NCBI GenBank assembly: GCA_944392985.1
Contig: CALXYL010000019.1
Span: 1 to 41,791, forward strand
Length of the DNA: 41,791 nt
Reading direction: 5' to 3'
Source of the DNA: an uncultured Spirochaetaceae bacterium
Lineage (GTDB): Bacteria; Spirochaetota; Spirochaetia; Sphaerochaetales; Sphaerochaetaceae
Position numbers and translations under genes: made by a program. Of the stretch, positions 1-41,791 are shown piece after piece. A model generated the notes under the pieces. The model ran no database searches, was not told where the DNA came from, and saw nothing but the letters and a program-made list of their open reading frames with translations. Within the stretch, counting starts at the first letter, position 1, and each line of letters opens with the position of its first letter.

Positions 1-156
1 GCAGGGTTCGAACCTTATGACCATACGGTGAAGGGCATAACGGCTATGACCGCGATGCTCGGGAAGAAGAGATTCAACGAGCTGCTTGGAGCTCTCATAA
101 CCAAGCCAGCCGGGAAACCGACAATCGCTCCTGAGAGCGACCGGAGCCGGCGATAA
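1..156 (+). CDS. DUF2800 phage protein, C-terminal fragment
   Basis: This is the last 51 codons of a gene whose start lies left of the window; the frame opens at base 1 and stops with TAA at 154-156. The end of the product, FNELLGALITKPAGKPTIAP followed by an ESD motif, matches the characteristic tail of the DUF2800 family. Those are Cas4/RecB-like PD-(D/E)XK nuclease relatives found in phages and integrative elements. The next gene belongs to DUF2815, the usual partner in phage replication modules, which supports the call. The nuclease core itself is outside the window, so activity cannot be judged. Confidence 0.75.
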   Translation, partial: AGFEPYDHTVKGITAMTAMLGKKRFNELLGALITKPAGKPTIAPESDRSRR

Positions 157-194
157 CGATAAACGACTTCAACGACTTATAAGGAGAAAAACGA

Positions 195-761
195 ATGTCG
201 AAGAACGCATCATCAATGAAAGTGGTCACAGGACCGGAGACAAGATTCTCATACTGCCATGTGTGGGAGCCGACCGCCATCAACGGCGGAACACCGAAGT
301 ACAGCATCTCGCTCATCATCCCGAAGAGCGACAAGGTGACAGTGGCGAAGATCAGGAAGGCTATCGAGGCCGCCTACAACGACGGAGCCGGGAAGCTCAG
401 GGGAAACGGGAAGACCGTGCCTCCTCTCTCGTCAATCAAGACACCGCTCCGCGATGGCGATATCGAGAGGCCGGATGATGAGGCGTATGCGAACGCATGG
501 TTCATCAACGCCAACAGCACCACGGCTCCCGGAATCGTCGACAAAGCATGCGAGCCTATCCTCGATAAGAGTCTTGTGTACTCAGGAGTCTACGGAAGAG
601 CCGCGATAACCTTCTATGCCTTCAACTCGAACGGCAACAGGGGAATCGCATGCGGGCTTCAGAACCTGCAGCTTATCCGCGCCGGAGAGCCACTCGGATC
701 CAAGTCCTCGCCGGAGGATGACTTCGGGGATATCGCGGACGACGAAGATTTCCTCGCGTAA
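195..761 (+). CDS. DUF2815 family phage ssDNA-binding-like protein
   Basis: The product is 188 residues with an acidic tail ending EDDFGDIADDEDFLA, typical of phage single-stranded-DNA-binding proteins. The body matches the DUF2815 family, for example PKYSISLIIPKSD near residues 34-46 and VYSGVYGRAAITFYAFN near residues 129-145. The start follows the ribosome-binding site AAGGAG at 180-185. In phages this family sits between the DUF2800 nuclease and a family A DNA polymerase and is thought to assist replication. Here no polymerase follows, and a strong terminator begins 30 bases after the stop, so this looks like a remnant of a phage replication module. The function is known only by family association. 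Confidence 0.75.
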   Translation: MSKNASSMKVVTGPETRFSYCHVWEPTAINGGTPKYSISLIIPKSDKVTVAKIRKAIEAAYNDGAGKLRGNGKTVPPLSSIKTPLRDGDIERPDDEAYANAWFINANSTTAPGIVDKACEPILDKSLVYSGVYGRAAITFYAFNSNGNRGIACGLQNLQLIRAGEPLGSKSSPEDDFGDIADDEDFLA

Positions 762-790
762 GCAGAGAAATCTGCGATGCACCTCCTTCT

Positions 791-827
791 GGTCACGAAG
801 TCATCAATGGCTTCGTGGCCTTTTTTC
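791..827 (+). terminator. Rho-independent terminator after the DUF2815 gene
   Basis: A 10-bp stem, GGTCACGAAG (791-800) with CTTCGTGGCC (811-820) including one G-T pair, is followed by six T residues at 821-826. It ends the phage-like transcript. Confidence 0.85.
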
Positions 828-846
828 TGTACAAGTAATAAGCGGT

Positions 847-855
847 TGGTATAAT
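847..855 (+). promoter_or_regulatory. Extended -10 promoter for the OB-fold protein gene
   Basis: TGGTATAAT at 847-855 is a consensus -10 (TATAAT, 850-855) with the extended TG element. No convincing -35 is seen at the usual distance. It lies between the terminator at 791-827 and the start at 874. Confidence 0.55.
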
Positions 856-873
856 TAGGAATAGGAGGTTTTT

Positions 874-1398
874 ATGCGTAAGTTCATATTTGCCCTGATT
901 ATACTATTTGCAACTGCAGGGATTTTCGCTGTTTCGACGGAAGATATACAGAATGCTGCAGCCACTCTCAATGTTCCTTATGATGTGCTTGCAGAACTTG
1001 TGGCAGAGTACAATGAAGGAACTCCAGCAGAGTCTGCATCTTCTAGCGTAGTGGATCTGAATACGCTGTATGATGATTTCATTGCAAATGGTGTGGTGGC
1101 CGATATGAAGTATAATGGGCAGAATATAACCATCCGTTTTCCAGTATCATCAATGCACGCGAACAGTATGTATGGTGAAGAGTATTCATGGGACGATTCG
1201 TATTTATATCGATATGAGATTGAAGGACCGAGGAGATTCATCGAGGGTACTAATATGATTCTGAATTTCTGGTGTTATCCTGATAATTCAGAGGCTGGAA
1301 AGTTGATGAATGTGAAATCGGGCGATTATCTTACTGTCCAAGGAACATGTTTCATAGAGGCTCCTATTATCAAATTGTTTGGAGCAAAAATCCTGTAA
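874..1398 (+). CDS. Secreted protein with tRNA_anti-like OB-fold domain
   Basis: The product has 174 residues. Residues 1-19 form a signal peptide with a short basic start, a hydrophobic core and a likely signal-peptidase I cut after IFA. Residues 20-48 look helical. From about residue 65 to the end the pattern resembles the tRNA_anti-like OB-fold found in small exported bacterial proteins: a variable region, then a GDYLTVQGTC-type strand and a closing LFGAKIL strand. The start is set by an AGGAGG site at 864-869. A second small membrane protein gene follows after 15 bases, so the two are probably cotranscribed. The function is unknown, and the fold assignment rests on pattern recognition only. 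Confidence 0.6.
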   Translation: MRKFIFALIILFATAGIFAVSTEDIQNAAATLNVPYDVLAELVAEYNEGTPAESASSSVVDLNTLYDDFIANGVVADMKYNGQNITIRFPVSSMHANSMYGEEYSWDDSYLYRYEIEGPRRFIEGTNMILNFWCYPDNSEAGKLMNVKSGDYLTVQGTCFIEAPIIKLFGAKIL

Positions 1399-1413
1399 AG
1401 CTGGAGGAGACCA

Positions 1414-1824
1414 ATGGAAGAAAACAATCAGCCGGGATTAGGATTTATAAAGTTTCTTTTGGTTGTCATTGCCATCGGCATTGGATACCTGTGCTTTGCC
1501 CAGTTTCAGGGAACCCAATCTTTTGATTCGACGCCGAAAATCTTGATTATCGATGTCCTCCGAGACACGGTAAGTGAAGACTCGTTGTCCGATTCAACGC
1601 AGGTGAGTAACGCTCTTGAAGATGGTGGAATGATCCAGATAAAGATTGACAATGACTGGCTTGAAGATACTTTTGGATACGGGTATGGATACTACGGAGC
1701 CGCAGATTCTGACGGATATCATTATACGCTTGGAGCGGTGATGAATTATGTCGCAAGCCAGGGATGGACTTTCGTTCAGGCCCCGTCATCTGGATTGAGT
1801 ACCACATATTATTTTGAGAAGTGA
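1414..1824 (+). CDS. Small single-pass membrane protein of unknown function
   Basis: The product has 136 residues. Residues 11-29 form one transmembrane helix (FIKFLLVVIAIGIGYLCFA), and the rest is predicted to be exported. The C-terminal part (YTLGAVMNYVASQGW, then a beta-like end) resembles the pattern of DUF4177-type proteins, in which a short helix carries N-x-hydrophobic-x-x-x-G-W. That resemblance is weak. A GGAGGAG site at 1402-1408 precedes the ATG. It shares a likely transcript with the OB-fold gene 15 bases upstream. I do not recognise a function. Confidence 0.5.
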   Translation: MEENNQPGLGFIKFLLVVIAIGIGYLCFAQFQGTQSFDSTPKILIIDVLRDTVSEDSLSDSTQVSNALEDGGMIQIKIDNDWLEDTFGYGYGYYGAADSDGYHYTLGAVMNYVASQGWTFVQAPSSGLSTTYYFEK

Positions 1825-1831
1825 TAGAGCA

Positions 1832-1857
1832 GAGGCCATGCAAGACAGCACGGCCTC
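1832..1857. terminator. Inverted repeat between convergent genes, weak terminator candidate
   Basis: GAGGCC (1832-1837) and GGCCTC (1852-1857) can pair around a 14-base loop. They sit between two converging genes, but neither side carries a T-run, so termination is only suggested by position. Confidence 0.3.
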
Positions 1858-1865
1858 AATAAGGA

Positions 1866-2405
1866 CTAGAGTCCAGGGACGAATTCCCCGTATCTCCTGA
1901 TCCACTCGTTGCGGCAGATTTCGATGAGCTTGTCATCAAATTTCCTGCGCGCTTTTTCCGTCACCCCATCCATCCTGGCGATTTCTGTGTTTGTCAGAAG
2001 GTCACCATAGTGACGGAAGAAATACTCACGGTATTTCTCCGGTACGACCTCATCAATGATGCTCCTGAGGCGTCTTTCATTTTCCGAATGACGTTCTTCC
2101 TTGAAGATGAGCGCTTCTGGAGCGAAACGTTCATCGGGAAAACTGTCCTCAGGAGCGTCTGCAAAGGCCTCGGGATTGCTGGCATATTCGGCCTTCATCC
2201 TTTCGAATGTGTAGTCCATATGCTCTTCATTACGTCTGTTCTGCAGTGCTATTGAACGCTCAGTGCCATGAAGCGTCTCAAATATCGCCTTCTCATGGGG
2301 TTCACAAAGTCTGAGTACAATAGGAGTTCCCATCGGCATTATGATTCTGTATGCCGGTGATCCGTTTACTGGTTCAATTTCTATGAATGAGTAGTCTTCT
2401 GCCAT
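1866..2405 (-). CDS. Sigma-70 region 4-like DNA-binding protein of mobile-element type
   Basis: The product has 179 residues. The C-terminal 80 residues contain a helix-turn-helix of sigma-70 region 4 type: a helix around VPEKYREYFFRHY, then LTNTEIARMDGVTEKARRKF as the likely DNA-binding unit. The N-terminal part is unlike sigma region 2, so a complete sigma factor is unlikely. Similar short sigma-like proteins are common in phages and conjugative elements and act as late-gene or element regulators. An AAAGGAG site precedes the ATG. The gene is convergent with the small membrane protein gene. It fits the idea that 1-2600 is a decayed element, but its target is unknown. Confidence 0.55.
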   Translation of the reverse strand: MAEDYSFIEIEPVNGSPAYRIIMPMGTPIVLRLCEPHEKAIFETLHGTERSIALQNRRNEEHMDYTFERMKAEYASNPEAFADAPEDSFPDERFAPEALIFKEERHSENERRLRSIIDEVVPEKYREYFFRHYGDLLTNTEIARMDGVTEKARRKFDDKLIEICRNEWIRRYGEFVPGL

Positions 2406-2406
2406 C

Positions 2407-2595
2407 TTACGGCTCCTTTCCGAAGCGGCAAGACGACAAAGAAAGACCCGTCATTGGTATGTGCGAAGCCTTCCGAAAGCGCCTTGTAAATGCTTCGGAT
2501 GTTCGTGCTCCGCACCCTGCAGACGGGTACTTTGCGTTGTGAGAAATGACGGATTCTGCATCCCGATGCGCATCGGGAATCCGCATGATGTCCAC
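2407..2595 (-). CDS. Doubtful small ORF upstream of the sigma-like gene
   Basis: A 62-codon frame starts with GTG at 2595 and ends one base before the sigma-like gene's ATG, an arrangement that would allow translational coupling. The product has low-complexity composition and matches nothing I know. A competing 44-codon frame (GTG at 2515, stop at 2381) crosses the sigma-like start and gives a more protein-like sequence containing SIYKALSEGFAHTNDGSFFV. At most one of these is real. The coding status is uncertain. Confidence 0.25.
   Translation of the reverse strand: MDIMRIPDAHRDAESVISHNAKYPSAGCGARTSEAFTRRFRKASHIPMTGLSLSSCRFGKEP
2551..2582. repeat. 18-bp perfect palindrome with nested outer arms
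   Basis: TCCCGATGCGCATCGGGA at 2561-2578 is an exact palindrome. GGATT (2551-2555) and AATCC (2578-2582) form an outer arm, sharing base 2578 with the inner arm. The site is upstream of the minus-strand sigma-like gene and could be an operator or a replication or recombination site of the element. Confidence 0.55.
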
Positions 2596-2887
2596 GCCTT
2601 TTATCGGGTTGCGTTATCCCGTGGTGGTAATCGTTATGGTCCTCTCATGTGGCTCTCCTCCATTGCCAAGCTAGCACATCAAGCTCCTTGAAAATCTCAG
2701 AAGGGCGTTGAATCAAGGTTCTTGACAATAGAAGTGTCTCTTATCTTTGTGTAATTGTCGTATATATAAAGAGATAAATATTGAGATAGATAGTACGCCT
2801 GTGGACTAAGACATGCTATGATTGGACGATAAAGGACGTTAAAAAGATATAATAGGACGCTTGATGGACGATTTAGGATGATTTATA
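2596..2887. other. AT-rich gap with phased GGACG repeats and a promoter before the restriction-modification island
   Basis: No coding frame is supported here. The right part holds GGACG or its variant GGATG starting at 2824, 2834, 2855, 2866 and 2876. The spacings of 10, 21, 11 and 10 bases place all copies on one face of the helix. A perfect -10 (TATAAT, 2848-2853) lies inside the array. A poor -35 candidate is TTGGAC at 2823-2828, with a 19-base spacer. The first gene of the island starts at 2888, giving a leader of roughly 28 bases. The layout suggests a promoter whose activity depends on a protein binding the repeats. Confidence 0.5.
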
Positions 2888-3604
2888 ATGCAAGATATGA
2901 GTCACTTATCTTTTTCCGAGTTTGCTAAACGGTTGCATGAGGTTATAGGGGAGGAACCTCCCGCTTCTTTTGTCAGGGAGCTTTTCTCAAGCTCCGTAAG
3001 TTTACCATCAACTAAAGAGAATCCGATGGTAACGCAGAGCGATGATTCCTTTCGGAAATATTTCACTGGGGGAAATGATATTTCCGCAATAGCTTCTAAG
3101 GTTATTGAATATATGGATGTTGAGGATGTTGAGGGTTTTCTTAATTCAAGAATCCAGGATGATCATGACAAGAAATGTAAACTTTGGGATTCTTTGTCTC
3201 CTTGGCTTGATACCGGCAACTTTAATTGCTGTATTGAAAGCACGGCACGGCTCTTTGTTGAAATTGTCAGGGTAGCTGCTTCCAAACAAGGTAAATGGAA
3301 AAGATCGAACGCTAAAGCAAAACAAGATTTTAGTGTGTATACGATTCCTTATGACGAGAATACATATGAGGTCTATAGGTGTCCAAATTGCGGAGAGACT
3401 CATTTTGATGTAGGGGCTGAATACTGTCCTGGCTGTGGACTCCCTCTGACGAATCATTGTAAAGGCGTTGTAGGGATTAGTGGTTCGCACTGGGATGATC
3501 CTCCGCATGTTTGCAAACCTGCTCAGAAATTCTGTCAGAAATGCGGGGCTCCAACAGTATATTATGAAGATTTCCATTTGATGGATAAGGCCCCTCGTAA
3601 ATAA
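2888..3604 (+). CDS. Zinc-ribbon protein heading the restriction-modification operon
   Basis: The product has 238 residues. The N-terminal 160 residues are mixed helical and match no family I recognise. The C-terminal part carries a zinc ribbon, CPNCG followed after about 14 residues by CPGCG. Further cysteines and a histidine (HVC, CQKCGAP) could form a second metal site. The gene is followed after 17 bases by the methyltransferase gene and lies just after the phased-repeat promoter. By position it may be a controller of expression, a DNA-binding partner of the nucleases or an unrelated cargo gene. No helix-turn-helix of the C-protein type is visible. Base composition is AT-richer than the flanking chromosome. 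Confidence 0.6.
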   Translation: MQDMSHLSFSEFAKRLHEVIGEEPPASFVRELFSSSVSLPSTKENPMVTQSDDSFRKYFTGGNDISAIASKVIEYMDVEDVEGFLNSRIQDDHDKKCKLWDSLSPWLDTGNFNCCIESTARLFVEIVRVAASKQGKWKRSNAKAKQDFSVYTIPYDENTYEVYRCPNCGETHFDVGAEYCPGCGLPLTNHCKGVVGISGSHWDDPPHVCKPAQKFCQKCGAPTVYYEDFHLMDKAPRK

Positions 3605-3621
3605 AGGGGAAAGGACTATAT

Positions 3622-4854
3622 ATGAGATTGTTGTCATTGTTTTCGGGTTGCGGTGGTATGGATTTAGGATTTGAAGGGAATTTTTCTTGCCTTTCTAAAT
3701 CAATAAACAAAGAACTGCATCCAAACTGGATAAAAAAAGGCGATAAAACCTGGTGTGAGCTTGTTCCCACGGGGTTTGAAACAGTTTTCGCAAACGATAT
3801 CAGGCCTGATGCAAAAGCTGCATGGGTATCCTTCTTTTCGCAGGCTCATCCAGATGCGAAGTCAATTTATCACTTGGAAAGCATTGTTGATTTGGTGAAA
3901 AGAGCGAAGGAAGGAGAAAGTGTTTTCCCTGATAATATCGACATTGTAACTGGAGGCTTTCCATGTCAGGATTTTTCCGTTGCGGGTAAACGTCTTGGGT
4001 TCAATTCCATGAAGAGCCACCTCGGAACAGCATTGAAGGCGGATGAACCAACCTCTGAAAGCAGAGGACAACTTTACATGTGGATGAGAGAGGTTGTAAC
4101 TATAACCGCTCCAAAGATTTTCATTGCCGAGAATGTTAAAGGCTTGACGAATCTTGCTGACGTGAAAGAAATCATTGAGCATGATTTTTCTTCCGCAGGG
4201 GATGGTGGCTATATCGTTGTACCCGCAAAAGTTCTTTACGCTCCGGATTATGGTGTGCCACAATCTAGGGAAAGGGTGATATTCTTTGGGTTTAAGAAAA
4301 GCGCATTAACCGAAGATGCGTTGTCAGCTCTTTCATCAGGAAACATACCGGCTGAGTTTGACCCATATCCGGTCCCTACTCATGGAAATGAACTTGTCCC
4401 TTATGTGACTTGTACTGATGCTTTTGTTGGCTTGAAAGAGCCCGATAAAACAAAGGATCCTTCTCAGATGAAATATTCAAGAGCGCAATTTCTGAATTCT
4501 CGCTCACAAGGTCAGGTTGAAATCAAACTGGATTCCGTCAGTCCAACTATCAGATCAGAGCATCATGGCAACATAGAATACAGGCGTCTATCCCGAGAAC
4601 ATGGAGGCTTGCATTTTGATGAATTAAAAAAGGGGTTGAAGGAGAGGCGGTTGACTGTAAGGGAATGCGCCAGACTTCAAACATTCCCGGATAATTATCA
4701 GTTCATACTTCCTAAAACAGAAACCCTTTGCAGTGTCTCTTCAAGCGATGCGTACAAAATAATAGGGAATGCTGTTCCATGTGTTTTGGCATATAACATT
4801 GCCATGAACATTAAAGAAAAGTGGAGATTGTATTTTGGGGAGGAATTCAAATGA
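3622..4854 (+). CDS. DNA (cytosine-5-)-methyltransferase
   Basis: The enzyme transfers a methyl group from S-adenosylmethionine to cytosine C5 in a specific site and protects host DNA from the neighbouring nucleases. All main motifs are visible in 410 residues. Motif I is LSLFSGCGGMDLGFEG at the N-terminus. Motif IV is GGFPCQDFS with the catalytic cysteine at about residue 115. Motif VI is ENVKGL near 170 and motif VIII is QSRERVIFFGF. Motif IX is RRLTVRECARLQTFP and motif X is IIGNAVP near the C-terminus. The variable target-recognition region (roughly 230-335) is ordinary in size, so the recognition site cannot be read. The stop overlaps the next gene's start in ATGA at 4851-4854. The associated Vsr gene supports an m5C specificity. 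Confidence 0.95.
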   Translation: MRLLSLFSGCGGMDLGFEGNFSCLSKSINKELHPNWIKKGDKTWCELVPTGFETVFANDIRPDAKAAWVSFFSQAHPDAKSIYHLESIVDLVKRAKEGESVFPDNIDIVTGGFPCQDFSVAGKRLGFNSMKSHLGTALKADEPTSESRGQLYMWMREVVTITAPKIFIAENVKGLTNLADVKEIIEHDFSSAGDGGYIVVPAKVLYAPDYGVPQSRERVIFFGFKKSALTEDALSALSSGNIPAEFDPYPVPTHGNELVPYVTCTDAFVGLKEPDKTKDPSQMKYSRAQFLNSRSQGQVEIKLDSVSPTIRSEHHGNIEYRRLSREHGGLHFDELKKGLKERRLTVRECARLQTFPDNYQFILPKTETLCSVSSSDAYKIIGNAVPCVLAYNIAMNIKEKWRLYFGEEFK

Positions 4855-5900
4855 TTATCTCTGAAAATTCGAAACCAGATCTTGTTGCTTTTAGAAATCT
4901 AGTGAACCGAATGGATAACATGTTGAACCAAGAGGCAAAAGCAAATCCTTCCTATTACCAAGGTCGAGCCGGAAAACCCTTGGAGAAAGATGTATATGAA
5001 ACGCTTTGTGAATGCTCAAAAGGTACAGAATTCCAAAACACGATACATCTGATATCCGGATTCAGTTTTCCTGATATTGTGGCGGCTCGATATTATGGCG
5101 TGGAAGTTAAGAGCACAAAAGAGAATCATTGGACTTCTACTGGGAGCAGCATACTGGAATCAACAAGAGATCCTAACGTTGAGAGGATTTTTCTTACGTT
5201 TGGAAAACTGGGAACTCCGGTTCAATTCAAATCAAGACCTTACGAGGAATGTATGGCGGAGATAGCCGTGACACATGCGCCACGGTACAGAATTGATATG
5301 ACATTGAAAAAAGGAGAGACAATATTTGATAAGATGGGGATTCCATACGATTCTCTTCGTAAACTTGATAATCCCGCAGAATTTGTTGCGGGGTATTATA
5401 AAAAGCACCTGAAAGAGGGACAGTCTTTGTGGTGGGCAGGAGGAGATTCTGCGACAGTCTCTCCCATCGTTAGATTGTGGTCATCTTTGGATACAGCTGA
5501 AACTGAATCTCTCAAAGTACAAGGTTATGTATTATTCCCGGAGATGTTTGGCAATTCTAGGACAAAGTATGAAAGATTCTCTCTATGGCTAGTGATTAAC
5601 AAGAGTGTCGTGAATAATAATGTTCGCGACAGTGTCTCTGCAGGAGGACAGGTTCTTATGCTGACCTCTGAAGGAATGTCTGTGAAAATGCCGGCTTCTT
5701 TTGGAAGAATAGAAAAATACAAAGAGGAGATAAAAACGATTCTTGATGCAACTCCCGCTTCAGTTTTGATGGAAAACTGGAAAACACAGAGCCTAAAAGC
5801 GGACCGTCTTGAACAATGGTGCTCATTGGTCGCTGTTGCAGCAAGTCCTGTTGTTGGATACCAAACAGCAGTCAGTGTATTAAAACAGATTTTCAAGTAG
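4851..5900 (+). CDS. PD-(D/E)XK restriction endonuclease, paralogue 1
   Basis: The product has 349 residues from the ATG at 4851, chosen because GGAGG precedes it and the ATGA overlap couples it to the methyltransferase. A PD-(D/E)XK core is visible: P74-D75, then E85-V86-K87, with a plausible upstream glutamate near residue 50. The middle contains VTHAPRYRIDM near residue 140, and the C-terminal half has LFPEMFGNSRTKYERFS and NVRDSVSAGG. Each of these recurs in the next gene, so the two proteins are homologous. The family is a type II restriction enzyme by context and motif. I cannot name the specific family or site. Confidence 0.8.
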   Translation: MIISENSKPDLVAFRNLVNRMDNMLNQEAKANPSYYQGRAGKPLEKDVYETLCECSKGTEFQNTIHLISGFSFPDIVAARYYGVEVKSTKENHWTSTGSSILESTRDPNVERIFLTFGKLGTPVQFKSRPYEECMAEIAVTHAPRYRIDMTLKKGETIFDKMGIPYDSLRKLDNPAEFVAGYYKKHLKEGQSLWWAGGDSATVSPIVRLWSSLDTAETESLKVQGYVLFPEMFGNSRTKYERFSLWLVINKSVVNNNVRDSVSAGGQVLMLTSEGMSVKMPASFGRIEKYKEEIKTILDATPASVLMENWKTQSLKADRLEQWCSLVAVAASPVVGYQTAVSVLKQIFK

Positions 5901-5955
5901 CTTCCTACTGGTGGATTGATATATTAGCTGTTACCATATCTAAAAGAGGCTAGAT

Positions 5956-7035
5956 ATGGATGTGGAAAAGAAAAGGGAATTTCTTGATTTCCTTAGCATT
6001 GTAAAATTGGAATTAGAGGAAAAGTTATTACCCAAAGCTCCTAGTGAATATAAGGAATATTGGCGATACGCAGAAAAGGAAACACTTGCTGTTATAAAAG
6101 AAAGAATTAAAAACACAAGTTTTAAAGATACCAGCGTTATTTTTCAGGGAGGGAGTAATAAACATTTTCCAGACATTCTTTTAGACAACTTGAAGATTGG
6201 GATAGAAATAAAATCCTCAAGCAAATGGACCGTACCAGGTGGAAGTGTTTTTGAATGGATAAAAGCTGGTGATCTTGAAGAGATATTCATCATTTTCTGT
6301 AGGCATGATTTAAGATGTAAGAAACCAGTTGAAGTTCGTGTTGGCGATTATAAAACGTTTATTTCAGATATAACAGTTACTCATAGTCCTCGTTTTTCAA
6401 TAGACATGAATTTGAAAAGCCGACCTAACGATAGAATTTTGAGGGATACTTTGGAAAACAGTTACTCAAATGAAACTGAGTATAGTAAGCAGGTCGCCAA
6501 ATATTTGAACTCAAAATTAAAACCTGGCGAAGTTTATTGGTGGTCCTTTAATAAAGAAGCAGAAAGTGGAAAATATATTCTCTTTTCAAAGATTAAAGCT
6601 GATAAAAACAGCAAATATGAAGCTCCTGAGACATATATTTCACAGGCGATTGTTTTATTTCCAGAATTGTTTTCTAATTCTTCCACAAAATATATAAGAG
6701 TTAGCAAATGGTTTGATTCTAAAAAGATTATTTGCCCTAATATTCGAGATTTATTCACTGCTGGAGGAAAGCTTGTCATCTCAGAGTCAGGAATAAAATT
6801 GCCTCATATTTTTGCTGTTGTGAAGGAGAATCAAGAAAAGATACGAGAGGCTTTTACTAATCTCACAACGGATGAATTAGTTGAGAACTGGGAGATTGAT
6901 GATTGTGTTCAAAAAAACATTATAGATACCGTCGAAGATAGATTCCGGTATTGGAAAAATCTTGTTGAACAGAGTATTGGTAAAAACTTGAATTCAGAAA
7001 TGATAAAAATAGTCGAATTGGTAAAGCCTGAGTAA
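5956..7035 (+). CDS. PD-(D/E)XK restriction endonuclease, paralogue 2
   Basis: The product has 359 residues and is a diverged homologue of the preceding protein. The core is P72-D73 followed by E84-I85-K86, so the catalytic residues are kept. The shared motifs appear in the same order and position: VTHSPRFSIDM near 140, LFPELFSNSSTKYIRVS, NIRDLFTAGG and a closing ENW. Nearly every gap between the two is a short insertion. The gene is markedly AT-richer than its partner, which argues against a recent duplication and suggests separate acquisition or long divergence. It starts 55 bases after the first nuclease and ends directly against the Vsr start codon. It may form a heterodimer with paralogue 1 or cut a different site. 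Confidence 0.75.
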   Translation: MDVEKKREFLDFLSIVKLELEEKLLPKAPSEYKEYWRYAEKETLAVIKERIKNTSFKDTSVIFQGGSNKHFPDILLDNLKIGIEIKSSSKWTVPGGSVFEWIKAGDLEEIFIIFCRHDLRCKKPVEVRVGDYKTFISDITVTHSPRFSIDMNLKSRPNDRILRDTLENSYSNETEYSKQVAKYLNSKLKPGEVYWWSFNKEAESGKYILFSKIKADKNSKYEAPETYISQAIVLFPELFSNSSTKYIRVSKWFDSKKIICPNIRDLFTAGGKLVISESGIKLPHIFAVVKENQEKIREAFTNLTTDELVENWEIDDCVQKNIIDTVEDRFRYWKNLVEQSIGKNLNSEMIKIVELVKPE

Positions 7036-7494
7036 ATGGATAAATACTCTGTTGAGATTCGACATGAAATGATGGCGGCTGTTAAAAGTAAAAATACGTC
7101 TCCGGAGGTTTTTCTCCGGAAGCTGTTATTTAGCCGTGGCTTTCGATATCGCACTAACTCTTCCAAAGTAGAAGGTCATCCTGATATCTGGCTTGCCAGA
7201 TACAATACAGCCATATTTGTAAATGGCTGTTTCTGGCATGGACATGAAGGCTGCTCAAATTTCCGTGTACCTAAGAGCAACGTCGAATTCTGGGAAACGA
7301 AATTCAGGAAGAATATCGATCGTGATAAGCGAATCAAGGCTGATCTCAAAACGCAAGGTATAAAAGAACTGGTTGTATGGGAATGTGCAATACGCAGGAT
7401 GAGAAAGGACGAATCTTACAGGAATGAAATCCTTGAACAGATTGAGGGGTTCCTTAAATCAGCTGATCAGTACATGGAAATAGGGAATCTGTAG
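7036..7494 (+). CDS. vsr: Very short patch repair (Vsr) endonuclease
   Basis: Vsr nicks DNA next to T:G mismatches that arise when 5-methylcytosine deaminates, so it limits mutation at the methyltransferase's sites. The 152-residue product has the family's layout: MAAVKSKNTSPE near the start, GHPDIW with the catalytic aspartate D50, and VNGCFWHGHEGC with H68, H70 and zinc-site cysteines. It ends with the WE-C-A-I motif near residue 115. Its ATG directly follows the stop of nuclease 2, so it is in the same operon. Its presence is independent support that the methyltransferase makes m5C. Confidence 0.93.
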   Translation: MDKYSVEIRHEMMAAVKSKNTSPEVFLRKLLFSRGFRYRTNSSKVEGHPDIWLARYNTAIFVNGCFWHGHEGCSNFRVPKSNVEFWETKFRKNIDRDKRIKADLKTQGIKELVVWECAIRRMRKDESYRNEILEQIEGFLKSADQYMEIGNL

Positions 7495-7510
7495 AAATTC
7501 ATTCGGAAAG

Positions 7511-7540
7511 TTGTCAGAAACAGCCATTCACGGCGTATAT
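7511..7540 (+). promoter_or_regulatory. Possible promoter for the 114-residue protein gene
   Basis: TTGTCA (7511-7516) and GTATAT (7535-7540) are 18 bases apart. The predicted transcript would begin almost inside the ribosome-binding site, so this is tentative. Confidence 0.3.
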
Positions 7541-7560
7541 GATATAGGAGGTGATTTCCT

Positions 7561-7905
7561 ATGTCAGAGAAATACCAGAGACCGGATCACATCCGCGTGG
7601 TTAAAGCGGTTTGTGTCGAGTTCGGAAACAACGATGACACCTGGACATGGTGCTATCTCGATGTGCGTGAGGCATTGACGAAAGCCAAAGAGCTTCTGAT
7701 GAAGCTGGAACCTGATGAGAGGCTTGCCTACTGCGGCCAGAATCTGAGGACAGGTGAGATTCTCGAACTTGTCCCCTCAGAGGATGATTTGGAAATCGGT
7801 GGCGTGAAGTACGGGGATTACAAAGAAGAGCTCCTCAGGATTGAACCTACAGATTTCAGCAGCTGGCTGGAAGGGACTCCTGAGCATATCTTCGGTGATG
7901 TATGA
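7561..7905 (+). CDS. Hypothetical protein of 114 residues
   Basis: I do not recognise this acidic, soluble protein, which has no signal peptide or membrane segment. A near-perfect ribosome-binding site, AGGAGGTGAT at 7546-7555, precedes the ATG, and codon use looks chromosomal. The sequence contains a tryptophan-rich strand (DDTWTWCYLDV) followed by an amphipathic helix (REALTKAKELLMKL), consistent with a small alpha/beta domain. It lies between the restriction island and radC and ends in a hairpin at 7911-7937. It may be the last gene of the accessory region. Confidence 0.5.
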   Translation: MSEKYQRPDHIRVVKAVCVEFGNNDDTWTWCYLDVREALTKAKELLMKLEPDERLAYCGQNLRTGEILELVPSEDDLEIGGVKYGDYKEELLRIEPTDFSSWLEGTPEHIFGDV

Positions 7906-7910
7906 CGGAA

Positions 7911-7937
7911 AGAGGCGGGGTAGGTGGCTCCGCCTCT
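7911..7937 (+). terminator. Hairpin after the 114-residue protein gene
   Basis: AGAGGCGG (7911-7918) pairs with CCGCCTCT (7930-7937). The following bases are not T-rich, so it may be a weak terminator. Confidence 0.45.
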
Positions 7938-8152
7938 CTCAAATTGAACCCTGAAACGAAATTCACACAATGAAACGAAAATACCCATAGGGGTGGCTAA
8001 AGAATTAAAAAGCACAGAAGAGGGTAGATTCTCCTCCTTTGCAGCTTCTTGTTAATCACCATGATGTCGTTTGTGTAAATGTGATATCTGTTTCTTAATT
8101 TCTTTTAATATAAAGAATAATAATAGCAACTGTGATTCTGCTGAGATATGCC

Positions 8153-8815
8153 TCAGAATCCCGATTGTATCAAAAGTGTAAACATCACATGATCCAGCAC
8201 CTTCACCCCGAGTATCTCCCCGGCCTTCACCAGGCGCTTCGTCACATCCTTGTCCTCCTCGGAAGGATCGACGTTCCCCGATGGATGGTTATGCGCTATC
8301 GCTATGGCGGCAGCGCGTCGGCGGATCGCTTCAGAGAATACTTCCCTTGGATGGACAATCGTCCTGTTCAGCAGTCCCATTGTTGCCACGATTGTCTCCA
8401 TTGCCTCATGGGCGCCATTGAGGGGCACTACCAGAAGCAGCTCCTGCTCCCGGGAAGCAAAATGCCTTATCTCGCGGAAGATGTCTCCCGGGCTGGATAT
8501 TACACGTCCTTTGCTTCGGCATCTGCGTCTGCCAAGCTCAAGAGCCGCTCCTATCGCGGAGGCCTTCGCCCTTCCAAGCCCTGGCACTGTCTGGATCTCC
8601 TCTGCCGTGATACCCGGATTACTGTCGAGCTTCTGCAGCAGATCCCCTGCAATCTCATCAACAGGTCGTCTTGCGTTGCCCGAACCGATCAGGAGCATCA
8701 GGAGCTCCTTGTCTGTCAGGGCTTCCGATCCAAGCCTCTCAAGGCGTTCCCGTGGCCTTTCATCATACGGTGTTTCCCGCAGTGCCACGGATGTGCTGGA
8801 AATGATGTATCTCAT
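8153..8815 (-). CDS. radC: RadC family JAMM-domain protein
   Basis: The product has 220 residues. The N-terminal part carries the RadC helix-hairpin-helix region (ERPRERLERLGSEALTDKEL, then VPGLGRAKASAIGAALEL). The C-terminal part is the JAMM/MPN metal site AHNHPSGNVDPSEED. The role of RadC is unsettled; older links to DNA repair are disputed. The end is a few residues shorter and less conserved than usual: after LDHVMFT the common aromatic strand is missing. The gene is divergent from the MerR gene, 70 bases away. Identity is secure, function less so. Confidence 0.93.
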   Translation of the reverse strand: MRYIISSTSVALRETPYDERPRERLERLGSEALTDKELLMLLIGSGNARRPVDEIAGDLLQKLDSNPGITAEEIQTVPGLGRAKASAIGAALELGRRRCRSKGRVISSPGDIFREIRHFASREQELLLVVPLNGAHEAMETIVATMGLLNRTIVHPREVFSEAIRRRAAAIAIAHNHPSGNVDPSEEDKDVTKRLVKAGEILGVKVLDHVMFTLLIQSGF

Positions 8816-8847
8816 GTTTTCCTATACGCTCTGTCCCGTCGAAGCGG

Positions 8848-8879
8848 ACAAGGACTTTGTGCCTGTTTTGTTGTAGAAT
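8848..8879 (+). promoter_or_regulatory. Divergent radC/merR control region
   Basis: An imperfect dyad, ACAAGGACTTTGT (8848-8860), lies upstream of TAGAAT (8874-8879), a good -10 for the MerR gene. MerR proteins bind dyads around such promoters, so autoregulation is plausible. The -10 ends six bases before the ATG at 8886. Confidence 0.45.
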
Positions 8880-8885
8880 CATCGT

Positions 8886-9356
8886 ATGCGGAGATATAGG
8901 ATAGGGGAGATGTCCCGTAAGAGCTCACTGTCAGAGCGGACCATAAGGTATTATGAGGAGCAGGGACTGCTCAAGGCATCCAGGTCAGATGGTGGCCAGC
9001 GCTGGTACACCGATGAGGACCTTGTTTATCTGAAACGGATAATCGAGCTCAAGGGACTTGGCTTCTCCCTGCAGGAGATACGCAGGATATTCGAGCTGAA
9101 GGAAAGCGATCAGTCCGGGAATCTCAGAAGGGAGGCGCTTCTGTCCGAATACAGGAAGAAACTCAGTGAGGACAGGGCGAAGATGCAGACACTCCAGGCC
9201 CATATCGATGAGCTGGAGTGGCATGTCCATCAGCTAGAGAAGGCAGAGGATGGATTCACAGAGTGCCCAGGTGCGCTCTGCGCTTCCTGCGAGTACCGTT
9301 CCCGTTGCGTGTTCTTCCGTTCAGAGGGAGAGGAGCCAATCTCCGATCATCAGTGA
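8886..9356 (+). CDS. MerR family regulator with a four-cysteine C-terminal cluster
   Basis: The 156-residue product begins with a MerR winged helix-turn-helix: YRIGEMSRKSSLSERTIRYY, then EEQGLLKASRS and a GFSLQEIRRIF helix. A long dimerisation coiled coil follows (about residues 80-120). The C-terminus holds C-x4-C-x2-C-x5-C within TECPGALCASCEYRSRC, followed by VFF. The spacing differs from SoxR's C-x2-C-x-C-x5-C but suggests a metal ion or an iron-sulphur cluster as the sensed ligand. No ribosome-binding site precedes the ATG, so the mRNA may be leaderless. Its 3' end overlaps the convergent TIM-barrel gene by 36 bases. Target genes are unknown; radC is the nearest candidate. Confidence 0.85.
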   Translation: MRRYRIGEMSRKSSLSERTIRYYEEQGLLKASRSDGGQRWYTDEDLVYLKRIIELKGLGFSLQEIRRIFELKESDQSGNLRREALLSEYRKKLSEDRAKMQTLQAHIDELEWHVHQLEKAEDGFTECPGALCASCEYRSRCVFFRSEGEEPISDHQ

Positions 9357-10148
9357 AAGCCTTGCGATTTCGGAAGATAATAACTGTGGCATATTCCTAG
9401 AGAAGAACATGCACTCGAAGTTCAGAAAGCCCCGGTATCCTGATGTCCTGAAGGCTTTCATTACGTCTTCCCACCGTATCGTTCCGAATCCTGGCAGAAG
9501 ATGCTGATCTTCCTTCCCATTGTTGTCGGCGATGTGAGTGCCTATCAGTAAGGATCCGGTCCTGTTGATGAATGCCGGGATGTCCTCTCCTGCGATATGC
9601 GCGTGTCCTGTATCAAGGCATATCCCTGCGCATGGATGAAGCGCATCGGCGATTTCCATGAGATCCTCGGCTGCACATATTCCGCTTCCCGTTTCCATGT
9701 TCTCGATTGCGATCACAATCGGTTCCTTCTGCCGTTCCAGCAGGGATGCGAAGTATCTGATGTTGGCATCCGCCGTTCCAGCTATAGGGTGCACGACGAT
9801 ATGCGGTATGCCGAGACGTGCGGCGAATTCCATGGATCGGAGTATGGCTTTGTCAGACTTCAGCTTTCCCTCATCTGGCAGAGCCGCGTAGTCGCGCGGG
9901 TAAGGGGCGTGTGCCTGAATGTAGTTGAGCCCGTATTCCTCCTTCAGCCTGGCAAGGCTGCCGACGTACTCATCAGCAGCATCCGAAAGCAGCGGAGAAT
10001 CGGGATTCATCATCTCGCAGAAGTTGAGGTCCAGGTCCTTGTAGCCTGCCTCTGCATAGATTGGGATCAGCTGGTCCATCCGCCTTTTCCCTTCCCTGGA
10101 GAAGGCGGTGAGGTTCGTGTTAGAGGATATTCTGCTCTGCATAATCAT
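9321..10148 (-). CDS. Sugar phosphate isomerase/epimerase (xylose isomerase-like TIM barrel)
   Basis: The product is about 275 residues from the ATG at 10148; 10142 is an alternative. Both starts overlap the end of the binding-protein gene by 20-30 bases, suggesting coupled translation. The AP-endonuclease-2 / xylose-isomerase-like fold is indicated by repeated barrel signatures: YIQAHAPYPRD, HIVVHPI, IAIENMETGSG, AGICLDTGHAHIAGED, GTHIADN and GFLNFECMF. The conserved Glu, Asp-x-Gly-His, His and Glu are typical metal ligands. By family it would interconvert or cleave a sugar or inositol-type substrate. By operon the substrate is probably what the upstream ABC transporter imports. Confidence 0.8.
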   Translation of the reverse strand: MIMQSRISSNTNLTAFSREGKRRMDQLIPIYAEAGYKDLDLNFCEMMNPDSPLLSDAADEYVGSLARLKEEYGLNYIQAHAPYPRDYAALPDEGKLKSDKAILRSMEFAARLGIPHIVVHPIAGTADANIRYFASLLERQKEPIVIAIENMETGSGICAAEDLMEIADALHPCAGICLDTGHAHIAGEDIPAFINRTGSLLIGTHIADNNGKEDQHLLPGFGTIRWEDVMKAFRTSGYRGFLNFECMFFSRNMPQLLSSEIARLSLMIGDWLLSL

Positions 10149-11424
10149 CAAGTGCCTTCTGCACTGCCGCTTCCATGTCCTCGACCGCCTTGTCGATATC
10201 CTTTCCGTTTTCGGTAACGTTCCTGATCTCGCTCTGGAATGAGTAGTATATCTGGTATGCTGAAGGAAGCCATACACCGGTGACCTTGGGATTCGAAGCC
10301 TCTGTCTGTTCCATCGCGACACGGAAAAGCGGGTTATCATCGAGGAATGCGATGTAGTCAGGATCATCGTAGAGCCCTGTGTTGACTGGCATATATCCAG
10401 TTTTCTCGGCCCATTCAAGCTGTGTCTCTTCCGATACAAGGTAGTCAAGAACCGTCTTGACGGCATCGCCAGAGGAGAATGAGAACATCGCTCCGCCACC
10501 GATGTTGACACCGCCTGTGGCTTCCTCGTCAGTCATCGGCACGAATGCCGTACCTACTTCAAAGCGTCCATCGACAGTGGAGAGCACTGTGGAAAGATTC
10601 GACGAGGAGGCGAGCATCGAGGCGGTTCTCCCTGCCGCGAACTCCGTGCTGATCCCTGATGTGATGCTGCTGACGAACCCTGTATCATAGAGGTTCTTCC
10701 AGTGGACAAGGAAATTCCTGAATGTTCCTTCCTTTCCGAAAAGGACACTGCGCGGGATGCCGTTATGTCCGTTTTCCCCATCAACCATGTATGAGAGTCC
10801 TTTCTGGGCACCGATGAATGCCCCTAGCTCGTAGGTTGCAGGCACACCGGAAAATGCATAGCGCGTCACTGAGCCATCGCTTCCCTTCTCCCCGACAAGA
10901 GGTGCTATCGCAGCAAACTCGTCAAGCGTTCTGGGAGGATTGACCCCCGCTTCGTCGAACACAGCCTTATTGTAATAGAAAAGGAGTGATGAGGCGTTGA
11001 AGGGGATGGCGAGAAGCCCACGCTCCGAGGAAAGCGATTCTATTGCAGAAGGCATGATGGAAGATGTGTCGATTCCCAGATCGGAAGGAAGGATGAGATA
11101 ATCGGAATTCTTCATATCCAGGGCGGCTGTGGCATCCAGCTGCGCGATGTCTGGCAGTGTTGATGTGCTGACAGCGGCAGCTGCCTTGACCTTTGTGAGC
11201 ACGTCGTTTGCAGATCCCTGGTAGATTGCCTCGATGGTGATGCCTTTCTCTGCCCCGATTGTGCTGTTGAAGCGCTCGACTATATCATCGAATGCATTTC
11301 CGATCACTCCGGAATTCGAATGCCAGATGACTACTGTTCCATCATCCGCCTCGGCAGACCCACCCGCAGAAAGCGGGAGAATGAGGACTGCAGCGAGAAG
11401 CAGCAGCAATGATTTCCTTGCCAT
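10120..11424 (-). CDS. Sugar ABC transporter substrate-binding protein
   Basis: The product has 434 residues, starting at the ATG at 11424 behind a GGAGG site; an upstream in-frame start would add a non-conserved stretch. Residues 1-24 are a signal peptide cut near SAGGSAEA, with no lipobox cysteine. The mature protein follows the family 1 (UgpB/MalE type) pattern, beginning VVIWHSNSG and including a flexible-hinge region. It captures a carbohydrate in the periplasm for the two permeases encoded just upstream in the same operon. No ATPase is encoded nearby, so a shared UgpC/MsmK-type ATPase is likely. The ligand is unknown. Confidence 0.88.
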   Translation of the reverse strand: MARKSLLLLLAAVLILPLSAGGSAEADDGTVVIWHSNSGVIGNAFDDIVERFNSTIGAEKGITIEAIYQGSANDVLTKVKAAAAVSTSTLPDIAQLDATAALDMKNSDYLILPSDLGIDTSSIMPSAIESLSSERGLLAIPFNASSLLFYYNKAVFDEAGVNPPRTLDEFAAIAPLVGEKGSDGSVTRYAFSGVPATYELGAFIGAQKGLSYMVDGENGHNGIPRSVLFGKEGTFRNFLVHWKNLYDTGFVSSITSGISTEFAAGRTASMLASSSNLSTVLSTVDGRFEVGTAFVPMTDEEATGGVNIGGGAMFSFSSGDAVKTVLDYLVSEETQLEWAEKTGYMPVNTGLYDDPDYIAFLDDNPLFRVAMEQTEASNPKVTGVWLPSAYQIYYSFQSEIRNVTENGKDIDKAVEDMEAAVQKALDDYAEQNIL

Positions 11425-11470
11425 ATTCCCTCCTTGAAACGCGACGCCTGAGTGCGTTTTCCTTATATCC

Positions 11471-12277
11471 TTAGCCATGCACTCCTCCTGAAAGGGCATT
11501 CATTATCAAGCGCCTTGAAAGTGCCAGAATCAGAAGGAAAGGAATGGTGATGAGCATTATCGAGGCAAACTGCGCTCCCAGCTCTCCTTCATCTGCGAAT
11601 CCAAGCATCGTGATTCCTATCTGTATGGTCCTCATCGAAGGGCGCGTAGTGACAAGAAGCGGCCAGAGATAGCTGTTGAATGATGACACGAATGCCTGTA
11701 TGAACACAGCACCCGTTACAGGGGCAGTGAGTGGGATCAGCATCGTCAGGATGTATCTGATGTCACCGGCACCGTCAATCCTCGCGGCATCATACACATC
11801 CCTGTCTATTCCATTGTAAGCCCCTGCCATCATGAGGATTGCGGAAGCGGAGAGGATGGATGGAAGCACGATGCCAGGATAGCTGTCGAGCAGACCAAGC
11901 CTTGCCGTCGTGATGTAGTTCTCATAGAGCATTGCATCCGAAGGGATGAAAAGTGTTGCAAGAAGCGCGATCAGCAGGGCTCGCTGTCCCCTGAAATGCA
12001 GATGCGTGAATGCGAATGCCGCTGAGGCGGCAACTCCAGTCCTCAGGAAGGCCGTGAGGGAGGCGGTTATGAGCGAATTGAGCGCATAACGTGAGAAATG
12101 GCTGTTGCCAAGCGCAAGCGCATAGTTCCTGAACGATGGGGATGAAGGCAGGAAACGGGCAGCAGGTGCGGTGAAGTCGACTTTTGTGAAGAATGATGCG
12201 GAAAGAGCATAGAGAAGAGGGAAGAGGATGATGGCAGAGAGCAGCAGAAGAAGGAGTATCCTGATGATCCTACGCAT
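11471..12277 (-). CDS. Sugar ABC transporter permease, MalG/UgpE type
   Basis: The 268-residue protein has six predicted transmembrane segments. The cytoplasmic EAA loop is visible as DAARIDGAGDIRYILTMLIP near residues 160-180, where the ATPase docks. It overlaps the preceding permease gene by eight bases and precedes the binding-protein gene by 46 bases. Together they form the membrane channel of a carbohydrate-uptake (CUT1) importer. The sequence alone does not reveal the substrate. Confidence 0.88.
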   Translation of the reverse strand: MRRIIRILLLLLLSAIILFPLLYALSASFFTKVDFTAPAARFLPSSPSFRNYALALGNSHFSRYALNSLITASLTAFLRTGVAASAAFAFTHLHFRGQRALLIALLATLFIPSDAMLYENYITTARLGLLDSYPGIVLPSILSASAILMMAGAYNGIDRDVYDAARIDGAGDIRYILTMLIPLTAPVTGAVFIQAFVSSFNSYLWPLLVTTRPSMRTIQIGITMLGFADEGELGAQFASIMLITIPFLLILALSRRLIMNALSGGVHG

Positions 12278-13115
12278 CCTTCCGCCTCCTTGATGCCAGG
12301 CTCATGATGATGGCAGAGAAAGCGACCATCATCACAGCTATCGTGGTCTCTGCTGCTCTGTTGCCGCTCCTGAACGCCTCAAGATAGTAGTAATACATCA
12401 CTGTCTCGGTCGATCGGAATGGCCCTCCTTCTGTCAGTACCATCACAGGAGCCGAGATCAGCACAGCATCCTTGAGCGCCATGAATATGGTTATCCTCAG
12501 CATCCCCGCGATCTCAGGGATCTCAATGCGTCTGTAGATTGTCCATGCGGATGCCCCATCGATCCCTGCAGCCTCAATGGTGCTTCTGTCAATATTCCTG
12601 AATGCCGATAGAAGCAGGATGAAATCGAGGGCGAAATCGAGGAAAACCCCCATTACGGCAAGGACGGCCATAGCCGTGAATGGCTGCTCGAGCCATTCCA
12701 TGTCTGTGCCAAGGATACGGTTGGCGATGCTGACCCTTCCGCGGAATATCTCCTTGAAGATCAATGCAAGCGCTGAAAGGGAGAATGCAAGCGGTGTCAT
12801 GAATATGGATTCAGGGATTGATGTGAGGCGTCCTTTCCTTCGGAGAAGTGATGCGGCAAGGAGCGTTATCGCTGTATTGAGAGGCAGGAAAAGCACTACG
12901 AAGAGGAGCGTGTTCCTGATGCTTGAAAGGAAAGATGGATCGCTGAGTACCGAGACATAGTTTCCAAGTCCTGCCCAGCCAAGCACCTTCCCTGATTGCG
13001 AGATACGCAGGAATGAGCCAGCCAGGCTCTTCCCGAGCGGAAGGAAAGAGAAGAGGATGGCAAGGGCTGCTGCCGGTGCCACGAAAACGTATGCTTTTGC
13101 CTCCTTCATTTTCAT
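12270..13115 (-). CDS. Sugar ABC transporter permease, MalF/UgpA type
   Basis: The 281-residue inner-membrane protein carries the other EAA loop (EAAGIDGASAWTIYRRIEIP) and about six transmembrane helices. It is the first gene of a four-gene minus-strand operon: permease, permease, binding protein, TIM-barrel enzyme. The start at 13115 lacks a good ribosome-binding site and lies next to a TAACGTTA palindrome; the ATG at 13109 is a possible alternative. Repression through the nearby inverted repeat is plausible. Confidence 0.87.
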   Translation of the reverse strand: MKMKEAKAYVFVAPAAALAILFSFLPLGKSLAGSFLRISQSGKVLGWAGLGNYVSVLSDPSFLSSIRNTLLFVVLFLPLNTAITLLAASLLRRKGRLTSIPESIFMTPLAFSLSALALIFKEIFRGRVSIANRILGTDMEWLEQPFTAMAVLAVMGVFLDFALDFILLLSAFRNIDRSTIEAAGIDGASAWTIYRRIEIPEIAGMLRITIFMALKDAVLISAPVMVLTEGGPFRSTETVMYYYYLEAFRSGNRAAETTIAVMMVAFSAIIMSLASRRRKDA

Positions 13116-13116
13116 A

Positions 13117-13215
13117 ACGTTAGGAATTTACGCCAGATTCAGCTGTTTATCAATACCAGAAGAGAGGCAATTATTTTTAATATATAAAGATACTTGACGA
13201 ACAAAAACCTAACGT
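13117..13215. promoter_or_regulatory. Inverted 8-bp operator pair between the sugar operon and the nucleotidyltransferase
   Basis: ACGTTAGG at 13117-13124 and CCTAACGT at 13208-13215 are exact inverted copies about 84 bases apart, flanking an AT-rich divergent promoter region. TTGACG at 13194-13199 faces right and a TTGTTC/TATTAA pair faces left. The copies look like sites for one regulator bound at both ends of the loop. Confidence 0.45.
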
Positions 13216-13336
13216 AAAGTTATTTTGTGTAAGGTATTCCATATTATGGCAGAATGATTTGCTCTACGTGGCAAGGGAATGATTGCATGATGCGGAACAA
13301 AGAAGGATAATACAGGGGAATCCAGGAGGAGAGAGA

Positions 13337-14248
13337 ATGAAACCTACGCTTCTTGTAATGGCAGCAGGACTCGGTTCCCGCTATGGCGGTGTCAAGCAGA
13401 TCGATGCAGTCGGCATGCATGGTGAGACGCTTCTCGATTTCGGTGTCTATGATGCGCTCAACGCTGATTATGGCAAGGTCGTGTTCATCATCAGGAAGGA
13501 CATAGAGCATGATTTCCGTGAGCGTCTTTTCGATAGGATCGCGCGTAACATGGATGCTGAATACGTATTCCAGGAGAGGACATCGCTCCTGACAGAAGAT
13601 GAGGCTTCGGTCTCTGAGGGCAGGAAGAAGCCTTGGGGTACGATTCAGGCGATCCTCTGTGCAAAGGATGCAGTAAAGACTCCGTTTGCTGTCATTAATG
13701 CCGATGATTATTACGGACGCAGTGCCTATAGCATCCTCGGCGAATACCTTTCCGGGCTTGAGAACAGCGATACGACGCACGCTATGGTCGGATTCACGCT
13801 GAAGAACACGATGAGCCCCTCGGGTTCCGTTTCCCGCGCTATCTGCATCATCAAGGATGGTGCGCTTGTCTCCATGGAGGAGAATACGAAGATCGAGTAC
13901 ACATCGGATGGCGGAGTTGTGTCCCACATGCCATCAGGGGATGTGATGCTCACTGGCGAGGAGCCTGTGTCGATGAATTTCTTCGGTTTCACTCCGAAAG
14001 CCTTCGACAGCTTCATGGAATACTGGGAAGCGTTCAAGCGCAGCAGCATCCGTGAGGAGAAGGTGGAGTGCCTCCTTCCTAACGGTGTTTCGGAGATGGT
14101 CACATCCGGCAAGGGCAGCGTCAAGGTATTCACCACTCCCGACAAGTGGTTCGGCATGACATATCCTGAGGATAAGGCGAATGTCATGGCTGAGCTCAGG
14201 AAGAAGATCGAAAGCGGATACTACCCGGAGAAGCTCTGGCAGAAATGA
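13337..14248 (+). CDS. Sugar nucleotidyltransferase
   Basis: The product has 303 residues and belongs to the NTP-transferase (GT-A-like) superfamily. The N-terminal signature LLVMAAGLGSRYGGVKQID binds the nucleotide, and VINADDYYG supplies the metal-binding aspartates. The ATG at 13337 follows GGAGGAGAG. By family it joins a sugar 1-phosphate to a nucleotide, but the exact substrate is not visible. It is divergent from the sugar transporter operon and convergent with yitT, with only three bases between the stops and no terminator seen. Confidence 0.8.
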   Translation: MKPTLLVMAAGLGSRYGGVKQIDAVGMHGETLLDFGVYDALNADYGKVVFIIRKDIEHDFRERLFDRIARNMDAEYVFQERTSLLTEDEASVSEGRKKPWGTIQAILCAKDAVKTPFAVINADDYYGRSAYSILGEYLSGLENSDTTHAMVGFTLKNTMSPSGSVSRAICIIKDGALVSMEENTKIEYTSDGGVVSHMPSGDVMLTGEEPVSMNFFGFTPKAFDSFMEYWEAFKRSSIREEKVECLLPNGVSEMVTSGKGSVKVFTTPDKWFGMTYPEDKANVMAELRKKIESGYYPEKLWQK

Positions 14249-14251
14249 TGC

Positions 14252-15145
14252 TCAGCGCTTCGTGACATCACTGTCCGAAGCAACCTTCTCGATGGGTGTG
14301 TAGCCTTCCCCGAGGACATGGAATGTCTCCTGGATGATCATGAACGCATCCTTGTCGAGGCGGTGAACAACGCGTGTGAGAAGGGATATATCCTGATTTG
14401 GGATCACGGTCATAAGCATTGGCCGTGATTCTTTTGTATAGAAGCCCTTCGCATCGATTATCGTTGCTCCTCTGTCCATCTCATCGCGGATGAAGATGCC
14501 GATCTCCTCCAGATGGCCGGAGATGATGTACACCGTCTTTGCGTAGTTTGTGCCCATGGAGAGTACGACCTTGTTGATGGCGACTCCTGTGATATACGCG
14601 ACAATGGCGGCAGTCAGTGCAGTCTCGATCCCGAAGAAGATCGCTGAAGCTGCTATGATCACTGCATCGACGATGAACAGGGCAGTGCCGAGGGAAAGGG
14701 GAGTGTAGCGTGCTATGATCTGCGCAATGATATCCGTTCCGCCTGTATTGGAACCGGATTTCATCACAAGTCCCATTCCGATTCCGGAGATCACACCCCC
14801 ATACAGCGCTGACAGCCAGAGAGACATCTCCTTTGAGTAATCGAGTATTCCCCCGTTTCCGAATGCGAGGGTGCAGATCCATGTGAATACGGAGAGAAGC
14901 ACTGAACCAAGGGCAGCCCTGAAGCCGAACTGCTTTCCGAAAAGCCTTATCCCGATGATGAAGAGCGGTATTGTCATCACGATCATCGTTGTTCCCAGAT
15001 CCCATCCTGCCGTATGGTAGAGGATCGTGGCGATGCCGGAGACGCCGCCGGGAGCGAGGCGTGCGGGATTGAGGAAAAGCACGATGGCAAGCGCAGTTAC
15101 AGCGGAACCGATGATGATGTAGATGTAATCGATGAAGCGGCGCAT
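14252..15145 (-). CDS. YitT family membrane protein (DUF161 plus DUF2179)
   Basis: The 297-residue product has five to six transmembrane segments in the first 200 residues, including the GGVSGIATILYHTAG and GSNTGGTDIIAQII signatures of the YitT/DUF161 family. The C-terminal 85 residues form the soluble DUF2179 domain (GATIIDAKGFYTKESRPMLM). The transported or sensed substrate is not known for this family. It is the second gene of a two-gene unit with the LOG protein, 14 bases upstream, and has its own AGGAG site. Confidence 0.85.
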   Translation of the reverse strand: MRRFIDYIYIIIGSAVTALAIVLFLNPARLAPGGVSGIATILYHTAGWDLGTTMIVMTIPLFIIGIRLFGKQFGFRAALGSVLLSVFTWICTLAFGNGGILDYSKEMSLWLSALYGGVISGIGMGLVMKSGSNTGGTDIIAQIIARYTPLSLGTALFIVDAVIIAASAIFFGIETALTAAIVAYITGVAINKVVLSMGTNYAKTVYIISGHLEEIGIFIRDEMDRGATIIDAKGFYTKESRPMLMTVIPNQDISLLTRVVHRLDKDAFMIIQETFHVLGEGYTPIEKVASDSDVTKR

Positions 15146-15159
15146 ATCAACTCCTGTGC

Positions 15160-15741
15160 TTATCCTAGCTTAGAGGGAAGAACCGTATTATCCTCTTCTG
15201 CGATCCTGTCGAGAAGCGCTGATGGATTGCTTTCGACGATGAGTATGTTCCTTACTGGATCCGAGATGAATCCTTCATCGACGCCTTTTCCCAGCATCGA
15301 GATGAATGGATCCCAGTACCCTCCGGCATTCAGAAGCGCGACAGGCTTCCGGTGGTATCCGAGCTGGCGCCATGTGTAGATCTCAGCAATCTCCTCGATT
15401 GTCCCGATCCCTCCCGGCATCGCTATATAGGCCTCCGCTCTGTCATACATGGCTTTCTTCCTCTCATGCATCCCTTTAGCGATCAGCAGCTCCGATTCGA
15501 CCTGCTCTGTGCGGACCGATGGCAGGTTCATTGCTTCTGGAAGCACTCCGACAACATGGCCTCCGGCATCGTGCACTGCAGAGGCTATGATTCCCATGAG
15601 ACCACGGTTCCCACCTCCATAGACGAGTGTGATTGACCGTTTTGCCATTTCCTTTCCAAGGCTTTCCGCTGCCGAGGCGTATAGGCTGTTCCTTCCTGAT
15701 GACGAGCCGCAGAATACGGCAATGCTTGCTATTCTTGACAT
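15160..15741 (-). CDS. LOG family nucleotide phosphoribohydrolase (Rossmann fold)
   Basis: The product is about 193 residues from MSRIASIAVFCGSSSG, chosen because family members begin here; the in-frame extension upstream (to 15825) looks non-conserved. The diagnostic motifs are VYGGGNRGLMG and PGGIGTIEEIAEIYTWRQLG, which hold the catalytic glutamate and phosphate-binding glycines. LOG proteins release the free base from nucleoside 5'-monophosphates; in bacteria the true substrate is often unknown. It probably leads the operon with yitT. No clear ribosome-binding site precedes the chosen start. Confidence 0.82.
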   Translation of the reverse strand: MSRIASIAVFCGSSSGRNSLYASAAESLGKEMAKRSITLVYGGGNRGLMGIIASAVHDAGGHVVGVLPEAMNLPSVRTEQVESELLIAKGMHERKKAMYDRAEAYIAMPGGIGTIEEIAEIYTWRQLGYHRKPVALLNAGGYWDPFISMLGKGVDEGFISDPVRNILIVESNPSALLDRIAEEDNTVLPSKLG

Positions 15742-15858
15742 GGCATGCATTGTGACAGCAGCGGCTGGACAAGTCCAGAGGGGTTTCGGATTGCCTTTCC
15801 TTCCCAGCTCGCGTTGTCTTGTCATCTGAGAATGTCATCCTGATTCCCTGATTTTTCC

Positions 15859-15887
15859 TTGCGGATACCGGATCGAATGCTTAGAAT
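15859..15887 (+). promoter_or_regulatory. Promoter of the outer-membrane barrel protein gene
   Basis: TTGCGG (15859-15864) and TAGAAT (15882-15887) are separated by 17 bases, giving a leader of about 29 bases before the ATG at 15923. Confidence 0.6.
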
Positions 15888-15922
15888 AAGACAAACGTGG
15901 TTTTTACCATATTGGAGTGATT

Positions 15923-17581
15923 ATGCAGGGATTCAGGAAATTAATTATTGCGCTGACAGCGCTGCTTATGATTATCTCTGTGCCGCTCGCGGCTGCGCAG
16001 ATGACGGTAAGGTGGGAATGGCTGCTTGATGATCCGGATGTTACGGCATACCGCTATCAGCTTGATGGCGAGGAGCCAGATGGCTGGACTGTCGTTTCCG
16101 GCGATACCGACTCTGTCGAATTCACAGGGCTGGATGCTGACAGGGCATATACGCTGTATGTCCAGCGTTCCTATGATGGTGAGCACTGGTCTGCTTCAGC
16201 TGCAAGCACCGCTGAAATGGAAGAGCCAGCTCCGGCTGTAGAGGAGCCTGTCGCTGAGGAGCCGATAGTCAGGACGTATGAGTACGCCGGATACACGCTT
16301 ACCGCAACGATCTCTACCGGATCAACAGTTCTTGGCTATCCTTCGTCTGTGTCTGATTCTGATGCCGCTGCATTCATCGCACTTGAGAATGGAAGATATG
16401 GCTACGGTGACATGGGTGTTGTCTACTCGCTCGAGGGTGATGGAACGGCTCTCTTCACATATCCGGAGACATTCGCGAAGGAGACTGTCGCCGCTGAGAT
16501 CGATAGGCTTGTCGAGGATCTCATCGCCTATATAACGCCAGCTCCTGCTCCAGAACCGGCCCCAGAGCCAGCCCCAGAGCCAGCCCCTGCTGTGGAGGAG
16601 CCTGTTGCTGATGAGCCGATAGTCAGGACATATGAGTATGGCGGATACAGCCTTGTTGCCACCATCGATACCGGCGCAACCCTGCTTGAGTATCCTTCAT
16701 TCGTGACGGATGATGAGGTGAATGGATTCTTCGCAGTAGAGAACAGCAAGTATGGTCTTGCGGATCTTGGAGTCGTCTATAGCTTCGGCGAGCCAGGCAA
16801 TGTCACTCTCACGTACCCTGAGGAGTATTCAAAGGAGACTGTCGCTGCTGAGCTTGATATCCTTGTTGAGGATCTTATCGCTTATATCACAGCACCGGTT
16901 GAAGTGGCAGAACCTCAGCCGGCAGAGGAACCGGCTGCAGCAGAAGAGCCTGTCGCAGAGGAACCTGTGGCGGAAGCGGAGGCTCCTGCAGAGGAAGAAG
17001 CACCTGCTCCTGCTGAGGAGTCCGGCTCAGGATTCGCATTCTCGCTTCTTTTCAGAGGCGGCGTGATGTCTGCATTCGATGAATCCTTCAGGTTCAACGG
17101 AGATATCTTCGCAGAGGCTGGAATCGGTCTTGGCTTTGATAACATCATCACGATGGGTGAGCACTTCGGACTTGGACTCAGAAGCGACATTGTCGTTGAC
17201 TTCCTTCCGAAGGACGGTTGGGATCACTATTCCAATGATGTCCTCGAGTATTTCAATGTCATGAATTATGCTGAGATCGTCTCTGCTGACCTCAAGCTGA
17301 TGATGGACGTTGCCTCCGGCCCTGTTGATCTCTATCTCGGTGGCGGTGCTGGATTTGCTATCGGCAATCCCCATACGCTCTTCACCGATTATCTTGGAAT
17401 GGGTACAATCGGCAAGGGAGCAATGGAGTTCTCGATGGATTGGTTCGCTTCCGGAACCGCGGGTGTCCGCTTCTATCTCGGCAATGTATTCTCATTCGGA
17501 GTCGAGGCGAACTACCGCTATATGGTCAATGCCCAGAGGCATCTCGGTTCTGCCGATGTGGTCCTTGGATTCACGTTCTGA
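15923..17581 (+). CDS. Exported protein: FN3-like domain, duplicated domain, acidic proline-rich linkers and C-terminal beta-barrel
   Basis: The product has 552 residues from the ATG at 15923, behind GGAG. Residues 1-25 are a signal peptide. Residues 26-90 resemble a fibronectin-III-like module (VRWEWLLDDPDV). Two copies of a 92-residue domain follow (about 114-205 and 232-323), each beginning PIVRTYEY and ending DLIAYIT. They are joined by linkers rich in proline, alanine and glutamate, including a PAPEPAPEP run. From about residue 370 to the end (SGFAFSLLFRGG to VVLGFTF) an alternating hydrophobic pattern with a terminal phenylalanine suggests an outer-membrane beta-barrel. It may anchor the cell envelope or display a periplasmic domain. 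The exact role is unknown. Confidence 0.7.
   Translation: MQGFRKLIIALTALLMIISVPLAAAQMTVRWEWLLDDPDVTAYRYQLDGEEPDGWTVVSGDTDSVEFTGLDADRAYTLYVQRSYDGEHWSASAASTAEMEEPAPAVEEPVAEEPIVRTYEYAGYTLTATISTGSTVLGYPSSVSDSDAAAFIALENGRYGYGDMGVVYSLEGDGTALFTYPETFAKETVAAEIDRLVEDLIAYITPAPAPEPAPEPAPEPAPAVEEPVADEPIVRTYEYGGYSLVATIDTGATLLEYPSFVTDDEVNGFFAVENSKYGLADLGVVYSFGEPGNVTLTYPEEYSKETVAAELDILVEDLIAYITAPVEVAEPQPAEEPAAAEEPVAEEPVAEAEAPAEEEAPAPAEESGSGFAFSLLFRGGVMSAFDESFRFNGDIFAEAGIGLGFDNIITMGEHFGLGLRSDIVVDFLPKDGWDHYSNDVLEYFNVMNYAEIVSADLKLMMDVASGPVDLYLGGGAGFAIGNPHTLFTDYLGMGTIGKGAMEFSMDWFASGTAGVRFYLGNVFSFGVEANYRYMVNAQRHLGSADVVLGFTF
16262..16891 (+). repeat. Tandem duplicated 276-bp coding domain
   Basis: Two in-frame copies, 16262-16537 and 16616-16891, encode the same 92-residue domain without a length change. 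Between them lies a short repetitive CCAGAGCCAGCC stretch coding for a Pro-Glu-Pro-Ala linker. The divergence between copies is moderate, so the duplication is not recent. Confidence 0.75.
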
Positions 17582-17601
17582 GGAACGGGCAGTTGATACA
17601 G

Positions 17602-17627
17602 AAGGGCTGGGTAACCAGCCCTTTGTC
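17602..17627 (+). terminator. Hairpin terminator after the barrel protein gene
   Basis: AAGGGCTGG (17602-17610) pairs with CCAGCCCTT (17615-17623) over a GTAA loop. Only a short T tail follows, so some read-through into the acetyltransferase gene is likely. Confidence 0.65.
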
Positions 17628-17646
17628 GTGTAAGGGAGGATTGAGG

Positions 17647-18171
17647 ATGGAAATCAGGAGACCGCTTGCAGCAGAGGCGGAAGATATATGCAGGATGTAT
17701 GATGGGATCATTGATGATACAGCAGGCAAGACGGAATCACCACGCTGGACCAAAGGGGTCTATCCTGATCTTCCTTATATCCTTGGTGCCATAGAGCGTG
17801 GAGAGATGATTGCGGCTTTTGATGCTGGCGTACCTGTTGGGGCAGTTGTCCGGAATCATGTGATGGCTCCCGGCTATGAAAGGGCAGAATGGAAAGCAGA
17901 GGCATCTTCAAGTGAAGTGTATGTTGTCCATACCCTCGGCATAGATCCTGATCATCAGCACCTTGGCATCGCATCGATGCTTATGGAGGCGGTGATTGAT
18001 GAAGCGCGTCAGAATGGGATGAAGGCGGTCAGATGCGACATCATCGATGGCAATGCGCCTTCGATAAAGCTCTTCGGGAAGCTGGGTTTCATCAATCATG
18101 GTGAATCGATACTGGATTATGATGGGATGGATGGTGTTCCTTTTACGTTGATGGAGTATGTCCTGCCATAG
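17647..18171 (+). CDS. GNAT family N-acetyltransferase
   Basis: The product has 174 residues from the ATG at 17647, chosen because GGGAGG precedes it. The acetyl-CoA fold is shown by VHTLGIDPDHQHLGIASMLM (strand 4 and the pyrophosphate loop, here QHLGIA) and by NAPSIKLFGKLGF near the end. It would transfer an acetyl group to an amine on a small molecule or protein that cannot be predicted. It follows the barrel protein gene after a leaky-looking terminator and ends eight bases before the fic promoter. Confidence 0.88.
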   Translation: MEIRRPLAAEAEDICRMYDGIIDDTAGKTESPRWTKGVYPDLPYILGAIERGEMIAAFDAGVPVGAVVRNHVMAPGYERAEWKAEASSSEVYVVHTLGIDPDHQHLGIASMLMEAVIDEARQNGMKAVRCDIIDGNAPSIKLFGKLGFINHGESILDYDGMDGVPFTLMEYVLP

Positions 18172-18178
18172 GCCTTCA

Positions 18179-18207
18179 TTGACCCCATATTGCATATTAG
18201 GTATTAT
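18179..18207 (+). promoter_or_regulatory. Promoter of the fic gene
   Basis: TTGACC (18179-18184) and TATTAT (18202-18207) are 17 bases apart, one of the best sigma-70 type promoters in the window. The expected leader is about 25 bases. Confidence 0.7.
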
Positions 18208-18237
18208 CCAGAGAAGAAAAGAGGAAAACGCGTTCGT

Positions 18238-19017
18238 ATGAAAACCGACTGGCTGGATTACAGCCTCGATTATCTTAGATTCACGATAGAAGCAGATGGT
18301 GAGCAGTTCAATGATGAGCTTGCCGATCAATTCAAGGATATTCTCAAGGGGGAGCTGAAGGCGGAGAAGGCTGTTGCCTCATTCATCCGCAGCGAGCATC
18401 TTGATGCCTCGCGCTATAACGGGAAGGAGGATGAGCTGTCATATTATCCCGGCACACGCTGCCTTGTTAATTATTTTGGTATCACCGACAAGCCACAGCT
18501 CAGGAGGATCGACAAGAGGATTTCATCCTATCGTACAGCGGAGCTTCTGTGTTCTCCGCTGGATATGCCGTTTTCCTTTGAGCACCTTGTTGCGATCCAT
18601 TCCCATCTCTTTGGTGATATATATCCATCGGCCGGTATGATCCGCACTTCATCGTCGCATAAGCATCGCGAGTATTGCCAGCCGGAATTCATACAGAGCT
18701 CAGCTGCAAGGCTTTTCGACAATCTCCGTGACAGCAGGTATCTGATGGGAATCGATGATTCCGATGATTTCGTGAATGAGCTTGCCTACTACATGGGGGA
18801 GGTTGAGGCCCTGCATCCGTTCCTTGATGGCAATGGACGGACGACAAGGCTCTTCTTCGATACTATAGCGCGCAAGGCCGGATACGTCATCGGCTGGGGC
18901 AGCGCGGATCCTGATCATTTCCTTGAGGCGAATGTCGCTGCGCTTGATGGGGATTACCAGGCGCTGATCGATGTGCTGGAGGAGATCGTCATCCCGTTCT
19001 CGGAGGATCGGGAGTAG
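18238..19017 (+). CDS. Fic domain protein with N-terminal VbhA-like inhibitory segment
   Basis: Fic proteins usually transfer AMP from ATP to a target hydroxyl group. The 259-residue product has the complete catalytic motif HPFLDGNGR at residues 193-201 and a GMIRT flap region near residue 133. Residues 8-55 look like the antitoxin VbhA fused in front: two helices with a KGEL turn at residues 37-40. The inhibitory motif (S/T)xxxE(G/N) is represented by T16-IEA-D20-G21, with Asp instead of Glu. The start at 18238 has a weak ribosome-binding site about 12 bases upstream. The protein may be a self-restrained AMP transferase with altered restraint. Targets are unknown. Confidence 0.85.
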   Translation: MKTDWLDYSLDYLRFTIEADGEQFNDELADQFKDILKGELKAEKAVASFIRSEHLDASRYNGKEDELSYYPGTRCLVNYFGITDKPQLRRIDKRISSYRTAELLCSPLDMPFSFEHLVAIHSHLFGDIYPSAGMIRTSSSHKHREYCQPEFIQSSAARLFDNLRDSRYLMGIDDSDDFVNELAYYMGEVEALHPFLDGNGRTTRLFFDTIARKAGYVIGWGSADPDHFLEANVAALDGDYQALIDVLEEIVIPFSEDRE

Positions 19018-19043
19018 ACGTTCAGCCAACCGCTGAAAGAAGA

Positions 19044-19072
19044 AGCCAGGGCGTTGTGACCCTGGCTGTTTT
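19044..19072. terminator. Bidirectional terminator between fic and rlmL
   Basis: AGCCAGGG (19044-19051) pairs with CCCTGGCT (19060-19067). A GTTTTC tail serves the plus strand and a TCTTCTTTC tail the minus strand. Confidence 0.75.
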
Positions 19073-21291
19073 CATATTGGGCGGTAGCTGCGCTTCTTCG
19101 GGATGGAGACCTTCACCTTGTTCCGTATGAGGAAGCATTTGTGGATATTCGGATCGTTCTCGAAATCCTTTCCGATCGTTTTCTCCGTGATGTCCTCGAC
19201 GGAGAATCTCTCCAGTATCCCCTCATCCATTCTGAACCGCCTGAAGTTCGTGCTGAAGATCAGGACACCTCCAGGAGCTAGGTGCATCGCAGCCGCCTTG
19301 ATCAGCTTCCAGTGATCACGCTGGACATCGAATGTATGCCTGTCCTTGCTGTTTGAGAATGTCGGTGGATCACAGAAGATGATGTCATATCTGTCATACG
19401 TCTCCCAAAGCCATGAGATTGCGTCGTCGCGGTAGAAGAAGTTCTCGATATCAGTGGGGTAGCCATTGATCTTGAGGTTCTCTATCGCCCAGTCCAGATA
19501 CGTCGATGAAGCATCGACGGAGACAGTTGAGACAGCGCCTCCCTTGATGGCGTTGAGCGTTGCGGTTCCTGTGTAGCAGAAGAGATTAAGGAAACGCTTG
19601 CCAGCCGCCATCTCCTGTATCATCTTCCTCACCGGCCTATGGTCGAGGAATACGCCTGTGTCGAGATAGTCCTGGAAATTGACGAGGTACATCAAGCCGT
19701 TCTCCTTGACTATATTGAAGCGGTTTGAAGTAGCAAGCCTGTTGTACTGTGCGGATCCTTTCTGGCTTTTTCTTTCCTTGATATAGATATTCTCTATGTC
19801 GATGCCGGTAGCCCTCTCCGTGGCATAGACTATCTCATTCAGGTGCTTCTCCGCTTCCTCCCTGTCAATCCAGTCCGGTGCGGCATATTCAGACAGGTTG
19901 ATCCATCTGCCTTCATACATATCGATCGCGGCTGCATACTCAGGGATATCAGCATCGTAGATACGGTAGCATGTAACGCCTTCCTTCTCCATCTCACCCT
20001 TGAGCGCCTCCAGGTTCTTCATGATCTTCCTGTAGACGATCTCAGCTCCTTCAGAAAGCGGGGTAGACAGCCTGATGCGCTTCTTCTCCTTCGCTCTCTC
20101 GATCAGGGCTTTCTTCTCCTCATCGGTGAATATGATGTAGTGGGCTGCCTGGCAGAGTATTCCTCCATTGTAGAGTGAATTGGTCCTGTCCGGCTTCATG
20201 TCGATATTGGAAAGAAGGCTGCTGTCTCCTGTCATCACAGTTGCCCTCCAGCCCTTGAAGCAGCTCTGCAGGACCCGCCCGATTTCCGTGTATAGCCTGT
20301 CGATATCCTCCACGCGCATCCTTTCGCCGTATGGAGGATCGGTGACGATGAATCCCGGACCTGCTGGAACATCCTTCTCTGTGAAGGCTGTGAAATCCTT
20401 CTCGGAGAAATCAATGAGCCCATCAACACCGGCTCTTGCAGCAGCGGCCTTCGCGATCCTTATGGCGCGTCCGGATATATCCGAGGCATAAATCCTTATA
20501 TCACGCTCATCCAATGCTGCCTGGCGTCTTTGCCGCGCTTCATCCAGGAGGCTGTTCCACAGATCCTCATCGAATCCAGGAAGAGTCTGGAACGCATATG
20601 GCTTTTTCCTTATCAGTCCCGGTGCGGTATCAGAGGCCATCAATGCCGCTTCAATCGCGATTGTTCCGGAGCCGCAGAACGGATCCATGAAGAGCCCGGG
20701 ATTGCCATCCGCGGCAGTCTTTCTCCACTCGCTTCTGCAGATCAGTGCGGCAGCAAGATGCTCCTTGAGCACTGCATCTGTCTGCTCATCGCGGTATCCT
20801 CGCTGATGAAGTCCTTCTCCAGAGAAGTCAGCATACCATTTCACTGTCCTGTCATATACGTGGACATGGAAGGAGATGTCAGGGTTCTCTGTGTCGATGT
20901 CAGGGCGGCGGCCATCGAATTTCTCCTTCAGCCTGTCACAGATCGCATCCTTCACCTTAAGCGCCGCATAATGGCTGTTTCTTATCCATGAGCAGCTCTG
21001 CGTGGTGCATGAGACCTTCATTGTCCTGTCCGGATCGATCCATTCCTCCCACGGCAGGGCAAGCGTCGATTCATACAGCTCCTCATCGCTTTCCGTATCC
21101 TCATCGATATATAGTGCCATCAGCAGTCTTGAGGCGACACGGGAGTAGAGGCAGAAACGCATGCCTGTCTCCCATGAACCATCGAATTCGACTCCCGATG
21201 ATGTCTGCCTTACGTCCTCAGATCCCGCTTTCCTTGCTTCCTCTGCAACGAGATCTGCCTGATTAGCCGCACATGCCGCGAAGAATATCAT
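19072..21291 (-). CDS. rlmL: 23S rRNA (guanine) methyltransferase RlmKL
   Basis: The 739-residue length and layout fit the fused RlmL/RlmK enzyme. An N-terminal THUMP domain (about 1-160) is followed by an N2-methyltransferase with the FVTDPPYGERM-type motif (here IVTDPPYGERM near 315). The C-terminal N7-methyltransferase has FLNLFCYTGTATLNAIKGGA and FCDPPTFSNSK. It modifies two guanines in domain V of 23S rRNA. The start overlaps the end of hslO by four bases, so it is the last gene of the ftsH-hslO-rlmL operon. Confidence 0.93.
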   Translation of the reverse strand: MIFFAACAANQADLVAEEARKAGSEDVRQTSSGVEFDGSWETGMRFCLYSRVASRLLMALYIDEDTESDEELYESTLALPWEEWIDPDRTMKVSCTTQSCSWIRNSHYAALKVKDAICDRLKEKFDGRRPDIDTENPDISFHVHVYDRTVKWYADFSGEGLHQRGYRDEQTDAVLKEHLAAALICRSEWRKTAADGNPGLFMDPFCGSGTIAIEAALMASDTAPGLIRKKPYAFQTLPGFDEDLWNSLLDEARQRRQAALDERDIRIYASDISGRAIRIAKAAAARAGVDGLIDFSEKDFTAFTEKDVPAGPGFIVTDPPYGERMRVEDIDRLYTEIGRVLQSCFKGWRATVMTGDSSLLSNIDMKPDRTNSLYNGGILCQAAHYIIFTDEEKKALIERAKEKKRIRLSTPLSEGAEIVYRKIMKNLEALKGEMEKEGVTCYRIYDADIPEYAAAIDMYEGRWINLSEYAAPDWIDREEAEKHLNEIVYATERATGIDIENIYIKERKSQKGSAQYNRLATSNRFNIVKENGLMYLVNFQDYLDTGVFLDHRPVRKMIQEMAAGKRFLNLFCYTGTATLNAIKGGAVSTVSVDASSTYLDWAIENLKINGYPTDIENFFYRDDAISWLWETYDRYDIIFCDPPTFSNSKDRHTFDVQRDHWKLIKAAAMHLAPGGVLIFSTNFRRFRMDEGILERFSVEDITEKTIGKDFENDPNIHKCFLIRNKVKVSIPKKRSYRPI

Positions 21292-22220
21292 AGATCCTCC
21301 CTGAAAAGATCCTCTGTTTCCTCTTTCGTGAAAGAGTAGTCAGTGCCGCAGTTGAAGCATTCAAGGACAAGTGGGAAGTCCCCACTGAGTATCGCTGCCT
21401 TCTCAGCTGCGGGAAGTGATTTGAGATATGCCGAGAAATTCGCTCTGGAACATGGGCAGGAGAACCCTATCGGCGCGTGGGCGATATGCTCTGGCCTGAA
21501 TCCTGCGAATTCCTTTTCCACGTATTCATTTGCGCTCATTCCTTCAGCGATGGCATCTCCAAGTACCATGCCAAATGAGGCTGCTTTCTCCTCCAGCATG
21601 GCAAGGGTCTCTTCAGGACAGCCTGGCAGTGCCTGGATGAAGATTCCGCCAGCTCCTCTGACCTCCCCGTTCCTCCCGAAGCGGATCGAGAGATAGAACA
21701 GGGTCGGAGTCTGCTCCGATTCCCTGAAATAGAGCGCAAGGTCCTCTGCCAGGTTCCCATGTTCAAGCATCACCCTTCCGGAAAACGGCGTCCTGCTGCC
21801 TTCAAGGATCTTCGTTACCGTCAGGAATCCCGGCCCGTAGATCGGGGAAGTGTCGAGAGACGCAAGTGGCTGGGTGAGGGGAATCGGGTTGGCCATGAGA
21901 TATCCCCGGACAGCGCCAGAAGCCCATGCCTCGACGGACATGCCCTTCATCGGGCCTCCGCATTCGATATCAAGGCGGATCCTGTCATTGCCCTTGACTG
22001 CTGATGAAAGCAGCGCGGCCGCGATGTATCCCTGTCCGAGTATATACGTCTCCAGCGGTCCCGTGCCATGATTCGCCTTCATCTGGTTTATCATGGTAGT
22101 GGCGGAGACAATGGACAGCCTTGCAGTCCCATCGGCAATGAGAAAAACCTCTCTCCCATCTGGTGGAAGAGAGGCAATATGCTCTCTGAGCTCCCTGTCC
22201 TCTATAGCTTTGGAAATCAT
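21288..22220 (-). CDS. hslO: Redox-regulated chaperone Hsp33
   Basis: Hsp33 binds unfolding proteins under oxidative stress. The 310-residue product has the C-terminal redox switch: CPC near residue 255 (IGFSCPCSRANF) and CFNC near residue 290, which hold zinc when reduced and form disulphides when oxidised. The body begins with the family's typical GTARLSIVSATTMIN and contains PLTQPLASLDTSP. The gene lies nine bases after ftsH and overlaps rlmL by four, so it is cotranscribed with a protease and an rRNA methyltransferase. Confidence 0.93.
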   Translation of the reverse strand: MISKAIEDRELREHIASLPPDGREVFLIADGTARLSIVSATTMINQMKANHGTGPLETYILGQGYIAAALLSSAVKGNDRIRLDIECGGPMKGMSVEAWASGAVRGYLMANPIPLTQPLASLDTSPIYGPGFLTVTKILEGSRTPFSGRVMLEHGNLAEDLALYFRESEQTPTLFYLSIRFGRNGEVRGAGGIFIQALPGCPEETLAMLEEKAASFGMVLGDAIAEGMSANEYVEKEFAGFRPEHIAHAPIGFSCPCSRANFSAYLKSLPAAEKAAILSGDFPLVLECFNCGTDYSFTKEETEDLFREDL

Positions 22221-22229
22221 AGCTGTAGC

Positions 22230-24212
22230 TTATTTGACAGCAAACTGTTTTGCAAGTGCCTCAAACTCGCTGCCTTCCAGGACTTCCTTCTCAAGAAGGG
22301 TCTTTGCGATCATCTCAAGCGCTTTTCTGTTCCGCTGCAGGGATTCAAGCACCTTGCTGTACCTTTCGCTGATGATTCTTTCTGTCTCGCTGTCGATGTA
22401 CTCCTGAGTTGCCTCTGAATAATCCCTTCCTCCAGAGACTCCCTCTATTCCGGATTGTGTCCTTGGAAGCGTCATGTTGCGGTATCGCTCTGACATTCCA
22501 TACTCGGTGATCATCTGCCTGACTGTGTCTGAAGCCCTGGAGATGTCATTGCTGGCACCTGTGGAGATGTTCCCGAAGATCGCTTCCTCTGCAGCCCTGC
22601 CGCCAAGCATCACATCAACTGAACCCAGAAGCTCCTCCTCGGATAGCAGATAGCGATCCTCTGTCGGATACTGAAGGGTATAGCCAAGCGCACCAAGGCC
22701 TCGCGGTATGATGGATATCTTTGAGACTGGGGAGGATCCGGGCGTGAGGAAGGCCGTAAGGGCGTGGCCTGTCTCGTGGTATGCCACACGTGTCCGTTCC
22801 TTCTCATCAAGCACGCGGCTTTTCCTCTGGAGTCCTGCGATGGATTTCTCAATGGCTTCCTCGAAATCCTCCTGGGTTATGGCATCATGTCCTAGGCGCA
22901 CAGCCTGCAGTGCTGCTTCATTCGCGATATTCGCCAGATCAGCACCTGCAAGGCCAGCCGCGCCCTGTGCGATCTTCCTGAGATCAACGTCAGGAGAGAG
23001 CTTCATCTCCTTTGTGTGGATCCGCAGTATCGCTTCCCTTCCAGCAAGGTCAGGCTTGTCTACAAGGACCTGCCTATCAAAGCGGCCGGGGCGGAGAAGC
23101 GCGGGATCGAGCACCTCCGCTCGGTTCGTTGCGCCAAGTATGATGACACCCGTTCTTGAATCGAAACCATCCATCTCAACCAGAAGCTGGTTCAGCGTTT
23201 GTTCCCTCTCGTCATTGCCTCCGACAGAAGCGCTGGAGCGCTTGCGTCCGATGGCGTCGATTTCGTCAATGAATATGATGCATGGGCTTTTCTCCTTCGC
23301 CTGCTTGAAGAGATCCCTGACACGAGCAGCTCCAACGCCTACGAACATCTCGACGAAATCCGCACCGCTCATTCGGAAGAACGGCACACCGGCTTCTCCT
23401 GCGACAGCCTTAGCGAGCAGCGTCTTTCCTGTTCCCGGAGGGCCGACAAGAAGGACGCCTTTTGGAATATGGGCACCCATATCGCTGTATTTGCAGGGGT
23501 TGCGGAGGAAATCGACGACTTCCTCCAGCTCCGCTTTGGCTTCATCCTCTCCTGCAACATCGGCGAAGCGGACTCCTGTATCGCTTTCAGCGACGAGCTT
23601 GCTCTTGTTCTGGTTGAATGACATCACTCCCTGCGCCCCGCCTGTAAGCCTTTTTGACATCCATGCATAGAAGATGAAGAAGATCAGGATCGGGAGGAGC
23701 ATCGAAACAAGATAGCTGAACACCGAAGGCTCTGCGGGTTCTGTGGCATAGTATTCAACGTCCTTTGAGTCTAGAAGAGGCACGAATGAATCGTCGTCGA
23801 TGCGGTATGTCTGATACGCGATGATCGCAGATGTGTCAATCGAGGATGGAATCTGCCGTGAGGCGGCTATCTCCCTCAGCTTCTCAGCCGCATCTGCTTT
23901 TGTCATGCCGTATCCGATGTACTGATCCCCATCGAATGCCACCTGGACGATCCTTCCATCCTCCACATATTCCTTGAACAGGCTGTAGTCGATGCTGATC
24001 GCCTCATTGAGCCTCGATGAGAAGAAGAGGTTGTTGAGGATTATGATCAGTATGAATGCGATTACGAAATACCAGATGGAGAATGTGAACTTCCTTCTGG
24101 AACTGCTCTTTCCATCCCCTGTGTGGAGACCTGGCTCCTCGCAGCGTTTCCTGTGGTTCTTTCCTTCGGATGCTTCAAGGAGGTTGTCGTTGTTCTCTTT
24201 GTCCATGCTCAT
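22230..24212 (-). CDS. ftsH: ATP-dependent membrane zinc protease FtsH
   Basis: FtsH extracts and degrades membrane and short-lived cytoplasmic proteins. The 660-residue product has an unusually long charged N-terminal tail of about 45 residues before the first transmembrane helix (about 46-64). A periplasmic domain and the second helix (about 167-184) follow. Walker A is GPPGTGKT at 257-264, Walker B is IIFIDEIDA near 312-320 and the second region of homology ends GRFDRQ. The zinc site is H479-E-T-G-H483, with threonine where alanine is more common. It leads the operon with hslO and rlmL and is divergent from the histidine kinase gene. Confidence 0.96.
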
Positions 24213-24281
24213 GCCTTTCCTGTAATCATTGTCTGCTTAGAATATAACAATCAGACAGGGTGCTGGATGCCAGGGAGTATG

Positions 24282-24287
24282 TATAAT
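24282..24287 (+). promoter_or_regulatory. -10 element of the histidine kinase operon
   Basis: TATAAT at 24282-24287 would start transcription near 24294, just before the short leader reading frame. The -35 region is poor, so an activator may be needed. Confidence 0.45.
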
Positions 24288-24300
24288 CTGTGGAGAAGCT

Positions 24301-24345
24301 ATGTGGAAAGGGGAGAGACGTATTTCCCCATCTGGGATATACTGA
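24301..24345 (+). CDS. Possible 14-residue leader peptide upstream of the histidine kinase
   Basis: The frame ATG at 24301 to TGA at 24343-24345 encodes MWKGERRISPSGIY. GGAG at 24291-24294 lies at a suitable distance upstream. Its stop is four bases before the kinase ATG at 24350, which lacks its own ribosome-binding site, so translation of the kinase may depend on termination and restart here. The frame is short, so coding is not proven. Confidence 0.35.
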   Translation: MWKGERRISPSGIY

Positions 24346-24349
24346 CCCC

Positions 24350-25630
24350 ATGGCTGGAAGGAAGAGGGAAGCATGGGCTTCTGAAAGAAGGGAGAGACGT
24401 GTCACGGTGATTGTCGTGACGATACCGTTCCTCATCTTCCTCGTGTTCCTTGCTGCCATGACATACCTTCTTTTCTCCTCTGAGGATCTCAGGCTTGAGA
24501 ATGCTGTCGAAAGGGCGTTCAGTGATGTGCTGGTTGCGCTCCAGCAGGGGGATGAGACTGTCCCGAACGCGATGCAGAACAGGAATGTCCTTGGGTTCGG
24601 ATACTACACGCATACAGGAAGCCCGATATACATATGGGGAGATGCCTACAGGGTCCTGCCGTTTTCAGTATTCATCGATCAGTCTGATCTTTCCGATACC
24701 CTGATGTCCTTTGATCGCGAGACAGGGCGCATAGAGTGCATGCGCTATGCAGAGTCCATCACATTCGATCTCGATAACATCTTCAGGAGGGGGAGCGGCA
24801 TCATCGAGATGCCTGATATCATATATCTTGCATTCGATGCTTCGTCGTTTGTAGAGAGGCGTATCCTGACCAGGGCGATTTCCATCTGCTCATTTGCGGC
24901 TGTCATCGCTATCTATGCACTGCTGCTGAAGGTCATACGCAACAACCAGCGTATCAGGGAGATAATGAGAAGGCAGGAGAACCTTGTGAGCCTTGGAGAG
25001 GCGGCGCGGACGCTTGCTCATGAGATAAAGAATCCCCTGTCTGCGATCACGATTGAGCTGGCGATACTGAAGAGGGCAGTGAAGCCGGAGCTGCTTCCCG
25101 ATGTGATGATCATCGATCAGGAGACAGCGCGGCTGCGGATGCTTACCGACCGTGTCTCTGATTTCCTGCGCAATCCCGTGGGACAGCCGGAGGATATCGA
25201 TCTTATCGAGGAGATCAGGAAGCTGGTGCCTCTTTTCCATGGTGATGTCCGTATGCTTGTGCCTCGGTTCGAGAAGGCTCCCGTCCATTTCGACAGGGAG
25301 AAGCTCCGGTCTGTGATGGAGAACCTGATGAAGAATGCTGTCGAGGCATGTGAAGGGCGAACGGTTGATGTCGAGATCGAGGTGGCAGATGATCGCTCAG
25401 GATTCTATCATGTATTCATCCGCGATAGGGGATGCGGTATCAGGGAAGAGGATCGCAGGAGGGTATTCGATCCATTCTTCACGACAAAGATAAATGGATC
25501 AGGAATCGGGCTTTCCATCAGCTCCCGCTTTCTTAAGGCGGCTGGAGGCTCGATAAGGCTTTACCCAAGGGATGGGGGTGGAACGACGGCAGAAGTCACG
25601 ATTGCCTATCATGGCGGTCTGCGGCCATAG
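24350..25630 (+). CDS. Membrane sensor histidine kinase, NtrB type
   Basis: The product has 426 residues from the ATG at 24350. Transmembrane helices at about 18-42 and 175-194 enclose a periplasmic sensing domain of about 130 residues. The phosphoacceptor is H224 in TLAHEIKNPLSA. The ATPase domain shows NLMKNAVEA (N box), DRGCGI (G1), PFFTTK (F box) and GSGIGLSI (G2). It autophosphorylates and passes phosphate to the next gene's product, an NtrC-type regulator, nine bases downstream. The sensed signal is unknown. An alternative GTG start at 24290 would lie before the predicted transcription start. Confidence 0.88.
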   Translation: MAGRKREAWASERRERRVTVIVVTIPFLIFLVFLAAMTYLLFSSEDLRLENAVERAFSDVLVALQQGDETVPNAMQNRNVLGFGYYTHTGSPIYIWGDAYRVLPFSVFIDQSDLSDTLMSFDRETGRIECMRYAESITFDLDNIFRRGSGIIEMPDIIYLAFDASSFVERRILTRAISICSFAAVIAIYALLLKVIRNNQRIREIMRRQENLVSLGEAARTLAHEIKNPLSAITIELAILKRAVKPELLPDVMIIDQETARLRMLTDRVSDFLRNPVGQPEDIDLIEEIRKLVPLFHGDVRMLVPRFEKAPVHFDREKLRSVMENLMKNAVEACEGRTVDVEIEVADDRSGFYHVFIRDRGCGIREEDRRRVFDPFFTTKINGSGIGLSISSRFLKAAGGSIRLYPRDGGGTTAEVTIAYHGGLRP

Positions 25631-25639
25631 GAGTGAGCG

Positions 25640-26968
25640 ATGAGGGTTCTTGTCTGCGATGATGAGGAGAATATCCGCAATCTGATGAAGCGGTTCATGT
25701 CGATGGAGGGTATCGAGGCGGATACTGCGGAGAACGGTCTGGCGGCAGAGCGTATGCTGCGCAGCAATCCATATGATGCCATGCTCATCGATCTCAGGAT
25801 GCCAGGCCTTGATGGTCTGGAAGTCATCCGCTGGATGAGGGCAGAGGGCTTCCGCATGCCTGTCATAATGATCAGCGCCCATGGGGATGTGTCCGATGCT
25901 GTCAGCGCGCTCAAGCAGGGTGCACAGGATTATATCGTAAAGCCATTCGATCCAGAGGAGGTCGTGATACGCATCAAGGGCCTTGTTGAGGCGGCACAGC
26001 TCAGGCAGGTGGCTGAAAGCGAAAGGTCTGAGGGCAGCCTTGTGGGGGAAAGCCCAGAGATGCTTTCGATAAAGCGCATCGTGCAGCGCATCGCGCCGTC
26101 CTCGGCGACTGTTCTCATCACAGGCGAGTCAGGAACGGGCAAGGAAGTCGTAGCGCGTGAGATACATCACCTTTCCAGCCTCTCCACCGGTCCATTTGTG
26201 GCAATCAACATCGGAGGAGTGCCGGAGAACCTGCTTGAATCTGAGCTCTTCGGGTACGAGAAAGGGGCTTTTACCGGTGCAGTCCAGCGAAAGGTAGGTC
26301 TTTTCGAGCTTGCATCCGGCGGCACTCTCTTCCTTGACGAGATCGGTGATATGCCTCTTTCCCTGCAGGTCAAGCTGCTGCGTGTGCTTCAGGAGAGGCG
26401 GATCATACGGCTTGGCGGGACTGAGCCGATGCCGATCAATGCCCGCATCATTGCGGCGACGAACAAGGATCTTGAGCGTATGGTGAGGGAAGGGACATTC
26501 CGTGAGGATCTGTTCTACCGTCTGAATGTCGTCAGGATCCATATTCCACCGCTTCGTGACAGGCGCAGCGATATCCCCCTTCTTGCGTCATACATTGCTG
26601 CAAAATACAGCAGGGAGATGAGCGGAAAGGCTGCAGGCTTTACCCCAGAAGCCCTTGAGGCCCTGCGGAACCACAGCTTCTATGGCAATGTAAGGGAACT
26701 GGAGAATGTTATCGAGAGAGCGATGATCTTCGCCGATTCCGATACCATCGATGCCGATGATCTCGATCTGAAATCTGCCAGCATCCATCAGGATGATGGC
26801 AAGCAGGACGTGATGGATGAGTGCCTCACTCTCCGGGATGCGGAGAAGGCTGCGATCATAAGATCCCTGCAGCGATGGGAAGGCAACAGAACCCATGCAG
26901 CGGCGGAACTTGGCATCTCCCGCCGCACGCTGATCAGCAAGATACAGGAATATGGCATAGGGCTGTAG
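25640..26968 (+). CDS. NtrC-family sigma-54 response regulator
   Basis: The product has 442 residues in three domains. The receiver domain carries the phosphoacceptor D51 in LIDLRMPG. The AAA+ domain has GESGTGKE near 162-169 and GAFTGA at 209-214, the loop that contacts sigma-54. The C-terminal Fis-type helix-turn-helix contains [20 protein letters not shown]. It activates sigma-54 promoters when phosphorylated by the kinase just upstream. The target operon cannot be read from this window. The gene downstream starts 43 bases later and could be regulated by it or simply cotranscribed. Confidence 0.95.
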
Positions 26969-27010
26969 AAGAGCTTTCGTGAAAGAGCTAGAATCCTAGC
27001 GGAGGTAAAA

Positions 27011-27964
27011 ATGAAGAAGATCATCTGTTATATACTGGTCCTGCTTACAGCAGTCATGAGTCTGGCCGCGGAATCTGTTTCCGTGGCAGCGCTGCGCGGT
27101 CCTACATCAATGGGACTTGCGTGGCTTATGGATAGAAGCGCCGATGGTGTTTCTGTCAATGGGAATACATATTCGTTCCAGCTTGAGGGCGCTGCGGATG
27201 CCATCGTCCCGATGCTGGTGAAGGACGATGTTGATATCGCGGCGATCCCTGGCAACCTCGCTTCAGTGATCTACAACAACACGAATGGCCGCGTGAAGGT
27301 CATTGCGATTAATACCCTGGGCGTTCTCTATATCGTTGACCATGGGGATGCAGTGGAGAGTGTTGAGGATCTGAGAGGAAGGACCATCTATTCCGCGGGA
27401 AAAGGTGCCACTCCTGAGTACGCGCTCCAGTATATCCTTGCTTCAAATGGCCTTGAGGTCGGCAAGGATGTCTATATTGAATGGAAGAGCGAGCACGCGG
27501 AGTGTGTTGCTGCGCTGAAGTCTGATCCAGATGGGGTCGCGATGCTTCCACAGCCGTTCGCAACAACAGCAATGATGTCGGATCCATCGATCAGGATAGC
27601 ACTCGATCTCAATGATCTGTGGGAGGAGAAGGTCGGGTCAGTCCTCATCACCGGCGTTACGGTAGCCAGAAGCGATTGGGCAGAGTCGAATGCTGAAGCG
27701 CTTGACTCCTTCCTTGGAAGCTATAGGGAGTCTGTCGATTACGCCAATGAGGATACAGCGGGCGCTGCGGCCCTGATCGGAGGCTTCGGCATCGTTCCCG
27801 CTCCTGTTGCAGAGAAGGCCCTACCATACTGCTCTGTGACGCTCATAACGGGTGAAGAGATGAAGGCGGCCCTTTCCGAGTATCTTGGAATACTCTATGC
27901 CCAGAATCCAAAGAGCGTGGGAGGCGCCCTTCCGGGTGATGATTTCTACTGGACGGGCAGATAG
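27011..27964 (+). CDS. NitT/TauT-type ABC transporter substrate-binding protein
   Basis: The product has 317 residues with a signal peptide over residues 1-19 (cleavage near SLAAES) and no lipobox. The fold is the type found in SsuA/TauA/ThiY proteins: an N-terminal VAALRGPTSMGLAWL, then DVDIAAIPGNLASVIYN and LRGRTIYSAGKGATPEYAL. GCGGAGGTAAAA precedes the ATG. It feeds the permease whose gene overlaps its end by 26 bases. Ligands in this family include sulphonates, nitrate and thiamine precursors, and the sequence does not decide among them. NtrC control is possible but unproven. Confidence 0.85.
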   Translation: MKKIICYILVLLTAVMSLAAESVSVAALRGPTSMGLAWLMDRSADGVSVNGNTYSFQLEGAADAIVPMLVKDDVDIAAIPGNLASVIYNNTNGRVKVIAINTLGVLYIVDHGDAVESVEDLRGRTIYSAGKGATPEYALQYILASNGLEVGKDVYIEWKSEHAECVAALKSDPDGVAMLPQPFATTAMMSDPSIRIALDLNDLWEEKVGSVLITGVTVARSDWAESNAEALDSFLGSYRESVDYANEDTAGAAALIGGFGIVPAPVAEKALPYCSVTLITGEEMKAALSEYLGILYAQNPKSVGGALPGDDFYWTGR

Positions 27965-28697
27965 GCTCATCAGGGCTGGTGCGGCTGTATTCTGGATAGC
28001 TGTATGGGAAATAGCTTCTCTCCTTATCGGGGAGGAGCTTTTCCTCCCGTCCCCGGTCTCAGTCATCCTCACCCTCCTTTCCTCTGTCACAGAACCTGTG
28101 TTCTGGTCATCGATTGCATTCACGCTGAGCAGGATCCTCATCGGGTTCCTCGTTTCCCTCGCGTGCGCGTCCGTCGCCGCTGTCCTTTCATACCGCTTCA
28201 CGTTCTTCGCAGTCCTCATCGATCCTCTTGTCAGGGTCATCAGGGCAACTCCTGTCGCATCGATAGTGATTCTCGTGCTTGTCTGGGTGAGAAGCCGTGA
28301 TCTTTCCGTCGTGATCTCCTTCATGATGGTATTCCCAATTATCTATACGAACCTGCTGGAAGGGCTCAGGGCGATGGATCGTGATCTTCTGGAAGCCGCT
28401 GATGTTTACCGTGTCAGGAGAATGAAACGTATACGCTATTTCTATTTTCCATCGCTTTACCCCTACATCGGAAGCGCGCTTTCCTCCTCTCTTGGCCTTG
28501 CATGGAAGAGCGGTATCGCGGCAGAAGTGATCGGGCTTCCCGATGGGTCGATCGGAGAGCGTGTCTATGAAGCAAAGATATTCCTTTCCACTCCTGATCT
28601 ATTCGCATGGACGCTTGTCATCATAATCCTTGCATACCTGTTCGAGCGCTTCTTCCTCGCTCTTTCTGCATGGATCATGGAAAGGAGTGCATCATGA
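27939..28697 (+). CDS. NitT/TauT-type ABC transporter permease
   Basis: The product has 252 residues from the ATG at 27939, inside the end of the binding-protein gene. The protein has about six transmembrane helices and the EAA-type loop LLEAADVYRVRRMKRIRYFYFPSLYP. It contains SRDLSVVISFMMVFPIIYTN, typical of the SsuC/TauC permeases. It forms the channel with the ATPase encoded next, whose ATG overlaps its stop in ATGA. Confidence 0.88.
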   Translation: MISTGRADRLIRAGAAVFWIAVWEIASLLIGEELFLPSPVSVILTLLSSVTEPVFWSSIAFTLSRILIGFLVSLACASVAAVLSYRFTFFAVLIDPLVRVIRATPVASIVILVLVWVRSRDLSVVISFMMVFPIIYTNLLEGLRAMDRDLLEAADVYRVRRMKRIRYFYFPSLYPYIGSALSSSLGLAWKSGIAAEVIGLPDGSIGERVYEAKIFLSTPDLFAWTLVIIILAYLFERFFLALSAWIMERSAS

Positions 28698-29257
28698 GAG
28701 CATTGATAAAGAAGAAGTCCTTTGGAGAGAAGATCATATTCCAGGATGCTGTATTTTCCGTCAGGGAAGGCTCCCGTACTGCTGTGGTTGGTCCTTCCGG
28801 CGCGGGCAAGACGACACTCATGCGCATTCTTTCGGGTCTTGACCATGATTACGCCGGCCGTATCGAAGGCGCTCCTGAGCATCCTGTGATCCTCTTCCAG
28901 GAGGATAGGCTTTCCGAGCATATTGCAGTGCTTCCGAATCTGATGGCAGTGACGGATTCCAGATCTGAGGCAATATCCATCCTTGGTGAGCTTTCGCTAT
29001 CAGGTGAGGAGCATACCCCGATAAAGGAGCTCTCCGGCGGGATGAAGAGGCGGGTGGCAATAGCCAGGGCCCTGCTGGTTGATACGGACTGCCTTTTCCT
29101 CGATGAGCCGTTCCGGGGACTGGATGATGATGCGCGCCGTCTTGCCGCATCCCTTATCCTTCGTAGGGAGGAAGGGAAAACCATTGTGTTCATCACTCAT
29201 TCGGAGGAGGATCTGAGCCTGCTTCACGCAGATGATATCATACGGGTAGGCTGCTGA
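28694..29257 (+). CDS. NitT/TauT-type ABC transporter ATP-binding protein
   Basis: The product has 187 residues, shorter than the usual 240-260 for SsuB/TauB. All ATPase motifs are present: Walker A GPSGAGKTT, Q-loop LFQEDRL, signature LSGGMKRR, Walker B CLFLDEPF and the switch ITHSEED. The missing part is the C-terminal extension and part of the helical domain. It energises the importer of the two preceding genes. Its end overlaps the convergent TetR gene by 20 bases. Confidence 0.87.
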   Translation: MRALIKKKSFGEKIIFQDAVFSVREGSRTAVVGPSGAGKTTLMRILSGLDHDYAGRIEGAPEHPVILFQEDRLSEHIAVLPNLMAVTDSRSEAISILGELSLSGEEHTPIKELSGGMKRRVAIARALLVDTDCLFLDEPFRGLDDDARRLAASLILRREEGKTIVFITHSEEDLSLLHADDIIRVGC

Positions 29258-29792
29258 AGGCGGCTGAGTATGATGCTACGGTTTCCGGCTTGTCCTTCAT
29301 GCCGTTTTCAACCCACCAGCTGATAGTCGCAAGGAGACAGCTTGAGAGCATGCATATGGCGTAGCTTCTCGGGACCGGAAGGTCCTTTTCCTTTTCGATG
29401 CAGTCCTCCAGATACATCGAGAATCTTTCCTGGAGGTGACGGAGGAATATCGAGGAGCAGTCGCTGGATAGGATGCGTCTTATGTTCATGCTGCCCTCAC
29501 GGAGGTGGTAGAGGATGTGCGAGACAAGATGCTCGTAGCTCTTCTCTTCCGATGAGAAGTCATGGGAGCCCTCGTTCCAGAGGGATGTAGAGAATACATG
29601 ATCCAGGATTTCCTTTGAAAGCTCTCCCAGAAGATCATCCTTCGTCTGGAAATGCGCGTAGAACGTGGTTCTGCCAACATCAGCCTCTTCGATGATCTCA
29701 GTCACTGTGATAGCTGCATATGATTTCCTTTCAAACAGTCTGTTGAAAGCGCTGAAGATCGCATTTCTGCTTTTCCGCTGTCTCCGATCCAA
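29238..29792 (-). CDS. TetR family transcriptional regulator
   Basis: The 184-residue product starts with a TetR helix-turn-helix: AIFSAFNRLFERKSYAAITV, then EIIEEADVGRTTFYAHFQTKDDLLG. The C-terminal ligand-binding domain is all helical and not assignable to a ligand. It is divergent from the P-type ATPase gene, with a palindrome inside its own promoter (29869-29897). It most likely represses both. Its 3' end overlaps the ABC ATPase gene. Confidence 0.87.
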   Translation of the reverse strand: MDRRQRKSRNAIFSAFNRLFERKSYAAITVTEIIEEADVGRTTFYAHFQTKDDLLGELSKEILDHVFSTSLWNEGSHDFSSEEKSYEHLVSHILYHLREGSMNIRRILSSDCSSIFLRHLQERFSMYLEDCIEKEKDLPVPRSYAICMLSSCLLATISWWVENGMKDKPETVASYSAAFSSLPV

Positions 29793-29847
29793 ACAAAACC
29801 TCCTTTCTGTCCGCTATCGAATGGAATGCAGGAACTGGCTATTCCAT

Positions 29848-29908
29848 TGTACTTCGGCAAGCTGGATAATATTCTACAGAACATATGTTCGATACAAAAG
29901 CATTGTAT
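29848..29908. promoter_or_regulatory. Divergent tetR/P-type ATPase promoter region with two operator-like palindromes
   Basis: GAACATATGTTC at 29879-29890 is an exact 12-bp palindrome. It lies in the 17-base spacer between the minus-strand -35 (TTGTAT, 29892-29897) and -10 (GAATAT, 29869-29874) of the TetR gene. A second palindrome, ATACAA-N5-TTGTAT, covers 29892-29908. A plus-strand promoter (TTGTAC 29848-29853, TATTCT 29870-29875) would start inside the first palindrome. TetR repressors commonly bind such sites. Confidence 0.6.
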
Positions 29909-29944
29909 TGCAGTGCTGAATGGAGTCAATTCATGGAGGATGGA

Positions 29945-31807
29945 ATGCTGAAGAAGCTGGTTGATGTCCTTTCTGGTGTCCCTGCGACCATCGTAGGTGG
30001 GGCTGCGCTTGTCCTCAGCCTGCTTTTGTCAATTGGGGATATTGGTTTCCCTGTCGACCCCGCATGGGTATCAGTCGTGATATGCGGCGTTCCGCTTATC
30101 TATCTTGCTCTCTGGAGGCTTGTCTATAATAAGGGGATAGCCAGGATATCATCGGCCATGCTGATTTCCTTTGCCATGATCGCCGCCATCGCGATAGGCG
30201 ATCTCTTTGCAGCAGGTGAAGTGGCATTCATCATGGCAATCGGAGCGATACTTGAGGACCGTACGGTGGAAAGGGCACAGAAAGGACTCAGGACCCTGAT
30301 CAGCCTTGTGCCAGAGACCGCAAGGAGGATCCTGGAGGGCAGGGAAGACCAGGTCCCGCTTCAGAATGTGCGTGTCGGCGATACGATCAGGATCCTTCCC
30401 GGGGAATGCATCCCTGTCGACGGCCGCATCGCAGAAGGTATTACCTCCATCGATCAGTCCGTCATGACAGGAGAGTCCCTTCCTGTGGACAAAACAGCGG
30501 GTGATGAGGTTTTCTCCGGTACGATGAACCTCTATGGTTCCATCGATATCGTGGCAGGAAAGGTCGGGAAGGACAGCTCCATTGAACAGCTCATCAGACT
30601 GGTGAAGGAGGCTGATGAGAAGAAGGCTCCGATACAGAGGATCGCGGACAGATGCGCAAGCTGGCTTGTACCTGCTGCGCTGATGCTTGCTGTCATTGCG
30701 TATGCCGTCACAGGGAATATCGTCAGGGCCGTGACGATCCTTGTCGTATTCTGTCCCTGCGCGCTTGTGCTTGCTACTCCTACTGCTATCATGGCGGCGA
30801 TCGGACAGGCGGCGAAGAATGGTGTGATCATCAAGTCGGGGGAAGCGCTTGAGAGGATGGGGAAGGCCGATGTCATCGCATTTGACAAGACCGGGACGCT
30901 GACATATGGAAAGCCGATAGTTTCCGATATCATCCTCACAGGGGAAAGCGGCGAGGAACGCTTCCTCAGTATCGTGGCAGCAGCGGAAAGCAGGAGCGAG
31001 CATCCGCTTGCAAAGGCATTTGTCTCCTACTGTGATGAAAAAGGAATAAGAAGCGCTGCCGTCACGTCCTTCTCAATGGAGGCTGGCAAAGGCATAAAGG
31101 CATGCATCGATGGGATTGAGGTCATCTGCGGGAACCGGCTTCTGATGGATGAATGCAAAGCCGATTATAGCCATGCAGAAGAGGGCATCGCGCGTCTCAG
31201 CGAAGAAGGGAAGGCGATCATAATCGTTGCATTCGATGGAAAAGCCGCTGGAATCATAGGGTTCTCCGATAAGCTCAGAAATGAGGCTGGCGGGATGCTT
31301 AGAAGGCTTTCCAGCATGGGGGTGACAAGTGTTCTTCTCACTGGCGACAACAGCAGATCTGCCCAGTATATGGCTTCACTGATCGGTATTTCAGAGATCC
31401 GGTCCGATCTTCTCCCGTCACAGAAGGCAGGTGCAATCGCTTCAATGCAGGAAGAAGGGCATGTCGTTGCGATGATCGGTGATGGTGTCAATGACGCTCC
31501 AGCATTGAAGAGCGCTGATATCGGGATTGCAATGGGAGCGATGGGTAGTGATATCGCTGTGGAAGCGGCAGATGTCGCGCTTATGGGCGATGATGTTTCG
31601 AAGATACCGTATCTGAAGTGGCTGTCCAATGCGGCAGTAAGGACGATCAGGCTGAGCATATCGCTTTCGCTCATCATCAACGCCATCGCGATAGTCCTAT
31701 CCCTGCTGGGAGTCCTTACACCGACAACGGGTGCGCTTGTGCACAATGCCGGTTCCGTGTTCGTCGTCATGATCGCGGCTCTCCTTTATGACAGGAAATT
31801 CCATTGA
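29945..31807 (+). CDS. Heavy-metal transporting P-type ATPase (P1B)
   Basis: The product has 620 residues from the ATG at 29945 (GGAGG at 29935-29939). It exports a metal ion at the cost of ATP. Motifs: SVMTGESLPV in the actuator, CPC at 270-272 in the metal-binding helix, the phosphorylation site D314-KTGTLT, SEHPLAKA for nucleotide binding and MIGDGVNDAPAL in the hinge. There is no N-terminal HMA domain. The last helices contain GALVHNAGSVFVV, unlike the MxxSS of copper pumps or the usual DxG of zinc pumps, so the metal cannot be named. It is probably regulated by the divergent TetR. Confidence 0.9.
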   Translation: MLKKLVDVLSGVPATIVGGAALVLSLLLSIGDIGFPVDPAWVSVVICGVPLIYLALWRLVYNKGIARISSAMLISFAMIAAIAIGDLFAAGEVAFIMAIGAILEDRTVERAQKGLRTLISLVPETARRILEGREDQVPLQNVRVGDTIRILPGECIPVDGRIAEGITSIDQSVMTGESLPVDKTAGDEVFSGTMNLYGSIDIVAGKVGKDSSIEQLIRLVKEADEKKAPIQRIADRCASWLVPAALMLAVIAYAVTGNIVRAVTILVVFCPCALVLATPTAIMAAIGQAAKNGVIIKSGEALERMGKADVIAFDKTGTLTYGKPIVSDIILTGESGEERFLSIVAAAESRSEHPLAKAFVSYCDEKGIRSAAVTSFSMEAGKGIKACIDGIEVICGNRLLMDECKADYSHAEEGIARLSEEGKAIIIVAFDGKAAGIIGFSDKLRNEAGGMLRRLSSMGVTSVLLTGDNSRSAQYMASLIGISEIRSDLLPSQKAGAIASMQEEGHVVAMIGDGVNDAPALKSADIGIAMGAMGSDIAVEAADVALMGDDVSKIPYLKWLSNAAVRTIRLSISLSLIINAIAIVLSLLGVLTPTTGALVHNAGSVFVVMIAALLYDRKFH

Positions 31808-31882
31808 GGCTGCCTTCTGGAATCATGTTGACCGTGACATGATAAACAGGCATCATCATATGGACATTCCAAGAGGTGAGAA

Positions 31883-32989
31883 ATGGCACTTAACTGTGGT
31901 ATAGTAGGACTTCCCAATGTTGGGAAATCGACAATATTCTCAGCCGTGACCTCGGCTCCTGCCGAAGCGGCGAACTATCCTTTCTGCACAATCGATCCGA
32001 ATATAGGCATTGTTGCAGTTCCTGATGGAAGGCTTGATGAGATTGCGCGTCTCATTCCCTCAAAGAAGGTGACGCCGGCGACCGTCGAGTTCGTTGATAT
32101 AGCGGGGCTTGTGAAAGGAGCATCCCAGGGAGAGGGGCTCGGGAACAGGTTCCTGGCTTCAATCAGGGAAGTCGGTGTCATCGCCCATGTTGTCCGTTGC
32201 TTTGACAACCCGGATATCGTTCATGTTTCCAACCGCATCGATCCCGCTTCCGATATCGAGACCATAAACATAGAGCTAGCCCTTGCTGATCTCGAGACAG
32301 TGCAGAAGCGCTATGACAAGGTCTCCAAGCTCTCGAGGCTCTCGAAGGAGCAGCAGAAGGAGAATGAGAAGGTCCTTCCGATCTACCAGAGGCTCATCTC
32401 CTGCCTTGAGAATGGTGTTCCTGCCCGTACTCTCGGCCTTGATGAGGATGAGATGGCGCTTGTATATGATCTGCATCTCATCACGCTCAAGCCGATCATC
32501 TATGTCTGCAATGTGGACGAGAGCGCGATAGGCGAGGACAATGACTATGTAAGGATTGTGCGGGAAATCGCAGCGAAGGAGAATGCACCTGTTGTCGTCA
32601 TCTGCGGCAAGATCGAGGCAGAGATCGCGGCGCTTGACACGGCGGAGGAGAGGCAGGAGTTCCTAGAGGCATCAGGGCTTTCCGAGAGCGGGCTCAATCC
32701 GCTGATCAGGGCGGCTTATTCAGCGCTTGGGCTGAGGACATTCTTCACAGCAGGCGCGGATGAGGACAGGGCCTGGACATTCCGTGCAGGATCAAAGGCC
32801 CCGCAATGCGCCGGTGTAATCCATACTGACTTTGAGAAGGGATTCATAAAGGCTGAGGTCTACAGCGTCGATGACCTGATCGAATATGGCTCAGAGGCAC
32901 ATGTGCGCGAAGCCGGGAAGCTCCGCCTGGAAGGGAAGGAATACATCGTCCAGGATGGGGATATCGTATTCTTCCGCTTCAACGTCTGA
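31883..32989 (+). CDS. ychF: Redox-related ATPase/GTPase YchF
   Basis: YchF is an Obg-like P-loop NTPase that prefers ATP and contacts ribosomes. The 368-residue product has G1 GLPNVGKST at residues 8-16, the G3 DIAGLVKGASQGEGLGN and the C-terminal TGS-like domain ending VQDGDIVFFRFNV. A GAGGTGAGAA site precedes the ATG. A strong terminator follows, so it is probably monocistronic. Confidence 0.95.
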   Translation: MALNCGIVGLPNVGKSTIFSAVTSAPAEAANYPFCTIDPNIGIVAVPDGRLDEIARLIPSKKVTPATVEFVDIAGLVKGASQGEGLGNRFLASIREVGVIAHVVRCFDNPDIVHVSNRIDPASDIETINIELALADLETVQKRYDKVSKLSRLSKEQQKENEKVLPIYQRLISCLENGVPARTLGLDEDEMALVYDLHLITLKPIIYVCNVDESAIGEDNDYVRIVREIAAKENAPVVVICGKIEAEIAALDTAEERQEFLEASGLSESGLNPLIRAAYSALGLRTFFTAGADEDRAWTFRAGSKAPQCAGVIHTDFEKGFIKAEVYSVDDLIEYGSEAHVREAGKLRLEGKEYIVQDGDIVFFRFNV

Positions 32990-33011
32990 TCAGTCCATAT
33001 CAGTGTGATGG

Positions 33012-33041
33012 TGCCCATCCGCGTGGATGGGCATTGTTTTT
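33012..33041 (+). terminator. Strong terminator after ychF
   Basis: TGCCCATCC (33012-33020) pairs with GGATGGGCA (33025-33033) across a GCGT loop, followed by TTGTTTTT. Confidence 0.9.
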
Positions 33042-33044
33042 CAG

Positions 33045-33071
33045 AAAAAGGAATCCCAGCTTTCGCTGGGA
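33045..33071 (-). terminator. Terminator of rpsD
   Basis: On the minus strand TCCCAGC and GCTGGGA (33054-33071) form a 7-bp stem with a GAAA loop, followed by TTCCTTTTT. It lies 137 bases past the rpsD stop. A 7-bp inverted repeat, CGCGCTC/GAGCGCG at 33087-33121, sits in the intervening gap. Confidence 0.75.
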
Positions 33072-33207
33072 CCGATTGCCTTTCATCGCGCTCTTTTCCT
33101 GAGGGCAGCCGTCAGAGCGCGCGTCCAGAGACTGGCATAGTGGAATGAGGCCATGTCTCCTTCACCTTACCGCATGTGGAACGGATGAGGCATCCTATTG
33201 AAGACTA

Positions 33208-33801
33208 TTACCTTGAGTAGAACTCGACAACGAGCTGGTCGTTGACCTGCACTGGAATCTCGTTCCTCTCGGGAAGCCTTGTCAGCTTGCCGGAGAACTC
33301 ATCCGTGTTCTTCTCATAGTAAGGAAGATTGAAAGCCGGATGTCCAAGGAAGCAATCCCTGAAATGCTCGTTGTTCCTTGACTTCTCCTTGAGGGAGATG
33401 ACATCGCCTACGCTGATCTGGTACGACGGGATGTCGACCTTCTTGCCGTTGACGAGGATGTGCCCGTGGGTAACGAGCTGGCGAGCAAGCCTGATCGAGT
33501 TGCCGAAACCGATGCGGTAGACCGCAGCGTCAAGCCTTCTCTCAAGGTTGATGACGAGAGCATCACCTGTGTTCATGCTGGACTTGAGAGCCTTCTCGAA
33601 ATACTTGTGAAGCTGCTTCTCAAGAACGCCGTAATATGCCTTGAGCTTCTGCTTCTCCGTAAGCTGCCTGCTGTAATCAGTAGGCTTCTTCCTCTTTGCG
33701 AAAGCGGGCGAAGATGCCCTGTTCATTGCCTTGGGGTGCCCACATGTATTCACCCCGAGTCTTCTGCACTGCTTGAATCTAGGACCTGTGTACCTTGCCA
33801 T
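33208..33801 (-). CDS. rpsD: 30S ribosomal protein S4
   Basis: S4 starts 30S assembly by binding 16S rRNA. The 197-residue product begins [21 protein letters not shown] and has the S4 RNA-binding domain ([20 protein letters not shown], then [18 protein letters not shown]) in the middle. It is alone here, not in the rpsM-rpsK-rpoA cluster, as in several spirochaetes. GGAGGG precedes the ATG. Its own promoter and a structured leader lie upstream. Confidence 0.97.
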
Positions 33802-33833
33802 AGATTTTACCCTCCAGTAAAAGCGTCAGTCTG

Positions 33834-33851
33834 CGCTGTGTCAGCACAGCG
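33834..33851 (-). promoter_or_regulatory. Leader hairpin of rpsD mRNA
   Basis: On the minus strand CGCTGTG and CACAGCG (33834-33851) pair around a CTGA tetraloop. The hairpin is about 33 bases before the start codon, a position suited to feedback control by S4. Its function is inferred. Confidence 0.4.
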
Positions 33852-33856
33852 TCATT

Positions 33857-33886
33857 AATCTACGCCATTGCAATGGTTTGTGTCAA
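33857..33886 (-). promoter_or_regulatory. rpsD promoter with a palindromic spacer
   Basis: A consensus -35 (TTGACA, 33881-33886) and TAGATT (33857-33862) are 18 bases apart. The spacer holds the exact palindrome CCATTGCAATGG (33865-33876), a possible operator. Confidence 0.6.
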
Positions 33887-34027
33887 TTGCCCGAAAGGGA
33901 ATAAGACATGATCGCACCGGGAATCGCCATGGTGGCCTCCCCAGTTGCAGAAAAAATAATATTTTTCTTTCAATTTCTACCTGTTGAATACTTTAAGAAA
34001 ATAAAACAACGCGGTACATTCCGGGTT

Positions 34028-35719
34028 ATGAATACTTTGGTGATTGTGCTTATTGCCGCAGTCTGCCTTGTTGCAGCATATACGCTGTATGGCAGATGGC
34101 TGGCAAGGAAATGGGGGATCGACATCAAGGCCAAGACCCCTGCGGTGGTCCATGATGATGGACAGGATTATGTGCCGACGGACGGGTGGACTGTCTTTGC
34201 CCATCAGTTCTCCTCGATAGCGGGTGCCGGACCTGTTACCGGTGCTATACAGGCGGCTGTGTTCGGGTGGGTCCCTGTGTTCCTGTGGATCGTGCTAGGC
34301 GGCATCTTCTTCGGTGCTGTGACGGATTTCGGCGCTCTGTATGCGAGCGTCAAGAATGACGGTAAGTCGATGGGGCTTCTGATTGAGAAGTACATCGGCA
34401 AGACGGGACGCAAGCTCTTCCTTGGATTCTGCTGGCTCTTCACGCTGATTGTCATGGCAGCCTTTGCCGATATGGTGGCAGATACATTCAATGCCTATAC
34501 CGTTGTCGATGGTGTCCGGTCGCTTTCCGGCAATGCCGCTGTCAATGGTGCGGCGGGCAGCATCTCGCTGTTCTTCATCCTCTTCGCTATTGTCTTTGGT
34601 GTTATCCAGCACAGGATGAAGCTCACAGGATGGAAGGAAGTCGTTGCAGGTCTCCTTTTCACTGTCCTTGCATTTGTTTGCGGAATGAACCTGCCTGTAT
34701 TCCTTGGAAAGGATGCCTGGGTCGGTGTTGCGTTTGCTTTCATCTTCTTCGCGGCGGTGCTTCCGATGTGGTTCCTGATGCAGCCTCGTGACTATATGTC
34801 GACATTCATGTTCGTCGGCATGATCGTCGGAGCTGTCATCGGTCTGATCTTCGCCCATCCGACGATGAATCTCATGCCATTCACGGGATTCAGCAATCCT
34901 CAGCTCGGCACACTCTTCCCGATTCTGTTCGTCACTGTCGCCTGCGGTGCCGTTTCCGGCTTCCATAGCCTCGTCTCGTCAGGTACTTCATCCAAGACGA
35001 TCTCGAATGAGAAGGATATGCTCAAGGTAGGTTATGGCGCGATGGTTCTTGAGAGCCTCCTTGCTGTCATAGCTCTCTGTGTTGCAGGTGCTGCTGCAGC
35101 GGCGGATGGCACGGCAGCCTCCGGCACACCATTCCAGATCTTCTCATCAGGAGTAGCGGGCTTCCTGGAGATGTTCGGAATCCCTGTCTATGTTGCTCAG
35201 AGCTTCATGACGATGTGCGTGTCCGCGCTGGCTTTCACGACGCTTGACTCCGTGGCCCGCATCGGGCGTATGTCATTCCAGGAGCTCTTCAGCGTTGACG
35301 ACATGGCTGGTGCCGCCACTTGGAGGAAGATACTCTGCAATAAGTATGTCTCTACGCTGATCACGCTTGCATTCGGCTATCTTCTGACACAGATAGGGTA
35401 TTCCAACATCTGGCCGCTCTTTGGAAGCGCTAACCAGCTGCTGAGCGCTCTTGTCCTGATTACGCTCTGTGTTTTCCTCAAGGTAACAGGAAGGGAGCTG
35501 AGAACGCTCGTCCCGCCGTTTGTCATCATGCTCATCGTGACATTCTCAGCGCTGATCCAGCGTTTCATCGCTCTTGTGAAGGCTTTCAATGCCGGTACGG
35601 GTGTATTCATGGTGGAGGGACTCCAGCTGATTGTCGCAATCCTTCTGATGATCCTTGGCGTTACGATTGTCATAACATCGGTGAAGGAACTGATAAGGAA
35701 GAAGGCAGCAGCTGCCTGA
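34028..35719 (+). CDS. cstA: CstA-family carbon starvation transporter
   Basis: CstA proteins take up peptides or pyruvate. The 563-residue product has about 14-16 transmembrane helices and the family's N-terminal signature DGQDYVPTDGWTVFAHQFSS with IAGAGPVTGAIQAAVFGW. The GAVSGFHSLVSSGTSSK region is also characteristic. The start at 34028 is chosen because it begins the conserved first helix; the longer frame from 33908 adds an unrelated stretch. TACATT ends seven bases before the ATG and no ribosome-binding site is seen, so a leaderless transcript is possible. It ends in a terminator shared with the next gene. Confidence 0.93.
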   Translation: MNTLVIVLIAAVCLVAAYTLYGRWLARKWGIDIKAKTPAVVHDDGQDYVPTDGWTVFAHQFSSIAGAGPVTGAIQAAVFGWVPVFLWIVLGGIFFGAVTDFGALYASVKNDGKSMGLLIEKYIGKTGRKLFLGFCWLFTLIVMAAFADMVADTFNAYTVVDGVRSLSGNAAVNGAAGSISLFFILFAIVFGVIQHRMKLTGWKEVVAGLLFTVLAFVCGMNLPVFLGKDAWVGVAFAFIFFAAVLPMWFLMQPRDYMSTFMFVGMIVGAVIGLIFAHPTMNLMPFTGFSNPQLGTLFPILFVTVACGAVSGFHSLVSSGTSSKTISNEKDMLKVGYGAMVLESLLAVIALCVAGAAAAADGTAASGTPFQIFSSGVAGFLEMFGIPVYVAQSFMTMCVSALAFTTLDSVARIGRMSFQELFSVDDMAGAATWRKILCNKYVSTLITLAFGYLLTQIGYSNIWPLFGSANQLLSALVLITLCVFLKVTGRELRTLVPPFVIMLIVTFSALIQRFIALVKAFNAGTGVFMVEGLQLIVAILLMILGVTIVITSVKELIRKKAAAA

Positions 35720-35739
35720 TCATCCATGAAAAGAAAGAG

Positions 35740-35771
35740 AAGGGCTCCTCCGCGGAGCCCTTTGCTTTCCC
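35740..35771. terminator. Bidirectional terminator between cstA and the lipoprotein gene
   Basis: AAGGGCTCC (35740-35748) pairs with GGAGCCCTT (35754-35762). T-rich tails lie on both sides, TTTGCTTTCC on the plus strand and TCTCTTTCTTTTC on the minus strand. Confidence 0.85.
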
Positions 35772-35780
35772 GTCATACCA

Positions 35781-36476
35781 TCATTCCCAGGAGATGGAGA
35801 AGGAAAGGGGATCGTTGAGGAGCAGGAATGATATGAGTGGGAAACGGAAGATGGCGGCGCTGTCGCTGACAGCCTCGCATCCGGATGTTTCTGTGATCGT
35901 TCCCGGAACGCTGATCCGGATCTCCACCGTTCCGTTTGAAACAGCGTCCGGACCGTCTTCGCCAAGAAGGAAGTAGATCATATCGAGGTAGTCCGCTTCC
36001 GACATACCCTGGTTGTATTCCGGTCCATAGACCTCGAAGTTCGGATCGGCAAGGAATGGCACAAGCTCCTTGAGCTCTGCATAGCTGTTGATGTCCAGAT
36101 AGAACGACATGCTGCTGTCAGTGAGCGCGAACAGGCTCTGGCCTTCAGCTCCCATCTCCTCTAATAGGTCATCCAGCGATGTGAAATCAAAGGAGACTGT
36201 GTATCTGTTGCCTCCCAGATCCTCCCAGGAGACTCCTCCTGTGGCCTCTGCCCTGTCGAGCGCTGAAGCATAGCTGTCTATCGCGCTCTCCATGATGGAT
36301 GAATCATCTTCCGGAAGGAATTCAGCGAAGTCATTGAGCACGTCAATGAAGAACTGCTCAACGTGTATATCAGTTGTGCTCTGCCCGCCGCTGCCGCTGA
36401 TGGACAGGTCCTCTGTCACCTGGCATCCTGAAAGCAGCATAAGCGACGCAATAATTGATATGGCGATTCTTTTCAT
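35781..36476 (-). CDS. Predicted lipoprotein of unknown function
   Basis: The product has 231 residues from the ATG at 36476. Its N-terminus is a lipoprotein signal, hydrophobic stretch then LLSGC, so the cysteine at about residue 18 would be lipidated. The mature part is acidic, contains a glycine/serine-rich stretch and several strand-like segments (RYTVSFDFTSL, GTVEIRISVPG) and ends in FSISWE. It is divergent from a secreted FN3-like protein gene. I do not recognise a family. Confidence 0.65.
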   Translation of the reverse strand: MKRIAISIIASLMLLSGCQVTEDLSISGSGGQSTTDIHVEQFFIDVLNDFAEFLPEDDSSIMESAIDSYASALDRAEATGGVSWEDLGGNRYTVSFDFTSLDDLLEEMGAEGQSLFALTDSSMSFYLDINSYAELKELVPFLADPNFEVYGPEYNQGMSEADYLDMIYFLLGEDGPDAVSNGTVEIRISVPGTITETSGCEAVSDSAAIFRFPLISFLLLNDPLSFSISWE

Positions 36477-36482
36477 GCTCTG

Positions 36483-36511
36483 AGCATACGGGATAATCGG
36501 AAGATGGACAA
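36483..36511 (-). promoter_or_regulatory. Promoter of the lipoprotein gene, predicting a leaderless mRNA
   Basis: On the minus strand TTGTCC (36506-36511) and TATGCT (36483-36488) are 17 bases apart. The -10 ends six bases before the ATG at 36476. The -35 lies in one of two TGGACAAT direct repeats (36505-36512 and 36530-36537). Confidence 0.55.
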
Positions 36512-36577
36512 TTGTCTGGAAATGAGCAGTGGACAATCGATTCTGTTTTGCAATAATTATTGTAACAGGACAGATAA

Positions 36578-37396
36578 ATGACAAAAAAGGCCGTAATTGC
36601 TTGTTTTCTATTGTTTATTTCTTCTTTGATCTATGCTGTTGAGCTTGAAGCGACTGCAGAGGCATTCCCAACATCGGTTTCATTCTCATGGAATCCTGTT
36701 GAGGGAGCTGTGTATTATGATGTGTACAACGGGGAGGCATTCCTTTCCAGGCTGGATGCAGGGGCAAGGGTATATACAGCAGTTGGGCTGCTTTCCGACA
36801 CGGATTACTCCTTCTCAATCGCGGCACGCACTTCAGATAACGAAACGATTGCCGCGGCTTTCCTTGATGTGGAAACCAGTTCATGGGATGGAATCTATGA
36901 ATGGGTGAACATGACCGATGACGACAATGATGGGAAAATGGCATGGCTCCGTATCAGGGTTGACACCGATTACGATGAGGCTGTCGGCCAGTACCATAAT
37001 ATATATATGATCATGGAGGACGGATCGGAGGTTAAGATATTCCCGCTCTATGATTTCGGCGATCCTGCTTCTGGGCAGTGGGAGGATTATGACGGCGACA
37101 GCGTTGCGGCAGTCTCGTACCGCCTCAATGCCGAGCGGTTCAATACCACATCTTTCACTCCTTCCCGCTGGAGAGTGTCCCGTATTGTCATTGACTATGA
37201 TTCAAGTTCCGCTTACATTCAGACAAGCGCCCTCGGGCTCGTCGTCGAGACAAAGTCCTGGTATCAGCTCTATATCGAGGAGGGCGTTATGAAGATGTCC
37301 TTCCTGACCGAGGGGAGCGGAATAGCGGAGATGATCCTGTTCAGGAATCCGAATCCCGGGGAGGGGGAGGCCTTCATACTCACACGGATAGAGTAG
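36578..37396 (+). CDS. Secreted fibronectin-III-like protein
   Basis: The product has 272 residues with a signal peptide (1-20, cut near YAVELE). Residues 21-100 fit an FN3 domain (VSFSWNPVEGAVYYDVYNG, then DTDYSFSIAART). The rest is acidic and strand-rich, with a DDDNDGK stretch that might bind calcium. Expected location is the periplasm or outer surface. topA starts 11 bases after its stop, so topA may be expressed from this transcript. An exact palindrome, CAATAATTATTG, lies upstream at 36550-36561. Function unknown. Confidence 0.7.
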   Translation: MTKKAVIACFLLFISSLIYAVELEATAEAFPTSVSFSWNPVEGAVYYDVYNGEAFLSRLDAGARVYTAVGLLSDTDYSFSIAARTSDNETIAAAFLDVETSSWDGIYEWVNMTDDDNDGKMAWLRIRVDTDYDEAVGQYHNIYMIMEDGSEVKIFPLYDFGDPASGQWEDYDGDSVAAVSYRLNAERFNTTSFTPSRWRVSRIVIDYDSSSAYIQTSALGLVVETKSWYQLYIEEGVMKMSFLTEGSGIAEMILFRNPNPGEGEAFILTRIE

Positions 37397-37406
37397 GAGG
37401 TTCCTT

Positions 37407-40103
37407 TTGATAGCTGATCCCAGTAAGAAGACCCTCATCATCGTCGAGTCCCCGACGAAGGCAAAGACGATTTCGAGGTTCCTTCCTTCATCATGCAAGG
37501 TAATCGCCTCTATGGGGCATATTGTCGATCTCGCACCGGAGCCTAAGACGGGGCGCTATGGTGTTGATGTCGATCATGGGTATGAGCTGGAGTATGAGAC
37601 GGACAGCAGGAAGAAGGATCTCATAAAGGAGATGAAGGCGCTTCTTAAGGATTCGGAGCAGCTCGTGCTTGCAACTGATGAGGACCGCGAAGGTGAGTCA
37701 ATCTCCTGGCATCTTCTGAATGTCCTGAAGCCTAAGTGCCCAGTGTACAGGATGGTGTTCCATGAGATCACGAAGAGTGCGATACTCAATGCCTTCTCTT
37801 CCTGCCGTGAAATAGATATCAACCTGGTCCATGCACAGGAAGCAAGGCGCGCTGTCGACAGGCTTCAGGGCTATGGGATCTCCCCGATCCTTTCCCGTAA
37901 GCTCGCCGGACGCTATTCCGCGGGGCGCGTCCAGTCCCCAGGACTTAAGCTGATCGTCGAGAAGGAGAAGGAGAGGCGCGTATTCAGGGAGACGGGATTC
38001 TTCTCCGTGGATGCAAGGATGCTTGGCGGCAATGTGCCTTTTGAGGCACGCCTGAAGATGATAGGCAGCGAGGCTGTTGCATCTTCCCAGTCATTCGATC
38101 CCGAGACCGGCGCGCTTAAGAAGGATGCAGTGATACTCTCTGAGGAGAGGGCGGCTTCCATTGCAGAGGCTATCAAAGGCAGGGAGGCGGTTGTTTTCAG
38201 CGTCACGAACCAGGAGAAGTCCCAGCATCCAGCAATTCCATTCACCACATCCACGCTGCAGCAGGACGCGGCCCGGAAGATGCATAAGAGCGTCAAGGAG
38301 GTCATGTCACTTGCCCAGCAGCTCTACGAGAATGGCTTCATCACATACATGAGAACCGATTCCCCTACGCTTTCATCGGAATGCATCAATGCCGCAAGGC
38401 GTCAGGTGGAAGATCTCTTCGGGGAGGATTATCTCTCTCCAAGGCCGCGCAACTACAAGGCATCCTCCGATACTGCCCAGGAAGCGCATGAGGCGATAAG
38501 GCCGGCAGGCGATCATTTCCGCAGGCCGGAGGATACAGGTCTTTCAGGAGATCAGCTCAGGCTCTATACAATCATCTGGAAGCGTACCCTTGCAACGCAG
38601 ATGAAGGATGCAGAGAAGAGCACCACAACAGCTGTGCTCACAATTGATGAGTATTCATTCTCCGCCTCCGGCACGACAATCAGGTTCCCGGGATTCCTCA
38701 AGCTCTATGAGGTCTCAACGGATGAGAAGGATGTGGAGAATGAGGAAGGCATACTTCCCCAGCTCACAGGCGGAAGCACTGTACTGATTGAATCTGCAGA
38801 GGCAAAGGGGCATACGACCAAGCCACCAGCACGCTATACCGAGGCAAGCCTCGTTCAGAAGCTGGAAAGCGAGGGCATCGGGCGTCCGTCTACATATGCG
38901 GCTATCATCTCGACGCTGATCGACAGGAAGTATGTCATCCGCCAGAATGGGCAGCTTGTGCCGACTTTCACCGGTTTCTTTGTCGACTCATTCCTGGAGA
39001 TGGCATTTCCCGGATACATTGATACTGGTTTCACATCAAGCATGGAGGAAGGTCTGGACAGGATTGCGGCAGGGAAGGAGAGCAAGACCGATTACCTTGA
39101 TTCATTCTGGAAGGGCAAGGAGGGCTTCAGTGGCCTTGATGCCGATCTTCAGGCAGTCTCGGCCACAGTCCGAAAGGCTGACGTCAGCAGTCTTTCCATT
39201 CCTGGACTGTCATTCCGCTTCGATCACGAAGGAAAGTCTGTTGCCTATTCAATCCGCATCAGCAAGTTCGGTCCGTATATCGCATCGGATTACTTCGACA
39301 AGGCCGCGGGGAAGGACAGGATGGCTTCCATTGACCAGTCCCGCTATTTCCCGGGGACATTCACTGACGCTGATGCTGCAGCCATCCTCTTTCCGGAAAG
39401 CGCTGAGAAGGAGATTGCCGAAGGGATCATCCTTTCGGACGGACGCTATGGACAGTACCTCCGTACATCCGATGGCCGTAGCCTGATGATTCCCCGTCCG
39501 TACCGTGGCAAGGTGACGGCGGAGCTTGCCGCTCTGATCGCATCGCTTCCGAAGAGCATCGGGACAGATGAGGAAGGCAATGATGTGCAGATGATGGCAG
39601 GGCCATATGGATTCTATGCGAAGTGCGGGGAGAGGAACGTCTCGATTCCCGATCCGTTCAATCCTGATATATCCTCGATCACCGCCAAGGGCTCTTCCAT
39701 ATCAGGAAAGAAGGGTGTTCTCATGGACTATGGCGAGTATGAGGGGCAGAGCCTTCAGCTCCTGTCAGGCAGATTCGGATCCTACCTTAAGTGGGGAAGC
39801 CGGAATATCGCACTGCCGAAAGAGGAGAAGGGAGCAAAGGAGCTTCCGAAGGAGAAGGCAATCTCATTCCTTGCAGAAGAGAAGGCCCCTAATGCACCTG
39901 TCAGGGATTTCGGAGAGTATGAGGGAAAGCCGCTGCAGCTTCTCAGTGGTCGCTATGGCCTTTACATCAAATGGGGAGACAGGAACTGCGCAATACCGCG
40001 CGGCGAACGCGAGAATGCCGCTTCGATGACCGCAGAGCGCGCGAGGGAGATCGCTTCTGCCGCTCCAGAGAAGAAGGCTGCGCCTCGCCGAAGGAAAGCA
40101 TAG
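37407..40103 (+). CDS. topA: DNA topoisomerase I
   Basis: The enzyme relaxes negatively supercoiled DNA. The 898-residue product starts at TTG (37407), required by the AGGAGGT site 7-11 bases upstream; no ATG is better placed. The TOPRIM domain has LIIVESPTKAKTI with E14 and ATDEDREGE near 89-96. The catalytic tyrosine is Y314 in FITYMRTDS. The C-terminal end has no CxxC zinc ribbons. It has repeated glycine-rich modules of the topoisomerase C-terminal repeat type (DYGEYEGQSLQLLSGRFG and DFGEYEGKPLQLLSGRYG), then a lysine/arginine-rich tail. Confidence 0.96.
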   Translation: MIADPSKKTLIIVESPTKAKTISRFLPSSCKVIASMGHIVDLAPEPKTGRYGVDVDHGYELEYETDSRKKDLIKEMKALLKDSEQLVLATDEDREGESISWHLLNVLKPKCPVYRMVFHEITKSAILNAFSSCREIDINLVHAQEARRAVDRLQGYGISPILSRKLAGRYSAGRVQSPGLKLIVEKEKERRVFRETGFFSVDARMLGGNVPFEARLKMIGSEAVASSQSFDPETGALKKDAVILSEERAASIAEAIKGREAVVFSVTNQEKSQHPAIPFTTSTLQQDAARKMHKSVKEVMSLAQQLYENGFITYMRTDSPTLSSECINAARRQVEDLFGEDYLSPRPRNYKASSDTAQEAHEAIRPAGDHFRRPEDTGLSGDQLRLYTIIWKRTLATQMKDAEKSTTTAVLTIDEYSFSASGTTIRFPGFLKLYEVSTDEKDVENEEGILPQLTGGSTVLIESAEAKGHTTKPPARYTEASLVQKLESEGIGRPSTYAAIISTLIDRKYVIRQNGQLVPTFTGFFVDSFLEMAFPGYIDTGFTSSMEEGLDRIAAGKESKTDYLDSFWKGKEGFSGLDADLQAVSATVRKADVSSLSIPGLSFRFDHEGKSVAYSIRISKFGPYIASDYFDKAAGKDRMASIDQSRYFPGTFTDADAAAILFPESAEKEIAEGIILSDGRYGQYLRTSDGRSLMIPRPYRGKVTAELAALIASLPKSIGTDEEGNDVQMMAGPYGFYAKCGERNVSIPDPFNPDISSITAKGSSISGKKGVLMDYGEYEGQSLQLLSGRFGSYLKWGSRNIALPKEEKGAKELPKEKAISFLAEEKAPNAPVRDFGEYEGKPLQLLSGRYGLYIKWGDRNCAIPRGERENAASMTAERAREIASAAPEKKAAPRRRKA

Positions 40104-40160
40104 TCGTCCGATGGCGCTTTTCCCTTTCCTCGTTACGGCCTGATTGTCTACAATGGAGGC

Positions 40161-40691
40161 ATGGGAAAAGCCATCGTCACCTATTCGAGCATCTACGGTT
40201 CCTCCCGCTCATATGCGGTATATCTTGCTTCAGCCCTTGGCATTGAGGCTGTGGATATCAAGGATTCAAAACCTTCTTCCGGCTGTATACTTGTCCATTT
40301 CGGCGGTCTCTACGCCGGCACGATGAGCGGATTGAGGAAAGCTGTACAGCTTCTTCCTCCTGATAGTCGCTTGATCGCGGTATCTGTTGGGCTTTCCGAT
40401 CCCGGAAAGGAGGAGAACATCAACCGGATCGACGAGGTGATGAATCGCATGATTCCTGCCGGTATCCGTGATAGGGTTGAGCGCTACCATCTTCGCGGAG
40501 CCATGGACTACAGCAGGCTGTCAAAGCATCACAGGGCAATGATGTGGATGCTGTGCCGCTTCCTAGAGCAAAGGAAGAACAGGAGTGATGAGGATCAGCA
40601 GCTTCTCGACACCTATGGCGGTAATATTGACTTCATTGATCCTGAGACCGCTGATCCCATAGCAGTGAGAGTGCGTGCCCTGCTATCATGA
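40161..40691 (+). CDS. Flavodoxin-like protein (protoporphyrinogen oxidase HemG-like fold)
   Basis: The 176-residue product has a flavodoxin-type FMN-binding start (AIVTYSSIYGSSRSYAVYLA) and resembles the flavodoxin_5/HemG-like group in VHFGGLYAGTMSG and HLRGAMDYSRLS. It probably binds FMN and serves as a redox protein. TACAAT (40149-40154) ends six bases before the ATG; GGAGG is one base away and too close to act, so a leaderless start is possible. It is followed by another flavodoxin-family gene. Confidence 0.75.
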   Translation: MGKAIVTYSSIYGSSRSYAVYLASALGIEAVDIKDSKPSSGCILVHFGGLYAGTMSGLRKAVQLLPPDSRLIAVSVGLSDPGKEENINRIDEVMNRMIPAGIRDRVERYHLRGAMDYSRLSKHHRAMMWMLCRFLEQRKNRSDEDQQLLDTYGGNIDFIDPETADPIAVRVRALLS

Positions 40692-40695
40692 GAGC

Positions 40696-41199
40696 ATGAG
40701 GATTTCCATTATCTGCTTCAGTGTTACAGACCATACCCATGAGATGGCTTCAGAGATTGCGAATGGGATAGAGGAAGAGGGCGTGGAGGCGAGGATCTTC
40801 CGTATCGGGGAGGAGTGCATCGACGCGGAGTATATCGCAGCATCCAAAGGGGTGATCATCGGTACCCCGACATACCTTGCCTCAAGTGCGTGGCAGGTCC
40901 AGAAGTGGCTCGAGGAGGATTCCCGGCAGATCGATCTTTCAGGCAAGCTCGGTGGCGCCTTTGCCACTGCTCATTTCGCGCAGGGCGGCGCGGACGGTGC
41001 CATCATGTCGATCCTTGGGCTGCTTCTTGTACGTGGAATGCTTGTCTATTCAGGTGGCAGCAGCCTTGGCAGACCATTCGTTCACCATGGTCCGGTGGCT
41101 TTGGATGCAGTCAGTGGGCATTGGGAGGAAAGCAGGGGGATGTTCCGGACCTTCGGCAGTAGGTTTGCAGCGAAAGCCAGGGAGATTTTCGGGCATTGA
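40696..41199 (+). CDS. Flavodoxin/NADPH-dependent FMN reductase-like protein
   Basis: The product has 167 residues from the ATG at 40696. The phosphate-binding loop is CFSVTDHTHEMA near the N-terminus; later come GVIIGTPTYLASSAWQ and GGAFATAHFAQGG, giving a WrbA/flavodoxin layout. It likely binds FMN and carries electrons or reduces quinones. TATCAT (40684-40689) ends six bases before the ATG. The upstream flavodoxin-like gene ends four bases before it, so the two may also be cotranscribed. Confidence 0.82.
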   Translation: MRISIICFSVTDHTHEMASEIANGIEEEGVEARIFRIGEECIDAEYIAASKGVIIGTPTYLASSAWQVQKWLEEDSRQIDLSGKLGGAFATAHFAQGGADGAIMSILGLLLVRGMLVYSGGSSLGRPFVHHGPVALDAVSGHWEESRGMFRTFGSRFAAKAREIFGH

Positions 41200-41204
41200 T
41201 GGGC

Positions 41205-41219
41205 TAAACCAATGGTTTA
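41205..41219. repeat. 15-bp inverted repeat before the XRE regulator
   Basis: TAAACC (41205-41210) and GGTTTA (41214-41219) are exact inverted copies around AAT. Located 60 bases upstream of an XRE regulator gene, it could be its operator. Confidence 0.4.
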
Positions 41220-41278
41220 CCACAATCTAAACTGGCTGTCGGTTGAGTCGAAAGGCTTATGCATAGCAGGATTGGCGC

Positions 41279-41683
41279 ATGGAAAAGAAGACATTTGGAC
41301 AGATGATTGCCGAGAGGCGCAAAGCCGTAGGCATGACGCAGGCTGAGCTTGCTGAGAGGATGGGGATCACGGATAAGGCCGTGTCGAAGTGGGAGAGGGA
41401 TCTTTCGTATCCGGATATAAGCTCTGTGCCGCATCTGGCAGAGGTGCTTGGAGTATCCATTGATGAGCTGATGACATGCCGTACTGCTGCAGATGGGAAA
41501 AGCGGGACGGGTGCAACATCGATAGTATCCACAGCCCTCAAGGGCATCGCGCTTGCAATGGGCATCGCTGTTGCTGTTCTCTCCATACTTGGTGCACTGG
41601 AGACCCCCTCGGCTTTCACGATGCTTGGGGTCGGGCTCTCAGCATTGGCTATCGATGCCTTCCATGGTGAGCATGATAAATAA
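41279..41683 (+). CDS. XRE-family regulator with two transmembrane helices
   Basis: The 134-residue product has an N-terminal HTH_3 domain: IAERRKAVGMTQAELAERMG, then DKAVSKWERDLSYPDISSVP (about residues 10-65). Residues 83-103 and 110-128 form two hydrophobic segments, so the DNA-binding domain is probably membrane-tethered. An AGGA site precedes the ATG at 41279. Target and signal are unknown. The stop falls in a terminator used by the tRNA on the other strand. Confidence 0.85.
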   Translation: MEKKTFGQMIAERRKAVGMTQAELAERMGITDKAVSKWERDLSYPDISSVPHLAEVLGVSIDELMTCRTAADGKSGTGATSIVSTALKGIALAMGIAVAVLSILGALETPSAFTMLGVGLSALAIDAFHGEHDK

Positions 41684-41705
41684 GAAAGCGGCCTTTCTGG
41701 CCGCT
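41674..41705 (-). terminator. Terminator of tRNA-Arg
   Basis: On the minus strand AGCGGCC and GGCCGCT (41687-41705) form a 7-bp stem with an AGAAA loop. They are followed by TTTCTTATTTATC, which reads into the end of the XRE gene. Confidence 0.75.
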
Positions 41706-41711
41706 CTGATC

Positions 41712-41785
41712 TGATCCTGAGCAGATTCGAACTGCTGACCTTCCGCTTAGGAGGCGGACGCTCTATCCAGCTGAGCTACAGGATC
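41712..41785 (-). tRNA. tRNA-Arg, anticodon CCU
   Basis: The 74-base minus-strand gene folds into a full cloverleaf: acceptor GATCCTG/CAGGATC, anticodon stem TCCGC/GCGGA with loop CTCCTAA (anticodon CCT, reading AGG) and T-loop TTCGAAT. The 3' CCA is not encoded. A terminator follows at 41674-41705. Confidence 0.95.
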
Positions 41786-41791
41786 ACGCTA

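What the first reader, a model, noticed from the sequence alone, without database searches (positions are those of the whole stretch)
2824..2880. Helically phased GGACG repeats around the promoter of the restriction-modification operon
GGACG or GGATG begins at 2824, 2834, 2855, 2866 and 2876, in steps of 10, 21, 11 and 10 bases, so all copies face one side of the helix. TATAAT at 2848-2853 sits in the gap. This is not the paired dyad expected for classic C-protein boxes. A direct-repeat array points to a different regulator, perhaps the zinc-ribbon protein or a host factor, or to auto-control by the nuclease or methyltransferase if GGACG resembles their site.
Basis: partly seen in the sequence, partly recalled or inferred. 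Interest (0 to 1): 0.55.

Follow-up and report, generated by a model that had tools for sequence, protein, structure and literature searches.

The report
Self-matched repeats before defence genes
The evenly spaced GGACG repeats in front of this restriction-modification operon are real, and similar ten-base repeat arrays with other core sequences sit before most of the related genes examined that share the first gene's N-terminal domain, so that domain probably reads the repeats in front of its own gene to control itself.

Summary
The array is real: GGACG/GGATG at 2824, 2834, 2855, 2866 and 2876, within 0.5 bp of a 10.5-bp grid. It is not a feature of the methyltransferase-nuclease core: 0 of 90 relatives have it upstream. 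It goes with the first gene. The first 150 residues of the zinc-ribbon protein match the N-terminus of a Lamassu LmuA model. This domain (NTD) also starts ABC-3C/Lamassu proteins (CTD6, CTD11) and phage proteins, most of whose genes carry direct repeats with a 10-bp step at about -60 to -20, just before the Shine-Dalgarno. In a test set of 27 non-redundant homologues chosen by protein only, 17 pass a strict repeat test against 1 of 210 control upstreams; lag-10 self-identity is raised, p = 2e-10 if rows were independent, which they are not fully. Cores differ between clades (GGTAG, GGAAG, GTACA, GGACA, GGTTC...), and two NTD genes in one genome have different cores. Best reading: each NTD recognises its own array for autoregulation, on DNA or leader RNA. 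CsrA was found in 0 of 60 genomes of the host family. Direct-repeat control of R-M operons is known (RptR, HsdC); this domain-array pairing appeared in none of the paper listings I saw.

The parts
2712..7514 (+). Replaceable cassette holding array, zinc-ribbon gene, methyltransferase, two nucleases and vsr
   Evidence: Flanks 2400-2711 and 7515-7936 match same-genus genome G016 at 87-88%; G016 has 1.7 kb of other cargo between them. One genome compared
2824..2880 (+). Five-copy direct-repeat array, core GGAYGNT, steps 10, 21, 11, 10
2844..2854 (+). Degenerate unit in register (AAGATATAATA) holding TATAAT 2848-2853, a candidate -10
   Evidence: unproven as a promoter
2814..2822 (+). Candidate extended -10, TGCTATGAT
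   Evidence: read by eye; unproven
2875..2878 (+). Shine-Dalgarno AGGA, overlapping the fifth repeat
   Evidence: 9 nt before ATG 2888
2888..3604 (+). Zinc-ribbon protein, 238 aa: N-terminal LmuA-like domain plus C-terminal zinc ribbon
2888..3337 (+). N-terminal domain (NTD), about residues 7-150
   Evidence: PADLOC LmuA PDLC03857 positions 1-150, E 4.8e-13
3374..3448 (+). Zinc ribbon, residues 163-187
   Evidence: Zn_ribbon_3, E 3e-6 but 26.9 bits against a cutoff of 27
3622..4854 (+). C5 DNA methyltransferase, nearest solved structures HaeIII methylase
4851..5900 (+). Restriction endonuclease R1, EcoRV-like fold by prediction (start taken at ATG 4851, as in its relatives; the ORF lister starts at GTG 4821)
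   Evidence: best Foldseek E 4.6e-3
5956..7035 (+). Second nuclease R2, paralogue of R1 (33%)
7036..7494 (+). Vsr mismatch endonuclease

Best explanation
The array is the cognate recognition site of the N-terminal domain (NTD) of the first gene's own product. Several NTDs bind the repeats side by side, and this holds down expression of the gene and of the operon behind it, keeping the nuclease operon low until the protein is lost or occupied elsewhere. Shown: array, domain homology, recurrent domain-array association, core diversity. Inferred: binding, cooperativity, repression and its trigger. Whether the target is DNA or leader RNA is open. I lean slightly to DNA (about 55:45) for this locus, because the steps 10, 21, 11, 10 keep helical phase. 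Against DNA, in most homologues the array lies about 80 nt after a conserved extended -10 and just before the Shine-Dalgarno.
For: NTD homology: the PADLOC LmuA N-terminus matches the window protein and the 5 homologues given, E 3.3e-11 to 1.5e-18; direct match to L337, E 2e-9. Homologues were gathered by protein only. Test set: 27 non-redundant upstreams without the window and the three that suggested the idea. Mean lag-10 z is 2.02 against -0.37 in 81 control ORF upstreams, Mann-Whitney p 1.7e-10; z>=2 in 14 of 27 against 0 of 81; of lags 4-30 only 10, 20 and 30 reach 0.5. Strict test (exact 4-mer three times at steps of 10 or 11): 17 of 27 against 1 of 210; with steps of 7-9 or 12-16 the family gives 0 of 27, the controls 13 of 210 at 12/13 and 1 of 210 at 15/16. 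Other controls, strict test: LmuA matches without the NTD 0 of 4, methyltransferase relatives 0 of 90. Lag-10 identity is concentrated at -51..-20, each base compared with the one 10 upstream; the window array spans -64..-8. Cores follow clades in the NTD tree. Two NTD genes in one genome have different cores: G473 GTACA and GGTAG; G734 TGACC and CCTGAG. L340 has GGTGG in its four in-register copies where 60%-identical L346 has GGTAG/T.
Against: The window does not pass the strict 4-mer test, because GGATG breaks the run and one unit is degenerate; it passes on lag 10 (z 2.9). Ten of 27 test members fail the strict test; five show no convincing array even by eye (L371 and L372, weak domain hits; L377; L378; L382, a NACHT protein). 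The 27 are not phylogenetically independent: eight belong to the GGTAG clade; outside it 11 of 19 pass. One control without the NTD, L363, has lag-10 z 2.1. In 394 genomes of the host's own class the NTD query found only itself and one hit that I judge chance (E 8e-4). The window NTD is a long, unresolved branch, at most 29-34% identical to any other. The extended -10 at -170..-120 (18 of 27 against 2 of 208 controls) is missing in the window. The NTD has no credible solved relative and the single-sequence model of the protein is poor (pLDDT 39), so nucleic-acid binding is not shown. Cores are no more unpaired in predicted leader RNA than their surroundings (0.40, 0.45, 0.46).
Confidence: 0.58

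Rival explanations
1. The array is mainly a self-recognition tag, like aba for BstA: DNA repeats next to the defence gene bind its product and spare the element that carries it, with cognate specificity.
For: Many carriers are phages or viral contigs and several are ABC-3C/Lamassu proteins. Cores differ between genes. The published aba element overlaps the start of bstA, contains direct repeats, acts as DNA and is cognate to its own BstA (PMC8585504, passages).
Against: The placement before the Shine-Dalgarno and about 80 nt after a conserved -10 suggests expression control; genes from bacterial genome bins have the arrays too (whether they lie in prophages was not checked). No activity is known for the window protein.
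Confidence: 0.13
2. A host or other trans-acting transcription factor, not the NTD protein, reads the repeats.
For: Helical phasing and promoter overlap are typical of operators. XRE-like genes were found near 10 of 91 relatives of the M-R core, five of them divergent and directly upstream.
Against: No second array seen in the genome; triple arrays occur in 2 of 139 genomes of the family, this one included; different cores in one genome; no helix-turn-helix match among the five cassette proteins, though R1 and R2 match no Pfam family at all.
Confidence: 0.12
3. Neutral tandem duplication of a 10-11-bp unit, with no function.
For: Neighbouring units are alike outside the core as well (GGACGATAAA/GGACGTTAAA; GGACGATTTA/GGATGATTTA). 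Triple GGACGNT arrays in viral contigs are about as common as a composition control (99 against 78 stretches).
Against: Recurrence at the same place before NTD genes with different cores, against 1 of 210 controls, is not expected of slippage.
Confidence: 0.08
4. A CsrA/RsmA-type leader: five GGA motifs, one on the Shine-Dalgarno, bound by CsrA.
For: Position and GGA motifs fit (the CsrA motif is recalled, with listings).
Against: CsrA is found in 0 of 60 genomes of the family, own included, against 31 of 40 others of the class. Many homologous arrays lack GGA (GTACA, GGTAG).
Confidence: 0.01
5. Auto-control by the methyltransferase or nuclease binding its own site.
For: Known for other systems (recalled; no call).
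Against: 0 of 90 relatives have the array; no N-terminal extension on the methyltransferase; GGACG is not palindromic, whereas HaeIII-type enzymes use palindromes (recalled). The site of this enzyme was not determined.
Confidence: 0.03

Closest known systems
RptR (PMC12255303; outline with abstract, passages and section 23 read)
   Same: First gene of a defence/R-M island; its product represses its own promoter through a series of short direct repeats that overlap the -10.
   Different: RptR is a 9-kDa protein reading the palindrome TAGCTA in 9-bp repeats of a Type I system. NTD cores are mostly not palindromic, and RptR was not among the solved-structure matches of the protein or the NTD profile.
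HsdC of Mollicutes (PMC5282649; outline with abstract and passages read)
   Same: R-M controller binding direct repeats (GTGTTAN5)2, an 11-bp step, over the -10 and start site; different species have different motifs.
   Different: HsdC is a C-protein homologue. The window protein has no helix-turn-helix match, and family arrays mostly have 3-5 copies near the Shine-Dalgarno.
MraZ (passage in PMC5282649)
   Same: Direct repeats with a 10-bp step, (AAAGTGKN3)3, bound by an oligomer.
   Different: Not among the solved-structure matches of the NTD profile; a conserved core-genome regulator (passages of PMC5138195).
BstA and aba (PMC8585504; passages read)
   Same: Prophage defence protein with a cognate DNA element holding direct repeats at the start of its own gene.
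   Different: aba is 63 bp with a CCCGCC repeat at each end; BstA has a KilA-N-like domain.
TAACTGA repeats (PMC4679880; outline with abstract read)
   Different: One heptamer in 169 sets in a genome; no cognate protein named in the abstract beyond candidate families.
Lamassu/ABC-3C LmuA (PMC10586767; passages read)
   Same: The same N-terminal domain as the PADLOC LmuA model PDLC03857; homologues carry CTD6 or CTD11.
   Different: The window protein has a zinc ribbon instead of a CTD and sits in an R-M operon; no SMC-like gene in the cassette.

Membership tests
Classic C-protein / C-box control | Small helix-turn-helix controller in the operon | tested here: not met
   No HTH match in the five cassette proteins
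Classic C-protein / C-box control | Paired inverted-repeat C-boxes at the promoter | tested here: not met
   Direct repeats of GGAYGNT
RptR-type regulation | Direct-repeat array overlapping the promoter of the defence operon | tested here: inconclusive
   Array is real; promoter not mapped
RptR-type regulation | Homology to RptR and TAGCTA cores | tested here: not met
   Core GGAYG; RptR not among solved-structure matches of protein or NTD profile; that its entry is in that copy was not checked
NTD-array family (this work) | N-terminal LmuA-like domain in the first gene | tested here: met
   PDLC03857 1-150, E 4.8e-13
NTD-array family (this work) | Direct repeats with a 10-bp step between about -65 and -10 of that gene | tested here: met
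   Lag-10 z 2.9, -64..-8; the strict 4-mer test is not passed by the window
NTD-array family (this work) | Extended -10 at -170..-120 | tested here: not met
   No TGnTATAAT-like site there in the window; 18 of 27 test members have it
NTD-array family (this work) | NTD binds the array | not testable with these tools
   needs a binding assay
CsrA-regulated leader | csrA in the genome | tested here: not met
   0 of 60 genomes of the family
Lamassu/ABC-3C system | LmuA with CTD plus SMC-like LmuB in one operon | tested here: not met
   Only the N-terminal part of LmuA; neighbours are methyltransferase, nucleases and vsr

The most novel reading that the evidence does not exclude
The NTD is a widespread specificity module of phage-defence proteins (ABC-3C/Lamassu effectors, phage proteins, an R-M operon). 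Its genes carry private arrays of 10-bp repeats at the same place, array and domain change together, and array recognition both represses the gene and marks the carrying element as self: a domain-array code comparable to BstA-aba but spread over several defence systems.
Probability: 0.12. Interest if true: 0.85.

Novelty: new variant of a known kind. Interest (0 to 1): 0.64.

Why it matters
One review of Lamassu says that it is not clear how LmuA effectors are kept off and treats the LmuA N-terminus as the enzymatic part (PMC10586767, passages). If one group of LmuA N-termini instead reads a private repeat array at its own gene, that gives a directly testable control switch for several defence systems and a natural set of matched domain-site pairs for learning a recognition code. 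It would also explain how an R-M operon without a C-protein is controlled.

Tried and rejected
CsrA leader: fitted the sequence, rejected because csrA was found in 0 of 60 genomes of the host family. Array as part of the M-R core: rejected, 0 of 90. Array as a widespread operator motif: own-genome pairs, family-wide triples and viral-contig triples gave no enrichment beyond this locus. Intrinsic curvature: 76th percentile of 341 AT-matched stretches (88th of all window stretches), not notable. Rfam on 2400-8200: one match at E 1.6, far under its gathering score. RNA fold of 2829-2920: z -0.82. Structure of the zinc-ribbon protein: unusable, pLDDT 39. NTD profile against solved structures: best E 0.0041 to a ribosomal protein, taken as chance. 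The chained 5-mer statistic separates family from controls only loosely (four or more copies: 36 of 41 against 57 of 171), so I rely. One search stopped on an N base and was redone. Viral-contig scans with the L338 and L337 proteins found nothing; a plasmid search with L339 found nothing.

Rows dropped: of the NTD loci found I left out L354-L357 (only the C-terminal part matched), L362 (match from position 85, frame unclear) and L381 (match from 52, frame broken); H27, H31-H34 and H39-H41 were not fetched under those ids (H27 scores like H26; H32-H34, H39 and H40 are records fetched as L342, L385, L384, L343 and L340; H31 is the record of L386; H41 is the record of H27). L157 was dropped as chance. 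L363, L364, L373 and L374 (no NTD) served as controls. 41 members remain, 31 after removing upstreams at least 70% identical, 27 without the window and L337-L339. The 26 curated cores were picked by eye after seeing the arrays; the strict and lag tests do not use them. Start codons were set by hand from annotation or the protein match.

Full report
Observation. GGACG starts at 2824, 2834, 2855 and 2866 and GGATG at 2876; TATAAT lies at 2848-2853. The copies fit a 10.5-bp grid within 0.5 bp. Five phased copies were matched by 0 of 1000 shuffles and by no other of 425 window tiles; five unphased copies are less special (10 of 1000; 6 of 425). The fifth copy overlaps the Shine-Dalgarno of the first gene (ATG 2888).

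Setting. The operon is a 238-aa zinc-ribbon protein, a C5 methyltransferase, two paralogous nucleases (R1, R2) and Vsr. R1, folded with 32 aligned relatives (R2 among them), is modelled with confidence (pLDDT 90) and its nearest solved folds are EcoRV entries, though weakly (E 4.6e-3). The stretch 2712-7514, array included, behaves as a cassette: in same-genus genome G016 the two flanks match at 87-88% with 1.7 kb of other genes between them. So the array travels with the operon, as far as one genome shows.

Is the array part of the R-M core? No. Of 91 methyltransferase relatives over 50% identical, 90 had enough upstream DNA; none has three GGAYG within 57 nt in the 400 nt upstream, and none has five phased 5-mers (7 have four). 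In the last 75 nt before the gene 0 of 90 pass the strict repeat test and 2 of 90 have lag-10 z>=2. XRE-like genes lie near 10 of 91, five of them divergent and directly upstream. No relative of the zinc-ribbon gene was found in these loci at E 1e-5 (best phmmer value 0.065, L071).

Is it a host-wide operator or a CsrA leader? Pairs of the motif in the genome are not above control (21 against 35); triple GGAYGNT arrays occur in 2 of 139 genomes of the family, this one included. csrA was found in none of the 60 genomes of the family (own included) and in 31 of the other 40 genomes of the class. I reject CsrA.

The turning point. The first 150 residues of the zinc-ribbon protein match the N-terminus of the PADLOC LmuA model PDLC03857. 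In 394 genomes of the host's class that part found only itself and one hit judged chance. In 50 genomes that carry relatives of the M-R core it gave three distant homologues in two genomes. All three have 10-bp-spaced direct repeats just before the start codon, with other cores: GTACA (L337, the last copy running into the start codon), RGACA (L338), GGTAG (L339). I then collected further homologues by protein only: phage records, viral contigs (14 loci, 10 with the domain), 391 genomes of one class (18 matches in 16 genomes) and 394 genomes of one order (7 matches in 7 genomes).

Test. Leaving out the window and the three that suggested the idea, 27 non-redundant upstreams remain. Mean lag-10 z is 2.02 against -0.37 for 81 control ORF upstreams from the same loci (p 1.7e-10); lag 20 (0.98) and lag 30 (0.66) are the only other lags above 0.5. 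Exact 4-mers three times at steps of 10 or 11: 17 of 27 against 1 of 210 controls. With steps of 7-9 or 12-16 the family gives 0 of 27; the controls give 13 of 210 at 12/13 and 1 of 210 at 15/16. LmuA matches without the domain: 0 of 4 on the strict test, though one of them, L363, has lag-10 z 2.1. The rows are not independent: eight of 27 belong to the GGTAG clade; outside it 11 of 19 pass (rows). The window itself fails the strict test but has lag-10 z 2.9. Five of 27 show no convincing array even by eye (L371, L372, L377, L378, L382).

Anatomy of the family. Lag-10 identity is concentrated at -51..-20. In 26 arrays curated by eye, the window included, the first core is at -57 +/- 10 and the last at -27 +/- 9. 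Of 72 steps 56 are 10, six are 11, four are 9, two are 12 and one is 13; of the two of 20 and one of 21, two span a missing unit and one reaches the Shine-Dalgarno of L340. An extended -10 (TGnTATAAT-like) stands at -170..-120 in 18 of 27 against 2 of 208 controls; in the 19 curated rows with one it lies 81 +/- 10 nt before the first core. So in most members the array is probably transcribed and lies just before the Shine-Dalgarno. The window array spans -64..-8, the same place, but without that -10.

Specificity. Cores follow clades of the domain tree, though deep nodes are unresolved and the window is a long branch. G473 has two NTD genes with GTACA and GGTAG, G734 two with TGACC and CCTGAG (the second domain hit is weak, E 6e-6). 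L340 has GGTGG in its four in-register copies where its 60%-identical relative L346 has GGTAG/T. One host factor reading all arrays does not fit this; a private match between each protein and its array does.

Domain partners. The NTD precedes CTD11 (L337, L338, L365, L367, L369, L375, L380) or CTD6 (L358, L361, L376) of ABC-3C systems. A streptococcal phage carries an NTD gene annotated CTD11 ahead of a small gene and a DUF2326 gene (L384), and a second one has the same layout (L385). L382 is a NACHT protein without a visible array.

Mechanism. I propose that the NTD binds its own array and represses its gene, here with the R-M genes behind it. Binding is inferred. Exact 10-bp steps and the kept helical phase in the window favour DNA, with MraZ, HsdC and RptR as precedents (PMC5282649 passages; PMC12255303 section 23). 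The place before the Shine-Dalgarno, far from the -10, and odd steps of 12-13 in L367, L375 and L386 favour leader RNA. Predicted RNA pairing does not separate cores from surroundings. A third reading is an aba-like self tag (PMC8585504 passages).

Novelty. Direct-repeat control of R-M operons is published. In the held library, the rows listed show no paper on repeat arrays at LmuA/ABC-3C genes or on this N-terminal domain as a regulator. Several of these lists were short cuts of hundreds of papers, and most subscription papers and preprints are not held, so this is weak evidence of absence.

Noticed in passing
window 2712-7514 and L155 3971-5693: A cargo slot between a gene with a weak sigma-factor match (1866-2405) and the gene at 7561: the R-M cassette here; in G016 a helix-turn-helix-looking gene and one with an HExxH motif (by eye only).
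   Followed up: partly
window 4851-7035: Two tandem paralogous nucleases behind one methyltransferase. Among 91 relatives only L105 (one on each side of the methyltransferase) and L122 (probably one split gene) showed two nuclease stretches.
   Followed up: partly
L081, L083, L085, L086, L092 upstream of the methyltransferase: Divergent XRE-type genes next to the same M-R core, possibly C-proteins.
   Followed up: no
L340-L353, about -110 to -85: Hairpin followed by a T-run between the extended -10 and the array in several phage leaders (by eye); might be an attenuator.
   Followed up: no
L382: A NACHT-domain protein carries the same N-terminal domain but has no visible array.
   Followed up: partly
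L339 protein residues 2-142: Weak match to the N-terminus of HamA1 of Hachiman (E 0.0034); the domain may be wider spread in defence proteins.
   Followed up: no
window 195-758: Enc34-type phage ssDNA-binding protein, hinting that the left end of the window is phage-derived.
   Followed up: no
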